Assembly (NCBI GenBank): GCA_016870775.1 | Contig: VGAK01000002.1 | Span: 1-64,000 of the forward strand | Reading direction: 5' to 3' | Length of the DNA stretch: 64,000 bases | Source of the DNA: Actinomycetota bacterium | Lineage (GTDB): Bacteria; Actinomycetota; Acidimicrobiia; Acidimicrobiales; Ilumatobacteraceae | In this document: positions 1-64,000 of the stretch, piece after piece | Numbering within the stretch: position 1 is the stretch's first letter | How the letters are laid out: every line of letters begins with the position of its first letter | Translations under genes and position numbers: made by a program | Notes under the pieces: model-generated | Database searches by the model: none | The model's input: only the letters and a program-made list of their open reading frames with translations | Told to the model about the DNA's origin: nothing

Positions 1-129
1 CCTGGTGACAATGTGACGATGACGGTCGAGCTCGGCAAGCCGATTGCGATGGATGAGGGTCTGCGTTTCGCGATCCGTGAGGGTGGTCGCACGGTTGGTG
101 CTGGCCGCGTCATCAAGATCCTCAAGTAG
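1..129 (+). CDS. tuf: Elongation factor Tu, C-terminal end (partial)
   Basis: The first 42 codons of the window read through to TAG at 127-129 and match the end of EF-Tu domain [17 protein letters not shown], then [18 protein letters not shown] and the closing VIKILK. EF-Tu is the GTPase that carries aminoacyl-tRNA to the ribosome. The start lies outside the window. rpsJ follows 11 nt later on the same strand, the usual str-to-S10 operon junction (rpsL-rpsG-fusA-tuf-rpsJ). Confidence 0.97.
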
Positions 130-140
130 GACACGCAACC

Positions 141-452
141 ATGGCCACCCAGAGCATCCGCATCCGCCTCAAGGCATTCGACCACGACAACCTCGACAAG
201 TCCACCCGGGCGATCGTGGAGACCGTGACCCGGACCAACGCCAAGATCCGCGGTCCAATCCCTCTCCCGACCGAGAAGCACCGCTTCACGGTCATCCGTG
301 GCCCGCACATCGACAAGGACTCCCGCGAGCACTTCGAGATGCGGATCCACAAGCGCCTGATCGACATTGTCGATCACAACAACAAGACGATCGAGGCCCT
401 GCAGCGCATCGACATCCCCGCCGGTGTGGACATCGAGATCAAGATCGGCTGA
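141..452 (+). CDS. rpsJ: 30S ribosomal protein S10 (NusE)
   Basis: A 103-residue protein of normal S10 length with the family signature region [14 protein letters not shown] and the opening [17 protein letters not shown]10 is part of the 30S head and, as NusE, of transcription antitermination complexes. It starts at ATG 141, 11 nt after tuf, with a weak AGGACA upstream. In most bacteria rplC follows directly. Here the next ribosomal gene is 4.5 kb away, behind three unrelated genes. Confidence 0.98.
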
Positions 453-517
453 GGCCCGGGCAGCCGTCCCGGGCGACTTTGTGACGGGTCTGACCACCAA
501 ACAGCGCGTCGCAGCGA

Positions 518-523
518 TAGAAC
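518..523 (+). promoter_or_regulatory. -10 box for leaderless htrA-type gene
   Basis: TAGAAC, 6 nt before ATG 530, with no Shine-Dalgarno between them. It fits the leaderless -10/start spacing seen repeatedly in this window. It would give the protease gene its own transcription start inside the S10 operon. No convincing -35 is visible. Confidence 0.4.
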
Positions 524-529
524 AACCTC

Positions 530-1642
530 ATGTCTGACGACCGCTGGTTCGATCTTCCCCCCGATCCTCCGCCCTCGCGTCGCGGTGTGCCCCGACTCGT
601 GCTCGCGCTCGCCGTGGTGGCCATGTCCGTGGGTGGTGGGATCATCGGGGGGCTCCTCGCTGGTGATTCCGGGACCATCGTGGGTGGTGGGGGACCGATG
701 GTGACGGCGGCTCCGGCCGACCCGAACAAGGTGGGCGACACCAACGTCGCTCGTGCAGCCGCGGTCATCGCCCCGAGTGTGGTCACGATCGATGCCGTCA
801 CCAGCGGCGGCGGATCGACGGGCACCGGGATCATCATCTCGAGCACCGGCGAGATCGTGACCAACCACCACGTGATCGAGGGAGCCAAGACAGTGCGGGT
901 CCTCCTGAACGGCGCCACCGAGGCCGCCGAGGCCGAGGTTCTCGCCTCGGATCCGAGCAACGACCTGGCGCTCGTGCAGTTGAAGAACCCGGGTCCGGGA
1001 CTCGTCGCCGCCACGCTCGCTGATCCCGCAGGTATCTCCGTGGGTGATCCCGCGGTCGCTGTCGGCTATGCCCTCGACCTCGACGGCGGGCCGAGCATCA
1101 CGGCTGGCATCGTGTCGGCACTCAATCGCTCCATCGAGATCAATGCCGGCGCGCTCGATCGACTCATCCAGACCGACGCCGCGATCTCCTCGGGCAACTC
1201 GGGGGGTCCGCTCATCAACCTTCGCGGGGAGGTGATCGGCGTCAACACTGCCGTCGCCCGCAGCGGCTTCGACACCGCGGCCAACAACATCGGCTTCGCC
1301 ATCGGTGTCGGCGAGGTCAAACGCGTCATCGAGCAGCTTCGAGCCGAGGCCGGTGGCGAGCCGCGCCGCCAGGGATATCTGGGCATCTCGCTGTCGGATC
1401 GCAACGACGGCGGCACCGGCGCCGTGGTCGCCGAGGTCGAGTCTGGTTCGCCCGCCGACAAGGCGGGTCTCCGGACAGGTGACATCATCCTGCAGATCGG
1501 CGACCAGACGATCACCGGCCAGAACGCCCTCATCGCGATCATCCGAGACTTCTCGCCGGGCGAGGAGATCGAGATCTCGATCGAGCGCGACGGCGAGCGC
1601 CAGGAGCTCGAGGCCGTGCTCATCGCCAGACCGGGCAGCTGA
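530..1642 (+). CDS. Membrane-anchored HtrA/DegP-family serine protease with PDZ domain
   Basis: 370 residues. A short proline-rich cytosolic N-terminus is followed by one membrane span (about residues 22-45), a trypsin-like domain (about 75-270) and one C-terminal PDZ domain (about 280-365, KAGLRTGDIILQIGD). The triad is visible as His in TNHHVIEG (about 113), Asp in SNDLALVQL (about 145) and Ser in SSGNSGGPL (about 224). This family degrades or refolds damaged proteins on the outer face of the membrane. It lies between rpsJ and rplC, where such a gene is not expected, and has its own likely leaderless promoter. Base composition looks like that of the neighbours. Which paralogue (HtrA, PepD or DegQ type) cannot be told. 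Confidence 0.93.
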   Translation: MSDDRWFDLPPDPPPSRRGVPRLVLALAVVAMSVGGGIIGGLLAGDSGTIVGGGGPMVTAAPADPNKVGDTNVARAAAVIAPSVVTIDAVTSGGGSTGTGIIISSTGEIVTNHHVIEGAKTVRVLLNGATEAAEAEVLASDPSNDLALVQLKNPGPGLVAATLADPAGISVGDPAVAVGYALDLDGGPSITAGIVSALNRSIEINAGALDRLIQTDAAISSGNSGGPLINLRGEVIGVNTAVARSGFDTAANNIGFAIGVGEVKRVIEQLRAEAGGEPRRQGYLGISLSDRNDGGTGAVVAEVESGSPADKAGLRTGDIILQIGDQTITGQNALIAIIRDFSPGEEIEISIERDGERQELEAVLIARPGS

Positions 1643-1701
1643 CCCGGTCGGGGTCGGAGTCCTGCGTCGCGGGGTGGCAGACTTCGCCCGGGGGTGGGGC
1701 G

Positions 1702-3333
1702 ATGAAGACTCATTTTGCGACGTTGTGGGAGGCGATTGCTGACGAGATTGCCGATGTCGATGCGGTCGTCCAGGGTGACCGACGGTTCACCTGGGCCGAG
1801 TACGAAAACCGTGCGTCGAGGATCGCCGCCGCGCTGACGGCGGGGGGACTGGGGCCCGACGACAAGGTTGGTCTCTTCCTGTACAACTCGCCCGAGTACC
1901 TCGAGACACACTTCGCCGCGTTCAAGCAGCGCATGGTGCCCATCAACGTGAACTTCCGGTATCTGGGCAGGGAACTCGAGTACCTGCTGGACAACGCGGA
2001 TTGTCGCGCGCTCTTCTACCACTCCTCGCTCGCTGATCGTGTCGCCGAGGTGATCGACCGGTTGCCGAATCTGGTTCTCGTGGTCGAGGTCGACGACGAC
2101 GAGCGCACGGCCACGGTGCCCGGTGCCATGCGCCACGAGGACCTGTTGGCCGCGCATGCCCCCGCCCCCCGCATCGAGAGATCCGACGACGACGTCTACA
2201 TGCTCTACACGGGTGGCACCACCGGGATGCCCAAGGGCGTGATGTACACGATGGGCGACATCAGTTCGGCGTTCGCCCTCAACGGGTTCAACGCCCAGGC
2301 GATGCCGATGCCACCGACGGTGGCCGAGATGGCGGCCGCCATCGGTGAGAAGCGGCGTGCCGAGGGTCCGTGGGTCTCGGCTCCGTGTTGCCCGTTGATG
2401 CACGGAACGGGGATGTGGATCGGGGCGATGATGCCCCATTGCACGGGCAGCACCGTGGCCCTGCTCCCATCGAAGAGGTTCGATGCCGACGAACTGCTCG
2501 AGCTGGTGGAGCAGGAACGCGTCGCCCAGGTCGTGATCGTGGGGGATGCGTTCGCACGCCCGATCGCCGATGCGCTCGATGCGGCCGCGAGGTCGGGCCG
2601 GGCCTTCGACACGTCGTCGCTCCAGAGGATGACCTCCTCGGGGGTCATGTGGACCGCCGAGATCAAACAGCGACTGCTCGACCACATCCCCGACATCATG
2701 CTCGTGGATGCGATGGGCTCGACCGAGGGTGGCATGGCCGCCAGCATCTCGACCCGCGACGTCAAGGCCCCGACGGCCAAGTTCGTGATGAACCCGACGA
2801 CGAGAGTGTTCGACGACGACGATGTCGAGGTCCTCCCCGGTGATGGTCGGACCGGAAAGGTCGCCAACGGTGGCTTGACCCCGTTCGGCTACTTCAAGGA
2901 TCCCGAGAAGTCGGCGCGCACGTTCCGTGTCATCGGCGGTGTGCGCTACTCGTTCCCGGGCGATCTCGCGACCTTCGACGAGAACGGCCAGCTCGTCCTG
3001 CTCGGTCGGGGCAGCCAGGTGATCAACACCGCGGGAGAGAAGGTCTTCCCCGAGGAGGTCGAGGAGGCCGTGAAGCGTGTCGCGGGCATCGCCGATTGCC
3101 TGGTGGTGGGCCTCCCCGACGACAAGTGGGGACAGATCGTGGTCGCGGTCGCGTCCATTGACGGCACCTCATCACCCTCGGAGAATGACGTCATCGCCTC
3201 GGTCAAGACCGAACTCTCCGGCTACAAGGCACCCAAGCGCGTCGTGTTCTGCGCGGAGGTGCCGCGGGCACCGAACGGCAAGGCCGATTATCCGGGTGCC
3301 AAGGCGATCGCCGAAGCCGACGTCCGCGGTTGA
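1702..3333 (+). CDS. Acyl-CoA synthetase (AMP-binding/FadD family)
   Basis: 543 residues of the adenylate-forming superfamily. The P-loop-like motif A3 is YTGGTTGMPKGVMYT (about residues 168-182). The later motif GDLATFDENGQLVLLGRGSQ and the C-terminal lysine region APNGKADY are also present. The reaction is carboxylic acid + ATP + CoA to acyl-CoA + AMP + PPi. The substrate is not predictable, but the sequence resembles the fatty acid/steroid-side-chain FadD-like enzymes common in actinobacteria. ATG 1702 is preceded by a G-rich SD (GGGGTGGGG). It is translationally coupled to the hydrolase downstream (TGATG), so the two probably act on the same substrate class. Confidence 0.92.
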   Translation: MKTHFATLWEAIADEIADVDAVVQGDRRFTWAEYENRASRIAAALTAGGLGPDDKVGLFLYNSPEYLETHFAAFKQRMVPINVNFRYLGRELEYLLDNADCRALFYHSSLADRVAEVIDRLPNLVLVVEVDDDERTATVPGAMRHEDLLAAHAPAPRIERSDDDVYMLYTGGTTGMPKGVMYTMGDISSAFALNGFNAQAMPMPPTVAEMAAAIGEKRRAEGPWVSAPCCPLMHGTGMWIGAMMPHCTGSTVALLPSKRFDADELLELVEQERVAQVVIVGDAFARPIADALDAAARSGRAFDTSSLQRMTSSGVMWTAEIKQRLLDHIPDIMLVDAMGSTEGGMAASISTRDVKAPTAKFVMNPTTRVFDDDDVEVLPGDGRTGKVANGGLTPFGYFKDPEKSARTFRVIGGVRYSFPGDLATFDENGQLVLLGRGSQVINTAGEKVFPEEVEEAVKRVAGIADCLVVGLPDDKWGQIVVAVASIDGTSSPSENDVIASVKTELSGYKAPKRVVFCAEVPRAPNGKADYPGAKAIAEADVRG

Positions 3334-4550
3334 TGATGCTCGCTGACCCAGATCATCCTCTCGACCACCACCTCGGCGGCCGGCGTCCGTTCGGTCTCAA
3401 CTACTGGCCGCTCGCCGAGGACGCCCCATCGACGGAGATCGGGCGGGAGTCGGTGCGGATCGTGACCCCCGACGGCGCGCTCGTGCGCGGGATCCTGTGG
3501 ACTCCACCGCGCGGGACGTGGAGGACGGCGGTGATCCTGACCCATCCGCGCGGTGATTTCAGCGTTCACTACGCGTGTCCGTTGCTCGCGGCGGCTGGCT
3601 ACGCGGTGCTCGGCTTCGCGACCCGCTACATGAACAACGACACCGACTGTCTGCACGAGGCGTGCATCGTGGACGTGAAGGCCGCCCATGACGAGATGAT
3701 CCGTCGCGGCGCGGAGTCGGTGGTCCTGCTCGGCAACTCGGGTGGCGGGTCGTTGATGGCCATGGCGAACGCCCAACTCGGGATCGGCGATGGGTGGGTC
3801 GGCATGGCGGCACACCCCGGCGAGGGGGTCTTCATGCTCCAGGTGATCGACCCCTCCGTGGCCGACGAGAGTGATCCGTTCAGTCGGGTGCCAGAGCTCG
3901 ACATGTATGACCCCGACAACGGGTGGCGACCGTGGCCCGAACCCTGCTCGTACGACGTGCAGTGGCTTGCCACCTACCGCGCCGCCCAGGCCGCACGTGT
4001 CGCACGACTCGATGAGATCGCCAAGCAGTCGATCGTGGAGTCGGAAGCGGCGGGGACGATGTTGAAAGGCATTGACAAGGCGACCGATCCCCGGGCCTGG
4101 CGCGATGCGCGCGCGAAGCGGGTGTTCGCCAAGTACATGGTGATCAATCGCACCTTGGCCGATCCGGCCTATCTCGATCTCTCGATCGACCCCGATGAGC
4201 GTCCGATGGGCTCACTCTTCGCCTTCCCCGACCCCTTCGAGGCCAACTATGGCCGGGGTGGGCTGGCCCGCACGATGACCGCCCGGGGCTGGCTCTCGAC
4301 CTGGTCGGGCCTGTCCAGCCACGCAAAGTTGGCCGACACCATGCCCGAGGTGACGGTGCCGACCCTTCTCGTGCACCCCACCGCCGACACCGAGATCAGG
4401 CTGTGGCAGGCGAAAGAGATCGTGGAGGCCTCCGGGGCGGTCGATCGCACCTATGTGGAGCTGAAGGGTGCACCCCATTATCTGGAGGGGCATCGGGTCG
4501 AGGCGATGGAGATCGTGGCCGACTGGCTCCACAGTCGGTACCCGCGATAG
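3333..4550 (+). CDS. Alpha/beta hydrolase family protein
   Basis: About 405 residues. The start ATG 3333 overlaps the preceding TGA (TGATG), with a second ATG at 3336. A nucleophile elbow is visible as LLGNSGGGS (Ser in GNSGG, about residue 134), preceded by HPRGDFSVHYACPLLAAAGY. A late His (APHYLEGH) near the C-terminus could complete a Ser-Asp-His triad. No signal peptide is seen. Coupling to the acyl-CoA synthetase suggests an esterase, lactonase or thioesterase in the same degradation route. The substrate is unknown. Confidence 0.85.
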   Translation: MMLADPDHPLDHHLGGRRPFGLNYWPLAEDAPSTEIGRESVRIVTPDGALVRGILWTPPRGTWRTAVILTHPRGDFSVHYACPLLAAAGYAVLGFATRYMNNDTDCLHEACIVDVKAAHDEMIRRGAESVVLLGNSGGGSLMAMANAQLGIGDGWVGMAAHPGEGVFMLQVIDPSVADESDPFSRVPELDMYDPDNGWRPWPEPCSYDVQWLATYRAAQAARVARLDEIAKQSIVESEAAGTMLKGIDKATDPRAWRDARAKRVFAKYMVINRTLADPAYLDLSIDPDERPMGSLFAFPDPFEANYGRGGLARTMTARGWLSTWSGLSSHAKLADTMPEVTVPTLLVHPTADTEIRLWQAKEIVEASGAVDRTYVELKGAPHYLEGHRVEAMEIVADWLHSRYPR

Positions 4551-4631
4551 CCGAGTACTCGCCAACACGCAGGCCCTTCTCGGGCCGAGCCCTCTTTCCC
4601 ATTCTCCAGACGTCGCGTTGTCGCACCCGAG

Positions 4632-4658
4632 CCTCACACGTGGTGAGGTATTCTCACC
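4632..4658. repeat. Overlapping inverted repeats (CTCAC/GTGAG boxes)
   Basis: CCTCAC-ACGTG-GTGAGG (4632-4648) overlaps GGTGAG-GTATT-CTCACC (4642-4658). The three 5-bp boxes start at 4633, 4643 and 4653, exactly one helical turn apart. The middle arm can pair with either neighbour. This could be a protein operator or a pair of mutually exclusive hairpins. Confidence 0.55.
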
Positions 4659-4723
4659 GAGGTAGCAAACTTGCTGATGGCAAGTAACCGGGCAGGCAGG
4701 GGCGCCCGATGGTCTGGGTCTCG

Positions 4724-4753
4724 TTGTGGGGGACAGGGAATCCGCCGTAGTCT
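4724..4753 (+). promoter_or_regulatory. Possible promoter of the rplC-rplQ operon
   Basis: TTGTGG (4724-4729) and TAGTCT (4748-4753) are separated by 18 bp. Transcription from near 4760 would give a leader of about 200 nt that begins with the UUCG hairpin at 4770. Read by eye only. Confidence 0.35.
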
Positions 4754-4769
4754 CTGATTTCGCGTATTT

Positions 4770-4783
4770 CGGGCTTCGGCCCG
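4770..4783 (+). other. UUCG-tetraloop hairpin in the rplC leader
   Basis: CGGGC-TTCG-GCCCG, a 5-bp stem closed by the extra-stable C(UUCG)G loop. It would lie about 10 nt into a transcript starting from the proposed promoter. Confidence 0.5.
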
Positions 4784-4880
4784 GATCGCACGATCGACCG
4801 TCGATCCCACAATCGACGTCCGTGAAGGCCCACCGGTGGCTCGTCCGCCGAGGGAACCGCACGGCACAACCAGGACCGGT

Positions 4881-4908
4881 GCTCCGGCGACAGCGATGTT
4901 GCCGGAGC
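4881..4908 (+). other. Hairpin upstream of rplC
   Basis: GCTCCGGC (4881-4888) and GCCGGAGC (4901-4908) form an 8-bp perfect stem with a 12-nt loop, 49 nt before the rplC start. There is no T-tract after it, so a leader structure or ribosomal-protein binding site is more likely than a simple terminator. Confidence 0.5.
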
Positions 4909-4957
4909 ATTTGCGTGGGTCACCACTGCGAGACACAAGAGACAAAGGGTTGCCGCC

Positions 4958-5605
4958 ATGGCACAAAAAGCGATCGTCGGCGAAAAGGTCGGCATGACAC
5001 AGGTGTGGGGAGATGACCAACGCGTCATCCCTGTCACCGTGCTTCGCGTCGAGCCGGTGCGTGTCGTCCAGGTCAAGACGACAGAGCGTGACGGATACGC
5101 TGCACTCCAGGTCACCTACGGGCACCAGAAGGAATCGAAGCTCACCAAGGCCGAGCAGGGCCACTTCGCAAAAGCCGGTGAATCCGGTGTCGAACCCGGT
5201 CGTCGTCTCGTCGAGCTTCGTCTTGATTCGGTCGACGGTTTCACGGTCGGCCAGGAAATAGCCGCAGACGTGATGGCGGCCGGAGACAAGGTCGACGTGA
5301 CCGCCGTGAGCCGGGGCAAGGGTTTTGCCGGTGGCATGAAGCGGCACAACTTCAACGGCCAGGGCGCGAGCCACGGCAACCACAAGCACCATCGCGCACC
5401 TGGTTCGATCGGCTCGTGCTCGTTCCCCGGTCGGGTCTTCAAGGGACTGCGCATGGCCGGCCACCTCGGCAACGAGCAAGTCACCACGCTGAATCTCGAG
5501 GTCGTCCAGAGCGATCCTGAGCGAGGGCTCCTGCTCGTCAAGGGTTCGGTCCCCGGACCGAACGGTGGCGTCGTCATCGTCCGCAACGCGGTGAAGGTCA
5601 GGTGA
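4958..5605 (+). CDS. rplC: 50S ribosomal protein L3
   Basis: 215 residues, normal L3 length. It shows the central loop signature [17 protein letters not shown] and the following HHRAPGSIG, the extension that reaches the peptidyl-transferase centre, whose Gln is methylated in some bacteria. ATG 4958 follows AAAGGG at suitable distance. It is the first gene after the leader at 4551-4957 and overlaps or abuts rplD, so here it heads what remains of the S10 operon. Confidence 0.98.
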
Positions 5606-5610
5606 CAGCC

Positions 5611-6243
5611 ATGGCATCGATCTCCGTCAAGAACATCCTGGGCAAGGCCGCCGGCAGCGTCGATCTCGCCGATGAGCTCTTCGCCGTCCAGCCGAACGTG
5701 CCGGTGATGCACCAGGTCGTCACCGCCCAGCTCGCGCACCGTCGCTCGGGCACGCAGAGCACCAAGACCCGCGCCGAGGTCTCCGGTGGAGGCAAGAAGC
5801 CGTTCCGCCAGAAGGGAACCGGTGGTGCCCGCCAGGGATCGACCCGCGCGCCTCACTTCTCCGGTGGTGGCATCGCGCTCGGCCCCAAGCCACGCCTGTA
5901 CGGCCAGAAGACACCGCGCAAAATGGTGCGTCTCGCTCTCGCGTCGGCTCTCAGTGATCGCAACTCAGAGGGGCGGGTCGTCGTCGTCGACTCGTGGAAC
6001 CTCCCGGCCCCGAGCACCAAGGGTGCCCTCGCGGCCCTCGCGGCCCTCGGTGTGTCGGGCAAGGTGCTCGTGGTCGTCACGAGCGACCAGGACAACGTGA
6101 GCAAGAGCTTCCGCAATCTGCCCGATGTCCAATTGATCCTCACCGGCGAGCTGAACGCATACGACATCCTCTGCAACGACTGGGTCCTGTTCTCGACCGA
6201 GAGCCTGCCCGGTGCCACCGCCGACCAGGGGAGCAACCGGTGA
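5611..6243 (+). CDS. rplD: 50S ribosomal protein L4
   Basis: 210 residues from ATG 5611, chosen because AGGTGA (5600-5605) sits 5 nt upstream; an in-frame GTG at 5602 is possible. The L4 loop region [20 protein letters not shown] and [17 protein letters not shown] are diagnostic. L4 lines the exit tunnel. In E. coli it also represses its own operon through the S10 leader; whether it binds the relocated leader here is unknown. The stop overlaps the rplW start (GTGA). Confidence 0.97.
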
Positions 6244-6530
6244 AGGACCCGCGTGACATCATCATCAAGCCCGTCGTGTCGGAGAAGAGCTACGGATTGA
6301 TGGAGGCCGACGTCTACACCTTCCTGGTGCATGTCGAGGCCACCAAGCCCGAGATTCACGACGCGATCCAGACGATCTTCGGCGTGAAGGTCCTGAAGGT
6401 GAACACACTCAACCGCAAGGGCAAGTTCCGTCGCACGCGCAACACCAACCGACTGGGCAAGACCGCCGCGACCAAGCGTGCGATCGTGACCCTCGAGGCG
6501 GGCAGCCGGATCCCGTTGTTCGAAAGCTGA
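6240..6530 (+). CDS. rplW: 50S ribosomal protein L23
   Basis: 96 residues starting at GTG 6240, which overlaps the rplD stop by 4 nt. [16 protein letters not shown] and [19 protein letters not shown] are typical L23. It forms the docking site for trigger factor and SRP at the tunnel exit. Length and gene order (L4-L23-L2) are normal. Confidence 0.97.
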
Positions 6531-6537
6531 GATCACC

Positions 6538-7374
6538 ATGGCAATCCGCAAGCGCAAGCCCACCAGCCCCGGTCGCAGGTTCCAGACCGTCTCGGATTTC
6601 TCCGAGATCACCAAGTCGACCCCCGAGAAGACGCTCCTCGCGCCGAAGCACAACACGGGAGGCCGCAACGCGTACGGTCGCAAGACGGCCCGCCACAAGG
6701 GTGGTGCCAACAAGCGCCAGTACCGCATCATCGACTTCAAGCGCAACAAGGACGGAGTGACGGCCAAGGTCGCTGCGATCGAGTACGACCCGAACCGCAC
6801 CTGCCGCATCGCGCTGCTCCACTACGCCGACGGCACGAAGAGCTACATCATCGCCCCGAGTGGCCTCGAGGTCGGCGCAACAGTCGAGAGCGGTCACGGC
6901 GCCGACATCAAGCCGGGCAACGCGCTGCCACTGCGCTACGTGCCGGTCGGAACCGTGGTGCACAACGTCGAGCTGCGTCCCGGACAGGGCGGCAAGATCG
7001 GTCGTTCGGCGGGCATGGCTGTGCAGCTGGTCGCCAAGGACGGCGATTTCGCCACCCTGCGCCTCCCGTCGTCGGAGATGCGTCGCGTGCTCATCGACTG
7101 CCGCGCGACCGTGGGCGAAGTCGGCAACGCCGAGCACGAGCTCGTCAAGATCGGCAAGGCCGGACGCAATCGTTGGAAGGGCGTGCGCCCGCAGACCCGT
7201 GGCGTGGCCATGAACCCGGTCGACCACCCGCTCGGTGGTGGTGAGGGCAAGACCTCCGGTGGTCGCGCGCCGGTGTCGCCGTGGGGCAAGCCCGAGGGCC
7301 GCACCCGCAACAAGAACAAGCCGTCGCAGAAGCTCATCGTGCGCCGCCGGCGCACCGGAAAGGGTCGGAGGTAG
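6538..7374 (+). CDS. rplB: 50S ribosomal protein L2
   Basis: 278 residues. [19 protein letters not shown] near residue 43 and the C-terminal [16 protein letters not shown], which holds the conserved His near the peptidyl-transferase centre, identify L2. It is required for subunit association and peptidyl transfer. ATG 6538 is 7 nt after rplW. The gene shows no unusual feature. Confidence 0.98.
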
Positions 7375-7377
7375 ACC

Positions 7378-7656
7378 GTGTCCCGCAGTCTCAAGAAGGG
7401 TCCGTTCGTGGACGAGCACCTGCTCAGGAAGATCGACGCGGCGAACGAGTCGGGCGATCGCAAGGTGATCAAGACGTGGTCGCGGCGCTCCACGATCGTG
7501 CCCGACATGGTCGGGCACACCCTCGCCGTGCATGACGGCCGCAAGCACGTCCCCGTGTACGTCACCGAGTCCATGGTCGGCCACAAGCTGGGTGAGTTCT
7601 CGCCCACGCGCACGTTCCGTGCCCATGCCAGACAAGAGAAGGCAGTGAAGAAGTAA
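7378..7656 (+). CDS. rpsS: 30S ribosomal protein S19
   Basis: 92 residues starting at GTG 7378, 3 nt after the rplB stop. [18 protein letters not shown] and the signature [19 protein letters not shown] are S19. It sits in the 30S head next to S13 and contacts the A-site tRNA region. Only a 2-nt gap separates it from rplV. Confidence 0.98.
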
Positions 7657-7658
7657 CC

Positions 7659-8215
7659 ATGCCCGGTCCCAAGCTCAACGAATCGAACCGCGACCCCCAC
7701 GGCACGAGGGGTGGCACAAGGGCCGAGGCGCGCTACGTGCGCTCGTCGGCGTCCAAGGCCCGCGTGGTCCTGAACCTGATCCGAAACGCCGACGTGAAGA
7801 CGGCCGACGAAATCCTCGAGTTCACCGATCGCGAGGCCGCGCGCCTCGTGCGCAAGGTGCTCGCATCGGCGGTCGCCAATGCCGTGGCCAACGACGAGAA
7901 GGACGCCGACGACCTCTATGTTCGTGCGTGCTTCGCCGACGAGGGTCCGACACTCAAGCGCTTCCGTCCGCGCGCCAAGGGTCGTGCCGGTCGCATCAAC
8001 AAGCGCACCTGCCACATCACCGTGATCGTCGACACGATGGACGACGCGCAGCTCGCCGTGCGCGAGGCCAAGACCGTCAAGCAGGGTGGTGGACGCGGTG
8101 CCCGAGTGGCGGCCAGCCGAGCCGCGCGAGTGGCGGCCAGCCGCAGGGACGGGACCGCCGACGGGGCATCGTCGGCAGCGGATACCGACGACGCGGCTGA
8201 GGAAGCGGGCAACTG

Positions 8216-8216
<1 letters not shown>
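7659..8216 (+). CDS. rplV: 50S ribosomal protein L22 with long C-terminal extension
   Basis: 185 residues against about 115 for a typical L22. The core ([20 protein letters not shown] to [12 protein letters not shown]) occupies about residues 25-130, including the hairpin that lines the exit tunnel. The remaining 50 or so residues form a low-complexity Gly/Arg/Ala tail that becomes acidic at the end. A 24-bp unit starting with CGAGTGGCGGCCAGCCG is duplicated (8103-8126, 8127-8150; the first 17 bp are identical), giving two ARVAASR copies. The stop overlaps the rpsC ATG. Confidence 0.96.
8103..8150 (+). repeat. 24-bp tandem duplication inside rplV
   Basis: CGAGTGGCGGCCAGCCG occurs at 8103-8119 and again at 8127-8143, a 24-bp period in frame. 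It encodes the repeated VAASR segment of the L22 tail. Confidence 0.85.
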
Positions 8217-9109
<893 letters not shown>

Positions 9110-9111
9110 CC

Positions 9112-9528
9112 ATGCTGATGCCACGCAAGGTCAAGCACCGCAAGCAGCAGCGCGGTCGCACGAACGGCAACTCCAAGGGTGCGACGTCGCTCGCCTTCGG
9201 CGAGTTCGGCATCCAGGCGCTCGAGCCGGGTTGGATCACCGCCCGCCAGATCGAGGCCGCGCGTATCGCGATGACGCGCCACATCAAGCGTGGCGGCAAG
9301 GTCTGGATCAACGTGTTCCCGGACAAGCCCGTCACCAAGAAGCCGGCCGAGACCCGCATGGGCTCGGGCAAGGGCAACCCCGAATTCTGGGTCGCGGTCG
9401 TCAAGCCGGGTCGCATCCTCTTCGAGCTCTCCTACCCGAGCGCCGACGTCGCCAAGGCGGCGCTCGAGCGTGCGGTGCAGAAGCTCCCGATCAAGGCCCG
9501 CGTGATCTCGCGCGACGAGCCGATCTGA
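9112..9528 (+). CDS. rplP: 50S ribosomal protein L16
   Basis: 138 residues: [16 protein letters not shown], then the signature [21 protein letters not shown]16 contacts the A-site tRNA elbow and helps organise the peptidyl-transferase centre. ATG 9112 is used, with an in-frame ATG at 9118 also possible. It lies 2 nt after rpsC. A good SD (GGAGGAAGG) for rpmC follows the stop. Confidence 0.97.
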
Positions 9529-9545
9529 GGAGGAAGGACGACGAC

Positions 9546-9764
9546 ATGGCACGTTCCAACGACAATCTGCGCGAGATGGACCTCGCCTCCTTGCTCGCCG
9601 AACTGCGCGCGACCAAGCAGGAGGCGCTGAACCTGAGGTTCCGCCACGCCACCGGCCAGCTCGACTCGCACCACGAGTTGGGCAAGGCCCGCCGCCGGAT
9701 CGCACGAATCAACACCCTCATCCGCGCGCGTGAGATTGCCGCGGCCGAGGCAGCAGGGAAGTGA
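9546..9764 (+). CDS. rpmC: 50S ribosomal protein L29
   Basis: 72 residues. [20 protein letters not shown] is the L29 signature, and the protein is entirely helical as expected. It sits at the tunnel exit beside L23. ATG 9546 has a strong SD (GGAGGAAGG) about 8 nt upstream. The stop overlaps the GTG of rpsQ. Confidence 0.96.
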
Positions 9765-10048
9765 GCCGACCCATGGCAGAGACAACCGAGACCGCCGAGC
9801 GCAGTGCGCGCAAGGTGCGGGAGGGCACAGTCGTGTCCGACAAGATGAACCAGACGGTCGTCGTGGCCGTCGTGGAGCGCGTGCGCCACGCCAAGTACGA
9901 CAAGTTCGTGCTGCGCACCAAGAAGCTCTACGCGCACGACGAGAAGAACGACGCCAAGGTCGGCGACCGCGTGCGGGTCATGGAGACGCGCCCGATGTCG
10001 AAGACCAAGCGCTGGCGGATCGTCGAGATCCTGGAGCGTGCGAAGTGA
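9761..10048 (+). CDS. rpsQ: 30S ribosomal protein S17
   Basis: 95 residues from GTG 9761 (GTGA overlap with rpmC); ATG 9773 is an alternative giving 91. [20 protein letters not shown] and the [18 protein letters not shown] region are typical S17. It binds the 5' domain of 16S rRNA. The end overlaps the GTG of rplN by 4 nt. Confidence 0.96.
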
Positions 10049-10413
10049 TCCAGCAAGAGTCCCGCCTCCGAGTCGCCGACAACAGCGGAGCCAAGGAGGT
10101 CCTCGTCATCAAGGTCCTCGGCGGGACCCGTCGCCGCTACGCATCGATCGGTGACGTCTTCATCGGAACCGTCAAGGATGCGATCCCCGGCACCGGCGTC
10201 AAGAAGGGTGAGGTCGTGCGCTGCGTGGTGGTGCGCGTCAAGAAGGAGAAGCGCCGTCCCGACGGCAGTTACATCCGGTTCGACGAGAATGCGGCCGTCC
10301 TCATCAAGGAGGATCTCACTCCCCGCGGAACCCGCATCTTCGGTCCGGTGGGCCGCGAGCTGCGCGACAAGAAATTCATGAGGATCGTCTCGCTTGCCCC
10401 GGAGGTGCTGTGA
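10045..10413 (+). CDS. rplN: 50S ribosomal protein L14
   Basis: Exactly 122 residues, the standard length, from GTG 10045. [20 protein letters not shown] and the [16 protein letters not shown] end are diagnostic. L14 lies at the subunit interface with L19 and is the RsfS silencing-factor target. It overlaps both neighbours by 4 nt, so translation is tightly coupled. Confidence 0.98.
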
Positions 10414-10415
10414 TC

Positions 10416-10718
10416 ATGAAGTTGCGCAAGGGAGACACGGTGAAGGTGATCGCCGGCAAGGACATCAACAGGGAGGGCGAGGTCCTCGAGATCCTGCCCG
10501 ACGAGAACAAGGTGGTCGTGCAGGGTGTCAACGTGGTGAAGCGCCACACGAAGGCGCGCAGCGCGACCCAGAAGGCCGACATCATCGAGAAGGCGATGCC
10601 CATCGACGCCTCGAACGTGATGTTCGTGCACAAGGGCAAGCCGACAAGGCTCGGCTACAAGGTCAAGAGCGATGGCACGAAAGTGCGTGTCGCCAAGAAG
10701 ACGGGGGATGAAGTCTGA
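10416..10718 (+). CDS. rplX: 50S ribosomal protein L24
   Basis: 100 residues from ATG 10416, chosen over GTG 10410 because GGAGGTG (10401-10407) then has normal spacing and the protein begins [16 protein letters not shown] like other L24 proteins. The KOW motif ([19 protein letters not shown]) is present. L24 starts 50S assembly. The stop shares a base with the rplE ATG. Confidence 0.96.
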
Positions 10719-11341
10719 TGACGACAACGACCGCTCCGCGCCTGCGCACCAGGTACAACTCCGAGATCCGGGCCCAGTTGCTCGCGTCCCTCGGTCTGGC
10801 AAACCCCATGCAGGTGCCCACACTCGACAAGATCGTGATCAACATGGGTGTCGGCAGGGCCACCCAGCAGCCCTCACTGCTCGAGGGTGCCGTGGCCGAC
10901 CTCACCGCCATCTCGGGCCAGAAGCCCGTGGTGACCAAGTCGCGCGACTCGATCGCGGGATTCAAGTTGCGCGAGGACCAGGCAATCGGATGCAAGGTGA
11001 CACTCCGCGGCGACCGCATGTGGGAGTTCTTCGACCGCCTCGTGTCGATCGCGATCCCGCGCATCCGCGACTTCCGCGGCCTGCCGGCCCATTCCTGGGA
11101 CGGCCGTGGCAACTACACGTTCGGACTCGCGGAGCAGACCGTGTTCCCTGAGATCGACTACGACAAGATCGATGCTCCGCGCGGCATGGACATCACGATC
11201 GTGACGACTGCCGCGACCGACGAGCAGGGCCGTGCCCTGCTGGATGCGTTCGGATTCCCGTTCAAGCGCGGCAACGAGGGCGGCTCCGCCCCGCGCCGCA
11301 AGGCGAGCCCCCGTGGACCGGTCCGCGGTGGCAAGAAGTAG
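10718..11341 (+). CDS. rplE: 50S ribosomal protein L5
   Basis: 207 residues. The core matches L5 ([32 protein letters not shown]). It binds 5S rRNA and contacts the P-site tRNA. A basic tail of about 20 residues rich in Arg, Pro and Gly follows the normal end and makes it longer than the common 180-residue form. It starts at ATG 10718, overlapping rplX by 1 nt. Confidence 0.97.
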
Positions 11342-11349
11342 GTGACCAA

Positions 11350-11535
11350 GTGGCCAAGAAGTCTCTGATCAACAAGGCGAACGCGAAGCCCAAGTTCAAG
11401 GTTCGCGCCTACACCCGCTGCCGCAAGTGCGGCCGCGCCCGTTCGGTGTACCGCAAGTTCGGCCTGTGCCGCGTCTGCCTCCGTGAGATGGTCCACGCGG
11501 GGGAGATCCCCGGCGTGACGAAGGCGAGCTGGTGA
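11350..11535 (+). CDS. rpsZ: 30S ribosomal protein S14, zinc-binding type Z
   Basis: 61 residues from GTG 11350, the short S14 form. Two Cys pairs, CRKCGRARS and CRVCLREM, form the zinc ribbon. Type Z is the usual form in the spc operon of Gram-positives; the longer zinc-free paralogue is not in this window. It belongs to the 30S head. Confidence 0.97.
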
Positions 11536-11544
11536 GGTAGCGAC

Positions 11545-11946
11545 ATGATGACCGATCCGATCGCCGACATGCTCACCCGCATCCGCAACGCGAACACCGC
11601 GCTGAAGGAGACCGTGGTGATGCCCTCCTCGAAGCAGAAGGTGGCTCTCGCCGAGATCCTCAAGAAGGAGGGCTACATAGCCGACTATGCCGTGGCGCCC
11701 TCGCGCAAGGGGCCCGGCAACGAGCTCACCGTCCAGATGAAGTACTCCGACGACCGCCATCGCACGATCAGCGGCCTGACGAGGGTGTCGACCCCGGGTC
11801 TGCGCGTGTACCGCTCCTCCAAGCAGGTCCCGCGCGTGCTCGGCGGCCTCGGCGTCGCCGTCCTGTCCACCAGCCACGGGCTCATGACCGACCGCGAGGC
11901 GCGCAAGCGCAAGGTCGGGGGCGAAGTCCTCTGTTTCGTCTGGTGA
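11545..11946 (+). CDS. rpsH: 30S ribosomal protein S8
   Basis: 133 residues: [16 protein letters not shown] at the start and the signature [21 protein letters not shown] at the end. It binds the central domain of 16S rRNA and in E. coli represses the spc operon. Two adjacent ATG codons occur (11545, 11548); GAGGTAG lies upstream. Confidence 0.98.
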
Positions 11947-11962
11947 CCGGGAGGTAGTCGAC

Positions 11963-12502
11963 ATGTCACGAATCGGAAGAAGCCCCATCTCGATCCCGTC
12001 CGGGGTCGACGTCTCGATCGCGGGGAACACCGTCACCGTCAAGGGCCCGAAGGGCACCCTGACGCGCGAGATCCCCGGGGGGATCAGCGTGCGCAAGCAC
12101 GACTCGACGGTCCTCGTCGAGCGCCCGAACGACGAGCGCCAGAGCCGCTCGCTGCACGGGCTGTCGCGCACGCTCGTCAACAACATGGTCGTGGGCGTGA
12201 CCGAGGGGTTCGCCAAGGAGCTCGAGATCGTCGGTGTGGGGTACCGCGCCGAGACCCAGGGCCAGAATCTGCGCCTCGCGCTCGGGTTCTCCCACCCGGT
12301 GATCGTGCCCGCGCCCGACGGCATCACCTTCGAGGTGCCCGCCCAGACCCGCGTGATCGTGAGGGGCATCGACAAGGAGCTCGTCGGCCAAGTGGCCGCC
12401 GACATCCGCTCGATCCGCCGGCCCGAGCCATACAAGGGCAAGGGCGTGCGATACCTGGACGAGCGCGTCCTCCGCAAGGCCGGCAAGACGGGGAAGAAGT
12501 AG
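11963..12502 (+). CDS. rplF: 50S ribosomal protein L6
   Basis: 179 residues. [16 protein letters not shown] and the C-terminal signature [16 protein letters not shown] are L6. It is near the sarcin-ricin loop and the factor-binding site. GGGAGGTAG precedes ATG 11963 at good distance. The gene is normal in length and order. Confidence 0.98.
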
Positions 12503-12507
12503 GAACA

Positions 12508-12873
12508 ATGCCCAACATCGCAAAGATCCGTCGCGAGCAGCGCATCCGACGCCACCGCCGCGTGCGCAAGAAGATCCGTGGCACCGCGGCACGCCCGCGC
12601 CTCGCGGTCCACCGCACCAACAAGCACTTCAACATGCAACTCATCGATGATGACGCTGGCCACACCATCGCGGCTGCGTCGTCCGTCGAGGCCGACATGC
12701 GCGGTGCCAGCGGTTCCACCGTCGAGGCGGCCTCCAAGGTCGGGCAGTTGATCGCCGAGCGCGCCAAGGCCGCAGGGATCACTGCCGTCGTTTTCGACCG
12801 TGGCGGGTACGCCTACCACGGACGTGTCGCCGCGGCCGCCGAGGCCGCGCGCGGAGCAGGACTGGAGTTCTGA
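12508..12873 (+). CDS. rplR: 50S ribosomal protein L18
   Basis: 121 residues with a basic N-terminus ([15 protein letters not shown]) and the conserved [19 protein letters not shown] and [14 protein letters not shown]18 carries 5S rRNA into the 50S subunit together with L5. The stop shares a base with the rpsE start. Confidence 0.97.
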
Positions 12874-13463
12874 TGAGCAACACAACGAATGCCGCCGGCG
12901 CCCCGGGCGCGGCACCCGAGCCGGGTGCGCTCCGCGAGTCGCGCGTGATCCACATCAACCGGGTCGCCAAGGTCGTCCAGGGCGGTCGTCGCTTCTCGTT
13001 CACCGCGCTCGTCGTGGTGGGTGACGGCAATGGTCGGGTGGGTCTCGGCTACGGCAAGGCCAAGGAAGTCCCGCTCGCGATCCAGAAGGGGACCGAGGAG
13101 GCCAAACGCAACATGTTCGATGTCGCATTGGCCGGTTCGACCATCACGCACCCGATCCTGGGCATCTCCGGTGCCGGTCGTGTGCTGCTCAAGCCCGCCG
13201 CCCCCGGTACGGGAGTCATCGCCGGGGGTGCCGCCCGCGTCATCCTCGAGGAGGCCGGCATCCACGACGTGCTCGCCAAGTCGCTCGGCTCGGCGAACCA
13301 CATCAACGTCGCGCGCGCCACGATCGAGGGACTCAAGCAGCTGCAGCGTCCCGACGTGGTTGCAAAGCGTCGGGGGATCCCGGTCGACTCCTTCGCGCCC
13401 AAGGGGATGTTGAAGGCCTACAACGACCGCAAGCGGGCCGCCGCCACGGGGGAGGTGCACTGA
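12873..13463 (+). CDS. rpsE: 30S ribosomal protein S5
   Basis: 196 residues. The double-stranded RNA-binding region ([20 protein letters not shown]) and the signature [17 protein letters not shown] are clear. S5 is at the mRNA entry and affects decoding fidelity. A low-complexity N-terminus of about 20 residues ([16 protein letters not shown]) precedes the core. rpmD follows after 1 nt. Confidence 0.98.
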
Positions 13464-13464
13464 G

Positions 13465-13650
13465 ATGGCCAAGACCATCACCGTCACCCTTCGCCGGTCG
13501 CGCATCAGCGAAAAGCCCAAGAACCGCGGGACTCTGCGTGCGCTCGGTCTGCGCAAGATCGGCGACACCAATGTGCTGCCCGACCGTCCCGAGATCCGCG
13601 GGATGATTGCCCGGGTGCCCCATCTCATCGACATCGAGGAGAACGATTGA
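13465..13650 (+). CDS. rpmD: 50S ribosomal protein L30
   Basis: 61 residues, normal for bacterial L30: TITVTLRRSRISEKPKNRGTL, then LRKIGDTNVLPDRPEIRGM. It is a non-essential part of the 50S surface in some bacteria. It starts at ATG 13465 directly after rpsE, and its end overlaps the possible TTG start of rplO. Confidence 0.96.
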   Translation: MAKTITVTLRRSRISEKPKNRGTLRALGLRKIGDTNVLPDRPEIRGMIARVPHLIDIEEND

Positions 13651-13652
13651 TC

Positions 13653-14138
13653 ATGCGCGTACACGAACTCGCACCCGCACCGGGCAGCACGAAGCGCCGC
13701 AAGCGCGTCGGTCGCGGCATCGGTGGCAAGGGTGGCAAGACCGCTGGCCGAGGCACGAAGGGTCAGTACGCCCGCAACACCGTCGCGCGCGGTTTCGAGG
13801 GGGGCCAGATGCCCCTCAAGCAGCGCGTGCCGAAGTTGAAGGGCTTCAACAACCCGTTCCGCGTGGAGTACTACGCGGTGAACCTCGACTCGCTCTCCCA
13901 ACTCGGCCTCGCCGAGGTCACACCCGAGATCCTCGTGGCACGGGGTGTCGCCCACAAGGGCACGCTCGTCAAGGTGCTCGCCCGGGGCGAGATCTCGATC
14001 CCGGTCAAGGTGTCGGCGCATGCGGTGTCCAAGGCGGCCGAGCGCGCGATCGTGGCAGCCGGTGGATCGGTCATCCTGATCCCGCTGCCGCACAAGGTGC
14101 GCCCCCCCGCCAAGGGCAACCAGTTCACCAACCGCTGA
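13653..14138 (+). CDS. rplO: 50S ribosomal protein L15
   Basis: 161 residues from ATG 13653; TTG 13647, which overlaps the rpmD stop, is an alternative. LAPAPGSTKRRKRVGRGIGG and GFEGGQMPLKQRVPKLKGF identify L15, which helps late 50S assembly. A 7-bp GC hairpin (14147-14164) follows in the gap before secY. Confidence 0.97.
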   Translation: MRVHELAPAPGSTKRRKRVGRGIGGKGGKTAGRGTKGQYARNTVARGFEGGQMPLKQRVPKLKGFNNPFRVEYYAVNLDSLSQLGLAEVTPEILVARGVAHKGTLVKVLARGEISIPVKVSAHAVSKAAERAIVAAGGSVILIPLPHKVRPPAKGNQFTNR

Positions 14139-14146
14139 CCCGGGTT

Positions 14147-14164
14147 CCCGCCGTCATCGGCGGG
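14147..14164 (+). terminator. GC hairpin between rplO and secY
   Basis: CCCGCCG-TCAT-CGGCGGG, a 7-bp perfect stem with a 4-nt loop and no T-tract. It could lower transcription into secY or stabilise the mRNA end. Confidence 0.4.
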
Positions 14165-14211
14165 TCGGGACCGCGGCTCGACAGAGACATCAGAGACGCA
14201 AGGAGACGGAA

Positions 14212-15531
14212 GTGTTCGGCAACGTCGGCAACATCTTCAGGGTCGAGGACCTCCGCAGGAAGGTCTTCTTCACGCTCCTGATGATCCTCGTCTACCGCTT
14301 CGGGTCCGCGCTCCGGGTGCCCGGCGTCGACGCTGGTGCCGTCGCGCAGCTGCGCGAGGCGGCCAACTCCCAGGGAGCACTGGGGTTCCTGAACCTTTTC
14401 TCGGGCGGCGCGTTCGGCTCGTTCTCGATCTTCGCGCTCGGGATCATGCCCTACATCACCGCCAGCATCATCATGCAGGTGCTCAACGTCGTCATCCCGA
14501 AGCTCCAGGAGTGGCAGGAGATGGGCGCAGTCGGTCAGCGCAAGATCACCCAGACCACCCGATACGTGGCGATCGCAATCGCGCTGCTCCAGGGCGCCGG
14601 TCTCACCTTCATATTCGGCCAGGGGAATGGCTCGGCCTTCCTCGGCGCGGCCGCGCAGGCACCCGACGTGGTGCTGCTCGATCCGTTCATGCCGCGCGCG
14701 CTGCTCGTGATACCGACACTCGTGGCGGGAACGGCGCTGCTGATGTGGGTCGGCGAGTTGATCAGCCAGCGGGGCATCTCCAACGGCATGTCTGTGCTCA
14801 TCTTCGCCTCCGTGGTGTCGGGTCTGCCCTACAGCTACTACTCGATCCTGCAGGCCAAGAAGTTCATCATCTTCGGGATCCTCGTGGCGGTGTCGCTCGG
14901 CATCCTCGCCGCGGTCGTGCGCGTGGAACTCGGACAGCGCCGCATCCCCGTCACCTTCGCCAAGCGCCAGGTGGGGCGTCGCATGACCGGCGGGCAGAAC
15001 ACCTACATCCCGCTCAAGGTCAACCAGGCCGGTGTCGTCCCGATCATCTTCGCCTCGTCGGTGCTGCTGCTGCCGGTGCTGTTCTCGAACATGCTCGGTA
15101 GTGCCGAGGGATGGCGCGGGTCGATCGCCGGGTTCGTGAACGACTTCCTGGTGAACAGCCAGAACCTGGTGTACATCGTCGGCTTCTTCCTGCTCATCGT
15201 CGCCTTCGCGTACTTCTACAACTCGATCGCCTTCGACCCGGTGCGCCAGGCCGACCAGCTGCGCAAACAGGGTGGTTTCATCCCCGGCATCCGCCCGGGA
15301 CCGCAGACCGAGGGCTACTTCGCGAAGACCGTGAACCGCATCACCCTGCCCGGCGCCCTCTTCGTCGCCTTCATCGCGATCCTCCCCTACATCATCTTGT
15401 GGGCGGGCGACGTGCAGTCGTTCCCGTTCGCGGGGACCACCGTGCTCATCGCGGTGGGCGTGGCACTGGAGTTGATGCGCCAGATCGACAGCCAGTTGAT
15501 GTTGCGCAACTACGAGGGCTTCCTGAAGTGA
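14212..15531 (+). CDS. secY: Protein translocase subunit SecY
   Basis: 439 residues, ten membrane spans, GTG start at 14212 after AAGGAGACGG. RVPGVDAGAVAQLREAA is the plug region. GGAFGSFSIFALGIMPYITASI is split across the second and third spans, and the cytoplasmic loop KRQVGRRMTGGQNTYIPLKV is typical. SecY is the channel of SecYEG and takes proteins across or into the membrane. It is followed by adk as in other bacteria. Confidence 0.98.
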   Translation: MFGNVGNIFRVEDLRRKVFFTLLMILVYRFGSALRVPGVDAGAVAQLREAANSQGALGFLNLFSGGAFGSFSIFALGIMPYITASIIMQVLNVVIPKLQEWQEMGAVGQRKITQTTRYVAIAIALLQGAGLTFIFGQGNGSAFLGAAAQAPDVVLLDPFMPRALLVIPTLVAGTALLMWVGELISQRGISNGMSVLIFASVVSGLPYSYYSILQAKKFIIFGILVAVSLGILAAVVRVELGQRRIPVTFAKRQVGRRMTGGQNTYIPLKVNQAGVVPIIFASSVLLLPVLFSNMLGSAEGWRGSIAGFVNDFLVNSQNLVYIVGFFLLIVAFAYFYNSIAFDPVRQADQLRKQGGFIPGIRPGPQTEGYFAKTVNRITLPGALFVAFIAILPYIILWAGDVQSFPFAGTTVLIAVGVALELMRQIDSQLMLRNYEGFLK

Positions 15532-15556
15532 GGGTTCCCCTCGGGGGATAATCGCG

Positions 15557-16213
15557 ATGATTCCGGGAGTTCGTCTCGTCATCCTCGGGCGCCAGGGTTC
15601 GGGGAAGGGCACGCAGTGCGTGCGCCTGTCCCGTCACTTCGTGGTTCCCCACATATCGACCGGGGACATGCTGCGTGCGGCCGTGCGCGAGGGAACGCCG
15701 CTCGGCAAGTCCGCCAAGGCCGTCACCGATGCCGGTGGACTGGTGAACGACGAGATCATGATCGGGCTGGTGCGCGAACGACTGTCGGCCGAGGATGCGC
15801 ACGAGCGCGGTTTCATCCTGGACGGGTTCCCGCGCACCGTGACCCAGGCGCTCGCTCTCGACGAGATCGGCGGTGACCGAGGAGTGGAATTGGCGATCGA
15901 TTTGGAGGTGCCCCGCGAGGTCGTGCTCTCGCGGCTCCTGGCCCGCCGCGTCTGCCGCGACTGCGGGGCGAACTATCAAGCCACCGGACGGGACCCGCGG
16001 CCGTGGATCTGCGACAACTGCGGGGGAGACGTGGTCCAGCGGGACGACGACACAACCGAGGCCATCAACAACCGCCTCGACCTCTACGAGACCCAGACCC
16101 AACCCCTGATCGAGTACTACGGGCGCTCCTCCCGGATGGTCGCGGTCGGGGGGACGGGGACCCCCGACGAGGTCTTCGATCGGCTCACCCGGGCGGTGGA
16201 AACGACGAGATGA
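15557..16213 (+). CDS. adk: Adenylate kinase
   Basis: 218 residues of the long-LID type. The P-loop is [11 protein letters not shown] (residues 11-21, Gln where Pro is common), DGFPRT is present, and the LID carries two Cys pairs ([16 protein letters not shown]), the zinc-binding form. It catalyses ATP + AMP to 2 ADP. GATAAT lies 4 nt before ATG 15557, so an internal promoter is possible. No map gene follows. Confidence 0.96.
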
Positions 16214-16252
16214 CCCGGGGATCTCCCACTTGGGACCGGTCCGGGCCGCCGA

Positions 16253-16258
16253 TAGCCT
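16253..16258 (+). promoter_or_regulatory. Possible -10 box of infA
   Basis: TAGCCT at 16253-16258, in the 110-bp gap after adk. Transcription from about 16265 would give infA a leader of about 60 nt containing the hairpin at 16288-16303. Confidence 0.35.
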
Positions 16259-16287
16259 CGTTTCTCGTCCCTGTGGCTGGTCGCCGC

Positions 16288-16303
16288 GGGGACTGTCGTC
16301 CCC
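16288..16303 (+). other. Leader hairpin before infA
   Basis: GGGGAC-TGTC-GTCCCC, a 6-bp perfect stem with a 4-nt loop. It ends 8 nt before the AAGGAG ribosome-binding site of infA. Confidence 0.5.
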
Positions 16304-16323
16304 CGGGACCGAAGGAGACCGTT

Positions 16324-16548
16324 CTGGCAAAGCCCAAGGAAGATGCGATCGTGCTCGAGGGCACGATTCTCGAGTCGCTCCCGAACGCCATGTTCAGGGT
16401 CGAGCTCGAGAACGGGCACAAGGTGCTCGCGCACATTTCGGGCAAGATGCGCATGCACTACATCCGCATCCTCCCCGGCGACAAAGTCCAGGTCGAGTTG
16501 ACCCCGTACGACCTCACCCGGGGTCGCATCACATACAGGTTCAAGTGA
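16324..16548 (+). CDS. infA: Translation initiation factor IF-1 (apparent CTG start)
   Basis: 74 residues. From codon 2 the protein reads [20 protein letters not shown], the standard IF-1 N-terminus that normally follows Met, and it ends GRITYRFK. The codon in the Met position is CTG (16324-16326). AAGGAG at 16312-16317 is a textbook SD 6 nt upstream. The nearest in-frame ATG lies far upstream inside adk, and an upstream GTG would add an unrelated Arg/Gly/Pro segment. IF-1 blocks the A site during initiation. A leader hairpin lies just before the SD, so unusual translational control is likely. Confidence 0.93.
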
Positions 16549-16555
16549 GAGCAGC

Positions 16556-16669
16556 ATGAAGGTACGCCCGAGCGTCAAGAAAATCTGCGAGAAGTGCAAG
16601 GTCGTCCGTCGCCACGGGCGCGTGATGGTCATATGCGAGAACCCCCGGCACAAGCAGCGCCAGGGCTGA
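16556..16669 (+). CDS. rpmJ: 50S ribosomal protein L36
   Basis: 37 residues: [20 protein letters not shown], then [13 protein letters not shown]. The C-X2-C, C and H zinc ligands are all present, so this is the zinc-containing form. ATG 16556 lies 7 nt after infA. It is a very small 50S protein near the factor-binding site, and the infA-rpmJ-rpsM order is standard. Confidence 0.98.
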
Positions 16670-16703
16670 GAACGAAACGACACGATCGAGGACACCCACA
16701 GTC

Positions 16704-17081
16704 ATGGCAAGAATTTCCGGCATCGACATCCCGCGCGAGAAGCGGCTCGAGATCGCCCTCACGTACGTCTTTGGTATCGGCCGTCCCACCGCCAAGCGCA
16801 TCTGCGAGTTGACGGGGCTCGATGCAAGCACCCGCGTGCGCGACCTGACAGAGGACGAATTGAACCGCATCCGCGCATGGATCGACCAGAACATCACGGT
16901 CGAGGGTGACCTGCGCCGCGACGTGCAGCAGGACATCAAGCGCAAGGTCGAGATCGGCTGTCTCCAGGGGGTGCGCCACCGCAAGGGCCTGCCCGTGCGT
17001 GGGCAGCGCACGCACACCAACGCGCGCACCCGCAAGGGACCGAAAAAGACCGTTGCCAACAAGAAGAAGGCAGTGAGGTAA
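16704..17081 (+). CDS. rpsM: 30S ribosomal protein S13
   Basis: 125 residues. [20 protein letters not shown] and the signature [19 protein letters not shown] are S13. It forms intersubunit bridges B1a and B1b and contacts the P-site tRNA through its basic tail. It begins at ATG 16704 and is followed after 5 nt by rpsK. Confidence 0.98.
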
Positions 17082-17086
17082 CTCCG

Positions 17087-17485
17087 ATGGCCAAGTCACA
17101 GGCGGGCGGCCGCCGTCCCCGCAAGCGCGAGCGCAAGAACGTCACGGCCGGTGTAGTCCACATCAAGAGCTCGTTCAACAACACGATCGTGTCGATCACC
17201 GACACCGAGGGCAACGTCATCGCATGGGCCTCCTCCGGTGGCGTGGGCTTCAAGGGCTCGCGCAAGTCGACCCCCTTCGCGGCCCAGATGGCCGCCGAGA
17301 AGGCCGCCAAGGCCGCGATGGAGCACGGTCTGCGTCGTGCCGAGGTGCACGTGAAGGGCCCGGGTTCGGGTCGCGACACCGCACTGCGCTCGATCCAGAA
17401 CGCGGGCATCGAGGTTTCCGGTATCAAGGACGTGACGCCGGTGCCGCACAACGGCTGTCGCCGTCCGAAGCGGGCGAGGAGCTGA
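17087..17485 (+). CDS. rpsK: 30S ribosomal protein S11
   Basis: 132 residues: [16 protein letters not shown], the signature [20 protein letters not shown], and the end [14 protein letters not shown]11 forms the platform and the mRNA exit channel with S7 and S18. ATG 17087 follows rpsM, and rpsD starts 2 nt after its stop. Confidence 0.98.
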
Positions 17486-17487
17486 CG

Positions 17488-18099
17488 ATGGCGCGCTACA
17501 CCGGACCGAGGGTGCGCGTCTCGCGTCGCCTGAGCACCAACATCTTCGAGAATCCCAAGGGTTCCCGCGCCCTCGACCGTCGTCCGTTCCCCCCGGGTGC
17601 GCACGGTCGCACGCGTCGGCGCGGACAGGGCAGCGAATACCTGGCCCAGATGCAGGAGAAGCAGAAGGCCAAGTACATCTACGGCGTGCTGGAGCGCCAG
17701 TTCCGTCGCACCTACGAGGAGGCCACTCGCCTCCAAGGCCCGACCGGCGAGAACCTGCTGCGTCTCCTCGAGCAGCGCCTCGACAACGTGGTGTTCCGCG
17801 CCGGGTGGGCCTCGACGCGTCCGCAGGCCCGTCAGTTCGTCTCTCACGGCCTGATCCAGGTGGACGGCAAGCGTGTCGATGTCGCGTCGTACCGCGTGCG
17901 CCGCGGAGACGTCGTCTCGCTGTCTCCCAGGGCGGCCCAGATGATCCAGATCCAGCACAACATCGACACCCTCGACCGTCCACTCGTCGGCTGGCTCGAG
18001 GGTGGTGACAAGCAGGTCACCGTGCGCGACCTGCCCCAGCGCGACCACATCGACGTGCCCGTTCGCGAGCAGCTCATCGTCGAGCTCTACTCGAAGTAA
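17488..18099 (+). CDS. rpsD: 30S ribosomal protein S4 (zinc-free type)
   Basis: 203 residues from ATG 17488. The N-terminus has no Cys residues, so the zinc-finger found in some S4 proteins is absent. LLRLLEQRLDNVVFRAGWAS and ARQFVSHGLIQVDGKRV form the S4 RNA-binding fold. It starts 30S assembly at the five-way junction and in E. coli represses the alpha operon. Confidence 0.97.
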   Translation: MARYTGPRVRVSRRLSTNIFENPKGSRALDRRPFPPGAHGRTRRRGQGSEYLAQMQEKQKAKYIYGVLERQFRRTYEEATRLQGPTGENLLRLLEQRLDNVVFRAGWASTRPQARQFVSHGLIQVDGKRVDVASYRVRRGDVVSLSPRAAQMIQIQHNIDTLDRPLVGWLEGGDKQVTVRDLPQRDHIDVPVREQLIVELYSK

Positions 18100-18125
18100 T
18101 CCCGGACACCCCACAGGAGCCCACC

Positions 18126-19058
18126 ATGCTTGTCATCCAGCGTCCCTCCGTCGAAGCACTCGGCGATGACCACCCCACGCGCCAGCGCTTCGCGGTCGGC
18201 CCGCTCGAACCCGGCTTTGGCCACACGATCGGAAACTCGCTGCGCCGCGCACTTCTCTCCTCGATCCCCGGCGCGGCGATCACCACGGTGAAATTCGACG
18301 CGGTCGAGCACGAGTTCTCCACCATCAAGGGCATGACCGAGGACGTCACCGAGTTCATCCTCAACCTGAAGGACGTCGTGGTGGTCTCGACCTCCGACGA
18401 GCCCGTCATGGTCCGCCTGGACGTTCGCGGCCCGAAGACCGTGACCGCGGCCGACCTTCCCGTGACCGCGGACTTCCAGGTGCTGAACCCGGAGCTCCAT
18501 CTCGTCACTCTCAATGCCGGTGGCCACCTGGCCGTCGACCTGACGATCGAGCGGGGGCGTGGGTACCTGTCGACCGATCGCGATGCCGACAGCCGCATCA
18601 TCGGTGTGATCCCGATCGACGCGATCTTCTCGCCGGTTCGCCGCGTCACCTTCGACGTCGAGCCGACCCGCGTGGCCCAGAGCACCAACTACGACCGTCT
18701 CGTCCTCGACATCGAGACCGACGGTTCGATCAGCCCGCGCGAGGCACTCGCCTCGTCGGCCGCGACGCTGCGCTCGCTCGTGGACCTCATCGCGACGCTC
18801 TCCGAGGAGCCCCAGTCCCTCGAATTGAGCGAGCCGATGGGCGCCAAGGAGAACGTTCCCGACCTGGACCTGCCGATCGAGGATCTCGACCTCTCCGAGC
18901 GTCCGAGGAACTGTCTGAAGCGCGCACAGATCAACACGATCGGCGAGCTGCTCATCCGCACGACCGACGATCTGCTCAACATCACCAACTTCGGCCAGAA
19001 GAGCCTGGATGAAATCATCCAGAAGCTCGATGAGCGCGGTCTCGCGTTGCGCGGCTGA
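18126..19058 (+). CDS. rpoA: RNA polymerase subunit alpha
   Basis: 310 residues. The N-terminal dimerisation domain contains EPGFGHTIGNSLRRALLSSI. The C-terminal domain (about 235-310) has the helix-hairpin-helix region LKRAQINTIGELLIRTTDDL that contacts upstream DNA and activators. It sits in the alpha operon between rpsD and rplQ. ATG 18126 follows CAGGAG. Confidence 0.98.
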   Translation: MLVIQRPSVEALGDDHPTRQRFAVGPLEPGFGHTIGNSLRRALLSSIPGAAITTVKFDAVEHEFSTIKGMTEDVTEFILNLKDVVVVSTSDEPVMVRLDVRGPKTVTAADLPVTADFQVLNPELHLVTLNAGGHLAVDLTIERGRGYLSTDRDADSRIIGVIPIDAIFSPVRRVTFDVEPTRVAQSTNYDRLVLDIETDGSISPREALASSAATLRSLVDLIATLSEEPQSLELSEPMGAKENVPDLDLPIEDLDLSERPRNCLKRAQINTIGELLIRTTDDLLNITNFGQKSLDEIIQKLDERGLALRG

Positions 19059-19084
19059 CCCAGTATTGGAAGAAGGGGACGATC

Positions 19085-19462
19085 ATGCCCACACCGCGCC
19101 GTGCACCACGATTCGGCGGCAGCGCCGCGCACCAGCGCCTGTTGCTCGCCAACATGGCCGCCTCGTTGTTCGCGGCCGAGGGGATCGTGACGACCGAGGC
19201 CAAGGCCAAGGCCCTGCGCCCGGTCGCAGAGAAGTTGATCACCAAGGCCAAGAAGGCCCACGGTTCCGAGGACGGCTCGGCCCGTCGCGTCCACCTCATG
19301 CGCCAGATCCAGGGGTACCTCGGCGACTCTGAGATGACCGCAAAACTGGTGAAGGAAGTCGCGCCGAGGTACGCCCAGCGCAACGGTGGGTACATCCGCA
19401 TCCTCAAGCTCGGCACCCGCCAGGGCGACGCCGCACCGATGGCGCGGATCGAACTGGTCTGA
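19085..19462 (+). CDS. rplQ: 50S ribosomal protein L17
   Basis: 125 residues. RAPRFGGSAAHQRLLLANMA and the end RILKLGTRQGDAAPMARIEL are L17. It lies near the tunnel exit. GAAGGGGACG precedes ATG 19085. It ends the alpha operon, and truA begins 49 nt later. Confidence 0.98.
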   Translation: MPTPRRAPRFGGSAAHQRLLLANMAASLFAAEGIVTTEAKAKALRPVAEKLITKAKKAHGSEDGSARRVHLMRQIQGYLGDSEMTAKLVKEVAPRYAQRNGGYIRILKLGTRQGDAAPMARIELV

Positions 19463-19511
19463 GTCGACCGCCAGCCTCGACGGGTCACCGACGACGGATC
19501 CGGGTGCGGCA

Positions 19512-20333
19512 GTGAGCAACCTGCCGGAGGACACGGGAATCGGACCCGCTCGCGGGCGCGTTCGTCTGCGCGTGACCTACCACGGGGCGGGGTTCCACGG
19601 GTTCGCCCGCAACGAGGCCGTCGACACCGTCGAGGCTGTGCTCGTTCACGCGGTCTCGACCGTGCTTGGCTCGAACGTGGAGATGAGTGCGGCTGGTCGC
19701 ACGGATGCGGGTGTCCACGCGAGGGGACAGGTCGTGTCGTTCGACGCACCGGTCGGCACCGATCTCACTGCGATGGTTCGTGGGGTCAATGCGCTCTGCG
19801 GACCCGCTGTCGCGGTCTCCGATGCGATGTGGACCGATCCCGGCTTCGATGCGCGACGCAGCGCGACATGGCGCTCGTACCGCTACACCGTCCTGAACCA
19901 GGCCGAGCCTGATCCGTTGCTCACCGACCGTGCCTGGCACGTGCCGCGACCACTCGACACGGTGCTCATGAACTTGGCCTGCGACGCACTGCACGGGGAG
20001 CAGGATTTTGCAGCGTTCTGCCGGCGGGCCGTGGGCCCCGACGGCGAGCACAAGTCGCTGCACCGGCGAGTATTTGTCGCGCGGTGGGTCGCGGGGGATC
20101 CTCCCGACGCAGGGCGAACCCTGGTCTTTGAGATCAGGGCCAACGCCTTCTGTCACCAGATGGTGCGCGCGATCGTCGGGTTCTGCGTCGATGTGGGTCT
20201 GCGCAAGCGACCCCCGAGTGACACCAGGGCCGTGCTGCTCGCCGGGGATCGTTCCCACGGGTCCCCCGTGGCTCCTCCGCACGGGCTCGTGCTGTGGGAC
20301 GTGGGCTACGACGGCACCCGCGTCCACCCCTGA
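19512..20333 (+). CDS. truA: tRNA pseudouridine(38-40) synthase TruA
   Basis: 273 residues from GTG 19512. The catalytic Asp lies in AAGRTDAGVHARGQVVSF. RLRVTYHGAGFHGFARN and the late FCHQMVRAIVGFCVDVG are typical of TruA. It converts U38, U39 and U40 of tRNA anticodon arms to pseudouridine. The position between rplQ and rplM is usual in actinobacteria. The exact start is uncertain because an in-frame reading extends upstream. Confidence 0.95.
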   Translation: MSNLPEDTGIGPARGRVRLRVTYHGAGFHGFARNEAVDTVEAVLVHAVSTVLGSNVEMSAAGRTDAGVHARGQVVSFDAPVGTDLTAMVRGVNALCGPAVAVSDAMWTDPGFDARRSATWRSYRYTVLNQAEPDPLLTDRAWHVPRPLDTVLMNLACDALHGEQDFAAFCRRAVGPDGEHKSLHRRVFVARWVAGDPPDAGRTLVFEIRANAFCHQMVRAIVGFCVDVGLRKRPPSDTRAVLLAGDRSHGSPVAPPHGLVLWDVGYDGTRVHP

Positions 20334-20446
20334 TCGGGTCCGGTCGGGCCGGTTGTGGGGGCGACGAGACCGCCCCTATCCTTGGCAAGTCCCTGAAACG
20401 ATGCGGTGCGCCGCTCGGTCCACGGGAAGCACCTCCGAGGATGTCC

Positions 20447-20890
20447 ATGCCGACCTACACACCCAAAATGAGCGAGATCGAGCGCGCCTGGCACGTCGTC
20501 GACGCCGAGGGCATGGTGCTCGGGCGCCTCTGCACCGAGGTCGCGCGCATCCTGCGCGGCAAGCACAAGCCGATCTTCGCCCCGCACCTGGACACCGGCG
20601 ACCACGTCATCATCGTGAATGCCTCCAAGATCGTGATGACCTCCGGCAAGGCCGACGCCAAGACCATCTACACCTACTCGGGCTACCCCGGCGGTCTGAA
20701 GAGCGAGTCGTACCGCACTCTGCTGGAGCGCAAGCCCGCCGATGCGATCCGCCGCTCGGTCGCGGGCATGCTGCCCAAGGGCCCCCTCGGGCGCCAGATG
20801 GTCGGGAAGTTGAAGGTGTACGCGGGCCCGGAGCACCCGCACGCCGCACAGAACCCCAAGGTCCTCGAGATCAGCGGCGCGAGGCGCTGA
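20447..20890 (+). CDS. rplM: 50S ribosomal protein L13
   Basis: 147 residues from ATG 20447, 6 nt after GAGG; ATG 20441 is possible. PTYTPKMSEIERAWHVVDAE aligns with actinobacterial L13, and SVAGMLPKGPLGRQM is the signature. L13 is an early 50S assembly protein. It is paired with rpsI in nearly all bacteria. Confidence 0.97.
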   Translation: MPTYTPKMSEIERAWHVVDAEGMVLGRLCTEVARILRGKHKPIFAPHLDTGDHVIIVNASKIVMTSGKADAKTIYTYSGYPGGLKSESYRTLLERKPADAIRRSVAGMLPKGPLGRQMVGKLKVYAGPEHPHAAQNPKVLEISGARR

Positions 20891-20916
20891 TCTCCCACGC
20901 CGCACAAGGAGCCGCA

Positions 20917-21312
20917 GTGTCCAACGCACCCCTCACCCAGACCACCGGCCGCCGCAAGGAGGCTGTCGCGCGCGCTGTCGTGCGAGCCGGCAGCGGAAAG
21001 GTCACCGTGAACGGACGGCCCATCGAGGCCTACTTCACGACCGCGACCCAGCGCATGGTCGTCACCGAGGCCCTCCGCGTCTCCGGGCGCGAGACCTCCT
21101 TCGACGTGGACGCCAACATCTTCGGGGGTGGCGTGAACGGTCAGGCCGGCGCGCTGCGCATGGCGATCGCCCGTTCACTGATCGAGATCGATCCCGAGTC
21201 GCGCCCCGCGCTCAAGAAGGCCGGTCTCCTCACCCGCGACTCGCGCCGCAAGGAGAGCAAGAAGTACGGCCTCAAGAAGGCGCGCAAGGCGCCGCAGTTC
21301 ACCAAGCGGTGA
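20917..21312 (+). CDS. rpsI: 30S ribosomal protein S9
   Basis: 131 residues from GTG 20917 (AAGGAG 8 nt upstream). GRRKEAVARAVVRAGSGKVT at the start, GGGVNGQAGALRMAIARSL in the middle, and the basic end KKARKAPQFTKR that touches the P-site tRNA. An 8-bp hairpin (21316-21334) follows immediately. Confidence 0.98.
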   Translation: MSNAPLTQTTGRRKEAVARAVVRAGSGKVTVNGRPIEAYFTTATQRMVVTEALRVSGRETSFDVDANIFGGGVNGQAGALRMAIARSLIEIDPESRPALKKAGLLTRDSRRKESKKYGLKKARKAPQFTKR

Positions 21313-21315
21313 GCA

Positions 21316-21334
21316 TCTCCCGCCGCGCGGGAGA
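21316..21334 (+). terminator. Hairpin after rpsI
   Basis: TCTCCCGC-CGC-GCGGGAGA, an 8-bp stem with a 3-nt loop and no T-tract. It lies between rpsI and glmM and may be a weak terminator or attenuator. Confidence 0.5.
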
Positions 21335-21346
21335 AGACCACGAACC

Positions 21347-22675
21347 ATGCTGACCTTCGGAACAGACGGTGTCCGTGGCGTGGCCATCGACGAGCTGACA
21401 CCGGCACTGGCGCGCGACCTCGGTCGTGCCGTGGCGAGGGTGCTGAGACCCGCCACCGTCGTCATCGGGCGCGACACCCGGGAGAGCGGGCGCATTCTCG
21501 AGTCCGCCGTCGTGGAGGGATGTGCCGCAGAGGGAGTCCCGGTGCGCCTGATGGGTGTCGCGCCGACGCCCGCGGTGGCCTTCGCGGCCGAGCGTCACGG
21601 TTGGATCGGCATCGCGATCACCGCCTCGCACAATCCCTGGACGGACAACGGCATCAAGGTCTTCGCCGCCGGTGGCGCGAAACTCAGCGATGCCGAGCAG
21701 ATCGAGATCGAGCGGAAGTGGCACTCCATCTCCACGGAGCCGACCGCGGCGGCGATCGGCACGGTGACCCCGGCCGACGAGGTCCTCGGCGAGTACTTCG
21801 AGCACCGGGTCGGTGTCGTCGGGGTGAGGGCGCTCGAGGGACTGAGAGTCGTCATCGACTGTGCGAACGGCGCGATGTCGGCTGTCGCACCCGCGGTGCT
21901 CGCCGCGGCCGGCGCCACGGTGGTCGCGATCAACGACGCACCGGATGGTCGCAACATCAACGATGCCTGTGGAGCGACCTCACCCGGGATGCTCCTCACG
22001 GCCGTTGTCGCCAACGGCGCCGATCTCGGTGTCGCCTTCGACGGCGACGGCGACCGTCTCGTGGCTGCCGATGCCTCGGGCAACCTCGTCGACGGGGACC
22101 AGTTGATCCTCGTCGCCGCAATCGATCTCGCCGCACGGGGCCTGTTGCGACACCGTGGTGTCGCGGTGACGGTGATGTCGAATCTCGGGCTCGTGCGCGA
22201 ACTCGAGTCCGCGGGAGTCGGTGTGATCGTGACCCCCGTGGGGGACCGCAGCGTGCTCGCCGCACTGGAGGAGAACGACTTCGTCCTCGGTGGCGAGCAG
22301 AGTGGCCACATCGTGCACCGTGCCCACGCCACGACCGGCGATGGTCTTCTCGCGGCACTGCTGTTGTGCGAGTCGCTCGTGCGCCGGGGTGCCGTGCTCG
22401 CCGATGCCGCGCGCCTCGATCGGTATCCCCAGGTGCTCATCAACGTCGCGACACCGGCGCGCCTCGTCGATCCGGCCGCCGACGTCGCCACCGAGATCGA
22501 GGCGGCCCGTGCGCGCCTCGGCGAGGACGGCCGCGTGGTGGTGCGCGCATCGGGCACCGAAGCACTCGTGCGGGTGATGGTCGAGGCGCGAGACGAGCGC
22601 ATTGCGCGCGAGACGGCCGCATCGATCGCGGATGCTCTCGTGTCGCGCCACGACGGGGTCATTCTCGGGCGATGA
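21347..22675 (+). CDS. glmM: Phosphoglucosamine mutase
   Basis: 442 residues. FGTDGVRG opens the protein, TASHNPWTDNGIKVF carries the phosphorylated Ser, DGDGDR is the Mg loop and RASGTEALVRVMVE binds phosphate. It converts glucosamine-6-phosphate to glucosamine-1-phosphate for UDP-GlcNAc and peptidoglycan. ATG 21347. It is followed by the GlmS-like gene, so two successive steps are neighbours. Confidence 0.97.
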   Translation: MLTFGTDGVRGVAIDELTPALARDLGRAVARVLRPATVVIGRDTRESGRILESAVVEGCAAEGVPVRLMGVAPTPAVAFAAERHGWIGIAITASHNPWTDNGIKVFAAGGAKLSDAEQIEIERKWHSISTEPTAAAIGTVTPADEVLGEYFEHRVGVVGVRALEGLRVVIDCANGAMSAVAPAVLAAAGATVVAINDAPDGRNINDACGATSPGMLLTAVVANGADLGVAFDGDGDRLVAADASGNLVDGDQLILVAAIDLAARGLLRHRGVAVTVMSNLGLVRELESAGVGVIVTPVGDRSVLAALEENDFVLGGEQSGHIVHRAHATTGDGLLAALLLCESLVRRGAVLADAARLDRYPQVLINVATPARLVDPAADVATEIEAARARLGEDGRVVVRASGTEALVRVMVEARDERIARETAASIADALVSRHDGVILGR

Positions 22676-22686
22676 GGATCGGAAAG

Positions 22687-22692
22687 TAGCCT
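22687..22692 (+). promoter_or_regulatory. -10 box of leaderless glmS-like gene
   Basis: TAGCCT, 7 nt before ATG 22700, with no SD. This spacing predicts a transcript starting at or next to the A of ATG. Confidence 0.5.
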
Positions 22693-22699
22693 CGCAATC

Positions 22700-25600
22700 A
22701 TGTGCGGCATCATCGGCATCGTGTCACGCCCGGGCACCCGGGTCGCCCCCGCCGACGCCGAGATCACCGGTCTCTTGGAGGCTGCCGTGCTGTCGGCGGA
22801 GTCCGGAGCACTCGAGGATGCGGCAGCTGCACTGTCGGGGGTCGACGCACTCCTGAAGGGCGATGCCGGCATCGAGGCGATGGCGGGCAATCTCGTGCTC
22901 GCCGTCGCGATCACGTCGGCGCTGGATCGGATCGACGCGGTCACCGCGGCTCGTGAGACCGCCCTCGACGCGCTGCACGCCGACCAAGCCGCGATCGATC
23001 GGGAGTCCGCCCGGCTCTCGGCGGTGATGGACCCATCGTGGGCGATCCGTCGCGACAGGTTGCGCACTGCCTCGGCGGTGCACGAACTCGCCGGTCGACA
23101 CGCGCCGGTTCCCGCACTGCGGGGCTATCTCAGCATCCAACAGGCACTCTCGGCGATCGACCGCATGGAGGTCCGCGGTCGCGATTCTGCGGGTCTCGGA
23201 ATCCTGGTGTGGTCCGACGGAATCGCCGAGCTGGCCGGGCGCGAGCGCACAGAGATCGATCGGCGCGCCTCGGATCCGCTGTTCGTCAACGGAAGCGTCC
23301 GGCACTCGGGTTCGACGCTCGTCTTCGTCTACAAGGCCGCCGCCGAGATCGGCGAACTGGGTGACAACACGCGGGTGCTGCGTGGCGCGATCACGGGCGA
23401 CGAGTTGTTGCGCCGGGCACTCGCACTGCCTGGCGCGCGCACGACAGTGATCGGACACACTCGGTGGGCGAGCGTCGGAATCATCTCGGAGCCGAACGCC
23501 CATCCCGTCAACGGCGAGGAGCTCGGTGGATCGGCGACGGTCTCGCTCGCCGTGCTGAACGGTGACATCGACAACCACGCCGACCTGAAGGCGAGGCACG
23601 GACTGCGGATCGCAGATCCCATCACCACCGACGCCAAGGTCATCCCGGCGATCGTGGACCGGGGACGCGACGGTGGACTTGACGCATCGTTCTGCTCGGC
23701 GGTGGCCCAGTTCGAGGGTTCCACCGCGATCGCCTACTGCAACGCCGACGTCCCCGACGCGATGTGGCTGTCGCTCGCCGGGAGCGGTCAGGGCCTCTAT
23801 GTCGGGCTCGCCGAGGACAGATTCGTCGTGGCGAGCGAGCCCTACGGCGCCGTCGAGGAGACGTCGACGATGCTGCGCATGGACGGTGAATCGCTCGCCG
23901 ATCCCGCGCGGCCCGAGTCACGGGGCCAGATCGTGCGCCTCGGTGCCTCCCTCGCCGGCACGGTCGCGGGCATCGCTCGCACCGCCCACGATGGCACCGC
24001 GCTCCCCGTGACCGATGCCGACCTGCACGTCGCCGAGGTCACCACGCGCGACATCGACCGCGGCGATGCGCCCCACTTCCTCCTGAAGGAGATCACGGAG
24101 GCCCCGCGCAGTTTTGCCAAGACCATCCGTGGCCGCATCGACGTGAGGGGTGGACTGTCGGTCCCGGACCTGGATCCCTCCGTCCTGCCGGCGGACATCG
24201 GTGCGCGCCTCGCATCGGGGGCGATCACGAGGGTGCGCGTGATCGGTCAGGGGACGGCAGCGGTCGCCGGCACCTCCATCGTGCCCGTTCTCTCGTCGCT
24301 CGTCGGGTCGCGTCTGCGCATCGAGGCGTCCACGGCGACCGAACTCTCGGGCTTCGCGATGGAGGCCGACATGTCGGATCTCCTCGTCATCGCTGTGAGC
24401 CAGAGTGGCACCACCACGGACACGAACCGCACTGTCGACCTGGTGGCATCGCGCGGCGCCGCCGTGCTCGCGATAGTGAACAGGCGTGGGAGCGAGCTCG
24501 CCTCGAAGGCGCACGGCGTGTACTACACGTCCGACGGTCGCGACGTGGAGATGAGCGTGGCGAGCACGAAGGCCTTCTACGCACAGGTGGCGGCCGGCGC
24601 GGTGCTGGCATGTGCCATCGCCACCGCCATGGGTGGCACCGATCCCGTCGCGGTCGACAGGGTCCTCGCCTCGCTCACCGCGATGCCCGACGCGATGCGC
24701 GAGGTGATCGCGTCGCGGCCCGTCATCGCTGGGATCGCATCGCAGCACGCGCCCTCGCGTCGCTACTGGGCCGTGGTCGGCAACGGACCCAACACCGTCG
24801 CGGCCAATGAGGTCAGGATCAAGCTCTCGGAGCTCTGCTACAAGTCGATCTCCTGCGACGTCACCGAGGACAAGAAGCACATCGACCTGTCGTGCGAGCC
24901 GATGGTGCTCGTCTGCGCGGTCGGTCTCGCCGACGGCACCGCGACCGACGTCGCCAAGGAGGTGGCGATCTTCGCCGCGCACAAGGCGGTCCCGATCGTG
25001 TTCGCCACCGAGGGTGAGCCCCGCTTCGACGCCGCGGCCGCGGTGATCGCCGTCCCCCGGGTCGAGCCGACACTCGGCTTCGTGCTCTCGGCGATGGCCG
25101 GGCATCTCTTCGGTTACGAGGCTGCGCTCGCTATCGATGCCCTCGCGCGGCCGTTGCGCCGCCTGCGCGAGGTGGTGGAGCACGCCGTCGGCACCGGTGC
25201 CGACGGCGACACCGCGCTCGCCCGAGTGGAGCGCGAGATCTCCGTCGTGGCTCCGCAGTTCCTGTCAACTCTCGCCACCGGCCGTTACGACGGCAACCTC
25301 GAGGCCTCGACAGCCGTGCGGATCACGGCACTGCTGCGCACGCTCGGCTCCGACGACCCGATCGGTGAGTTCCAGCGCCAGACGGGTCGGGTGTCGAGCC
25401 CGTCGGTCCTGCTCGATGATCTCGTCTCAGCACTCACACGGGGCATCGATGAGTTGACCCGACCCATCGATGCGATCAAGCACCAGGCAAAGACCGTGAC
25501 CGTGGGCATCTCGCGCAGCGAGGAGGGTCTGCTCGACCGCCCGCTCGTGCGCGCGGTGCTCGAGGCCGGCGCGGCGCGCGAGAGCCTCGGGTATGCAACC

Positions 25601-26098
25601 CTCAAGGTCCTCGCAGCGCTCGACGCGGCTGTCGAGTCAGTCGCTGGTTTCACGCGGTACCGCGTCGAGGGAGACCCGGCCTCCACGACGGCGACGATCT
25701 CGATCCTGGAGCGTGGTGGCATCGCGCGCGAGCTCACCTCGCGCGTCGACAGCAATCCTGTCCTCGTCGGCACCAAGCGCCGCGTCGCCGCCGAGCAGGA
25801 GGTGCTCGTGGCACGTGGCCGCAAGGACGGGCGCACCGTCGTGATCGTGCCCGAGGTCAAGGGTGCCGAGACTGTCGGGCTCACTCTCGTGCATGTCGCG
25901 TTCAGGGACCGTCTCCCGGCGGCCACCGTGCGGCAGGTGCTGCAGGGATACGACCGTCGCTGGGACCGGCTCGTGGACTGGGTCACCGAGACCGAGGGAT
26001 CGTTCCGCGAGGATCGTCTCGCCGAGGTGTCGGTTGCGGATCTGTTGATCCTGCCGGTCTCGGAGAGCGCCGATCTGTGGCGCCGGCGGGGGCTCTGA
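22700..26098 (+). CDS. Very large GlmS-like protein (glutamine amidotransferase + two SIS domains + extra domains)
   Basis: 1132 residues, nearly twice the usual 600-610 of glucosamine-6-phosphate synthase. The N-terminal MCGIIGIVS carries the catalytic Cys2. About 130 residues of helical sequence are then inserted before RGRDSAG (about 158), the counterpart of YRGYDSAG. HTRWAS (about 251), NGDIDNHADL (about 287) and HFLLKEITEAPRSF (about 457) follow GlmS order. SIS1 has SQSGTTTDT (about 566) and STKAF (about 620); SIS2 has NEVRIKLSE (about 702) and KKHIDLS in place of KHGP. Residues from about 810 form an unknown domain of about 320 residues, without the GlmS ending. Being between glmM and acpS, it is probably this lineage's GlmS. 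Confidence 0.85.
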   Translation: MCGIIGIVSRPGTRVAPADAEITGLLEAAVLSAESGALEDAAAALSGVDALLKGDAGIEAMAGNLVLAVAITSALDRIDAVTAARETALDALHADQAAIDRESARLSAVMDPSWAIRRDRLRTASAVHELAGRHAPVPALRGYLSIQQALSAIDRMEVRGRDSAGLGILVWSDGIAELAGRERTEIDRRASDPLFVNGSVRHSGSTLVFVYKAAAEIGELGDNTRVLRGAITGDELLRRALALPGARTTVIGHTRWASVGIISEPNAHPVNGEELGGSATVSLAVLNGDIDNHADLKARHGLRIADPITTDAKVIPAIVDRGRDGGLDASFCSAVAQFEGSTAIAYCNADVPDAMWLSLAGSGQGLYVGLAEDRFVVASEPYGAVEETSTMLRMDGESLADPARPESRGQIVRLGASLAGTVAGIARTAHDGTALPVTDADLHVAEVTTRDIDRGDAPHFLLKEITEAPRSFAKTIRGRIDVRGGLSVPDLDPSVLPADIGARLASGAITRVRVIGQGTAAVAGTSIVPVLSSLVGSRLRIEASTATELSGFAMEADMSDLLVIAVSQSGTTTDTNRTVDLVASRGAAVLAIVNRRGSELASKAHGVYYTSDGRDVEMSVASTKAFYAQVAAGAVLACAIATAMGGTDPVAVDRVLASLTAMPDAMREVIASRPVIAGIASQHAPSRRYWAVVGNGPNTVAANEVRIKLSELCYKSISCDVTEDKKHIDLSCEPMVLVCAVGLADGTATDVAKEVAIFAAHKAVPIVFATEGEPRFDAAAAVIAVPRVEPTLGFVLSAMAGHLFGYEAALAIDALARPLRRLREVVEHAVGTGADGDTALARVEREISVVAPQFLSTLATGRYDGNLEASTAVRITALLRTLGSDDPIGEFQRQTGRVSSPSVLLDDLVSALTRGIDELTRPIDAIKHQAKTVTVGISRSEEGLLDRPLVRAVLEAGAARESLGYATLKVLAALDAAVESVAGFTRYRVEGDPASTTATISILERGGIARELTSRVDSNPVLVGTKRRVAAEQEVLVARGRKDGRTVVIVPEVKGAETVGLTLVHVAFRDRLPAATVRQVLQGYDRRWDRLVDWVTETEGSFREDRLAEVSVADLLILPVSESADLWRRRGL

Positions 26099-26105
26099 TC
26101 GGGTC

Positions 26106-26471
26106 GTGCGGGGTCTCGGTATCGATGCCGTCGAGGTCGGCAGGTTCCGTTCGCTCCTCGAGAGACGACCGCGACTGCGCGAGCGGCTCTTCACCCCGGC
26201 AGAACTCGCCTCGCTGGCATCCCGCGTGGACCAGGCACCATCGCTCGCTGCGCGCTTCGCCGTGAGGGAGGCGACGATGAAAGCGCTCGGGGTCGGTCTC
26301 GGGGCCTTCGACTTCCACGATGTGGAGGTGGAGAGCACCGAGGGAGGGGAGCCCCGTCTCGTGGTGAGGGGACGCGCTGCCGAACTGGCCCGCGAGGCGG
26401 GAGTGCACGACTGGAAGGTCTCGATCACGCACACCGACCAGATCGCAATGGCCATCGTGGCCGCACTCTGA
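26106..26471 (+). CDS. acpS: Holo-[acyl-carrier-protein] synthase
   Basis: 121 residues from GTG 26106. GLGIDAVEVGRFRSLLE holds the Mg-binding Asp, and RFAVREATMKALG matches the family FAAKEA motif. It transfers 4'-phosphopantetheine from CoA to ACP. The start lies 7 nt after the GlmS-like stop. The order glmS-acpS-nnr-alr is common in actinobacteria. Confidence 0.94.
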   Translation: MRGLGIDAVEVGRFRSLLERRPRLRERLFTPAELASLASRVDQAPSLAARFAVREATMKALGVGLGAFDFHDVEVESTEGGEPRLVVRGRAAELAREAGVHDWKVSITHTDQIAMAIVAAL

Positions 26472-26477
26472 CAGCCC

Positions 26478-26483
26478 TACGCT
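26478..26483 (+). promoter_or_regulatory. -10 box of leaderless nnr
   Basis: TACGCT, 6 nt before GTG 26490 with no SD, so nnr-alr-tsaE can start independently of acpS. Confidence 0.5.
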
Positions 26484-26489
26484 TGACGC

Positions 26490-27899
26490 GTGATTCCGGT
26501 GCTCACGCCCGAACAGATGCGCGCCGCCGACTCCGCAGCGCTCGCATCGGTGGTCGACGATGGTGTGTTCATCGCCCGTGCCGGCAGGGCAGTCGCCCAG
26601 GTCGCCCGCACGATGTTGGGTGGCACCTACGGCCGGAAGGTGGTCGTGGTCGCCGGCAAGGGCCACAACGGTGACGACGGCCGAGTCGCCGGACAGTGGC
26701 TCGCGCAGTGGGGCGCAAGGGTCAGGGTGCTCGATGCCGCGGCCGCCGCCGGTGAGTTCCTCGACCTCGGTGACGTCGACCTCGTGATCGACGCCGCCTA
26801 TGGCATCGGATTCCGAGGGGAGTGGTCGCCACCGATCGTGTGGGGTGTGCCCGTGCTCGCAGTCGACATCCCGAGCGGACTCGACGCGGGCACCGGCACC
26901 GTGAGCAGTGGTGTGTTGGTCGCGGACCGCACGGTCACCTTCGCGGCGCCGAAGACCGGGATGTTCTTCGGCGAGGGTCCTGCGGCGTGCGGCGAGATCG
27001 ATCTCGTCGACGTCGGCATCGACACCGCGGGCTGTGCCGATGTGTTCGTCGTCGAGACCGCCGATGTCGCGGCATGGCTCGAGCCGCGCGCGCGGGACGC
27101 CCACAAGTGGAACCATGCGCTGCGGGTCGTCGCGGGTTCACCCGGCATGGGTGGTGCGGCGGCGCTCGTCTCGGCGTCGGCGATGCGTGCCGGTGCGGGC
27201 ATCGTGCACCTGTCGTGGCGCGGGACCGAGTCGACAGTCCAGCCACCAACCGAGGTCGTCGGCCGGCAGCTGCCCGCCGACGGATGGGATCGGTTCGTCG
27301 CCGCCGACGCCGACCGGTTCGGTGCCATGGTCGTGGGACCCGGTCTTGGCCGCGGGGACGACGTGGGTGCCGAGGTGCGCTCGATGCTGGCGGCGTGCGC
27401 GCTCCCCACGGTCATCGACGGTGACGGCATCGCCGCCGCGATCGACCCGGCGGGGACCCACGAGACGCTGCGCGCCCGCGGAGCCGACACCCTGCTGACC
27501 CCGCACGACGGGGAGTTCGCGATGCTCGGTGGAGATGCGAACGACTCCGACCGCATTGCTGCGACCCGTCGTCTCGCCGCGGCGACCGGGTGCACCGTCC
27601 TGCGCAAGGGACCGACCACGATCGTGGCCGATCCCGAGGGGGCCGTGCTGCTGGTGGTCTCGGGTGACCAACGACTCGCGACCGCGGGGTCGGGCGATGT
27701 GCTCGCCGGCGTCGCGGGGGCATTCATGGCGCGGGGTCTCGCCGCACCGATCGCCGGTGCCGCCGCCGCACATGTGCACGGCCTCGCCGCCGCCGAGTGC
27801 GCGGTCGAGGGAACGATCGCCCGTGACCTCGTGGCCGCGATCGCCGACGTGCTCTCGGTCGTGTCCCGCACCGCCGTGGGAGGCGCCGATGTCGGTTGA
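26490..27899 (+). CDS. nnr: Bifunctional NAD(P)HX epimerase / ADP-dependent NAD(P)HX dehydratase
   Basis: 469 residues. The N-terminal half is the YjeF_N epimerase (LTPEQMRAADSAAL; VVAGKGHNGDDGRVAGQWL). The C-terminal half is the ribokinase-like dehydratase (WNHALRVVAGSPGMGGAAAL; GPGLGRGDD; LLTPHDGEFAML; ATAGSGDVLAGV). Together they repair hydrated NADH and NADPH. The start is GTG 26490 behind a leaderless-type -10. The end overlaps alr by 11 nt. Confidence 0.95.
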   Translation: MIPVLTPEQMRAADSAALASVVDDGVFIARAGRAVAQVARTMLGGTYGRKVVVVAGKGHNGDDGRVAGQWLAQWGARVRVLDAAAAAGEFLDLGDVDLVIDAAYGIGFRGEWSPPIVWGVPVLAVDIPSGLDAGTGTVSSGVLVADRTVTFAAPKTGMFFGEGPAACGEIDLVDVGIDTAGCADVFVVETADVAAWLEPRARDAHKWNHALRVVAGSPGMGGAAALVSASAMRAGAGIVHLSWRGTESTVQPPTEVVGRQLPADGWDRFVAADADRFGAMVVGPGLGRGDDVGAEVRSMLAACALPTVIDGDGIAAAIDPAGTHETLRARGADTLLTPHDGEFAMLGGDANDSDRIAATRRLAAATGCTVLRKGPTTIVADPEGAVLLVVSGDQRLATAGSGDVLAGVAGAFMARGLAAPIAGAAAAHVHGLAAAECAVEGTIARDLVAAIADVLSVVSRTAVGGADVG

Positions 27900-29019
27900 T
27901 TTCTCCTCGCGCTGGGCGCGTGCCGAGATCGACTCGTCAGCGATCACGCACAATGCCGCCACGCTCAGGGCCCTGGTCGCACCGTCACGCGTGTGGGCGG
28001 TTGTCAAGGCCAACGGCTACGGCCACGGGTCGGTCGAGGTCGCACAAGCTGCGCTGGCCGGAGGCGCCGATGGGCTCTGCGTCGCACTCGTCGACGAAGG
28101 TGTGGTCCTCCGCAGGGCTGGCATCACCGCACCCGTCCTCCTGCTCTCGGAGCAGCCGCACGACCAGGCTCCACTCATCGTGGGTTACGGACTGACCCCG
28201 ACGGTGACGACCACGATGGGTGCCGCCGCCATCGGCTCGGCCGGTGCACAGCAGGGTCGTGCCGTGCCGGTGCACCTGAAGGTGGACACGGGAATGCACC
28301 GTGTCGGTGTGTCCCCGCGCGAGGCGCTCCACCTCGCCCGCTACATCGATTCGCACGAGGGACTCGATCTGGAGGGCCTGTACACCCACTTCGCCGTCGC
28401 CGACGATCCCGAGCACCCCGCCAACGCGGCACAGGCCGGTCTCTTCGATGACGTGGTGTCGGCACTGCGCGCCGACGGGATCTCCCCCCGGATCGTCCAC
28501 GCCGCAAACAGTGCGGCCGCGCTCGCCGCGCCTGCGAGGCGCCTCGACATGGTCCGTGTGGGCATCGCCCTGTACGGACTCCAACCGGGCCCCGGCGTGG
28601 CGCACCTGTGCGCCGATCTGCGCCCGGCGATGCGGCTCGTCGCACGCGTGTCCGCCGTGCGGTGGATCGAGGAGGGGGAGGCCGTCTCCTACGGTCTGCG
28701 TCGTCCGGTGGACAAACGCTCGCTGATCGCCACCGTGCCGATCGGCTACGCCGACGGGGTCCCGCGCTCGCTCTGGTCGACGGGTGCGGGGGCGCTCGTG
28801 GGTGGAGTGGCGCGACCATTCGCCGGGACGATCACCATGGACCAGCTCATGCTCGACTGCGGTGACGACTCCTCGGTGGCTCCGGGCGACGAGGTGGTCC
28901 TCATCGGATCCCAGGGCACTGAGCGCATCACCGCCGACGACTGGGCCCGCGCCCTCGGCACGATCGGCTACGAGATCGTCTGCGGGATCGCCCCGCGCAT
29001 CGCGCGGAGACACCTGTGA
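27889..29019 (+). CDS. alr: Alanine racemase
   Basis: 376 residues from ATG 27889, which lies inside the end of nnr. The PLP lysine is K40 in VVKANGYGHG. MVRVGIALYG, EAVSYG and IGYADGVPRSLW are conserved, the second supplying the second-subunit Tyr region. It makes D-alanine for peptidoglycan. The stop overlaps the tsaE start by 4 nt. Confidence 0.96.
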   Translation: MSVDFSSRWARAEIDSSAITHNAATLRALVAPSRVWAVVKANGYGHGSVEVAQAALAGGADGLCVALVDEGVVLRRAGITAPVLLLSEQPHDQAPLIVGYGLTPTVTTTMGAAAIGSAGAQQGRAVPVHLKVDTGMHRVGVSPREALHLARYIDSHEGLDLEGLYTHFAVADDPEHPANAAQAGLFDDVVSALRADGISPRIVHAANSAAALAAPARRLDMVRVGIALYGLQPGPGVAHLCADLRPAMRLVARVSAVRWIEEGEAVSYGLRRPVDKRSLIATVPIGYADGVPRSLWSTGAGALVGGVARPFAGTITMDQLMLDCGDDSSVAPGDEVVLIGSQGTERITADDWARALGTIGYEIVCGIAPRIARRHL

Positions 29020-29507
29020 TCTCGTGCCTGTCGGGTTCCGAGGACGACACCCTCGCCATCGCGGCTGCGATCGCCCGGCTCGTGCGGCCCGGCGATGTCG
29101 TGCTGCTCGCGGGGGAGATGGGCTCGGGGAAGACGGCGTTCGCGCGCGGGTTCGCGCACGGACTCGGCGTCGCGGCCGACGATCACGTGGCGTCACCGAC
29201 GTTCAACCTGGTGCACGTCCACGACTCGGGCCGGGTGCCGTTGCACCATGCCGATCTCTTCCGGCTCCAGACCCGCGGAGAGATCGAGGATCTCGGCCTC
29301 CGCGAGGCGGCCGACATGGGATCGGTGGTGCTCGTCGAGTGGGGTGATGCCGCCCTCGACATCTTCGACGAGTGGCTGATCGTGGAGATCATCGATCCCG
29401 ACGGTGGGGCGATGCGCACCCTGGAGGCCTCGGTCGAGGGGCACCGATGGGATGCGCGGTGGGACCGCCTGTGCTCGGCCCTCGGCGACTGGTCGGGGCC
29501 CGCATGA
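29016..29507 (+). CDS. tsaE: tRNA t6A biosynthesis ATPase TsaE
   Basis: 163 residues from GTG 29016 (GTGA overlap with alr). The P-loop is AGEMGSGKTAFARGFA (residues 32-47), followed by ASPTFNLVHVH and HADLFRL. TsaE acts with TsaB and TsaD to make threonylcarbamoyladenosine at tRNA position 37. All three genes are here; tsaC is not. The end overlaps tsaB (ATGA). Confidence 0.95.
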   Translation: MISCLSGSEDDTLAIAAAIARLVRPGDVVLLAGEMGSGKTAFARGFAHGLGVAADDHVASPTFNLVHVHDSGRVPLHHADLFRLQTRGEIEDLGLREAADMGSVVLVEWGDAALDIFDEWLIVEIIDPDGGAMRTLEASVEGHRWDARWDRLCSALGDWSGPA

Positions 29508-30205
29508 TCCTGGGGATCGAGACTTCCGTGGAGCGGGTCGGTGTCGCCGTCGGTGACGGTCGCGGGATCGTCGCGTCGGCCCAGTTGTCGAGCGATCGTC
29601 GCCACGCCGAGTCGCTCGCACCGATGATCGCCTTCGTGCTCGACCAAGCGGGACTGGCCCCGACCGATCTGTCGGCGGTCGCGGTCGACGTCGGACCGGG
29701 ACTCTTCACGGGGATGCGCGTGGGGATCGCCACCGCCGATGCCATGGCGTGGGCACTCGAGATCCCCGTGGTGGGTGTGAGCAGCCTCGATGCGCTCGCT
29801 CTGGACGCGGCGCGAGGCGACGACACGATCGCAGTCGCACTCGACGCACGACGCGGCGAGATCTACTGGGCGCTGTACCGGCCCGCCGAGGGTGCGGCGG
29901 AGCCCGTGCGGATCGGCGAGCCGCGGGTGTCACCACCCGACGATGTCGTCGAGCATCTCGCCGACCGCGCCGAGGACGTCGTCTGCGCGGGGAACGGGTT
30001 CCTCCGCCACGCAGAGGCACTGGCCGCACCGTGGATGCACGTGCTCGGTGCGCAGTTCGCCGCACCGAGTGCAGAGGCCGTCGTCAGAATCGGGACCCAC
30101 AGGGTCGCCGTCGACGCCACGGTGCCGGCCGGGGGTGTCCAGCCGATCTACCTGCGCGCTCCCGATGCCGAGATCAACTGGCGCACGAGGCGGGAGTCAC
30201 GATGA
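29504..30205 (+). CDS. tsaB: tRNA t6A biosynthesis protein TsaB
   Basis: 233 residues from ATG 29504. MILGIETSVERVGVAV and the family signature VDVGPGLFTGMRVGIATADA are clear. It is an inactive ASKHA-fold partner that bridges TsaD and TsaE. It overlaps tsaE and rimI by 4 nt each, a tightly coupled set. Confidence 0.95.
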   Translation: MILGIETSVERVGVAVGDGRGIVASAQLSSDRRHAESLAPMIAFVLDQAGLAPTDLSAVAVDVGPGLFTGMRVGIATADAMAWALEIPVVGVSSLDALALDAARGDDTIAVALDARRGEIYWALYRPAEGAAEPVRIGEPRVSPPDDVVEHLADRAEDVVCAGNGFLRHAEALAAPWMHVLGAQFAAPSAEAVVRIGTHRVAVDATVPAGGVQPIYLRAPDAEINWRTRRESR

Positions 30206-30729
30206 GTTTCATGCGCGAGAGGGCGCACGACGCCCTCACCACCGAGACGATGCGGCGCCGCCACCTCCGTCGTGTTCTGGAGATAGAGGAACGAGTGCAT
30301 CCGAGGCCATGGACGCACCGCACCTTCACGAGCGAGATCACAAAGATGAGGGAGGGAACCCGCTTCTACCTCGTGGCCTATGTGGGAGACGACCTGGTCG
30401 GCTACGGAGGGATGATCTTCGTCGGCGACGACGCCCACATCACCAACGTCGCGGTCGACCCGCAGTGGCAGGGTCGCGGTGTGGCGACCGAGATCATGCT
30501 CGATCTGTCGATGCTCGCGCGCGACCGTGGATGCTCGGCCATGACACTCGAGGTGCGACACACCAACTCGGCGGCCCAGAACCTCTACCGGCAGTTCGGG
30601 TTTGCACCCGCGGGGGTTCGCAAGCGCTACTACGAGAACATCGAGGATGCGATCGTCATGTGGTGCCATGGGATCGACTCGCCGGAGTTCGCCGAGCGCA
30701 TCCGGGCGATCGAGGCGAGGCGACCATGA
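30202..30729 (+). CDS. rimI: GNAT N-acetyltransferase RimI-like
   Basis: 175 residues from ATG 30202. The acetyl-CoA loop is PQWQGRGVATEIML, preceded by ITNVAVD, with late LEVRHTNSAAQNLYRQFGF. RimI acetylates the N-terminus of ribosomal protein S18 in E. coli. The neighbours tsaB and tsaD support this name. The N-terminal 20 residues are an extension. Confidence 0.9.
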   Translation: MSFMRERAHDALTTETMRRRHLRRVLEIEERVHPRPWTHRTFTSEITKMREGTRFYLVAYVGDDLVGYGGMIFVGDDAHITNVAVDPQWQGRGVATEIMLDLSMLARDRGCSAMTLEVRHTNSAAQNLYRQFGFAPAGVRKRYYENIEDAIVMWCHGIDSPEFAERIRAIEARRP

Positions 30730-31814
30730 GTGCGGGACGCACCGCCGCGGACCCCGTGGGTGGTGGGAGGGACATCACCGCGTCGACGGTGGTGCTCGCC
30801 ATCGAGACGAGTTGCGACGAGACCGCGGCCGCGGTGGTGATGGGTGGCAACGATGTGCTCTCCTCGATCGTGTCGAGCCAGGTCGAGATCCATGCCCGGT
30901 TCGGGGGCGTGGTCCCCGAGGTGGCGAGCAGGGCGCACCTCGAGGCGCTCGTGCCGGTGGTGCGCGCGGCCGTCGACGGGGCAGGAATCGACACGCACCG
31001 CATCGACGCTGTCGCAGCCACTGCCGGTCCGGGTCTGGTGGGGGCGCTGCTGGTCGGGGTGTCGGCGGCGAAGTCGCTCGCACTGGCGTGGGACAAGCCG
31101 TTCGTGGCCGTGAACCACCTCGAGGCGCATCTGTACGCAGGCCTGCTCGACGATCCGACGCTCGAGTTCCCACTCGTGGTCCTGCTCGTCTCGGGTGGCC
31201 ACACGATGATCGTGGAGATGCGCGGCCACGGCGAGTACGAGGTGCTCGGGCGCACCCTCGACGACGCCGCCGGGGAGGCCTACGACAAGGTCGCGCGGTT
31301 CCTGGAGCTCGGGTACCCGGGTGGACCGCTCGTGGACCGGCTCGCCGCCGAGGGGGACCCGGACTCGGTCGCGTTTCCGCGGGCGATGCTGCGCGAGGGG
31401 CTCGACGTCTCGTTCAGCGGCCTGAAGACCGCGGTCATCAACCATGTGCGAGCCAATCCGGATGTCTCCGATGCCGACGTGGCCGCGTCGTTCCAGGCCG
31501 CGGTCGTCGATGTGCTGTGCGCCAAGACGATCCGCGCCGCCGAGCAGACCGGCGCACGCGGGATCGTCCTCGGTGGCGGAGTCGCGGCGAACTCGGCGCT
31601 GCGCGCGCAGATGGCCGCCCGCGGATCAGCCGCCGGTTTCCGCGTGGCCCTCCCGAGCAGGGAGATGTGCACCGACAACGCCGCGATGATCGCGGCCGCG
31701 GCATGGCACCGGCTCGCCGTGGACGGGCCGAGCCCGCTCGACTGCGGAGCGCATCCGAACCTGCGCCTGGCCCCCGTGCCCCGCTCCGACCGCAACCCGG
31801 GCGGCCAGAGATGA
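30726..31814 (+). CDS. tsaD: tRNA N6-threonylcarbamoyltransferase TsaD
   Basis: 362 residues from ATG 30726. IETSCDETAAAVV opens the ASKHA fold, NHLEAHLYAG holds the metal-binding His pair, and LLVSGGHTMIVEM and GGGVAANSALR follow. It transfers the threonylcarbamoyl group to A37 of ANN-decoding tRNAs. It overlaps rimI and dus by 4 nt. Confidence 0.97.
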   Translation: MSAGRTAADPVGGGRDITASTVVLAIETSCDETAAAVVMGGNDVLSSIVSSQVEIHARFGGVVPEVASRAHLEALVPVVRAAVDGAGIDTHRIDAVAATAGPGLVGALLVGVSAAKSLALAWDKPFVAVNHLEAHLYAGLLDDPTLEFPLVVLLVSGGHTMIVEMRGHGEYEVLGRTLDDAAGEAYDKVARFLELGYPGGPLVDRLAAEGDPDSVAFPRAMLREGLDVSFSGLKTAVINHVRANPDVSDADVAASFQAAVVDVLCAKTIRAAEQTGARGIVLGGGVAANSALRAQMAARGSAAGFRVALPSREMCTDNAAMIAAAAWHRLAVDGPSPLDCGAHPNLRLAPVPRSDRNPGGQR

Positions 31815-32956
31815 GCGCGCCGGCGCGGTTGCCGCTCCTCCTTGGTGGTCGGCAGTTCCCGGTGCCGGTGGTGCTCGCGCCGATGGCCGGCGTGACGAAC
31901 GCTCCGTTCCGGAGGATGTGCCGGTCGTTCGGTCCCGGTCTCGTCTACGTGAGCGAGATGGTGATGGCGGCCGCGCTCGTCCATGGGAATGCGCGCACGC
32001 AGAAAATGGTGGGTTTCGACCCCGACGAGGACTTCCGCAGTCTCCAGATCTACGGGAGCGATCCGCATTTCGTGGGTCGCGCAGTCGGTGCCCTGTGCGG
32101 GAAGGGTCTCGTCGACCACATCGACATGAACTTCGGGTGTCCCGCCACCAAGGTCACGCGCAAGGGCGGCGGTGCGGCCGTTCCCGTGAAACGGAACCTG
32201 CTGCGCGCGATCATGGCATCGGCCGTCGAGGCCGCCGTGCCGCACGGGGTTCCCGTCACCGCGAAGTTCAGGATCGGCGTCGACGACGACATCGTCACCT
32301 ATCTCGAGACCGGGCGCATCGCCGCCGAGGAGGGGCTCTCGGCGATCGCACTCCATGCGCGCACGGCCGAGCAGCACTACGCCGGCGAGGCACGATGGGA
32401 CGCGATCGCAGAGTTGAAGCGCGAAGTCACCGGGATCCCCGTCCTCGGCAACGGGGACATCTGGGAGGCGCGCGATGCCATCCGGATGATGGATGAGACC
32501 GGTTGCGACGGCGTCGTCATCGGCCGGGGATGCCTCGGGCGACCGTGGCTGTTCGGTGATCTCGTCGCGGTGTTCGCCGGCCGCGAGCCCGCCCCGGCAC
32601 CCGCGCTCGGGGCCGTCCTCGAGACGATGTGCACACATGCCGAGGCGCTTTGCGCCCACATGGGTGCCTCGCACGGGATCACCAACTTCCGCAAGCACGC
32701 GGGTTGGTACCTCACCGGATACCCGGTCGGGACCGAGGCACGGCGCCGCTTCTCGATGGTCGCCTCGATGGACGAACTCGTCGCGCTGTGTGGGTCGATG
32801 GATCCGTCGTTGCACCTCGTCGCTGGCGGCGAGAGGTTGAAGCGCGGACACACGAACGGCCCGATCAAGGTGGTGCTCCCGGAGCACTACCTCGCCTCGC
32901 GCGACGATCTCGTGGTGCCCGACGATGCCGATGTCGCCGCGCTCAGCGGGGGCTGA
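31811..32956 (+). CDS. dusB: tRNA-dihydrouridine synthase (DusB-like)
   Basis: 381 residues from ATG 31811. APMAGVTNAPFRRMC is the FMN-binding start, and the catalytic Cys is in NFGCPATKVTRKGGG. GNGDIWEARDA and GCDGVVIGRGCLGRPW complete the TIM barrel. It reduces uridines in tRNA D-loops. It is coupled to tsaD, extending this tRNA-modification block. The subfamily is assigned from overall resemblance only. Confidence 0.92.
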   Translation: MSAPARLPLLLGGRQFPVPVVLAPMAGVTNAPFRRMCRSFGPGLVYVSEMVMAAALVHGNARTQKMVGFDPDEDFRSLQIYGSDPHFVGRAVGALCGKGLVDHIDMNFGCPATKVTRKGGGAAVPVKRNLLRAIMASAVEAAVPHGVPVTAKFRIGVDDDIVTYLETGRIAAEEGLSAIALHARTAEQHYAGEARWDAIAELKREVTGIPVLGNGDIWEARDAIRMMDETGCDGVVIGRGCLGRPWLFGDLVAVFAGREPAPAPALGAVLETMCTHAEALCAHMGASHGITNFRKHAGWYLTGYPVGTEARRRFSMVASMDELVALCGSMDPSLHLVAGGERLKRGHTNGPIKVVLPEHYLASRDDLVVPDDADVAALSGG

Positions 32957-32959
32957 ATC

Positions 32960-33535
32960 GTGCGCATCGTGCTCGCGTCGCGCTCCCCGCGGCGCATCGA
33001 GATCCTGTCCCAGATGGGGGTGGATGCGATCGTCGAGCCCGCCGACATCGACGAGACACCGGTGCGCGGGGAGTCGGCGACCGAGATGGTGCTGCGTCTC
33101 GCGGTCGCCAAGGCGACCGTCGTGTCGGAGCGACGATCCGGACGCGGTGGCGAGATCGTGCTCGCCGCCGACACGACGGTGGAGATCGACGACGAGATCC
33201 TCGGCCAGCCCGTCGACGACGCGGAGGCTGCACGCATGTTGCGGCGCCTCTCGGGTCGTACGCACCGGGTCCACACCGCGGTCGCGGTCGTCTCGCCGGA
33301 CGGCTCCGTCGCGACCGCGCTCGCGACGTCGCTCGTGACCCTCCAGCCCGTCACCGATGAGACAGTGGCGTGGTACGTGGGAACCGGGGAGCCCCGGGGC
33401 AAGGCCGGCGGGTACGCGGTCCAGGGACTCGGGGCCACCCTCGTGGCCTCGGTGAGAGGTTCGATGTCGAATGTGATCGGGCTGCCCGTGGCCGAAACCG
33501 CCAACCTCCTCGGTCTCGCCGGCGGGGGCCGTTAG
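32960..33535 (+). CDS. maf: Maf-family nucleoside triphosphate pyrophosphatase
   Basis: 191 residues from GTG 32960. [16 protein letters not shown] is the family N-terminus; [16 protein letters not shown] and [16 protein letters not shown] are the other conserved blocks. Maf proteins hydrolyse non-standard or pyrimidine NTPs and are linked to division control. The stop codon lies within the first CIRCE half-site (33532-33540). Confidence 0.95.
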
Positions 33536-33558
33536 CACTCTCCCCCCACGGTTGCCAA
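33532..33558 (+). promoter_or_regulatory. Upstream, degenerate CIRCE element
   Basis: TTAGCACTC-N9-GGTTGCCAA. The left half is a perfect CIRCE consensus and overlaps the maf stop. The right half matches GAGTGCCAA at 7 of 9 positions. It is probably a second HrcA site. Confidence 0.6.
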
Positions 33559-33581
33559 CGGACGGGGTGGCTCCGTATCCT
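33552..33581 (+). promoter_or_regulatory. groESL promoter
   Basis: TTGCCA (33552-33557) and TATCCT (33576-33581) with an 18-bp spacer, lying between the two CIRCE elements; the -10 touches the downstream one. Confidence 0.55.
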
Positions 33582-33607
33582 TGGCGCTCGCACCACATGA
33601 GTGCCAA
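33581..33607 (+). promoter_or_regulatory. CIRCE operator (HrcA binding site)
   Basis: TTGGCGCTC-N9-GAGTGCCAA, one mismatch from a perfect inverted repeat and the standard 9-nt spacer. It lies 60 bp before the groES ATG. HrcA represses groESL here until heat stress. hrcA itself is not in the window. Confidence 0.88.
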
Positions 33608-33666
33608 ATCCCGGCCAGAGTCGGCCCGGGACCATGCATCAGAGACACCGTCCGAAAGGAACACCC

Positions 33667-35599
<1,933 letters not shown>

Positions 35600-35729
35600 G
35601 GCGCGTCGAGGGCACCGGATCCCGGTGGGTCCGCTTCTCTCGCCCGATCCCGGTGACCTGGACGACTCCCCGGAACCGTGCCGCCGGAATAATCCATACC
35701 GGCGCCTTGTTGGCCGGAGAGCCTCCCGT

Positions 35730-35761
35730 TAATGGCTCGGACCGCAGGGTCCGAGCCATTA
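35730..35761 (+). terminator. Strong hairpin terminator after groEL
   Basis: TAATGGCTCGGACC-GCAG-GGTCCGAGCCATTA, a 14-bp perfect stem with a 4-nt loop, followed by CTCATTTCT. It is symmetric enough to work on both strands and isolates groESL from the next gene. Confidence 0.8.
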
Positions 35762-35776
35762 CTCATTTCTGGGTCG

Positions 35777-35782
35777 TAGATT
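35777..35782 (+). promoter_or_regulatory. -10 box of leaderless small gene
   Basis: TAGATT, 7 nt before ATG 35790, with no SD, directly after the groEL terminator. Confidence 0.5.
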
Positions 35783-35789
35783 TCCGCCC

Positions 35790-35960
35790 ATGCCCTTCGA
35801 CAGACCTGCACCCGACCTGAACAAGATGATCGCCGCGTGGGATGCGTGGGAGAAGGGGGAGGAACTGCCGGGCAAGGTGCTCGCGAACTTGAAGACCGCG
35901 GGTCTTGCTGAGGTTCTCGCTCAGTTGAAGACCGAGGGTTGGAGCCCATCGGCGACGTGA
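35790..35960 (+). CDS. Small uncharacterised protein, 56 residues
   Basis: MPFDRPAPDLNKMIAAWDAW opens the protein, and LPGKVLANLKTAGLAEVLAQ follows. It is soluble, with an amphipathic-helix look and no membrane span or Cys. It appears to be a real gene: its own leaderless -10, high-GC codon use, and a 4-nt GTGA overlap with the NUDIX gene after it. I do not recognise the family, and no function can be given. Confidence 0.7.
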   Translation: MPFDRPAPDLNKMIAAWDAWEKGEELPGKVLANLKTAGLAEVLAQLKTEGWSPSAT

Positions 35961-36631
35961 ATCGTCGTTCTGGTGGCGCACAGAACATCCCGCGTCCCGA
36001 CGCTTGGCGCGTCGGCCCCCCCGCACCGTGGAGCGGCCGGGATCTCTCGGTCCTCTCGGATCACGCCGTTGTCCGTGAGAGATTGTCCGCAGTCGTCGGC
36101 CCACTCAATGGCGTCGTCGCCGTCGGTGGTGAATCTCCACGACCCTCTGCGGTGCTGGTCGGTTTCGTCGAATCGGCCGCGATCCCCGCGTTGCTCCTGA
36201 CACGGCGCGCAGATCACCTGCGCAACCATCGTGGCGAGGTCTCGTTTCCCGGGGGTCGCCTCGAGGCGGGGGAGACCGCCGTGGAGGCCGCTCTCCGCGA
36301 GGCACACGAGGAGGTCGGTCTCGAGCCGTCGCGCGTGCACATCCGCGGCACTCTGCCCCCGCTGCGCACGTGGGTGAGCGACAGCCTCATCACCCCCGTT
36401 GTGGCCGGGATCACCGGCGCGGGTGGATGGACGATCGACGAGGGCGAGGTTGCGAGGGTGTTCGAGCATCCACTCACCGATTTTGTGCGAGAGGACACCT
36501 ATGCGAGTGAAGTGTGGACCACGCCGCGCGGCGAGAGCACACTGCCCTTCTTCCATCTCGACGACGAGACCATCTGGGGAGCTACCGCGCGCATCGTCGC
36601 GGGCCTCATCGAGTTGTTGACGCTGCAGTGA
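35957..36631 (+). CDS. NUDIX hydrolase, CoA pyrophosphatase-like
   Basis: 224 residues from GTG 35957, overlapping the preceding gene by 4 nt. The NUDIX box GGRLEAGETAVEAALREAHE continues EVGL and fits GX5EX7REUXEEXGU. The upstream block LLLTRRADHLRNHRGEVSFP is characteristic of NudL/CoA pyrophosphatases, which cleave CoA to 4'-phosphopantetheine and 3',5'-ADP. It is predicted to be cytosolic. The substrate assignment is by resemblance. Confidence 0.88.
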   Translation: MNRRSGGAQNIPRPDAWRVGPPAPWSGRDLSVLSDHAVVRERLSAVVGPLNGVVAVGGESPRPSAVLVGFVESAAIPALLLTRRADHLRNHRGEVSFPGGRLEAGETAVEAALREAHEEVGLEPSRVHIRGTLPPLRTWVSDSLITPVVAGITGAGGWTIDEGEVARVFEHPLTDFVREDTYASEVWTTPRGESTLPFFHLDDETIWGATARIVAGLIELLTLQ

Positions 36632-36643
36632 CTGCTCGGACCC

Positions 36644-36675
36644 GCCCGTGATCGCCATGCTGGCGCCTCACGGGC
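36644..36675. terminator. Bidirectional terminator between NUDIX and phospholipase genes
   Basis: Outer stem GCCCGTGA (36644-36651) with TCACGGGC (36668-36675), and inner stem CGCC (36653-36656) with GGCG (36662-36665). It overlaps the stop of the minus-strand gene and sits between convergent genes. Confidence 0.65.
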
Positions 36676-37165
36676 CGCCATGGGCCCGCACGACGCGGTA
36701 GTACACCTCGGCCCACGTTCGGCACGCGACCCGTGCCACCTTGCCACGCGTGGTGCAGTGGGTGCGCATGTCGCGTCGGAACACCTCGTCGATGCGCGAG
36801 CGCATCGCGGCGGTCCAACGGCGACCACCCTCGAGCGTGCCGATGTTGCGGTACCCGAAATCGTGGCGCCTGCACGCCTCGGTGAAGTCGAAGGAGCGCC
36901 CCGTGCTCTCGATCACCGGTGCTGAGCATCCGTCGCTCGACCAATCCAGTCGATCGTCGCGCCGCGGGGATGCAGCCGTCCGGATGAAGACTGCGAGGCT
37001 CTTTTCGAACACGAGACTCTCGGCGACCTGCAGCGCACTCGCCGACGGCCCCGACATCCAGACGATGACAGTGGCGATCGCCGCGATGACCGACACGGGG
37101 ACCCCGACCACCACCGCGACCTCCCTCCGGCGCCGGGTGTGTGAGACGTGCGGGATCGACGGCAT
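36668..37165 (-). CDS. Secreted or membrane-anchored prokaryotic phospholipase A2
   Basis: 165 residues. A hydrophobic segment at about 16-37 is a signal peptide or anchor. The core DWSSDGCSAP (about 74-83) and EACRRHDFGYRN (about 97-108) is the bacterial PLA2 motif, with His101 and Asp102 as the catalytic and calcium-site pair. Four Cys (80, 98, 137, 148) could form the two usual disulfides. It hydrolyses the sn-2 ester of phospholipids, as known for Streptomyces PLA2. The start lies 12 nt after the ribH stop on the same strand, so it may be co-transcribed with the rib operon. Confidence 0.87.
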   Translation of the reverse strand: MPSIPHVSHTRRRREVAVVVGVPVSVIAAIATVIVWMSGPSASALQVAESLVFEKSLAVFIRTAASPRRDDRLDWSSDGCSAPVIESTGRSFDFTEACRRHDFGYRNIGTLEGGRRWTAAMRSRIDEVFRRDMRTHCTTRGKVARVACRTWAEVYYRVVRAHGGP

Positions 37166-37177
37166 CGCCCGGTCGGG

Positions 37178-37663
37178 TCAGCCCCTCAGGCAGCGCACCA
37201 GCAGCGCCATCTCGACGGCACCGACAGCGGCCTCGTCACCCTTGTTGTCGGTACCCTCGCCGGCGCGCTCCAACGCCTGCTGCTCGGTGTCGACGGTGAG
37301 CACCCCGAACATCACTGGCACACCGGTGTCGAGTTGGGCCTGCTGGATCCCGCGGGCCGCCTCGGCGCAGACGTAGTCGAAGTGCGGGGTGTCGCCGCGG
37401 ATCACGGTCCCGAGGCAGATCACCGCATCGACCTTTCCGGCCTGGGCGAGCACCTTGGCGGCGAGGGGAAGCTCGAAGGCACCCGGCACCCACGACTCGA
37501 TGATGTCGGCGTCGGCGACCCCCAGTCGCGCGAGACCGCGACGCGTGCCGTCGCGGAGTCGTCCGACAACGTGGTCGTTGAAGCGCGCCGCCACGATCCC
37601 GACTCGCAGGCCACGGCCGTCGAGGTCGGGTGCGGGTACCCCTGATGATCCCGAGCGCGTCAC
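37178..37663 (-). CDS. ribH: 6,7-dimethyl-8-ribityllumazine synthase
   Basis: 161 residues from GTG at 37663, overlapping ribBA by 4 nt. IVAARFNDHVVGRL, SWVPGAFELPLAAKVLA, CLGTVIRGDTPHFDYV and VLTVDTEQQALER are the lumazine synthase blocks. It joins the ribitylamino-uracil and butanone-phosphate intermediates, the step before riboflavin synthase. Confidence 0.97.
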   Translation of the reverse strand: MTRSGSSGVPAPDLDGRGLRVGIVAARFNDHVVGRLRDGTRRGLARLGVADADIIESWVPGAFELPLAAKVLAQAGKVDAVICLGTVIRGDTPHFDYVCAEAARGIQQAQLDTGVPVMFGVLTVDTEQQALERAGEGTDNKGDEAAVGAVEMALLVRCLRG

Positions 37664-38886
37664 TCGCTGGCTCCGTCGCCGAACTCGATGAGATGCCCGA
37701 GGCGCTCACGCTTGGTGCGCAGGTACGCCTCGTTCTCGGGGGTGGGCACGGTGTTCAACGGGACCCTCTCGACCACCCTCAGATCGAAGCCCCCGAGCCC
37801 GCCGTATTTGGCCGGGTTGTTGGTCATCAGCCTGATCTGCCCGACACCGAGGTCGGCCAGGATCTGGGCACCGATCCCGTACTCACGGCTGTCGACGGGC
37901 AGACCGAGTTCGGTGTTGGCGTCCACCGTGTCGAAGCCGCGGTCCTGCAGCGAGTAAGCGCGGATCTTGTGTCCGATGCCGATGCCGCGCCCCTCGTGGC
38001 CGCGCAGGTAGACGATGACCCCGCGTCCCTCCTGCTCGATCAGGCGCATCGCGGTCGCCAACTGTGGCCCGCAGTCGCACCGGCGGGACGCGAACACGTC
38101 ACCGGTGAGGCACTCGCTGTGCACCCTGACGAGCAGGGGAGCTTCGTCGATCTCACCCTTGACGAAGGCGAGATGCTCGACTCCGTCGATCGTCGACCGG
38201 TAGGCGATGCACTCGAACGAGCCGAAGTCCGTGGGGACCGTCGCTTCGCCCATGCGCTCCACGAGGCGCTCGTTGTGCCGGCGGTAGTGGATCAACTCGG
38301 CGATCGACGACAGCAGCAGGCCGTGCTCGGCGCAGAAGTCACGCAACTGCGGGAGGCGCATCATGGTGCCGTCGTCGTTCTGGATCTCGCAGATCACCCC
38401 GGCCGGTTCGCAACCGGCGAGGCGCGCGAGGTCGACGGCTGCCTCGGTGTGTCCCGCGCGCTTGAGCACACCGCCCTGTCTGGCGCGCAACGGGAAGATG
38501 TGTCCCGGTCGGGCGAACTCCTTGAAAGTGGCGGATGGATCTGCGAGCGCGCGCAGTGTCGCGGCGCGGTCAGCCGCACTTATGCCGGTGGTCGTTCCCT
38601 CGATCAGGTCCACCGTGTCGGTGAATGCGGTGCGCTGACTCTCGGTGTTCTGCTCCACCATGAGTGGGAGCCGGAGATCATCGCAGCGCTCGTCGGTGAG
38701 CGGCGCGCACACCACTCCGCTCGTGTGGCGGATGATGAAGGCGAGTTTCTCGGGGGTGGCGAACTGGGCCGCCATGATCAGGTCGCCCTCGTTCTCGCGG
38801 TCCTCGTCGTCGACCATTATCACCATCTCGCCGCGGGCGATGGCAGCGACGACCTCCGAGATCGGGGCGAATCCGTTGTCACTCAT
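37660..38886 (-). CDS. ribBA: Bifunctional DHBP synthase / GTP cyclohydrolase II
   Basis: 408 residues from ATG 38886. The N-terminal RibB domain (about 1-205) has MVDDEDRENEGDL and the late AGHTEAAVDLARLAGC. The C-terminal RibA domain has the zinc site CLTGDVFASRRCDC and the GTP loop LRGHEGRGIG. It makes both early precursors of riboflavin. It overlaps ribD and ribH by 4 nt each. No ribE (riboflavin synthase) is in the operon. Confidence 0.97.
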   Translation of the reverse strand: MSDNGFAPISEVVAAIARGEMVIMVDDEDRENEGDLIMAAQFATPEKLAFIIRHTSGVVCAPLTDERCDDLRLPLMVEQNTESQRTAFTDTVDLIEGTTTGISAADRAATLRALADPSATFKEFARPGHIFPLRARQGGVLKRAGHTEAAVDLARLAGCEPAGVICEIQNDDGTMMRLPQLRDFCAEHGLLLSSIAELIHYRRHNERLVERMGEATVPTDFGSFECIAYRSTIDGVEHLAFVKGEIDEAPLLVRVHSECLTGDVFASRRCDCGPQLATAMRLIEQEGRGVIVYLRGHEGRGIGIGHKIRAYSLQDRGFDTVDANTELGLPVDSREYGIGAQILADLGVGQIRLMTNNPAKYGGLGGFDLRVVERVPLNTVPTPENEAYLRTKRERLGHLIEFGDGASE

Positions 38887-39938
38887 GCCGTCACCGTCCC
38901 CTCGCGAATCGGTTCGAAAATCAGCTCGACGTCGCCGTCGAGCACCCTGTGCGACACCATCTGGCACCGCTGCGGGGCCGCACCCGGTCCGACATCGTCC
39001 CTCGGGGCACCACTGAAGAGTCCGGGCGCTGTGTCGTCCCCGCAAACCACGGGTGCCACGTGCAGCACCCAACGGTCCACGAGACCGGCATCGTGGAACT
39101 CAGTCACCGTCCGGGCGCCGCCCTCGAGGAGCACCTGCAGAGCACCGTCGGCACCGAGGGAGTGGAGAAGTTCGGCGGGATCACCGTTCCACTCGAGGCA
39201 CGGGTGCACACGCGCATCGACCGGGAGAGGCGACGAGGTGAGCACCACGCGCCGGGGCGATTCGCCGTCGGCGTCGCGTACGGTGAGCTGCGGGTCGTCG
39301 GCTCGGATCGTCCCCGCCCCGACCACGATCGCATCGGATTCGGCGCGCAACCGGTGGACCTCCCTTCGCGCGGTCTCGCCGGTGATCCAGCGTCGTCCGC
39401 CGGGTGCGACGGTGCGCCAGTCGAGCGTGCAGGCCATCTTGGCCACCACGAAGGGCCGCCCAGTGCGGCGGTGATGGAGATAGGGCGCGAGTTGCGCCGA
39501 CACATCGGACGCGAGGGTGCCGAGCGTGACGTCGATGCCCGCCGCCCGGAGCTGGGCGATGCCACCGCCTGCCACGCGATGGTCGGGGTCCTCGATGCCC
39601 ACCGTCACCGACGCGATACCGGCTGCGATGATCGCCTCGGTGCAGGGCCCGGTGCGGCCGGTGTGCGAGCACGGCTCGAGCGTGACGACGAGATGTGCAC
39701 CGCGGGTGTCGGCCCCTGCTCGGTGGGCAGTGTCGATCGCGACGATCTCGGCGTGGGACTGTCCGGGGGCGAGCGTGGAGCCGGCGTGGATCGAGCCGTC
39801 GGCGCAGACGATCACCGCGCCCACCCATGGATTCGGCCTGCTGCGGAACCGCGCCCCGGAGGCCTCGGCAATCGCGCGTCGCATCAGCGTCTCGCGCGCA
39901 CCGTCATCGAGGCGCACGGGCGCCACATGTCCATCCAT
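38883..39938 (-). CDS. ribD: Riboflavin-specific deaminase / reductase
   Basis: 351 residues from ATG 39938. The deaminase domain has the zinc ligands in QSHAEIVA and PCSHTGRTGPC. The reductase domain (about 150-351) has VVAKMACTLDW and VGAGTIRADDPQL. It performs the second and third steps of the pathway. AAGGA, 6 nt before the ATG, is the SD, and part of it lies in the closing helix of the FMN riboswitch upstream. Confidence 0.96.
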   Translation of the reverse strand: MDGHVAPVRLDDGARETLMRRAIAEASGARFRSRPNPWVGAVIVCADGSIHAGSTLAPGQSHAEIVAIDTAHRAGADTRGAHLVVTLEPCSHTGRTGPCTEAIIAAGIASVTVGIEDPDHRVAGGGIAQLRAAGIDVTLGTLASDVSAQLAPYLHHRRTGRPFVVAKMACTLDWRTVAPGGRRWITGETARREVHRLRAESDAIVVGAGTIRADDPQLTVRDADGESPRRVVLTSSPLPVDARVHPCLEWNGDPAELLHSLGADGALQVLLEGGARTVTEFHDAGLVDRWVLHVAPVVCGDDTAPGLFSGAPRDDVGPGAAPQRCQMVSHRVLDGDVELIFEPIREGTVTA

Positions 39939-39945
39939 GTCCTGT

Positions 39946-40067
39946 CCTTGCTCCCATCCGGACTGTGACCGTCGGCTCCGGAATTCCACCGGATCGGCCC
40001 CGGCACCTGGGTGACGGGGTTCGCGGGCTGTGACCGCCGGTCGGGACTTTCACCCAACCCTGCAAGG
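39946..40067 (-). promoter_or_regulatory. FMN riboswitch (RFN element)
   Basis: On the minus strand the conserved blocks appear in order: GGGTGAAAGTCCC, ACCGGCGGTCACAGCCCGCG, GATCCGGTGGAATTCCGGAG and GACGGTCACAGTCCGGATGG. A closing helix pairs CCTTGC (40067-40062) with GCAAGG (39951-39946). The 3' strand of that helix includes AAGG of the ribD SD, so FMN binding should block translation of ribD and the coupled genes. Confidence 0.96.
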
Positions 40068-40108
40068 GGTGTTCAGTTGTGCGCCGGTTCCCACCGACCC
40101 AAGAAAGG

Positions 40109-40642
40109 CTATACCCGGGTTTGCTCGGCCAACAACCCGAGGAAGTGTCGCCACTGCCCCAGCAGGGCCGCGACATCGTCGTTCGATTTGACCCCGATCA
40201 CATCGCCGAAGAGCACGACGGAGGCCCCGATCGCGACCACCTGCTGGGCGGCGATGCGGGCGGTCCGTGGCTCGATGCCCTCGACGTTCACGTAACGGTC
40301 GACGAACGCTTTGATCACGATCGGGTCATCGAAGAGATCACCGAACGATGCGCCCTCCAACTTGAGGAACATCACGAGTCGCAACGCCTGTTGTGCCACG
40401 GGGTCGAATGGCTGGATCGCCGGCGCGCCGGCGGGGGATGACGCGATCTGCTCAGCCGCCTCGACCATGAGGTCGCGCAGCACCTCGAGGAGCAGGTCGT
40501 TCTTCGACCCGAACCACGTGTGGACGAAACCGTGGTTCACGTCGGCTTCGGCGGCGATCTCCCGCACGCCCACATCGGTGAACGGGCGCTCGGAGATCAA
40601 CCAGTTAGTGTATTTTGAGGGGGTCAAAATTTCACGCTGCAC
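40109..40642 (-). CDS. TetR-family regulator with abnormal N-terminus
   Basis: 177 residues if started at GTG 40642; TTG 40600 gives 163. The recognition part of the HTH is clear: VGVREIAAEADVNHGFVHTW, then FGSKNDLLLEVL. The usual first helix before ISERPF is replaced by MQREILTPSKYTNW, encoded by AT-rich codons unlike the rest. Either the 5' end was replaced by DNA entering at about 40600-40610, or the gene starts at TTG 40600 behind TACACT (40612-40607) and lacks helix 1. The ligand is unknown. It is divergent from the propeller gene and may control it. Confidence 0.75.
   Translation of the reverse strand: MQREILTPSKYTNWLISERPFTDVGVREIAAEADVNHGFVHTWFGSKNDLLLEVLRDLMVEAAEQIASSPAGAPAIQPFDPVAQQALRLVMFLKLEGASFGDLFDDPIVIKAFVDRYVNVEGIEPRTARIAAQQVVAIGASVVLFGDVIGVKSNDDVAALLGQWRHFLGLLAEQTRV
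40607..40612 (-). promoter_or_regulatory. Possible -10 box for the TetR gene
   Basis: TACACT on the minus strand, 6 nt before TTG 40600, the same spacing as the other leaderless genes here. It abuts the palindrome at 40612-40630. Confidence 0.35.
40612..40630. promoter_or_regulatory. Palindrome between divergent genes (possible operator)
   Basis: ATTTTGA-GGGGG-TCAAAAT, 7-bp arms with a 5-nt spacer, between the TetR gene and the propeller gene. Placement next to the putative TetR -10 fits an autoregulatory operator. Confidence 0.5.
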
Positions 40643-40648
40643 ACTTCA

Positions 40649-42670
40649 ATGCAGCGGATCCGAAGTGGTGCCGTGTTCCGAAGAATCAACCAAAGCAGTG
40701 TGAGACGTCGTGACGCGGTCTCGGTGCGGGTTGCATCGGCCGCGGTGTGTCTGGGCATCACGGCTGGAGCAAATGTTCTCTCCTCGGCGCCCGAGACGGT
40801 GAATGCCGCGGCAAATGCCCGCATGGTGTACGTCACTGGCCGACTCAATCAAGTGCACGTCTTCAATGGATCTTCCAGCACATACCTGCAAGCCATAAGT
40901 GGGACTTCAGCCAACGCCCAGTTCAACGCAATCGTGGCTGCCCCCGATGGCTCGCGTGTCTATCGGACTGCGATGCCAGAAGGTGCAGTCAAGGTCATTG
41001 ACCCTTTCACGGACACGGTTGTGGCGAGCATCGCTGTGATGAGTGATCCCAGGGCGCTGGCGATCAGTCCGGACGGTGCAAGTCTCTATGTGTCAAATTT
41101 GTCAGGGACCTTGAGGAAGATTCGGACTAGTGACTTGTCAACGCTGTGGACCGTCTCGAAGGGTTCGGGAGTGTATGGGATGGGAGTCTCAGCTGACGGC
41201 GCATATCTGTATGTCCCGAACAGCGGAACCAATCAGGTGATCAAGGTCAATTCCGCTGACGGCGCAGAAGTAGCAACGGTGTCCACGGGAGCTGGCGCAG
41301 GGACCAGGTGGGTGGATGCACGAAACGGCTACATCGTCGCCACCAACTACAACACCCACAAGGTGTCGATCATTGACGAGTCGAGCTTCACCGAGCTCGG
41401 TCAGGTCATCACCGGAACCAACCCGATCGGTGTGGTGATCAATCCTGGAGGAACGCGCGCGTATGTCGCCGCCGAGCGGAGCAACCGCGTGGAGGTCATC
41501 GATCTCGTTTTGAGGACGCTCACGCGGTCGGTGGGGATCGGGACGAGGCCATGGGGTGTCGGGGTGTCTGCCGATGACTCGAGGGTCTTCGTGGGTACCT
41601 ATCAGGCGAACAGCTTGTCGGTGATCAATACATCGACATGGGCTGCATCAACAATCGCGGTATCAGGTGATCAGACCATGACTGTTGCTGTCATCGATGT
41701 GCCGGCGACCGCGCCTACAACTTCGACTTCCACGACGACGACCACGACGACCACGACGACCACGACGACGACTATCGCGACTACCACGACAACTACTGCC
41801 GCTGTGACAACTACGACGTCCACAACGATTGGAGCACCGTCGACAACGACGACACTTGCGCCATCCTCCACATCGGTTTCATCGACTACGACTGTTTCGT
41901 CGTCGATGGCCTCTCCGGCGACGACGAGCCTGGCCTCGACCGACCTCGCGCCGACCGCCGCTCAGTCCCCATCCGCCACGACCCCCTCGACCTCATCTGG
42001 TACGACGACATCGGTGGTCGAGACTGTCACTCCACCGCGTGCGAAGGGAACATCAGGTCCATCGGCCACGGGTGCAGCGGTCCCAATCACCACGACAACG
42101 ATGAGGCCAATCACCACGACGAACGTCGAGGCCCCCGAGGCCCCCGATGCAGCTCTTGGAGAGGTCGCCGCAATCATCGGCGGAGCCGATCTTGAGGTGC
42201 AACTTTCCCGGCGCGACAATTCCTTGATTCTCGGTTTCGGTTCTTTGATGGTCTCGATCCACGGAGAGTCTGCAAACGGGGAGCGGGTTCCGCTTGATGC
42301 AAACGGAAACGTGACCTTGTCTGCGAGTGAAAGTGTTGTGATCAGCGGTGAAGGTTTCGAGGAGTCCTCGAACGCGACCATCTGGATCTTCTCCAGTCCT
42401 GTCCGGGTGGGGACCCTCGTGTCTACTTCAGCAGGAACCATCTCAGGTACCTTGCCGGTGCCTGTAGGCATCGAATCTGGCGTTCACCGTCTGGTTCTCG
42501 ACGGAAGTGCCATGAATGGGGATCCAGTGACAGTGGGAATCGGGCTGTTGATCGGTGGTTACGTAAGTGGAAGTGGAGTCAACAAGTGGCTCATCGTCGT
42601 GCCGATCGTGCTCGCGACTACTCTCGGCTTGGTGATTCCGACCACGCTGCGTCGCCGCCGAAAGATCTGA
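40649..42670 (+). CDS. Secreted seven-blade propeller protein with Thr-rich stalk and C-terminal anchor
   Basis: 673 residues from ATG 40649; GTG 40700 would place the basic n-region RRRDAVSVRV directly before the signal core. A signal peptide ends near AAANA. Residues about 58-350 hold seven YVTN-type blades (for example VYVTGRLNQVHVF, LYVPNSGTNQVIKV, AYVAAERSNRVEVI). A Thr/Ser linker (about 352-500), a folded domain (about 515-640, VVISGEGFEESSNATIWIF) and a terminal span followed by RRRRKI complete it. Likely displayed on the cell surface. G+C is low: 52% at 40861-40920 and 55% at 41041-41100, versus 68% at 44041-44100, suggesting transfer. Function unknown. Confidence 0.85.
   Translation: MQRIRSGAVFRRINQSSVRRRDAVSVRVASAAVCLGITAGANVLSSAPETVNAAANARMVYVTGRLNQVHVFNGSSSTYLQAISGTSANAQFNAIVAAPDGSRVYRTAMPEGAVKVIDPFTDTVVASIAVMSDPRALAISPDGASLYVSNLSGTLRKIRTSDLSTLWTVSKGSGVYGMGVSADGAYLYVPNSGTNQVIKVNSADGAEVATVSTGAGAGTRWVDARNGYIVATNYNTHKVSIIDESSFTELGQVITGTNPIGVVINPGGTRAYVAAERSNRVEVIDLVLRTLTRSVGIGTRPWGVGVSADDSRVFVGTYQANSLSVINTSTWAASTIAVSGDQTMTVAVIDVPATAPTTSTSTTTTTTTTTTTTTTIATTTTTTAAVTTTTSTTIGAPSTTTTLAPSSTSVSSTTTVSSSMASPATTSLASTDLAPTAAQSPSATTPSTSSGTTTSVVETVTPPRAKGTSGPSATGAAVPITTTTMRPITTTNVEAPEAPDAALGEVAAIIGGADLEVQLSRRDNSLILGFGSLMVSIHGESANGERVPLDANGNVTLSASESVVISGEGFEESSNATIWIFSSPVRVGTLVSTSAGTISGTLPVPVGIESGVHRLVLDGSAMNGDPVTVGIGLLIGGYVSGSGVNKWLIVVPIVLATTLGLVIPTTLRRRRKI
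41732..41773 (+). repeat. In-frame Thr-codon repeat in the stalk
   Basis: ACGACGACC repeats of 9 nt follow one another from 41732, giving an uninterrupted run of Thr codons. A length change by whole units would alter stalk length without shifting the frame. Confidence 0.75.
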
Positions 42671-42674
42671 GTGG

Positions 42675-43223
42675 ATGCCTAGATTCAGACGGAGACACTC
42701 ATCGGGTGACGAGGGGATCGGTTGGATCTACGCCGATCTCTTCCTCGCCATGACCGTCGTGGGGCTCGGATCTTCAATCGTGACCGTCTCGAACCCGTCT
42801 CCGGGGGCGGCTGCGCCCACGACGGCCCCAAAGACCTTCCAGCTCAGTTGTAGCGAGTTCCCGGTGAGGGTTCCCGGCAACATCCAGGCAAGGAATGGTG
42901 GCGAGCGTATCGAGAAGGCGATCAACGACGAGATCGCCGATCGAGGCTGGAATGCCGAGGTCGCAAAACCCGGGCTTGTCCTCGTGATGGGCGGGTTCGC
43001 CGGCTCCGAGACGCCCGGCCAGGGTGACGGACGCGCCAAGGCGCTCCTCCCCACACTGCGCAGGGCCTCGCCTTTGCTTGAACGCGTCGAGATGCGCACC
43101 GGTGGGGCGCGCAGCGTGCGGGTCGATGGCGACAACGTGTCCGTGGGTGGCGCCGGTTCGTATGTGATGATTGTCTACTTGTTGTTCAGCGGCCCCCCGT
43201 TGGACGAGGACTGCACCACCTGA
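42675..43223 (+). CDS. Single-span protein with MotB/TolR-like N-terminus
   Basis: 182 residues from ATG 42675, 4 nt after the propeller gene. An Arg-rich start is followed by one span (about 16-37) reading GWIYADLFLAMTVVG. The Asp at residue 21 inside the span is the arrangement seen in ion-driven MotB/TolR/ExbD stators. A Pro/Ala linker leads to an exported region with LVLVMGGFAGSETPGQGDGR and VGGAGSYVMIVYLLF, which could be a divergent OmpA-like fold. Two Cys (about 59, 180) may be paired. Function unknown; the stator resemblance is inference. Confidence 0.72.
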   Translation: MPRFRRRHSSGDEGIGWIYADLFLAMTVVGLGSSIVTVSNPSPGAAAPTTAPKTFQLSCSEFPVRVPGNIQARNGGERIEKAINDEIADRGWNAEVAKPGLVLVMGGFAGSETPGQGDGRAKALLPTLRRASPLLERVEMRTGGARSVRVDGDNVSVGGAGSYVMIVYLLFSGPPLDEDCTT

Positions 43224-43244
43224 GCGGGCGGGAAAAACGAGAAC

Positions 43245-43790
43245 ATGTCGACATTGATGCCTTCCCACGAGGACTCGCACATGAATGCCGTCAGGGCGAT
43301 AGGCCGGTGGATGGACGTGTCGAAGCAGACCGACACGTTGTCGGGATCGGCCGCGGTCTTCGTCGAGGACATCCGCAACGAGCGCAACATCGTGGTGTGG
43401 TCGCGGGTCAATGTGGAGCAGATCCTTCCCTACCGGCTCGAGACGCCGCGACTGTTGCTCGTCGTGCGTGCGGGCGCGCTGTTCCTGCCGATCCTGCTCA
43501 CATGGCTTGCCCTCTCGCAGGTCATCGAACCGTTCGCGGAGTTCATCCAGAACCAGCAGCCGAGCGCGAACTTCCTCTGGTTCTGGCAGGCGAACCCCGG
43601 TGGGTCGTTCTCAGGTCTGTGGGAACTGGGGCACGTCGCCCTGACCGATGCGGCTGTGCTCGCGTTCCTGACGGTGCTCGCGATGCGGATCGAGTGGTGG
43701 CAGACCTCGCGCGCCGAACGTGCCGAGCACGCCTATTCCGAGATGCTCTCGGCGGTCGAGATGTACTTCGTTTCGGTCCGCGAGAAGTGA
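43245..43790 (+). CDS. Two-span membrane protein of the envelope cluster
   Basis: 181 residues from ATG 43245. Two hydrophobic spans (about 69-93 and 129-148) flank an exported loop rich in aromatic residues (FLWFWQANPGG). A cytosolic N-terminal half with charged residues (FVEDIRNERNIVVW) and a C-terminal helix (ERAEHAYSEMLSAVEMYF) complete it. It could be the membrane partner of the MotB-like protein, though it does not show MotA/ExbB motifs I can recognise. Its last 58 nt overlap the end of the convergent EamA gene. Confidence 0.7.
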   Translation: MSTLMPSHEDSHMNAVRAIGRWMDVSKQTDTLSGSAAVFVEDIRNERNIVVWSRVNVEQILPYRLETPRLLLVVRAGALFLPILLTWLALSQVIEPFAEFIQNQQPSANFLWFWQANPGGSFSGLWELGHVALTDAAVLAFLTVLAMRIEWWQTSRAERAEHAYSEMLSAVEMYFVSVREK

Positions 43791-44623
43791 GCCATCGCCG
43801 CGACACCCGCCAGAACCGCCACCGTGCCGAGCGCGCGGGGCGCGGTGACTGACTCGGAGAAGACGAGCACACCGACGAGAACCGAGACCACCGGCTCGGT
43901 GGTGCTGAGGATTGCCGCGGTGCTCGGCGCCAGTCGCGCGATGCCGGCGAAGAAAAATCCCATCCCGACGATCGTGGACACGATCGCCGCACCGATTGCG
44001 GCCCACCAGGCCGCGGCATCCGTCGGGATCTCGGATCGGTGCAGGGGGAGAGCAGCCAGGTGTGCCACCGAGGCACCGATCATCACGACGGTGAGCGAGG
44101 TGAGTGCACCTGCGATGTGCACTGTCCTGCTGGAGACGAGGATGTAGACGGTGTACCACGCGGCCCCCGCCAGCATCGCCGCCACTCCGGTCGCACTGCC
44201 CGCACCGACTTGTCCGGCCGTGAGCGCCGTTCCCATGACCACGACGGCCAGGCACGCGGCCGCTGCCCGCGAGGGCCGGGTGCCAAAGACTGTCCAGGCC
44301 GCGAGGGTGACCATGACCGGATAGGAGTAGAAGATCACCGTCGCGAGGCTCACGTCGATCCGGTCGATCCCGAAGAAGTAGAAACTCGACTGCCCCGCGT
44401 ACCCGATCGCGCCGAGACCGAAGAGCGTGGCCAACACGCGACCCCGCGGCCACGGGACACCGCGTTCCCGGACCAGCCGGATCGCGACCAGGCACACCGC
44501 CGCGATCGGGAACCGGACGGCGAGCAGCCCGAGAGGCTCGGTTCCGTGGTCATAGGCGACCCGGGCAAAGAGGGGGAGCAACCCGAACGCGGCACCGCTC
44601 ACGAGGATGTAGACGGTGCCCAC
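43733..44623 (-). CDS. EamA-family (DMT superfamily) transporter
   Basis: 296 residues from GTG 44623, with ten predicted spans in two EamA repeats (for example VSGAAFGLLPLFARVAYDHG in the first and TTEPVVSVLVGVLVFSESV in the second). Members export metabolites or amino acids; the substrate is unknown. A leaderless-type -10 (TAGCGT) lies 7 nt upstream, back to back with the promoter of the hydrolase on the other strand. The 3' end overlaps the two-span gene tail to tail. Confidence 0.9.
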   Translation of the reverse strand: MGTVYILVSGAAFGLLPLFARVAYDHGTEPLGLLAVRFPIAAVCLVAIRLVRERGVPWPRGRVLATLFGLGAIGYAGQSSFYFFGIDRIDVSLATVIFYSYPVMVTLAAWTVFGTRPSRAAAACLAVVVMGTALTAGQVGAGSATGVAAMLAGAAWYTVYILVSSRTVHIAGALTSLTVVMIGASVAHLAALPLHRSEIPTDAAAWWAAIGAAIVSTIVGMGFFFAGIARLAPSTAAILSTTEPVVSVLVGVLVFSESVTAPRALGTVAVLAGVAAMAHFSRTETKYISTAESISE

Positions 44624-44630
44624 CCGAACA

Positions 44631-44636
44631 ACGCTA
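44631..44636 (-). promoter_or_regulatory. -10 box of leaderless EamA gene
   Basis: TAGCGT on the minus strand, 7 nt before GTG 44623, with no SD. Confidence 0.45.
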
Positions 44637-44669
44637 ACGACCGGGCCGTGTCGGTCGGCGTTCTCGGCA

Positions 44670-44675
44670 TAGGTT
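44670..44675 (+). promoter_or_regulatory. -10 box of leaderless epoxide-hydrolase-like gene
   Basis: TAGGTT, 7 nt before GTG 44683. It decides for GTG 44683 over the upstream TTG 44674. Confidence 0.45.
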
Positions 44676-44682
44676 GGATCGC

Positions 44683-45576
44683 GTGGGGCACGAGACCCGG
44701 TTCGCGCGTGCGGGAGATGTGCGCATGGCTCACTGGCGTGCCGGCCGTGTGGGTGCGCCGGTGGTGGTGTGCTTGCACGGGTGGCCCGAGACCAAACTCA
44801 TCTGGGAGAGGACCATCGATCCGCTCGCAGACGCGGGTTTCGACGTGATCGTGCCCGATTTGCGCGGCTTCGGCGAGACAGATTCCGTCCCGGACGGATT
44901 CCACGACATCGTCTCGCATGCGAGCGACATCGCCGCACTCGTGTTCGCCGCACTCGGTTGCGAGACCGCGACTTTTGTCGGTGGTGACCTCGGGGGACCG
45001 GTCGCACAGGAGGTCGCGCTGCGCCACCCCGACCGGGTGGAGGGTCTCGTGCTCTTCAACTGTCCGTTGCCCTTCGACAAAGAGCGCATGTCCGGCATGC
45101 GCACGCGCGCTCCACGGGAGACGGCCGACTACTTCATCCGTCAGGGCACCGATGCCGATGCTCTCGCGACCGAGCTCTCGTCACCGGCCGCACGGCGCGC
45201 CTACATCGCCCGCTTCTACGGCGACCGGAACTGGGCGCATCCCGGTGCTTTCGCGCCCGAGGATGTCGAGCACCATGTCGAGCCATTCGCCGACGCGACG
45301 AGGCTGCGGGCCACGTTCGCCAACTACGAGGCTGCATTCGATCCGGCGAAGCGCTGCGGGCGCCCATTGTTCGGCCCGAACGACATCCACGAGGTTTTGG
45401 TGATGTTCGGGACCTCCGACGCGGTGATCTATCCGGACTTCGACCTGATGGCAGCCGCGGTGTTCTCTCGGGTGTGGAAATCGGTGCGGATCGACGGATG
45501 CGGCCACTTCGTGCCGTGGGAGCAGCCGCGCCGATTCACCGAGGAGACGGTCTCATTCCTCTCGCGTTCGCGCTGA
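44683..45576 (+). CDS. Alpha/beta hydrolase with Asp nucleophile (epoxide hydrolase / dehalogenase-like)
   Basis: 297 residues from GTG 44683. CLHGWPETKLIW gives the HGWP oxyanion motif, and the nucleophile elbow is FVGGDLGGPVAQ, with Asp rather than Ser. The late DGCGHFVPWEQP supplies the His. Asp nucleophiles at this site are known in epoxide hydrolases, haloalkane and fluoroacetate dehalogenases; which one this is cannot be told. The 3' end overlaps a convergent small gene by 24 nt. Confidence 0.88.
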   Translation: MGHETRFARAGDVRMAHWRAGRVGAPVVVCLHGWPETKLIWERTIDPLADAGFDVIVPDLRGFGETDSVPDGFHDIVSHASDIAALVFAALGCETATFVGGDLGGPVAQEVALRHPDRVEGLVLFNCPLPFDKERMSGMRTRAPRETADYFIRQGTDADALATELSSPAARRAYIARFYGDRNWAHPGAFAPEDVEHHVEPFADATRLRATFANYEAAFDPAKRCGRPLFGPNDIHEVLVMFGTSDAVIYPDFDLMAAAVFSRVWKSVRIDGCGHFVPWEQPRRFTEETVSFLSRSR

Positions 45577-45957
45577 GGACTCACCGCCGCGGAGCCGACG
45601 GGCGATCTCCCTGTCGCGGCGGACGACGTTGCGTGCGAGCACCGCACCGACGGTGGCCACACCGGCGATGATGACGGCGAAGACGGCCCACTGGAGAGCA
45701 CCACCGCGATCTCCGGCCTGCTGGGGCTCCTTGCCGCACCCGGGCTTGGGGAGGAAACCGATGCATTCGCTCGGCTCCTTCTCGAGATCCCATACGAACG
45801 TGGAGTCGGTGACCGGGACGGTCGTCTCTGTCGGTGTCGTGCGCATCCGGAACGCACCGGCCGCATCGCTCCCTGATCCGGTGGCACTCGCCGACGCCGC
45901 GGCGAGGGGAGCGCACGACACGACGATGGTGGAGATGAAGACTCGCAGTCGTCGCAC
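45553..45957 (-). CDS. Small secreted/membrane protein
   Basis: 134 residues if started at GTG 45957. A signal peptide ([20 protein letters not shown]) is followed by a Thr-rich exported part, a segment with two Cys ([15 protein letters not shown]) and one membrane span (about 92-112, [20 protein letters not shown]) before a basic/acidic cytosolic tail. I do not recognise the family. It is divergent from guaA. The start is uncertain. Confidence 0.6.
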
Positions 45958-45980
45958 GGACCCATCGTCACACCGACCAC

Positions 45981-45986
45981 TAGGGT
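45981..45986 (+). promoter_or_regulatory. -10 box of guaA
   Basis: TAGGGT, 10 nt before ATG 45997; predicted leader 0-4 nt. No SD and no visible purine riboswitch. Confidence 0.45.
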
Positions 45987-45996
45987 GGAACAAGTC

Positions 45997-47562
45997 ATGC
46001 TGACGCCGCCCCGCCCCGCACTCCACGACACCGTCCTCGTCGTGGACTTCGGGGCCCAGTACGCACAACTCATCGCACGCAGGGTCCGCGAGGCGCAGGT
46101 GTACTCCGAGATCGTCCCGCACCGCATCACCGCCGATCAGGTGAGAAACAAGTCACCACGCGCGATCATCCTCTCCGGTGGTCCCAAGAGCGTCCATGTC
46201 GAGGGATCACCCGCCCTCGATCCGGCGATCTGGGATCTGGGCATCCCGATCCTGGGCATCTGTTACGGGTGCCAACTCGTCGCCCAGCAACTCGGTGGCA
46301 CCGTCGCGCGCGGTGGCCGCGGCGAGTACGGTCGCGCCAGTTTGACTCGCAACGGGGCCCACTCACGACTCTTCGAGGACGGAATGGGGGCCGGTTTCGA
46401 GGTCTGGATGAGCCACTTCGACTTCGTGAGCGAGGTGCCGCCCGGGTTCACCACGACTGCATCCACGCCGGATGCGCCGAATGCGGTCATCGAGGATCCG
46501 GTCCGGGGCATCTACGGCGTGCAGCACCACCCCGAGGTCGCGCACTCACGGCATGGTCAACGCTTCCTCCAGAAGTTCCTCCTTGAGATCGCCGGGTGCG
46601 CAGGGGACTGGACGATGTCGTCGATCGTCGACGAGCAGGTCGCCGCGATCAGGGACAAGGTCGGCCACGAGCGCGCCATCTGCGGACTCTCGGGTGGCGT
46701 CGACTCGTCGGTGGCGGCCGCACTCGTGCACCGCGCGATCGGGTCGCGGCTCACGTGTGTGTACGTCGACACCGGCCTGATGCGCCGCGGCGAGAGCGAG
46801 CAGGTCGTCGAGACGTTCCGCCGCACGATGGGCATCGAGTTGATCCACGTCGACGCGGGTGCGCGGTTCTTCGGGGCACTGAGGGGGATCACCGAGCCCG
46901 AGGCCAAGCGCAAGACGATCGGCGAGCTCTTCGTGCGCATCTTCGAGGAGAACACCGGCGGGATCACCGACGCCAAGTTCCTCGTGCAGGGGACCCTGTA
47001 CCCCGACATCGTCGAGAGTGGCGGCCAAGACGGCACGGCCGCAGTCATCAAGAGCCATCACAACGTCGGGGGTCTCCCCGAGGACATGACGCTGGAACTG
47101 TGCGAACCCCTGCGCACGCTCTTCAAGGACGAGGTCAGAAAGGTCGGACGCGAACTCGGCCTCCCCGACGACATCGTGTGGCGCCAGCCGTTCCCCGGAC
47201 CCGGTCTCGGTGTGCGCATCATCGGTGAGGTGACACCCGAGAAGGTCGAGGTGCTCCAGCACGCCGATGCGATCGTGCGCGAGGAGATCCGTGGGGCGGG
47301 GCTCGAGCGGGAGATCTGGCAGTCCTTCGCGGTGCTCGCCGACATCCGCAGTGTCGGGGTGATGGGGGACGAGCGCACCTACGGATGGCCGATCATCATC
47401 CGCGCGGTCACCAGTGACGATGCGATGACCGCTGACTGGGCACGACTCCCACACGAGCTCCTCGAGAAGATGTCGGGTCGCATCATCAACGAGGTCGCCG
47501 GTATCAACCGTGTGGTCTACGACGTGACATCGAAGCCACCGGGCACCATCGAGTGGGAGTGA
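45997..47562 (+). CDS. guaA: GMP synthase (glutamine-hydrolysing)
   Basis: 521 residues. The class I amidotransferase has Cys89 in [15 protein letters not shown] and the HHPE His (QHHPEVAHS). The ATP-pyrophosphatase domain has [12 protein letters not shown], and the dimerisation domain ends GTIEWE. It converts XMP to GMP. ATG 45997 is chosen over GTG 45985 because of the -10 box just upstream. A GC hairpin begins at the stop codon. Confidence 0.97.
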
Positions 47563-47584
47563 GTGGGGAAGGTTGCCCCCACTC
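47561..47584 (+). terminator. Hairpin at the end of guaA
   Basis: GAGTGGGG-N8-CCCCACTC, an 8-bp stem starting inside the guaA stop codon, with no T-tract. Confidence 0.5.
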
Positions 47585-47689
47585 GTGAACAATGGCACGG
47601 CGGAGATTTCTCGCGTCGTGAATCCCTTGTCCGGCAAGGCGCATCGCGCACGACCACGGAGCCGACGATCACTCCACGGGGGACAGAAG

Positions 47690-47695
47690 TAATCT
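47690..47695 (+). promoter_or_regulatory. -10 box of NlpC/P60 gene
   Basis: TAATCT, 9 nt before ATG 47705, with no SD. Confidence 0.45.
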
Positions 47696-47704
47696 CTCTG
47701 GGTC

Positions 47705-48850
47705 ATGTTGTCGACCCGCACGACGAGCCGACGGGGACGTAGCACCTCCCGCGCCCCGGTTCTCTCCGTTGCCACAGCGAGCCCCCGCGCGCGCCGTTTG
47801 ACCGCTGCTGTCCTGCTGGCGGGTGGTCTGGTGGCGGTACCGGGTCGATCCGGGGCCGAGCCCGTCGACGACAAGCGCCGACAGGTGTCGGCTCTCGCCG
47901 ATGAACTCGAGAGAATGGTCGAACGGCTCGACTCGCTCGCCGAGGACTATGTCGAGGCGATCGCCCTCGAGGAAGACCTGACCGTGGAGATCGCCGACGC
48001 CCAGGACGAGGTTGCGGCGGCGGAGGCCCAGTTGGCCCAGATGCGCGGAACCCTGTACCTCTCCGCGGTCACACAGTTCATGCACGGCGGTCGCAATTCG
48101 ACGCTGACGAATCTGCTCGCGTCCTCGGGTGGGATGCAGGATGCGCTCCAGCGCGGCCAGTTGACCTCGATCGCGCTCAACCAGGGCTCTCTCACCACCG
48201 ACGGACTCGATGCCACGGCGACGGAGCTGACGAAGAAGCGGCGCGAATTGGAGAAGAAGAGGGCCAAGGCCGAGTCGGCCGCGGAGTACGTGCTCGCACG
48301 CCAGGGTGCCACCGAGGAACTGGCGCGCAAGTTCGAGGAACTGAAGAACTCCGCCCAGGGCGAGTTGGCCGACCTCCTTCGCGCCGAGCAGCGCCGTCGC
48401 GAGGCGCAGGCCCTCGTCGATGCCGAACGTGAAGCCGCCGGATTCCAGGGCAAGTACGCGTCGTTGCAGGCCAAGTACCGCAACATCCCGAAGGTCTCGG
48501 CGCGCAGCCAGACGGCGATCCGCCACGCGCTGGCACAGTTGGGCACGCCGTACCGCTACGCGATGTCGAGTCCGGGAAGGGGTTTCGACTGCTCGGGTCT
48601 CACCGCATACGCCTGGGGCAAGGCCGGGGTCGGTCTCGCGCGCAATTCCCGCCGACAGTTCAACACCCTGCCCAGGGTGCCCAAGGAACTCGCCCAGCCC
48701 GGCGACCTGATCTTCACCGGCAGTCCGATCCACCACGTCGGCATCTATCTCGGCGGCGGACGCATGGTTCATGCACCACAGACCGGTGATGTCGTGAAGG
48801 TCGGCCCCATTCGTTGGTGGAAGGTGGTCGGCGTCGTTCGACCGGGCTGA
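47705..48850 (+). CDS. Secreted NlpC/P60 peptidoglycan hydrolase with coiled coil
   Basis: 381 residues. A long basic N-terminus and signal peptide (about 30-51) precede a coiled coil (about 55-260, with KKRRELEKKRAKAESAA). The NlpC/P60 domain (about 265-381) has Cys in FDCSGLTAYAW (about 295), His in IHHVGIYLGGG (about 344) and a third site at MVHAP. The build is that of RipA/CwlO-type endopeptidases, which cut peptide stems for cell separation or growth and are controlled through the coiled coil. Confidence 0.92.
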   Translation: MLSTRTTSRRGRSTSRAPVLSVATASPRARRLTAAVLLAGGLVAVPGRSGAEPVDDKRRQVSALADELERMVERLDSLAEDYVEAIALEEDLTVEIADAQDEVAAAEAQLAQMRGTLYLSAVTQFMHGGRNSTLTNLLASSGGMQDALQRGQLTSIALNQGSLTTDGLDATATELTKKRRELEKKRAKAESAAEYVLARQGATEELARKFEELKNSAQGELADLLRAEQRRREAQALVDAEREAAGFQGKYASLQAKYRNIPKVSARSQTAIRHALAQLGTPYRYAMSSPGRGFDCSGLTAYAWGKAGVGLARNSRRQFNTLPRVPKELAQPGDLIFTGSPIHHVGIYLGGGRMVHAPQTGDVVKVGPIRWWKVVGVVRPG

Positions 48851-48857
48851 GGCCCAC

Positions 48858-48863
48858 TACCGT
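48858..48863 (+). promoter_or_regulatory. -10 box of phosphotransferase-family gene
   Basis: TACCGT, 8 nt before ATG 48872, with no SD. Confidence 0.45.
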
Positions 48864-48871
48864 CGCTGAAC

Positions 48872-49888
48872 ATGCGGGGGATCCACGCGGACCGGGTGAG
48901 CGCGTGGCTCGATGCGAACATCGAGGGCATCTCGGGTCCCTACACGTGGGATCTGGTCGCCGGAGGGCGCAGCAACCTCACGTTCAAGGTGACCGACGTG
49001 TCGGGTACGACGGTCGTGCTGCGTCGTCCGCCGCTCGGGCACGTTCTGGCCACAGCGCATGACATGGCGCGCGAGCACCGCATCATCTCGGCGGTGGGTC
49101 TCACCGGGGTGCCCGTTCCCCGCACGCTCGGTCTGTGCACCGACGACGAGGTGAATGGTGCACCCTTCTACGTGATGTCGTGGGTGGACGGCGTCGTGCT
49201 CGACAGTCCCGAGCGGGGAGGGCAGCTCCCCGAGGTGCTGAGAACCCCCGCGGCCGAGGATCTGATCGACGTGCTCGCGGCCCTCCACGCGGTCGATGTC
49301 GACGCGGTGGGACTCGGCGATCTCGCCAAGCGCGAGGGTTACGTCGAGCGCCAGGTGCGCCGGTGGTCGACGCAGTGGGCGAATTCCAAGACCCGGGAGC
49401 TGCCCGCGATCGAGGAGGTGGGTCGCCTGCTGGCCGCGTCGATCCCGGTCCAGCAGGGCACCTCGATAGCCCACGGTGACTACCGCTTCGGCAATTGCCT
49501 CACCGACATCGGGCGCGGCCGGATCGCGGCCGTGCTCGACTGGGAGCTCTGCACGCTCGGTGATCCCCTCGCCGACCTCGGCTATGTCGGCATCTATTGG
49601 ACCGATCCGGGTCGCAATGTGGTGCGCGCGAACGACCCGACCGGGATCCCGGGGTTTCCCGCCTTCGACGATCTCGTGCAGCGTTACGCGGTGCGCACCG
49701 GTCGTGACGTGTCCAATATCGACTACTACAAGGCATTCGCCAGTTTCCGGCTCGCGGTGATCTCCGAGGGGGTCTACGCGAGGTACCTTCACGGTGCGAT
49801 GGGCGACCAGCAGGTCGATCTCGAGCCGATGAAGCTCGGCACCGAGTTGTTGGCCGAGGCGGCACTCGCGGCGATGAAGGGGGGTTGA
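48872..49888 (+). CDS. APH/kinase-fold phosphotransferase family protein
   Basis: 338 residues. NLTFKVTDVSGTTVVLRRPP is the N-lobe; the catalytic loop is IAHGDYRFGNCL and the metal-binding motif is AVLDWELCTLGDPLADLGY. This subfamily (PF01636) resembles the N-terminal part of ACAD10/11 and is often next to acyl-CoA dehydrogenases or hydrolases in actinobacteria. It probably phosphorylates a hydroxylated small molecule, such as a hydroxyacyl-CoA, rather than an antibiotic. It is followed by a dienelactone hydrolase-like gene 2 nt later. Confidence 0.88.
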   Translation: MRGIHADRVSAWLDANIEGISGPYTWDLVAGGRSNLTFKVTDVSGTTVVLRRPPLGHVLATAHDMAREHRIISAVGLTGVPVPRTLGLCTDDEVNGAPFYVMSWVDGVVLDSPERGGQLPEVLRTPAAEDLIDVLAALHAVDVDAVGLGDLAKREGYVERQVRRWSTQWANSKTRELPAIEEVGRLLAASIPVQQGTSIAHGDYRFGNCLTDIGRGRIAAVLDWELCTLGDPLADLGYVGIYWTDPGRNVVRANDPTGIPGFPAFDDLVQRYAVRTGRDVSNIDYYKAFASFRLAVISEGVYARYLHGAMGDQQVDLEPMKLGTELLAEAALAAMKGG

Positions 49889-49890
49889 GA

Positions 49891-50643
49891 ATGGGTGCGG
49901 CTGCCGTGGAACTGGAAGGCTGGACGCGCAGCGCCTTCAAGTCGGCGGCGATCGAGCGCGACGTCTACCGACGCGGCTCGGGACCGGCCGTCATCGTGGT
50001 TCACGAGGTGCCCGGCATCACCCCGAAGGTGCTCGCCTTCGCCGAGGAGGTCGTGGCGCGCGGGTTCACCGTGGCGATGCCGACCCTCGTCGGCACGCCC
50101 GGCCGGGACTTCTCCGGCAGTTACGCGGTGGCGTCACTCGCCAAGGTGTGCGTTGCCCGCGAGTTCTCGGCCCTCGCCACGAACCAGACGTCACCGATCA
50201 TCGGTTGGTTGCGCGCACTCGCACGGTCCTTGCACGCTGAAGTGGGCGGAAAGGGGGTGGGTGCGGTCGGCATGTGCTTCTCGGGCGGATTCGCCCTCGG
50301 GATGATGGTCGACGACATCATGGTCGCGCCCGTGCTGTCGCAACCCTCGCTGCCGTTCGTGTTCGGCAGGGAGCGCGCCAGGGACCTTCATCTCTCGCCG
50401 GCCGACGCCGCCGTCGTGGCAGAGCGCGCGGCGCAGGGCTGCCAGGTGCTGGGGCTGCGCTACGACGGCGACCGGTTGGTGGGGGATCGCTTCGAGTCGT
50501 TGCGCAAACTGCTCGGTGACTCCTTCATCGCGGTCGAGCTGCGATCGTCGAAGAAGAGCGACCATTCCGTTCTCACCGAGCAGCGCGACGAGGACAGCGT
50601 TCGCCGGGTCCTCGACTTCTTCGCCGCCAAGCTCCTCGGCTGA
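49891..50643 (+). CDS. Dienelactone hydrolase family protein
   Basis: 250 residues from ATG 49891; TTG 49885 is possible. VIVVHEVPGITPKVLAFAEE and the nucleophile elbow VGMCFSGGFAL, with Cys in the nucleophile position, are the DLH pattern. A late Asp/His region (SSKKSDHSVLTEQ) is consistent with the triad. It would open lactone or similar rings in aromatic/alicyclic degradation. It probably forms an operon with the kinase-fold gene before it. Confidence 0.87.
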   Translation: MGAAAVELEGWTRSAFKSAAIERDVYRRGSGPAVIVVHEVPGITPKVLAFAEEVVARGFTVAMPTLVGTPGRDFSGSYAVASLAKVCVAREFSALATNQTSPIIGWLRALARSLHAEVGGKGVGAVGMCFSGGFALGMMVDDIMVAPVLSQPSLPFVFGRERARDLHLSPADAAVVAERAAQGCQVLGLRYDGDRLVGDRFESLRKLLGDSFIAVELRSSKKSDHSVLTEQRDEDSVRRVLDFFAAKLLG

Positions 50644-50682
50644 GCCGGCACTCCGTACCAGCGTCTCGTGCCGGGAATCGAT

Positions 50683-51459
50683 TCAGCGCGGTCCGCCGTC
50701 GACGTTCACGAGGGTTCCCGTCACGAAGCTGCTCGCGTCGCTGGCGAGGAACAGCGCAGCCCCGATGATCTCGCGCGGTTCCCCTCCTCGCTGCAGGGCG
50801 TAGGCCGTCTTGGCCCTCTCGAGGAATTGGTCCATGTCCCAGGCCCGCGAGATGTCGGTGAGGAACGGCCCGGGAACGATGCAGTTCACGCGCACGTGCG
50901 GAGCGAACGTGCGAGCAAGTCCGAGCGTGAGGTTGTTGATCCCCGCCTTTGCTGCACCGTAGACGACCTCGGTTGGGGACGGTCTCTGGCTGGCGGTCGA
51001 CGAGACGTTGATGATCACACCCCCGCGGATGCGACCGTCTGGCCCCGGGGTCGACATGTGCGTCGCGAGCACCGCCGAGAGGCGGAACGGCCCCTTCAGG
51101 TTGACCCCCATCACCTTGTCGTAGAGATCCTCGGTGACCGCGTCGAGCGACGGATACAGAGGTGACATTCCCGCGTTGTTCACGAGAATGTCGACGCGGC
51201 CGAACTCGGCGAGTGCGGCGGCCGCGAGCCGGTCCGCATCGCTCCACGATGCCGCGTGGTAGCCGACGGCGAGCGCACGACGACCCGTCGCACGGATCTC
51301 CGCGGCGAGTGACTCGCAGTTCTCGATCTTCCGACTCGCGATCACGACGTCGGCACCCCGGTCAGCGAAGGCGAGCACCATCTCCCGTCCGAGCCCCCGG
51401 CTGCCCCCGGTGACGACTGCGACCTTTCCCTCGAGTGAGAACAGTGTGTCCGTGTCCAT
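50683..51459 (-). CDS. Short-chain dehydrogenase/reductase (SDR)
   Basis: 258 residues from ATG 51459 with GAGGGGG upstream. VVTGGSRGLGREMVLAF binds NAD(P), ILVNNAG is conserved, the catalytic Ser is in INVSSTAS, and YGAAKAG gives Tyr/Lys. The family covers 3-ketoacyl-ACP reductases, steroid and alcohol dehydrogenases; the substrate is not predictable. It converges on the dienelactone hydrolase gene. Confidence 0.92.
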   Translation of the reverse strand: MDTDTLFSLEGKVAVVTGGSRGLGREMVLAFADRGADVVIASRKIENCESLAAEIRATGRRALAVGYHAASWSDADRLAAAALAEFGRVDILVNNAGMSPLYPSLDAVTEDLYDKVMGVNLKGPFRLSAVLATHMSTPGPDGRIRGGVIINVSSTASQRPSPTEVVYGAAKAGINNLTLGLARTFAPHVRVNCIVPGPFLTDISRAWDMDQFLERAKTAYALQRGGEPREIIGAALFLASDASSFVTGTLVNVDGGPR

Positions 51460-51510
51460 TCGTGCGACCCCCTCGGGGTGCGCGCAGACGACCCCACGCG
51501 ACGAGTCTTC

Positions 51511-52233
51511 TCAGCCGGTGCGGCGGACGACGAATTCGGGGTGTCGGAACGACTGCGCGATGCGTGCGGGGTCGGTGCGGCCCGCATCGAGGAGGGCTCG
51601 CGCCAGGAGGCCCTTGGCGGCCTTGGCGGCGTGACCACCCGCCTTGCCCCCAGACCGCGTCACCAGGTCCAGTCGCACGGCCGCGACGCGAGTCCAGTCG
51701 ACTGCTGCCCGGTGCTCCTGTGGCAAGAGATCGACCACCAGCGGTGCGCCGATCCTCGGAAGAGTCTCGAGCAGGGCGTCGGTGAGATCGTCGCGCCACC
51801 ATGCAGCGAGTGGACCGGTGCTCGGCAAGCGCGCGGACATCTTCAACCGGTAGTCGGGGAGCGGATCAGTCGCGGCAACCAGACCAGCAAGGCCCGAGAC
51901 GACCCAGATCCTGGCGCGGGAGGTCTCGGTGAGACTTTCGGGGTCGAGGTGGGCCCACACGACACCGCTGTATCGGCGCCACGCAGGAAGGGTCGGTGCG
52001 CCGATCAACGAGGAGTTGGCCGCGCGGGCGCGCGAGAGATGGTCTCCACCCACACCCAGCAACTGCTCGCCACCCCCGCCGATCCGGCGCAACTCATCGG
52101 CGAGATATGTGCGCCATTCGCCGAGGGATTCTGCGAACAGACCCGATTCGCCGCGCCAGGCGGGTCGCGCCGAGCCACCCGGCGCCTTGCCCTCCGACGG
52201 GGGCAACAACAGGACAAAGGGAGCATTCGGCAC
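51511..52233 (-). CDS. yaaA: Peroxide stress protein YaaA (DUF328)
   Basis: 240 residues from GTG 52233. LLPPSEGKAPGG, RYSGVVWAHLDPESL, VVSGLAGLVAATDPLPDYRL and SGGKAGGHAAKAAKG are the YaaA blocks. In E. coli YaaA lowers free iron under peroxide stress, and it has a DNA-binding fold. It is divergent from the ferredoxin-P450 pair. Confidence 0.93.
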   Translation of the reverse strand: MPNAPFVLLLPPSEGKAPGGSARPAWRGESGLFAESLGEWRTYLADELRRIGGGGEQLLGVGGDHLSRARAANSSLIGAPTLPAWRRYSGVVWAHLDPESLTETSRARIWVVSGLAGLVAATDPLPDYRLKMSARLPSTGPLAAWWRDDLTDALLETLPRIGAPLVVDLLPQEHRAAVDWTRVAAVRLDLVTRSGGKAGGHAAKAAKGLLARALLDAGRTDPARIAQSFRHPEFVVRRTG

Positions 52234-52282
52234 GGTGGACCACGCGGATCGGTCGAGTGATGAAGCGCAGGACCTCCGATCG

Positions 52283-52288
52283 TATACT
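52283..52288 (+). promoter_or_regulatory. -10 box of ferredoxin-P450 operon
   Basis: TATACT, 7 nt before ATG 52296, with no SD; the best -10 match in the window. Confidence 0.6.
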
Positions 52289-52295
52289 TCGCCCC

Positions 52296-52490
52296 ATGCG
52301 AGTGCGTGTCGATTCCTCCAAGTGCCAGGGCCACAACCGTTGCTATGCGTTGGCCCCCGAGTTGTTCGATGTGGACGACCTCGGGAACGCCTCGGAGTTG
52401 AACGACGGTGTCGTGCCCGCCGGTCTCGAGGACAAGGCCCGACTCGCCGCCGCGAACTGCCCCGAGTTCGCGATCATCATCGAGGAGTGA
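52296..52490 (+). CDS. Small iron-sulfur ferredoxin (P450 partner)
   Basis: 64 residues from ATG 52296. VDSSKCQGHNRCYALAPELF shows C-X2-H-X2-C with His in place of the second cluster Cys, and the last ligand is in NCPEFA. This pattern is typical of actinobacterial [3Fe-4S] ferredoxins that feed electrons to the adjacent cytochrome P450. The P450 starts 8 nt after the stop. Confidence 0.93.
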   Translation: MRVRVDSSKCQGHNRCYALAPELFDVDDLGNASELNDGVVPAGLEDKARLAAANCPEFAIIIEE

Positions 52491-52498
52491 ACCACCCC

Positions 52499-53740
52499 AT
52501 GACATCCGTGTACGGACCAGTCGCCGACTGGCAGAGCGACTTCGACCACGCCGACCCGGAGTACAACCGGAACATCCACGCCATCTGGGAGGACCTGAAG
52601 GCCGCCGGCTGTCCGATCGCCCGCACCGAGCGTTACGGCGGGGCGTGGCTGCCGCTCACGCACGAGATGGTGCACGAGATCGCCTACGACACAGACCATT
52701 TCACGAGCCGCACGGTCGTCGTCGGCCAGATCAAGCCCCACGAGGTCGACCACCTGCCCGAGTTCGCCTCGCCGCCCGCGCCGATCGGTGGTGCACCGCC
52801 CATCACGAGCGACCCGCCCTTCCACCAGCACGCACGACGTCTCCTCCTGCCGGCGTTCGCGCCGAAGAAGATCGATCCGCTGCGTCCCGAGATCGAGAGG
52901 ATGTGCAACGAGTTGATCGACAAGATGGGCGACAAGGACGCGGTCGACGCTGCCGTCGAGTACTCCCAGCACATCCCGGTGATGATCATCGCCCACATGC
53001 TCGGCCTGCCCCTCGAGGATGCGGACCGATTCCGCAGTTGGGTGCACCTGGTGCTCGAGTCGGTCAACGCGCCCCGCGAGGAGCGCGAGGGCAGGTTCCA
53101 TGAGTTCAATGAGTACCTCGAGACGCACATCCGGGACCACATCGAGAACCCCCGCGAGGATCTGATCAACGACCTCCTGAACGCCGAGTTGATGGGCACC
53201 AAACTCACATCCGAGATGGTGGGGGGCATGGTGACCCTGATCCTGATCGCGGGCATCGACACCACCTGGAGCGGCATCGGGAACTCGATTTGGCATCTCG
53301 CCACGAACGCCGTCGACCGTCGTCGTCTCGCGGCGAATCCCGACATGATTCCGGTGGCGGTCGAGGAGTTCCTGCGCGCCTATGCGCCGGTGACGATGGC
53401 GCGCCTGGTGACCGAGGACCACGAGTTCCACGGAGTGCAGATGAAGCAGCACGACTGGGTGCTCCTGCCGTTCCCGGCCGCGAACCGCGACCCCGAGCAG
53501 TTCGAGAACCCGACCGAGGTCGTGATCGACCGCGAGGTGAACCGTCACTCCGCCTTCGGTCTCGGCATCCACCGTTGCATCGGGTCGAACCTGGCCCGAC
53601 TCGAGATGAACGTCGCGGTCAAGGTCTTCCTCGAGCGCTTCCCCGATTTCGAACTCGTCACCGACGAGGAGACGGTGTGGAGCACCGGTCAGGTGCGCGG
53701 CCCACGCCGTTTGCCCGTCCGCGTTCTCTCCCGTCGCTGA
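52499..53740 (+). CDS. Cytochrome P450
   Basis: 413 residues from ATG 52499. The I-helix oxygen-binding motif is LIAGIDTTWSG, the K-helix ExxR is EEFLR, and the haem Cys lies in FGLGIHRCIGSNLAR. It is soluble, as bacterial class I P450s are. The substrate and CYP family cannot be assigned from the sequence alone. It is co-transcribed with its ferredoxin; no ferredoxin reductase is nearby. Confidence 0.95.
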   Translation: MTSVYGPVADWQSDFDHADPEYNRNIHAIWEDLKAAGCPIARTERYGGAWLPLTHEMVHEIAYDTDHFTSRTVVVGQIKPHEVDHLPEFASPPAPIGGAPPITSDPPFHQHARRLLLPAFAPKKIDPLRPEIERMCNELIDKMGDKDAVDAAVEYSQHIPVMIIAHMLGLPLEDADRFRSWVHLVLESVNAPREEREGRFHEFNEYLETHIRDHIENPREDLINDLLNAELMGTKLTSEMVGGMVTLILIAGIDTTWSGIGNSIWHLATNAVDRRRLAANPDMIPVAVEEFLRAYAPVTMARLVTEDHEFHGVQMKQHDWVLLPFPAANRDPEQFENPTEVVIDREVNRHSAFGLGIHRCIGSNLARLEMNVAVKVFLERFPDFELVTDEETVWSTGQVRGPRRLPVRVLSRR

Positions 53741-53801
53741 AGCCGGATCGTCCGTCGGTCGGCCAACGGTCGGCGGGCAGCGGGGCGACACAGGTCGCGC
53801 C

Positions 53802-53807
53802 TACGAT
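53802..53807 (+). promoter_or_regulatory. -10 box of uvrD/pcrA gene
   Basis: TACGAT, 9 nt before ATG 53817. It supports ATG 53817 over GTG 53811. Confidence 0.45.
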
Positions 53808-53816
53808 GGGGTGACC

Positions 53817-56081
53817 ATGTCGGAGTCGCCGAACAACCCCTCTGTGGTTGCGCTCAACCCCGATCAGCACGATGCCGTGCACCATCCCGGCGGGCCACTG
53901 CTCGTCGTCGCCGGCGCGGGATCGGGGAAGACCCGTGTGCTCACCCAGCGAATCGCCTGGCTCGTCTCGACGGGAGTGCATCCCGGCGACATCCTGGCCA
54001 TCACTTTCACCAACAAGGCCGCCGAGGAGATGCGCGAGCGTGTCGTTGCGTCGGTGGGTGAGTCGGCGCGACGGATGTGGGTGACGACTTTCCACAAGGC
54101 GTGCGTGCGCATCCTGCGTCGCAACGCCGAGGCCATCGATTTCCCGTCGCAGTTCGCCATCTACGACGCCCAGGACTCCAAGCGCCTCGTGGGGTGGGTG
54201 ATCCGCGACATGGGTCTCGACCCCCGCAAGTTCCCCGCCGGCACGGTGCAAGCGCGCATCAGCCTCTGGAAGAACGAGATGGTGTCGGTTGCGGCCGCGA
54301 TCGACGGCGCCGACAATCCGGCGACCAAGCGAATCGCCGAGGTCTACCGCGAGTACCAGGCGCGTCTCGAGCGTGCCGGTGCCATGGATTTCGACGATCT
54401 GCTGCTGAACACGGTGGCGCTGCTCGAGCGGAACCCCGAGGTCCTCGCGCACTACCAGCGGCGTTTCAAGCACATTCTCGTCGACGAGTTCCAGGACACC
54501 AACCGAGCCCAGAATCGGATCGTGCTCCTCCTCGGGGCGGGTCACCACAACGTCTGCGTCGTGGGGGACAGCGACCAGAGCATCTACAGGTTCCGCGGCG
54601 CGGACCTGCGCAACATCTCGGACTTCGAGCGCGCCTTCCCGGACGTGACGGTGGTCGTGCTGGCGCAGAACTACCGCAGCACCCAGAACATCCTGTCGGC
54701 CGCGAACGCGGTGATCGCGGGCAACTCGGGCCGCCTGCACAAGGACCTGTGGACCTCGGGGGGTGAGGGCGAGCTCATCGTGCGCTACTGGGCCGACGAC
54801 GAGTGGGACGAGGCCGGCTTCGTCGCGACCACCGCGAGGGAGGCGTGTTCCCAGATGGGACTCGAGTGGCGCGACATCGCCGTGATGTACCGCACGAACG
54901 CCCAGAGCCGCACGATCGAGGAGACGATGATGCGGGAGGGCATCCCCTACAAGGTGGTCGGTGGCACCCGGTTCTACGACAGGCGCGAGGTCCGCGATGC
55001 GATCGCATACCTGAAGGCTGCGGTGAACCCGAACGACGAGGTGAGTGTGAAGCGCGTGCTGAACGTCCCCAAGCGCGGCGTCGGCGAGACCAGCACCGCC
55101 AAGCTCGATGTCTGGGCCGCCGACAACGGCGTGTCGTTCCACGAGGCGATGCGCCGGGCCGGTGAGGCGGGCGTGTCGGGTGCGGCCGCCAAGGGCATCG
55201 CATCGTTCCTCGGCCTCGTCGACGAATTGACGGCGGCGCTGTCGGACGGTCCCTCGGCGGTGCTCGAGATCGCGATGGTGCGCAGTGGCTACCTCGACCA
55301 GCTGGCCACCGAGGACACCGTCGAGGCCGCGGGCCGCATCGAGAACGTGCACGAACTCATCGGATCGGCAGCCGAGTTCGCAGACGTCGAGGAGTTCCTC
55401 GAGCAGGTCGCACTCGTGGCCGACACCGACGAGATCACCGGCGACAATCGCATCGTGCTGATGACACTGCATTCCGCCAAGGGGCTCGAGTACCCGGCCG
55501 TGTTCCTGGTCGGGATGGAGGAGGGGATCTTTCCCCACAGTCGCGCGATGACCGACGAGGACGAACTCGAGGAGGAGCGCCGGCTCGCCTACGTGGGCAT
55601 CACCCGTGCACGCGAGCGGTTGTTCGTGTCGCACGCGTGGCAGCGCTTGCTCTGGGGACAGTCCCAGTACAACCCGCCGTCGCGGTTCCTCTCCGAGGTG
55701 CCCCCGGAGTTGTTCGACCGGCGCGGCAACGTCGACTCGGGCGTCGACAACGAGCGCGCGACCAGTTACGGTCGCACACCCGGGGATTGGCACTCTGCGC
55801 CGGTTCCCCCCTACCGGCGCGCCGCCGAGTCCGACGAACCCGACGGACGCACGTTCGGTGCGCGTCGGGCCGAAGCCGCGACACGTCCCTCGCGCGAGCC
55901 CAGGGTCGCCGCCAACATGCCCGAGCTGGGTGTCGGTGACGACGTGGAGCACGCCACCTTCGGTGAGGGCGTCGTGATCGGGATCACCGGTGCGGGTGAC
56001 AAGACCGAGGTCACGGTGCGGTTCCGCGACCGCGGGACCAAGCATCTCGTGCTCGCGTGGGCCCCGCTCAAGAAGATCTGA
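53817..56081 (+). CDS. UvrD/PcrA-type ATP-dependent DNA helicase
   Basis: 754 residues of superfamily 1A. Walker A is AGAGSGKTRVLTQRI (residues 32-46), motif Ia ITFTNKAAEEM, motif II VDEFQDTN, motif III GDSDQSIYRFRGAD, motif V TLHSAKGLEYPAVFLVG and motif VI VGITRARERLF. The C-terminus ends in a Tudor-like RNA polymerase-binding segment (ATFGEGVVIGITGAGDKTEV). It unwinds DNA 3'-5' in repair and transcription-coupled repair. UvrD1 and PcrA cannot be told apart by eye. Confidence 0.95.
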   Translation: MSESPNNPSVVALNPDQHDAVHHPGGPLLVVAGAGSGKTRVLTQRIAWLVSTGVHPGDILAITFTNKAAEEMRERVVASVGESARRMWVTTFHKACVRILRRNAEAIDFPSQFAIYDAQDSKRLVGWVIRDMGLDPRKFPAGTVQARISLWKNEMVSVAAAIDGADNPATKRIAEVYREYQARLERAGAMDFDDLLLNTVALLERNPEVLAHYQRRFKHILVDEFQDTNRAQNRIVLLLGAGHHNVCVVGDSDQSIYRFRGADLRNISDFERAFPDVTVVVLAQNYRSTQNILSAANAVIAGNSGRLHKDLWTSGGEGELIVRYWADDEWDEAGFVATTAREACSQMGLEWRDIAVMYRTNAQSRTIEETMMREGIPYKVVGGTRFYDRREVRDAIAYLKAAVNPNDEVSVKRVLNVPKRGVGETSTAKLDVWAADNGVSFHEAMRRAGEAGVSGAAAKGIASFLGLVDELTAALSDGPSAVLEIAMVRSGYLDQLATEDTVEAAGRIENVHELIGSAAEFADVEEFLEQVALVADTDEITGDNRIVLMTLHSAKGLEYPAVFLVGMEEGIFPHSRAMTDEDELEEERRLAYVGITRARERLFVSHAWQRLLWGQSQYNPPSRFLSEVPPELFDRRGNVDSGVDNERATSYGRTPGDWHSAPVPPYRRAAESDEPDGRTFGARRAEAATRPSREPRVAANMPELGVGDDVEHATFGEGVVIGITGAGDKTEVTVRFRDRGTKHLVLAWAPLKKI

Positions 56082-56158
56082 GCGACAGTTCTGATTCGCC
56101 CCGACGTCCCTGCCATCACTCGGGCACGCGACGGGTGATCCTCGCCGCCGGGTTCGTC

Positions 56159-56650
56159 TCAGTCGCTCGGATTCAGTCCGCGCAAGTCGACGTACAGGGT
56201 CTTGCGGTTCTCCACGATCGGGCGCACATCGCCGGGGGGTGCGAGCAACGATGTGTCGAGCGTGCGTCCGGCGCAGTCGGTGAAGTCGCGTGTTCCCTGC
56301 ACGTGCACGACGAGGCACGAGGGATCCCTGTCGGCCGGATAGCCGTAGTAGACCTGCCAGCCATCGGCCGGGTCGTCACCGGAGTGGTCGAGCACGATCG
56401 AGCGCACGCCATCGGGGCTCTTCAGGTCTGGGAACAGCAGGGGACCATCCTTGGCCACGGCCTCGGCGAGGGAGTCGACGGGACCCACCTCGAACACGGC
56501 CTCGGCGATCCGGGTCCCCGGCTCGGCACGGTCGTTGATCACGGTCGCCACGATCCAAAGTCCGCCGAAGAACGCGGCAAAGAAGGCGACGCCCCCCAGC
56601 ACGGGAACGAGGGCGCGCGCGAGGGGCGAGCGCAGACGGGGGGTCCGCAT
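56159..56650 (-). CDS. Membrane protein with degenerate Rieske-like domain
   Basis: 163 residues from ATG 56650. One span (about 15-38, VPVLGGVAFFAAFFGGLWIV) is followed by an exported domain. Its order of blocks (CLVVHVQGTRDF, then CAGRTLDTSLLAPPGD, then KTLYVDLRGL) resembles a Rieske fold, but the Cys-X-His cluster ligands are not there, so no 2Fe-2S cluster is expected. The two Cys may form the disulfide. Function unknown. Confidence 0.62.
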   Translation of the reverse strand: MRTPRLRSPLARALVPVLGGVAFFAAFFGGLWIVATVINDRAEPGTRIAEAVFEVGPVDSLAEAVAKDGPLLFPDLKSPDGVRSIVLDHSGDDPADGWQVYYGYPADRDPSCLVVHVQGTRDFTDCAGRTLDTSLLAPPGDVRPIVENRKTLYVDLRGLNPSD

Positions 56651-56692
56651 GACCCCATTGTGGCGGGTTGGTGCGCCGGTTGGGCGAGGGCG

Positions 56693-56698
56693 TAGGTT
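56693..56698 (+). promoter_or_regulatory. -10 box of B12-binding subunit gene
   Basis: TAGGTT, 8 nt before GTG 56707, with no SD. Confidence 0.45.
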
Positions 56699-56706
56699 TT
56701 TTCCCT

Positions 56707-57108
56707 GTGAAGCGCACCTACCGAGTAGTTGTGGCAAAGCCCGGTCTCGACGGGCACGACCGCGGCGCCAAGACCATCACCCGGGCCCTCCGCGACCATG
56801 GTTTCGAGGTCATCTACACCGGTCTGCACCAGACGCCCGAGCAGATCGCCGAGACCGCGCTCCAGGAGGACGCCGACGCCGTCGGTCTATCGCTCCTGTC
56901 CGGTGCACACCTGACCCTGTTTCCCCGGGTGATGGAGGAGTTGCGCTCCCGTGACCTCGATGACGCGCTGGTGTTCGGTGGCGGCGTCATCCCGGATGCC
57001 GATGCCCGCGCGCTCCGCGAGCAGGGTGTGGGGAACATCTTCGGACCAGGTTCTTCGTTGAAGGCGATCTGTCAATGGCTCGAGGAGGAACTCGACTCGC
57101 GCGGGTGA
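56707..57108 (+). CDS. Stand-alone cobalamin-binding subunit of an acyl-CoA mutase
   Basis: 133 residues from GTG 56707. [20 protein letters not shown] carries the D-X-H-X2-G cobalamin motif, [14 protein letters not shown] and [19 protein letters not shown] complete the B12 Rossmann domain. Similar small subunits pair with a separate large subunit in methylmalonyl-CoA, ethylmalonyl-CoA or 2-hydroxyisobutyryl-CoA mutases. The large subunit is not in the window. It is followed by sucC-sucD, which would use the succinyl-CoA made by a methylmalonyl-CoA mutase. Confidence 0.92.
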
Positions 57109-57225
57109 CCACCGGGGCGCCGTGTGCGTCCGTCCGATCCGCCCCGTCCGCTCCTGCTTCTAAGAACTTCTGCCGCATCCGATCCCGACCACAACCACAA
57201 CCACAACGATCAACGGAGACAAACA

Positions 57226-58371
<1,146 letters not shown>

Positions 58372-58430
58372 TGCGCGCCCCGGACCATCGCCACCGATAA
58401 CTGACAGACACAGGAAGAACGGACACAACC

Positions 58431-59330
58431 ATGGCAATTTTCGTCGATGCGAGCACCAAAGTGATCGTGCAGGGCCTCACCGGCGGGCAGGGCAAGTACC
58501 ATGGCCTGCGCAACCGCTCCTACGGCACGCAGGTCGTCGGGGGAGTCACGCCGGGCAAGGGAGGCACCGATGTCGAGGGAATCCCCGTGTTCGACGGCGT
58601 GGCCGACGCCGTCGCTTCGACCGGCGCGACCGCGTCGTTCGTCGCGGTCCCGCCGAGGGCCGCGCCGGCTGCGATCCTCGAGGCTGCCGCTGCGGGGATC
58701 TCGTTCATCGTGTGCATCACCGAGGGGATCCCGGCGCAGGACGAGGCGCGCACCTACAGCACCTTGTTGCGCGATCACCCGACCGTGCGACTGCTCGGGC
58801 CGAACTGCCCGGGGATCATCAGCCCAGGCAAGTGCAACATCGGCATCACCGCCGGTGAGATCGCACAGGAGCCCTCGGTCGCGGGGCCGAACGTGGGCAT
58901 CGTGTCCCGGTCCGGGACCCTCACCTACCAGGCGTTGTACGAGTTGAAGCAGCGCGGGATCGGTGTGTCGACCTGCGTGGGCATCGGCGGAGACCCCGTG
59001 CCCGGCACGTCGTTCATCGACTGCCTGGGCGAGTTCCAGGCCGACCCCGAGACCCACGCGATCATCATGATCGGTGAGATCGGCGGGTCAGCCGAGGAGG
59101 AAGCGGCCGAGTTCATCAAGGCCAACGTCACCAAGCCGATGTCGGCCTACATCGCCGGTGTCACCGCACCCGCGGGCAAGAAGATGGGTCACGCCGGCGC
59201 GATCGTGTCGGGCGGCAAGGGAACCGCGCGGGGAAAGATGGACGCCTTGCGCGACGCCGGGGTCAGGGTGGGCCAGAACCCCACCGAGGCCGGCGCACTG
59301 ATGGCCGAGATCGTCGCTGGACTGCGCTGA
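58431..59330 (+). CDS. sucD: Succinyl-CoA synthetase subunit alpha
   Basis: 299 residues. VQGLTGGQGKYHGLRNRSYG opens the CoA-binding domain, GIVSRSGTLTYQA follows, and the phospho-His is in KKMGHAGAIVSGGKGTARGK. It pairs with SucC. ATG 58431 has GGAAGAACGG upstream. purH starts at the base after its stop. Confidence 0.97.
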   Translation: MAIFVDASTKVIVQGLTGGQGKYHGLRNRSYGTQVVGGVTPGKGGTDVEGIPVFDGVADAVASTGATASFVAVPPRAAPAAILEAAAAGISFIVCITEGIPAQDEARTYSTLLRDHPTVRLLGPNCPGIISPGKCNIGITAGEIAQEPSVAGPNVGIVSRSGTLTYQALYELKQRGIGVSTCVGIGGDPVPGTSFIDCLGEFQADPETHAIIMIGEIGGSAEEEAAEFIKANVTKPMSAYIAGVTAPAGKKMGHAGAIVSGGKGTARGKMDALRDAGVRVGQNPTEAGALMAEIVAGLR

Positions 59331-60839
59331 ATGCCCCGAGTTCTCCTCTCGGTCCACGACAAGACGGGCATCGTCGGCCTCGCCTCGTCCCTGCACGAGA
59401 TGGGATGGTCGCTGCTCTCCAGTGGCGGCACCGCGCGCGTGCTCGCCGAGGCCGCACTCCCGGTCACCGATGTCGCCGAGATCACCGGCTTCCCTCCGTT
59501 GTTGGGCCACCGGGTCGTCACACTGCATCCGAGAGTGCACGGCGGCATCCTCGCGGATCGTGACGATCCCGACCATGCCGCCGAGATGGCAGAGCACGGG
59601 ATCGAGGGGATCGACCTCGTCGTGGTCAACCTCTATCCGTTCGCTCAGGCTCCGGGCACCGAGATGATCGACATCGGTGGTCCCGCGCTCGTGCGCGCGG
59701 CTGCCAAGAACCATGCGCATGTCGGCGTGGTGGTGGACACCGCCGATTATGCGGAGGTGCTCGAGATGATCGAGGGCGGATATTTCGGTCCCGGTGCGCG
59801 CAGGGTGCTCGCCCAGAAGGCGTTCCGCATCACGAGCGCATACGACGCCGCGATCGCCTCCTGGCTCGCCGAGGATTCCGCGGACCGCGCCCCCGCGAGT
59901 CTCCCCGCGCTCCTGACGCTCGTGGCCGAGCGCGCCGAGGTCCTCCGCTACGGCGAGAACCCTCACCAGGCCGGCGCGCGCTACCGGCTCCCTGGTGTCG
60001 AGAGTTGGTGGGACTCGGCAGTGCAGTTGAACGGCAAGGAGATGAGCTACCTGAATGTGCTCGACACCGAGGCCGCATGGCGACTCGTGAACCGGTTCGA
60101 CCGCCCCGCAGCCGTCGTCGTCAAGCACGCGAACCCCTGCGGGGTCGCGCTCGCACCGACCATCAGCGAGGCCTACGCCGCCGCCCACGGCGCCGATCCG
60201 GTGAGCGCCTTCGGTGGCGTCGTCGCGGCCAACGGCGAGATCGACTCCGTGACCGCGGTTGCGATAGCGGCCGTCTTCACCGAGGTCGTGGTCGCCCCGT
60301 CATTCTCCGCCGAGGCGCTCGAGATCCTGTGCGCCAAGGAGAACCTCCGATTGATCGAGGCATCGAGCCCGTACGGCTCGATGGCCATCGACGTGCGATC
60401 GATCGACGGGGGCCTGCTCGTGCAGACCACCGACGACGTGGATGAACCCCTCGACGACTACGAGGTGGTCGGGTCGCGCGCGCCGTCGGCCGAGGAATGG
60501 TCGAGCCTGCTGCTTGCATGGCAGACCGTGGCCGCGACGTGGAGCAACGCGATCGTGCTCGCGCACGGGGACACCGTGGTCGGGGTCGGTGGTGGACAGC
60601 CGAATCGCGTCGACGCTGCACGCATCGCGATCGGGCGTGCGGGCGACAGCGCCCGAGGTGCGGTGGCGGCCAGCGACGCATTCTTCCCGTTCGCCGACAC
60701 CGTCGAGGTGCTCGCCGCCGCCGGAGTCACCGCGATCATCCAGCCGGGGGGGAGCGTGCGCGATGCGGAGTCGACCGTGGCCGCCGATGCCCGCGGCATC
60801 GCGATGGTCCACACGGGCGTGCGCCACTTCCGTCACTGA
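59331..60839 (+). CDS. purH: Bifunctional AICAR transformylase / IMP cyclohydrolase
   Basis: 502 residues. The N-terminal MGS-like IMP cyclohydrolase starts RVLLSVHDKTGIVGLASSL with LHPRVHGGILADRD. The transformylase has YGENPHQAGARYRLP, KHANPCGVALA and a late SDAFFPFADTVEV. It performs the last two steps to IMP. ATG 59331 abuts the sucD stop. In related operons purN lies here, but it is absent. Confidence 0.97.
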   Translation: MPRVLLSVHDKTGIVGLASSLHEMGWSLLSSGGTARVLAEAALPVTDVAEITGFPPLLGHRVVTLHPRVHGGILADRDDPDHAAEMAEHGIEGIDLVVVNLYPFAQAPGTEMIDIGGPALVRAAAKNHAHVGVVVDTADYAEVLEMIEGGYFGPGARRVLAQKAFRITSAYDAAIASWLAEDSADRAPASLPALLTLVAERAEVLRYGENPHQAGARYRLPGVESWWDSAVQLNGKEMSYLNVLDTEAAWRLVNRFDRPAAVVVKHANPCGVALAPTISEAYAAAHGADPVSAFGGVVAANGEIDSVTAVAIAAVFTEVVVAPSFSAEALEILCAKENLRLIEASSPYGSMAIDVRSIDGGLLVQTTDDVDEPLDDYEVVGSRAPSAEEWSSLLLAWQTVAATWSNAIVLAHGDTVVGVGGGQPNRVDAARIAIGRAGDSARGAVAASDAFFPFADTVEVLAAAGVTAIIQPGGSVRDAESTVAADARGIAMVHTGVRHFRH

Positions 60840-60909
60840 CCTCGAGCGCTCCGGCGCGGAACAAACCCGCACTGGCGCCGATCAGCCCCATCAGCGGGTC
60901 CACCAGTCG

Positions 60910-60915
60910 TAGGAT
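60910..60915 (+). promoter_or_regulatory. -10 box of leaderless metF
   Basis: TAGGAT, 6 nt before ATG 60922, with no SD. A leaderless start leaves no room for a SAM riboswitch. Confidence 0.5.
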
Positions 60916-60921
60916 GATCAA

Positions 60922-61782
60922 ATGGCGCGCATCGGTGATCTCCTGGCAGCCAGCCGCACGTTCTCCTTCGAGTTCTCCCCACCCAAGACGGCCCAGGCAT
61001 CGCTGAGCCTCGGGCACACGATCGCCGAGTTGGCCCCGCTCGGGCCATCGTTCGTCTCGGTCACCTACGGTGCCGGGGGCAGCACGCGCGTGCACACCCG
61101 CGACACCGTGCTGTGGGTGCGCAAGGAGACCCCCGTGTCCCCGATGGCTCATCTCACCTGCGTCGGGCACACGCGCGAAGAGATCTCCTCGATCGTGTCC
61201 ACCTATGTCGAGGCGGGTGTCCACAACGTCCTCGCCCTCGGGGGCGACCCGCCGAAGGACCCCTCCGAGGCACGGCCCAGTGAGTACGAGTACGCAATCG
61301 ATCTGCTCCGGCACCTGCGCGCCGACTTCGATCTCTCGATCGGGGTCGCGGCCCATCCCGAGGGGCACCCGCGCTCACCCGACCTCGCCACCGACCGTCG
61401 GCATCTCGCCGAGAAACTGCGCATTGCCGACTTCGCGATCACGCAGTTCTTCTTCGAGGTCGATCACTGGGTGCGGCTCGCCGAGGATCTCGCCTCACTC
61501 GGCGTCGACAAACCGGTCATCCCGGGGATCATGCCGGTCACCAACCTCGACCAGGTCCAGCGGATGGCGCAGCTCTCCGGTGCCGCGTTCCCCACCTGGC
61601 TGCGCGAGCGTCTGGAGTCCGCGTCCACGCCCGAGGAGGTGCGCCGCGTTGGCGTCGAGGCCGCGACCGAGTTGTGCGCGGGGCTGCTCGAGGCCGGTGT
61701 GCCCGGTCTTCACTTCTACACGTTGAACAAGTCGACAGCGACGAGGGAGATCTACGCCCAACTGGGTCTGCCCGTGGCGTGA
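60922..61782 (+). CDS. metF: 5,10-methylenetetrahydrofolate reductase
   Basis: 286 residues. TFSFEFSPPKTAQASLSLGH, FVSVTYGAGGSTRVHTRD and LALGGDPPKDPSEA are the MTHFR blocks, with ADFAITQFFFEVDHWVRLAE later. It makes 5-methyl-THF for methionine synthesis using FAD. Length is normal for the bacterial single-domain enzyme. Confidence 0.97.
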   Translation: MARIGDLLAASRTFSFEFSPPKTAQASLSLGHTIAELAPLGPSFVSVTYGAGGSTRVHTRDTVLWVRKETPVSPMAHLTCVGHTREEISSIVSTYVEAGVHNVLALGGDPPKDPSEARPSEYEYAIDLLRHLRADFDLSIGVAAHPEGHPRSPDLATDRRHLAEKLRIADFAITQFFFEVDHWVRLAEDLASLGVDKPVIPGIMPVTNLDQVQRMAQLSGAAFPTWLRERLESASTPEEVRRVGVEAATELCAGLLEAGVPGLHFYTLNKSTATREIYAQLGLPVA

Positions 61783-61806
61783 CCCGGGTGCCTGCCGGGC
61801 GGCGCC

Positions 61807-64000
<2,194 letters not shown>

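Follow-up and report, generated by a model that had tools for sequence, protein, structure and literature searches.

The window, by which we mean the whole 64,000-nucleotide stretch of actinomycetotal DNA analysed here, carries a GlmS-type gene whose product reaches 1132 residues, and the locus raises the question whether this protein is the glucosamine-6-phosphate synthase of its cell and what its added segments do. GlmS opens the supply of amino sugar for the bacterial wall by making its first dedicated precursor, and the product of the neighbouring glmM is the enzyme of the next pathway step. We propose that the long form, for whose lineage we use the name GlmS-L, is the cell's only glucosamine-6-phosphate synthase and would be controlled through a C-terminal domain linked to its active-site lid, a reading to which we assign, taken as a whole, a probability of roughly 75%. 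Among the open-licence papers listed by a literature search, none describes an enlarged GlmS in Acidimicrobiia.

Gene layout and active sites

The gene is a single unbroken open reading frame, separated by 24 nt from glmM upstream and by 7 nt from acpS downstream (Table 1), and the order glmM, GlmS-L gene, acpS, NAD(P)H-hydrate repair gene (NnrD-type), alr and tsaE was established with NCBIfam. Both the uninterrupted 1132-codon gene and its usual glmS place, as described by a sequence-only reading of this DNA, could thus be confirmed. Pfam assigned SIS and GATase_6 to the protein, and no Rfam family, the glmS ribozyme included, matched positions 17000–30000 at the gathering score. The frame is real and conserved: the best 80 of at least 584 loci encoding a relative, taken from named genome records, are 58–73% identical to it, and complete long rows measure 1114–1166 residues.

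Table 1. Position of the GlmS-L gene, the parts of its product and two neighbouring genes in the window
Feature	Position	Strand	Basis
glmS-L, 1132-aa GlmS-type glutamine amidotransferase / sugar-phosphate isomerase	22700..26098	+	Pfam, structure model, alignment
Residues 1–9, glutaminase first strand with Cys2 (= E. coli Cys1)	22700..22726	+	alignment
Residues 10–141, 132-aa insert, mostly helices in the model (pLDDT blocks 81–98)	22727..23122	+	model and alignment
Residues 142–447, remaining glutaminase domain: RGRDSAG, HTRWAS, NGD, TTD	23123..24040	+	alignment
Residues 456–811, two SIS (isomerase) subdomains: SQSGTTTDT 567–575, VASTKAF 620–626, E704/K708/E711, H727	24065..25132	+	
Residues 812–913, helical 102-aa insert between SIS2 and active-site tail	25133..25438	+	model and alignment
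Residues 914–935, GlmS active-site tail (lid) ...KHQAKTVTV, Lys931 = E. coli Lys603	25439..25504	+	alignment
Residues 936–1132, C-terminal extension (about 196 aa)	25505..26095	+	alignment; 943–1132 folded alone
glmM, phosphoglucosamine mutase	21347..22675	+	NCBIfam, 453 bits, cut-off 447.55
acpS	26106..26471	+	NCBIfam

In comparison with bacterial GlmS (TIGR01135; E. coli structures 1jxa/2j6h), GlmS-L shows the same order of glutaminase, two SIS subdomains and lid, the same catalytic residues where checked and the usual glmM neighbour, while it differs in length (1132 against about 610 residues), in three large additions and in an internal rather than C-terminal lid; identity to E. coli GlmS is 26% over aligned positions (156/601). 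Eukaryotic GFAT-1 (6r4i, 6svm) has chains of about 650 residues, of which 587–600 could be aligned, and the SIS-only enzymes NagB-II and AgaS (7kqa, 3c3j), which have no glutaminase domain, match GlmS-L more weakly than GlmS does. From the alignment with E. coli GlmS, the N-terminal insert, announced in advance as some 130 residues inside the amidotransferase domain, begins behind the position of E. coli residue 9 (counting Met as 1), and minor inserts of the glutaminase part lie at 173–197, 203–210, 228–243 and 397–408. The roughly 320 residues following SIS2 were found at that length, counted from residue 811; they do not, however, form one block of unknown fold, since location of the tail at 914–935 divides them into a helical insert, the tail and an extension. 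The helical insert shifts the lid downstream, so that it becomes internal with the extension beyond it, and the conserved tail that had been reported missing is in fact present: it reads KHQAKTVTVG at 927–936, with Ala930-Lys931 standing for E. coli Ala602-Lys603 in 26/26 long rows. Superposition of the predicted model on E. coli GlmS agrees, the structural alignment to 1jxa spanning model residues 2–937 with residue 937 opposite E. coli 608; in the monomer model the pLDDT lies below 50 in the lid (923–942) and at 258–263 and 547–552.

Residues were compared between 26 long rows and 26 others, 25 of which are standard, since locus L159 among them is a truncated long copy. All 26 long rows keep the equivalents of E. 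coli Cys1, Arg26, Arg73, Trp74, Asn98, Gly99, Asp123 and Gly301, of Ser347, Gln348, Ser349, Thr352, Val399, Ser401 and Lys403, and of Glu481, Lys485, Glu488, His504, Ala602 and Lys603, and Thr302 is retained in 25/26. Among these we take Arg73, Trp74, Asn98, Gly99 and Asp123 to be glutaminase site positions and Ser347-Gln348-Ser349-Thr352 to be the phosphate loop. The protein of the window correspondingly has Cys2, Arg255/Trp256, Asn287/Gly288, Asp311, SQSGTTT (567–573), Glu704/Lys708/Glu711, His727 and Lys931, and the motifs RGRDSAG, HTRWAS, SQSGTTTDT and VASTKAF are all in place, as expected from the first inspection. The features of an N-terminal Cys glutaminase, and likewise the isomerase catalytic residues together with the phosphate loop, are complete in every one of the 26 long rows; according to PMC9272926, Cys1 is the N-terminal residue of the GlmS glutaminase, and Glu488, His504 and Lys603 are the catalytic residues of the isomerase.

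Consistent exchanges are found nearby. In the glutaminase part, Thr76 is Ser in 26/26 long rows and His77 is Val in 24/26 and Met in 2/26; in the SIS part, Cys300 is replaced by Gln, His493 by Ser (22) or Ala (4), Gly505 by Ile and Pro506 by Asp, and Ser303 by Ala, which also occurs in 8/26 of the other rows; in the tail, Asn600 is His and Leu601 is Gln. The alteration of KHGP in SIS2 noticed earlier is therefore real, the motif reading KHID, but the catalytic His504 is still there as His727 in all 26 long rows. Since these near-site residues differ from standard GlmS, GlmS-L may have altered kinetics or a different substrate.

A separate lineage in place of standard GlmS

The GlmS equivalog model TIGR01135 scores the protein at 196 bits, below its curated cut-off of 418.05. 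The main tree, built by a quick method, covers 604 core columns and 26 rows of each kind; a single branch with support 100 and a length of 2.74 + 3.74 (about 6.5) changes per column parts standard from long, and the standard side unites E. coli, Bacteroides, Sinorhizobium, a Firmicute and Actinomycetota. This tree leaves out eight of the 34 standard regions (L131, L133, L137, L142, L144, L164, L165, L171) and also L159; the rows left out include one from Haloferax. Within the SIS half, compared for 6 of 14 standard and 10 of 13 long rows, identity is 47% between standard, 67% between long and 28% between standard and long sequences. When AgaS and FrlB of E. coli served as outgroup for a tree of the SIS half, both had end branches of about 10 and AgaS fell beside the long rows, so that this rooting gave no order of age for the two sides. 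With 1132 residues the protein also lies beyond the 589–716 given for GlmS subunits in PMC9272926. Judged by these sequence comparisons, GlmS-L forms a lineage of its own that has the GlmS fold but diverged deeply, and is not filed as TIGR01135; as the curated model rejects it, bacteria of this kind may seem to lack GlmS when annotated by such models.

The genome of the window, a draft of 1.74 Mb that is 80% complete, holds one SIS and one GATase_6 match, both in the 1132-residue gene, which is weak evidence by itself, since the draft is incomplete and also gave no match to a PurF-like second glutaminase. Among 41 relatives, the long form occurs in 36, in some of them as fragments, four have the standard form only, one has neither and none has both; scoring covered every candidate in all of these genomes but G029 and G030. 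In a class sample of 197 genomes, counted by hand from the tables and, with the exception of the window's genome, of 90% completeness or more, the long form occurs in 79 and standard GlmS above the curated cut-off in 112, with an overlap of zero and no family holding both; of the remainder, G170 and G183 have standard fragments below the cut-off, and in G090, G150, G165 and G177 nothing matched the long protein. At most three candidates per genome were scored against the long protein and six against the GlmS model, so an extra copy could escape in a few genomes. A second, standard-length glmS was searched for and found above the cut-off in none of the 79 long-form class genomes, nor in any of ten complete or near-complete long-form genomes with all candidates scored, four of which are single-contig, at least 99% complete and of the same family or order as the window's; the combination that would have shown GlmS-L not to be the GlmS of the cell, a normal glmS elsewhere and active-site residues gone, did not turn up in this search. 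A phylum sample of 296 genomes, counted by hand with at most two candidates scored per genome, has the long form in 27, seven of them outside the class in four families (f61, f68, f88, f91), each of which also has a genome with a standard-type best match. Many families thus use a very distant, double-size GlmS, never alongside the standard one in the sample.

Both kinds usually occupy one slot, glmM-glmS-acpS-nnrD-alr. Over 40 regions compared, standard glmS occurs in 29, with glmM adjoining or within about 2 kb in 24, and the long gene in 11, with glmM adjoining in six and one further copy at a contig end together with nnrD and alr; one gene is usually exchanged for the other in this common slot. 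The other four long regions (L151, L152, L153, L155; f68 and f91) gave no match to any of ten further neighbour genes that were looked for, and a long glmS free of glmM and acpS suggests horizontal gain or rearrangement in these two families. The long copy of G256 may be foreign, since this genome has 5% contamination.

From the mutual exclusion and the common operon slot, we consider GlmS-L very probably to be the GlmS of these cells and not a paralogue. The sequence-only reading had offered an expanded, perhaps regulated, glucosamine-6-phosphate synthase as one of two possibilities; intact catalytic residues, the lack of a standard GlmS alongside and the usual slot support the enzyme, while its regulation is only plausible. 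Cys2 would release ammonia from glutamine, which would be channelled to the SIS domain past a retained ammonia-gate tryptophan (the Trp74 equivalent), where fructose-6-phosphate would be converted to glucosamine-6-phosphate using Glu711, His727 and Lys931; we infer this product from the retained residues, the place of the gene and the fact that the two kinds exclude each other.

The C-terminal domain and possible control of the lid

Residues 943–1132, modelled alone, are predicted to have a PAS/GAF-like fold (pLDDT 93.9). The best structural match among those listed belongs to a different enzyme, the 180-kDa glutamate dehydrogenase of mycobacteria, and lies in its N-terminal segment, with a TM-score of 0.43 by query length. 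Sensor domains were proposed in that segment. Kinship between the two domains found no backing in sequence profiles, with hhalign probabilities of 0.8% and 0.7% from thin profiles (Neff 1.9–4.3). A PDB sequence search with a profile of residues 905–1132 came back empty up to an E of 5, and the C-terminal part (321 residues) matched nothing in plasmids at E up to 1. Pfam on the four added stretches returned a single match, to VbhA, which is below the cut-off (E 0.02) and which we attribute to chance, and only scattered weak matches came from a scan of 26 members over their C-terminal stretch, the best at E 0.0059. A large glutamate dehydrogenase (loci L174–L207) occurs in four long-form genomes (G042, G066, G153 and G026) and was not found in the window's draft.

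Conservation was profiled over 53 rows as mean majority identity and number of invariant positions. The lid (921–940; 95%, 15/20) is the most conserved stretch among those compared, followed by SIS (456–814; 79%, 135/359), the C-terminal domain (943–1132; 76%, 43/190), the rest of the glutaminase (141–445; 72%, 87/305), the helical insert (815–920; 66%, 9/106) and the N-terminal insert (15–140; 54%, 7/126), which is the least conserved part. Charged invariants of the C-terminal domain are R986, K1026, R1041, D1043, R1045, E1052, H1065, D1085, R1087, E1097 and E1099.

We propose a model in which the lid strand carrying Lys931 is anchored on one side by the helical insert 812–913 and on the other by the PAS/GAF-like domain 943–1132, so that a ligand of the latter, possibly a nitrogen or amino-sugar metabolite, could open or close the site and set the flux by allosteric control on the enzyme itself. 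The helices inserted near the N-terminus probably have a part in assembly or in contacts between domains. That the C-terminal domain acts as a metabolite sensor moving the lid is, on the predicted structure, an evenly balanced proposition. If it holds, a bacterial GlmS would be under allosteric control, and the signal would have a physical path to the lid from a sensor in the same protein; according to PMC9272926, eukaryotic GlmS is controlled by UDP-GlcNAc, and bacterial control is exerted after transcription rather than at the enzyme. With slightly less than even odds, we further suggest that GlmS-L is an ancient second amino-sugar enzyme, its PAS/GAF-like sensor wired to the lid, which displaced standard GlmS across many families of the class and in some other Actinomycetota.

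GlmS-L could instead be an unregulated replacement, its extra segments serving dimer or tetramer contacts or stability and passing no ligand signal. The poorly conserved, mostly helical N-terminal insert would suit such a structural role, the tie of the C-terminal domain to known sensors comes from predicted structure alone, its share of invariant positions is lower than that of SIS, and the oligomeric state also differs in eukaryotic GlmS according to PMC9272926. However, the majority identity of the C-terminal domain falls between those of the two catalytic parts, many of its invariant residues are charged and it is joined directly to the lid strand, so that we regard the unregulated enzyme as a genuine contender that still falls below an even chance. 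Spread of the long form by resistance to natural GlmS inhibitors, which are glutamine or sugar-phosphate analogues, with displacement of the sensitive form, would fit the patchy distribution at family level, including the four non-class families in which some genomes have one kind and some the other, and the altered loops around the SIS site; as most substrate-binding residues are unchanged, we consider it improbable. That the protein is a paralogue acting on another sugar phosphate, the second possibility of the sequence-only reading, draws on the low GlmS score (196 against 418 bits) and the changes at Cys300, His493, Gly505-Pro506 and Asn600-Leu601, yet is very improbable in view of the 79/79 class genomes without standard GlmS above the cut-off, the mostly common slot next to glmM, the equivalents of the phosphate loop, Lys485, Glu488, His504 and Lys603 in 26/26 rows, and PF01182, which has no match in 4/13 long-form genomes, the window's included. 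PF01182 is a NagB-type family that covers other enzymes too, and its matches in the other 9/13 could be NagB or another member.

We set aside a role of the C-terminal domain as substitute for the acetyltransferase missing from GlmU in this order, as one genome (G043) has full-length GlmU together with a GlmS-L that carries this domain; among the 50 matches listed in each fold search of the domain there was no acetyltransferase.

Minor observations on GlmU and on database records

GlmU of the window's genome (G000:C13:34711-35766, L212) and of G021, G066 and G026 (L213, L214, L215) ends near E. coli residue 347, and these proteins consequently do not contain the stretch with His363, Tyr366, Asn386 and Lys392, which we take to be the acetyltransferase site. 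GlmU scores below the cut-off in eight of nine long-form genomes, with matches ending at 344–362 of 452 (G043 is the full-length case), and in 5/14 control genomes too. Another enzyme must acetylate the sugar phosphate in the short-GlmU genomes.

Seven loci (L046, L049, L053, L066, L067, L085, L095) carry a long glmS 59–61% identical to the window's in drafts titled, for example, Bifidobacterium breve, Ferrithrix or Acidobacteria, and these titles look like misnomers. In two genomes the long gene is split into two adjoining pieces (G034:C1:1179740-1183184 and G210:C38:21547-24516), reflecting either a broken gene or a sequencing error.
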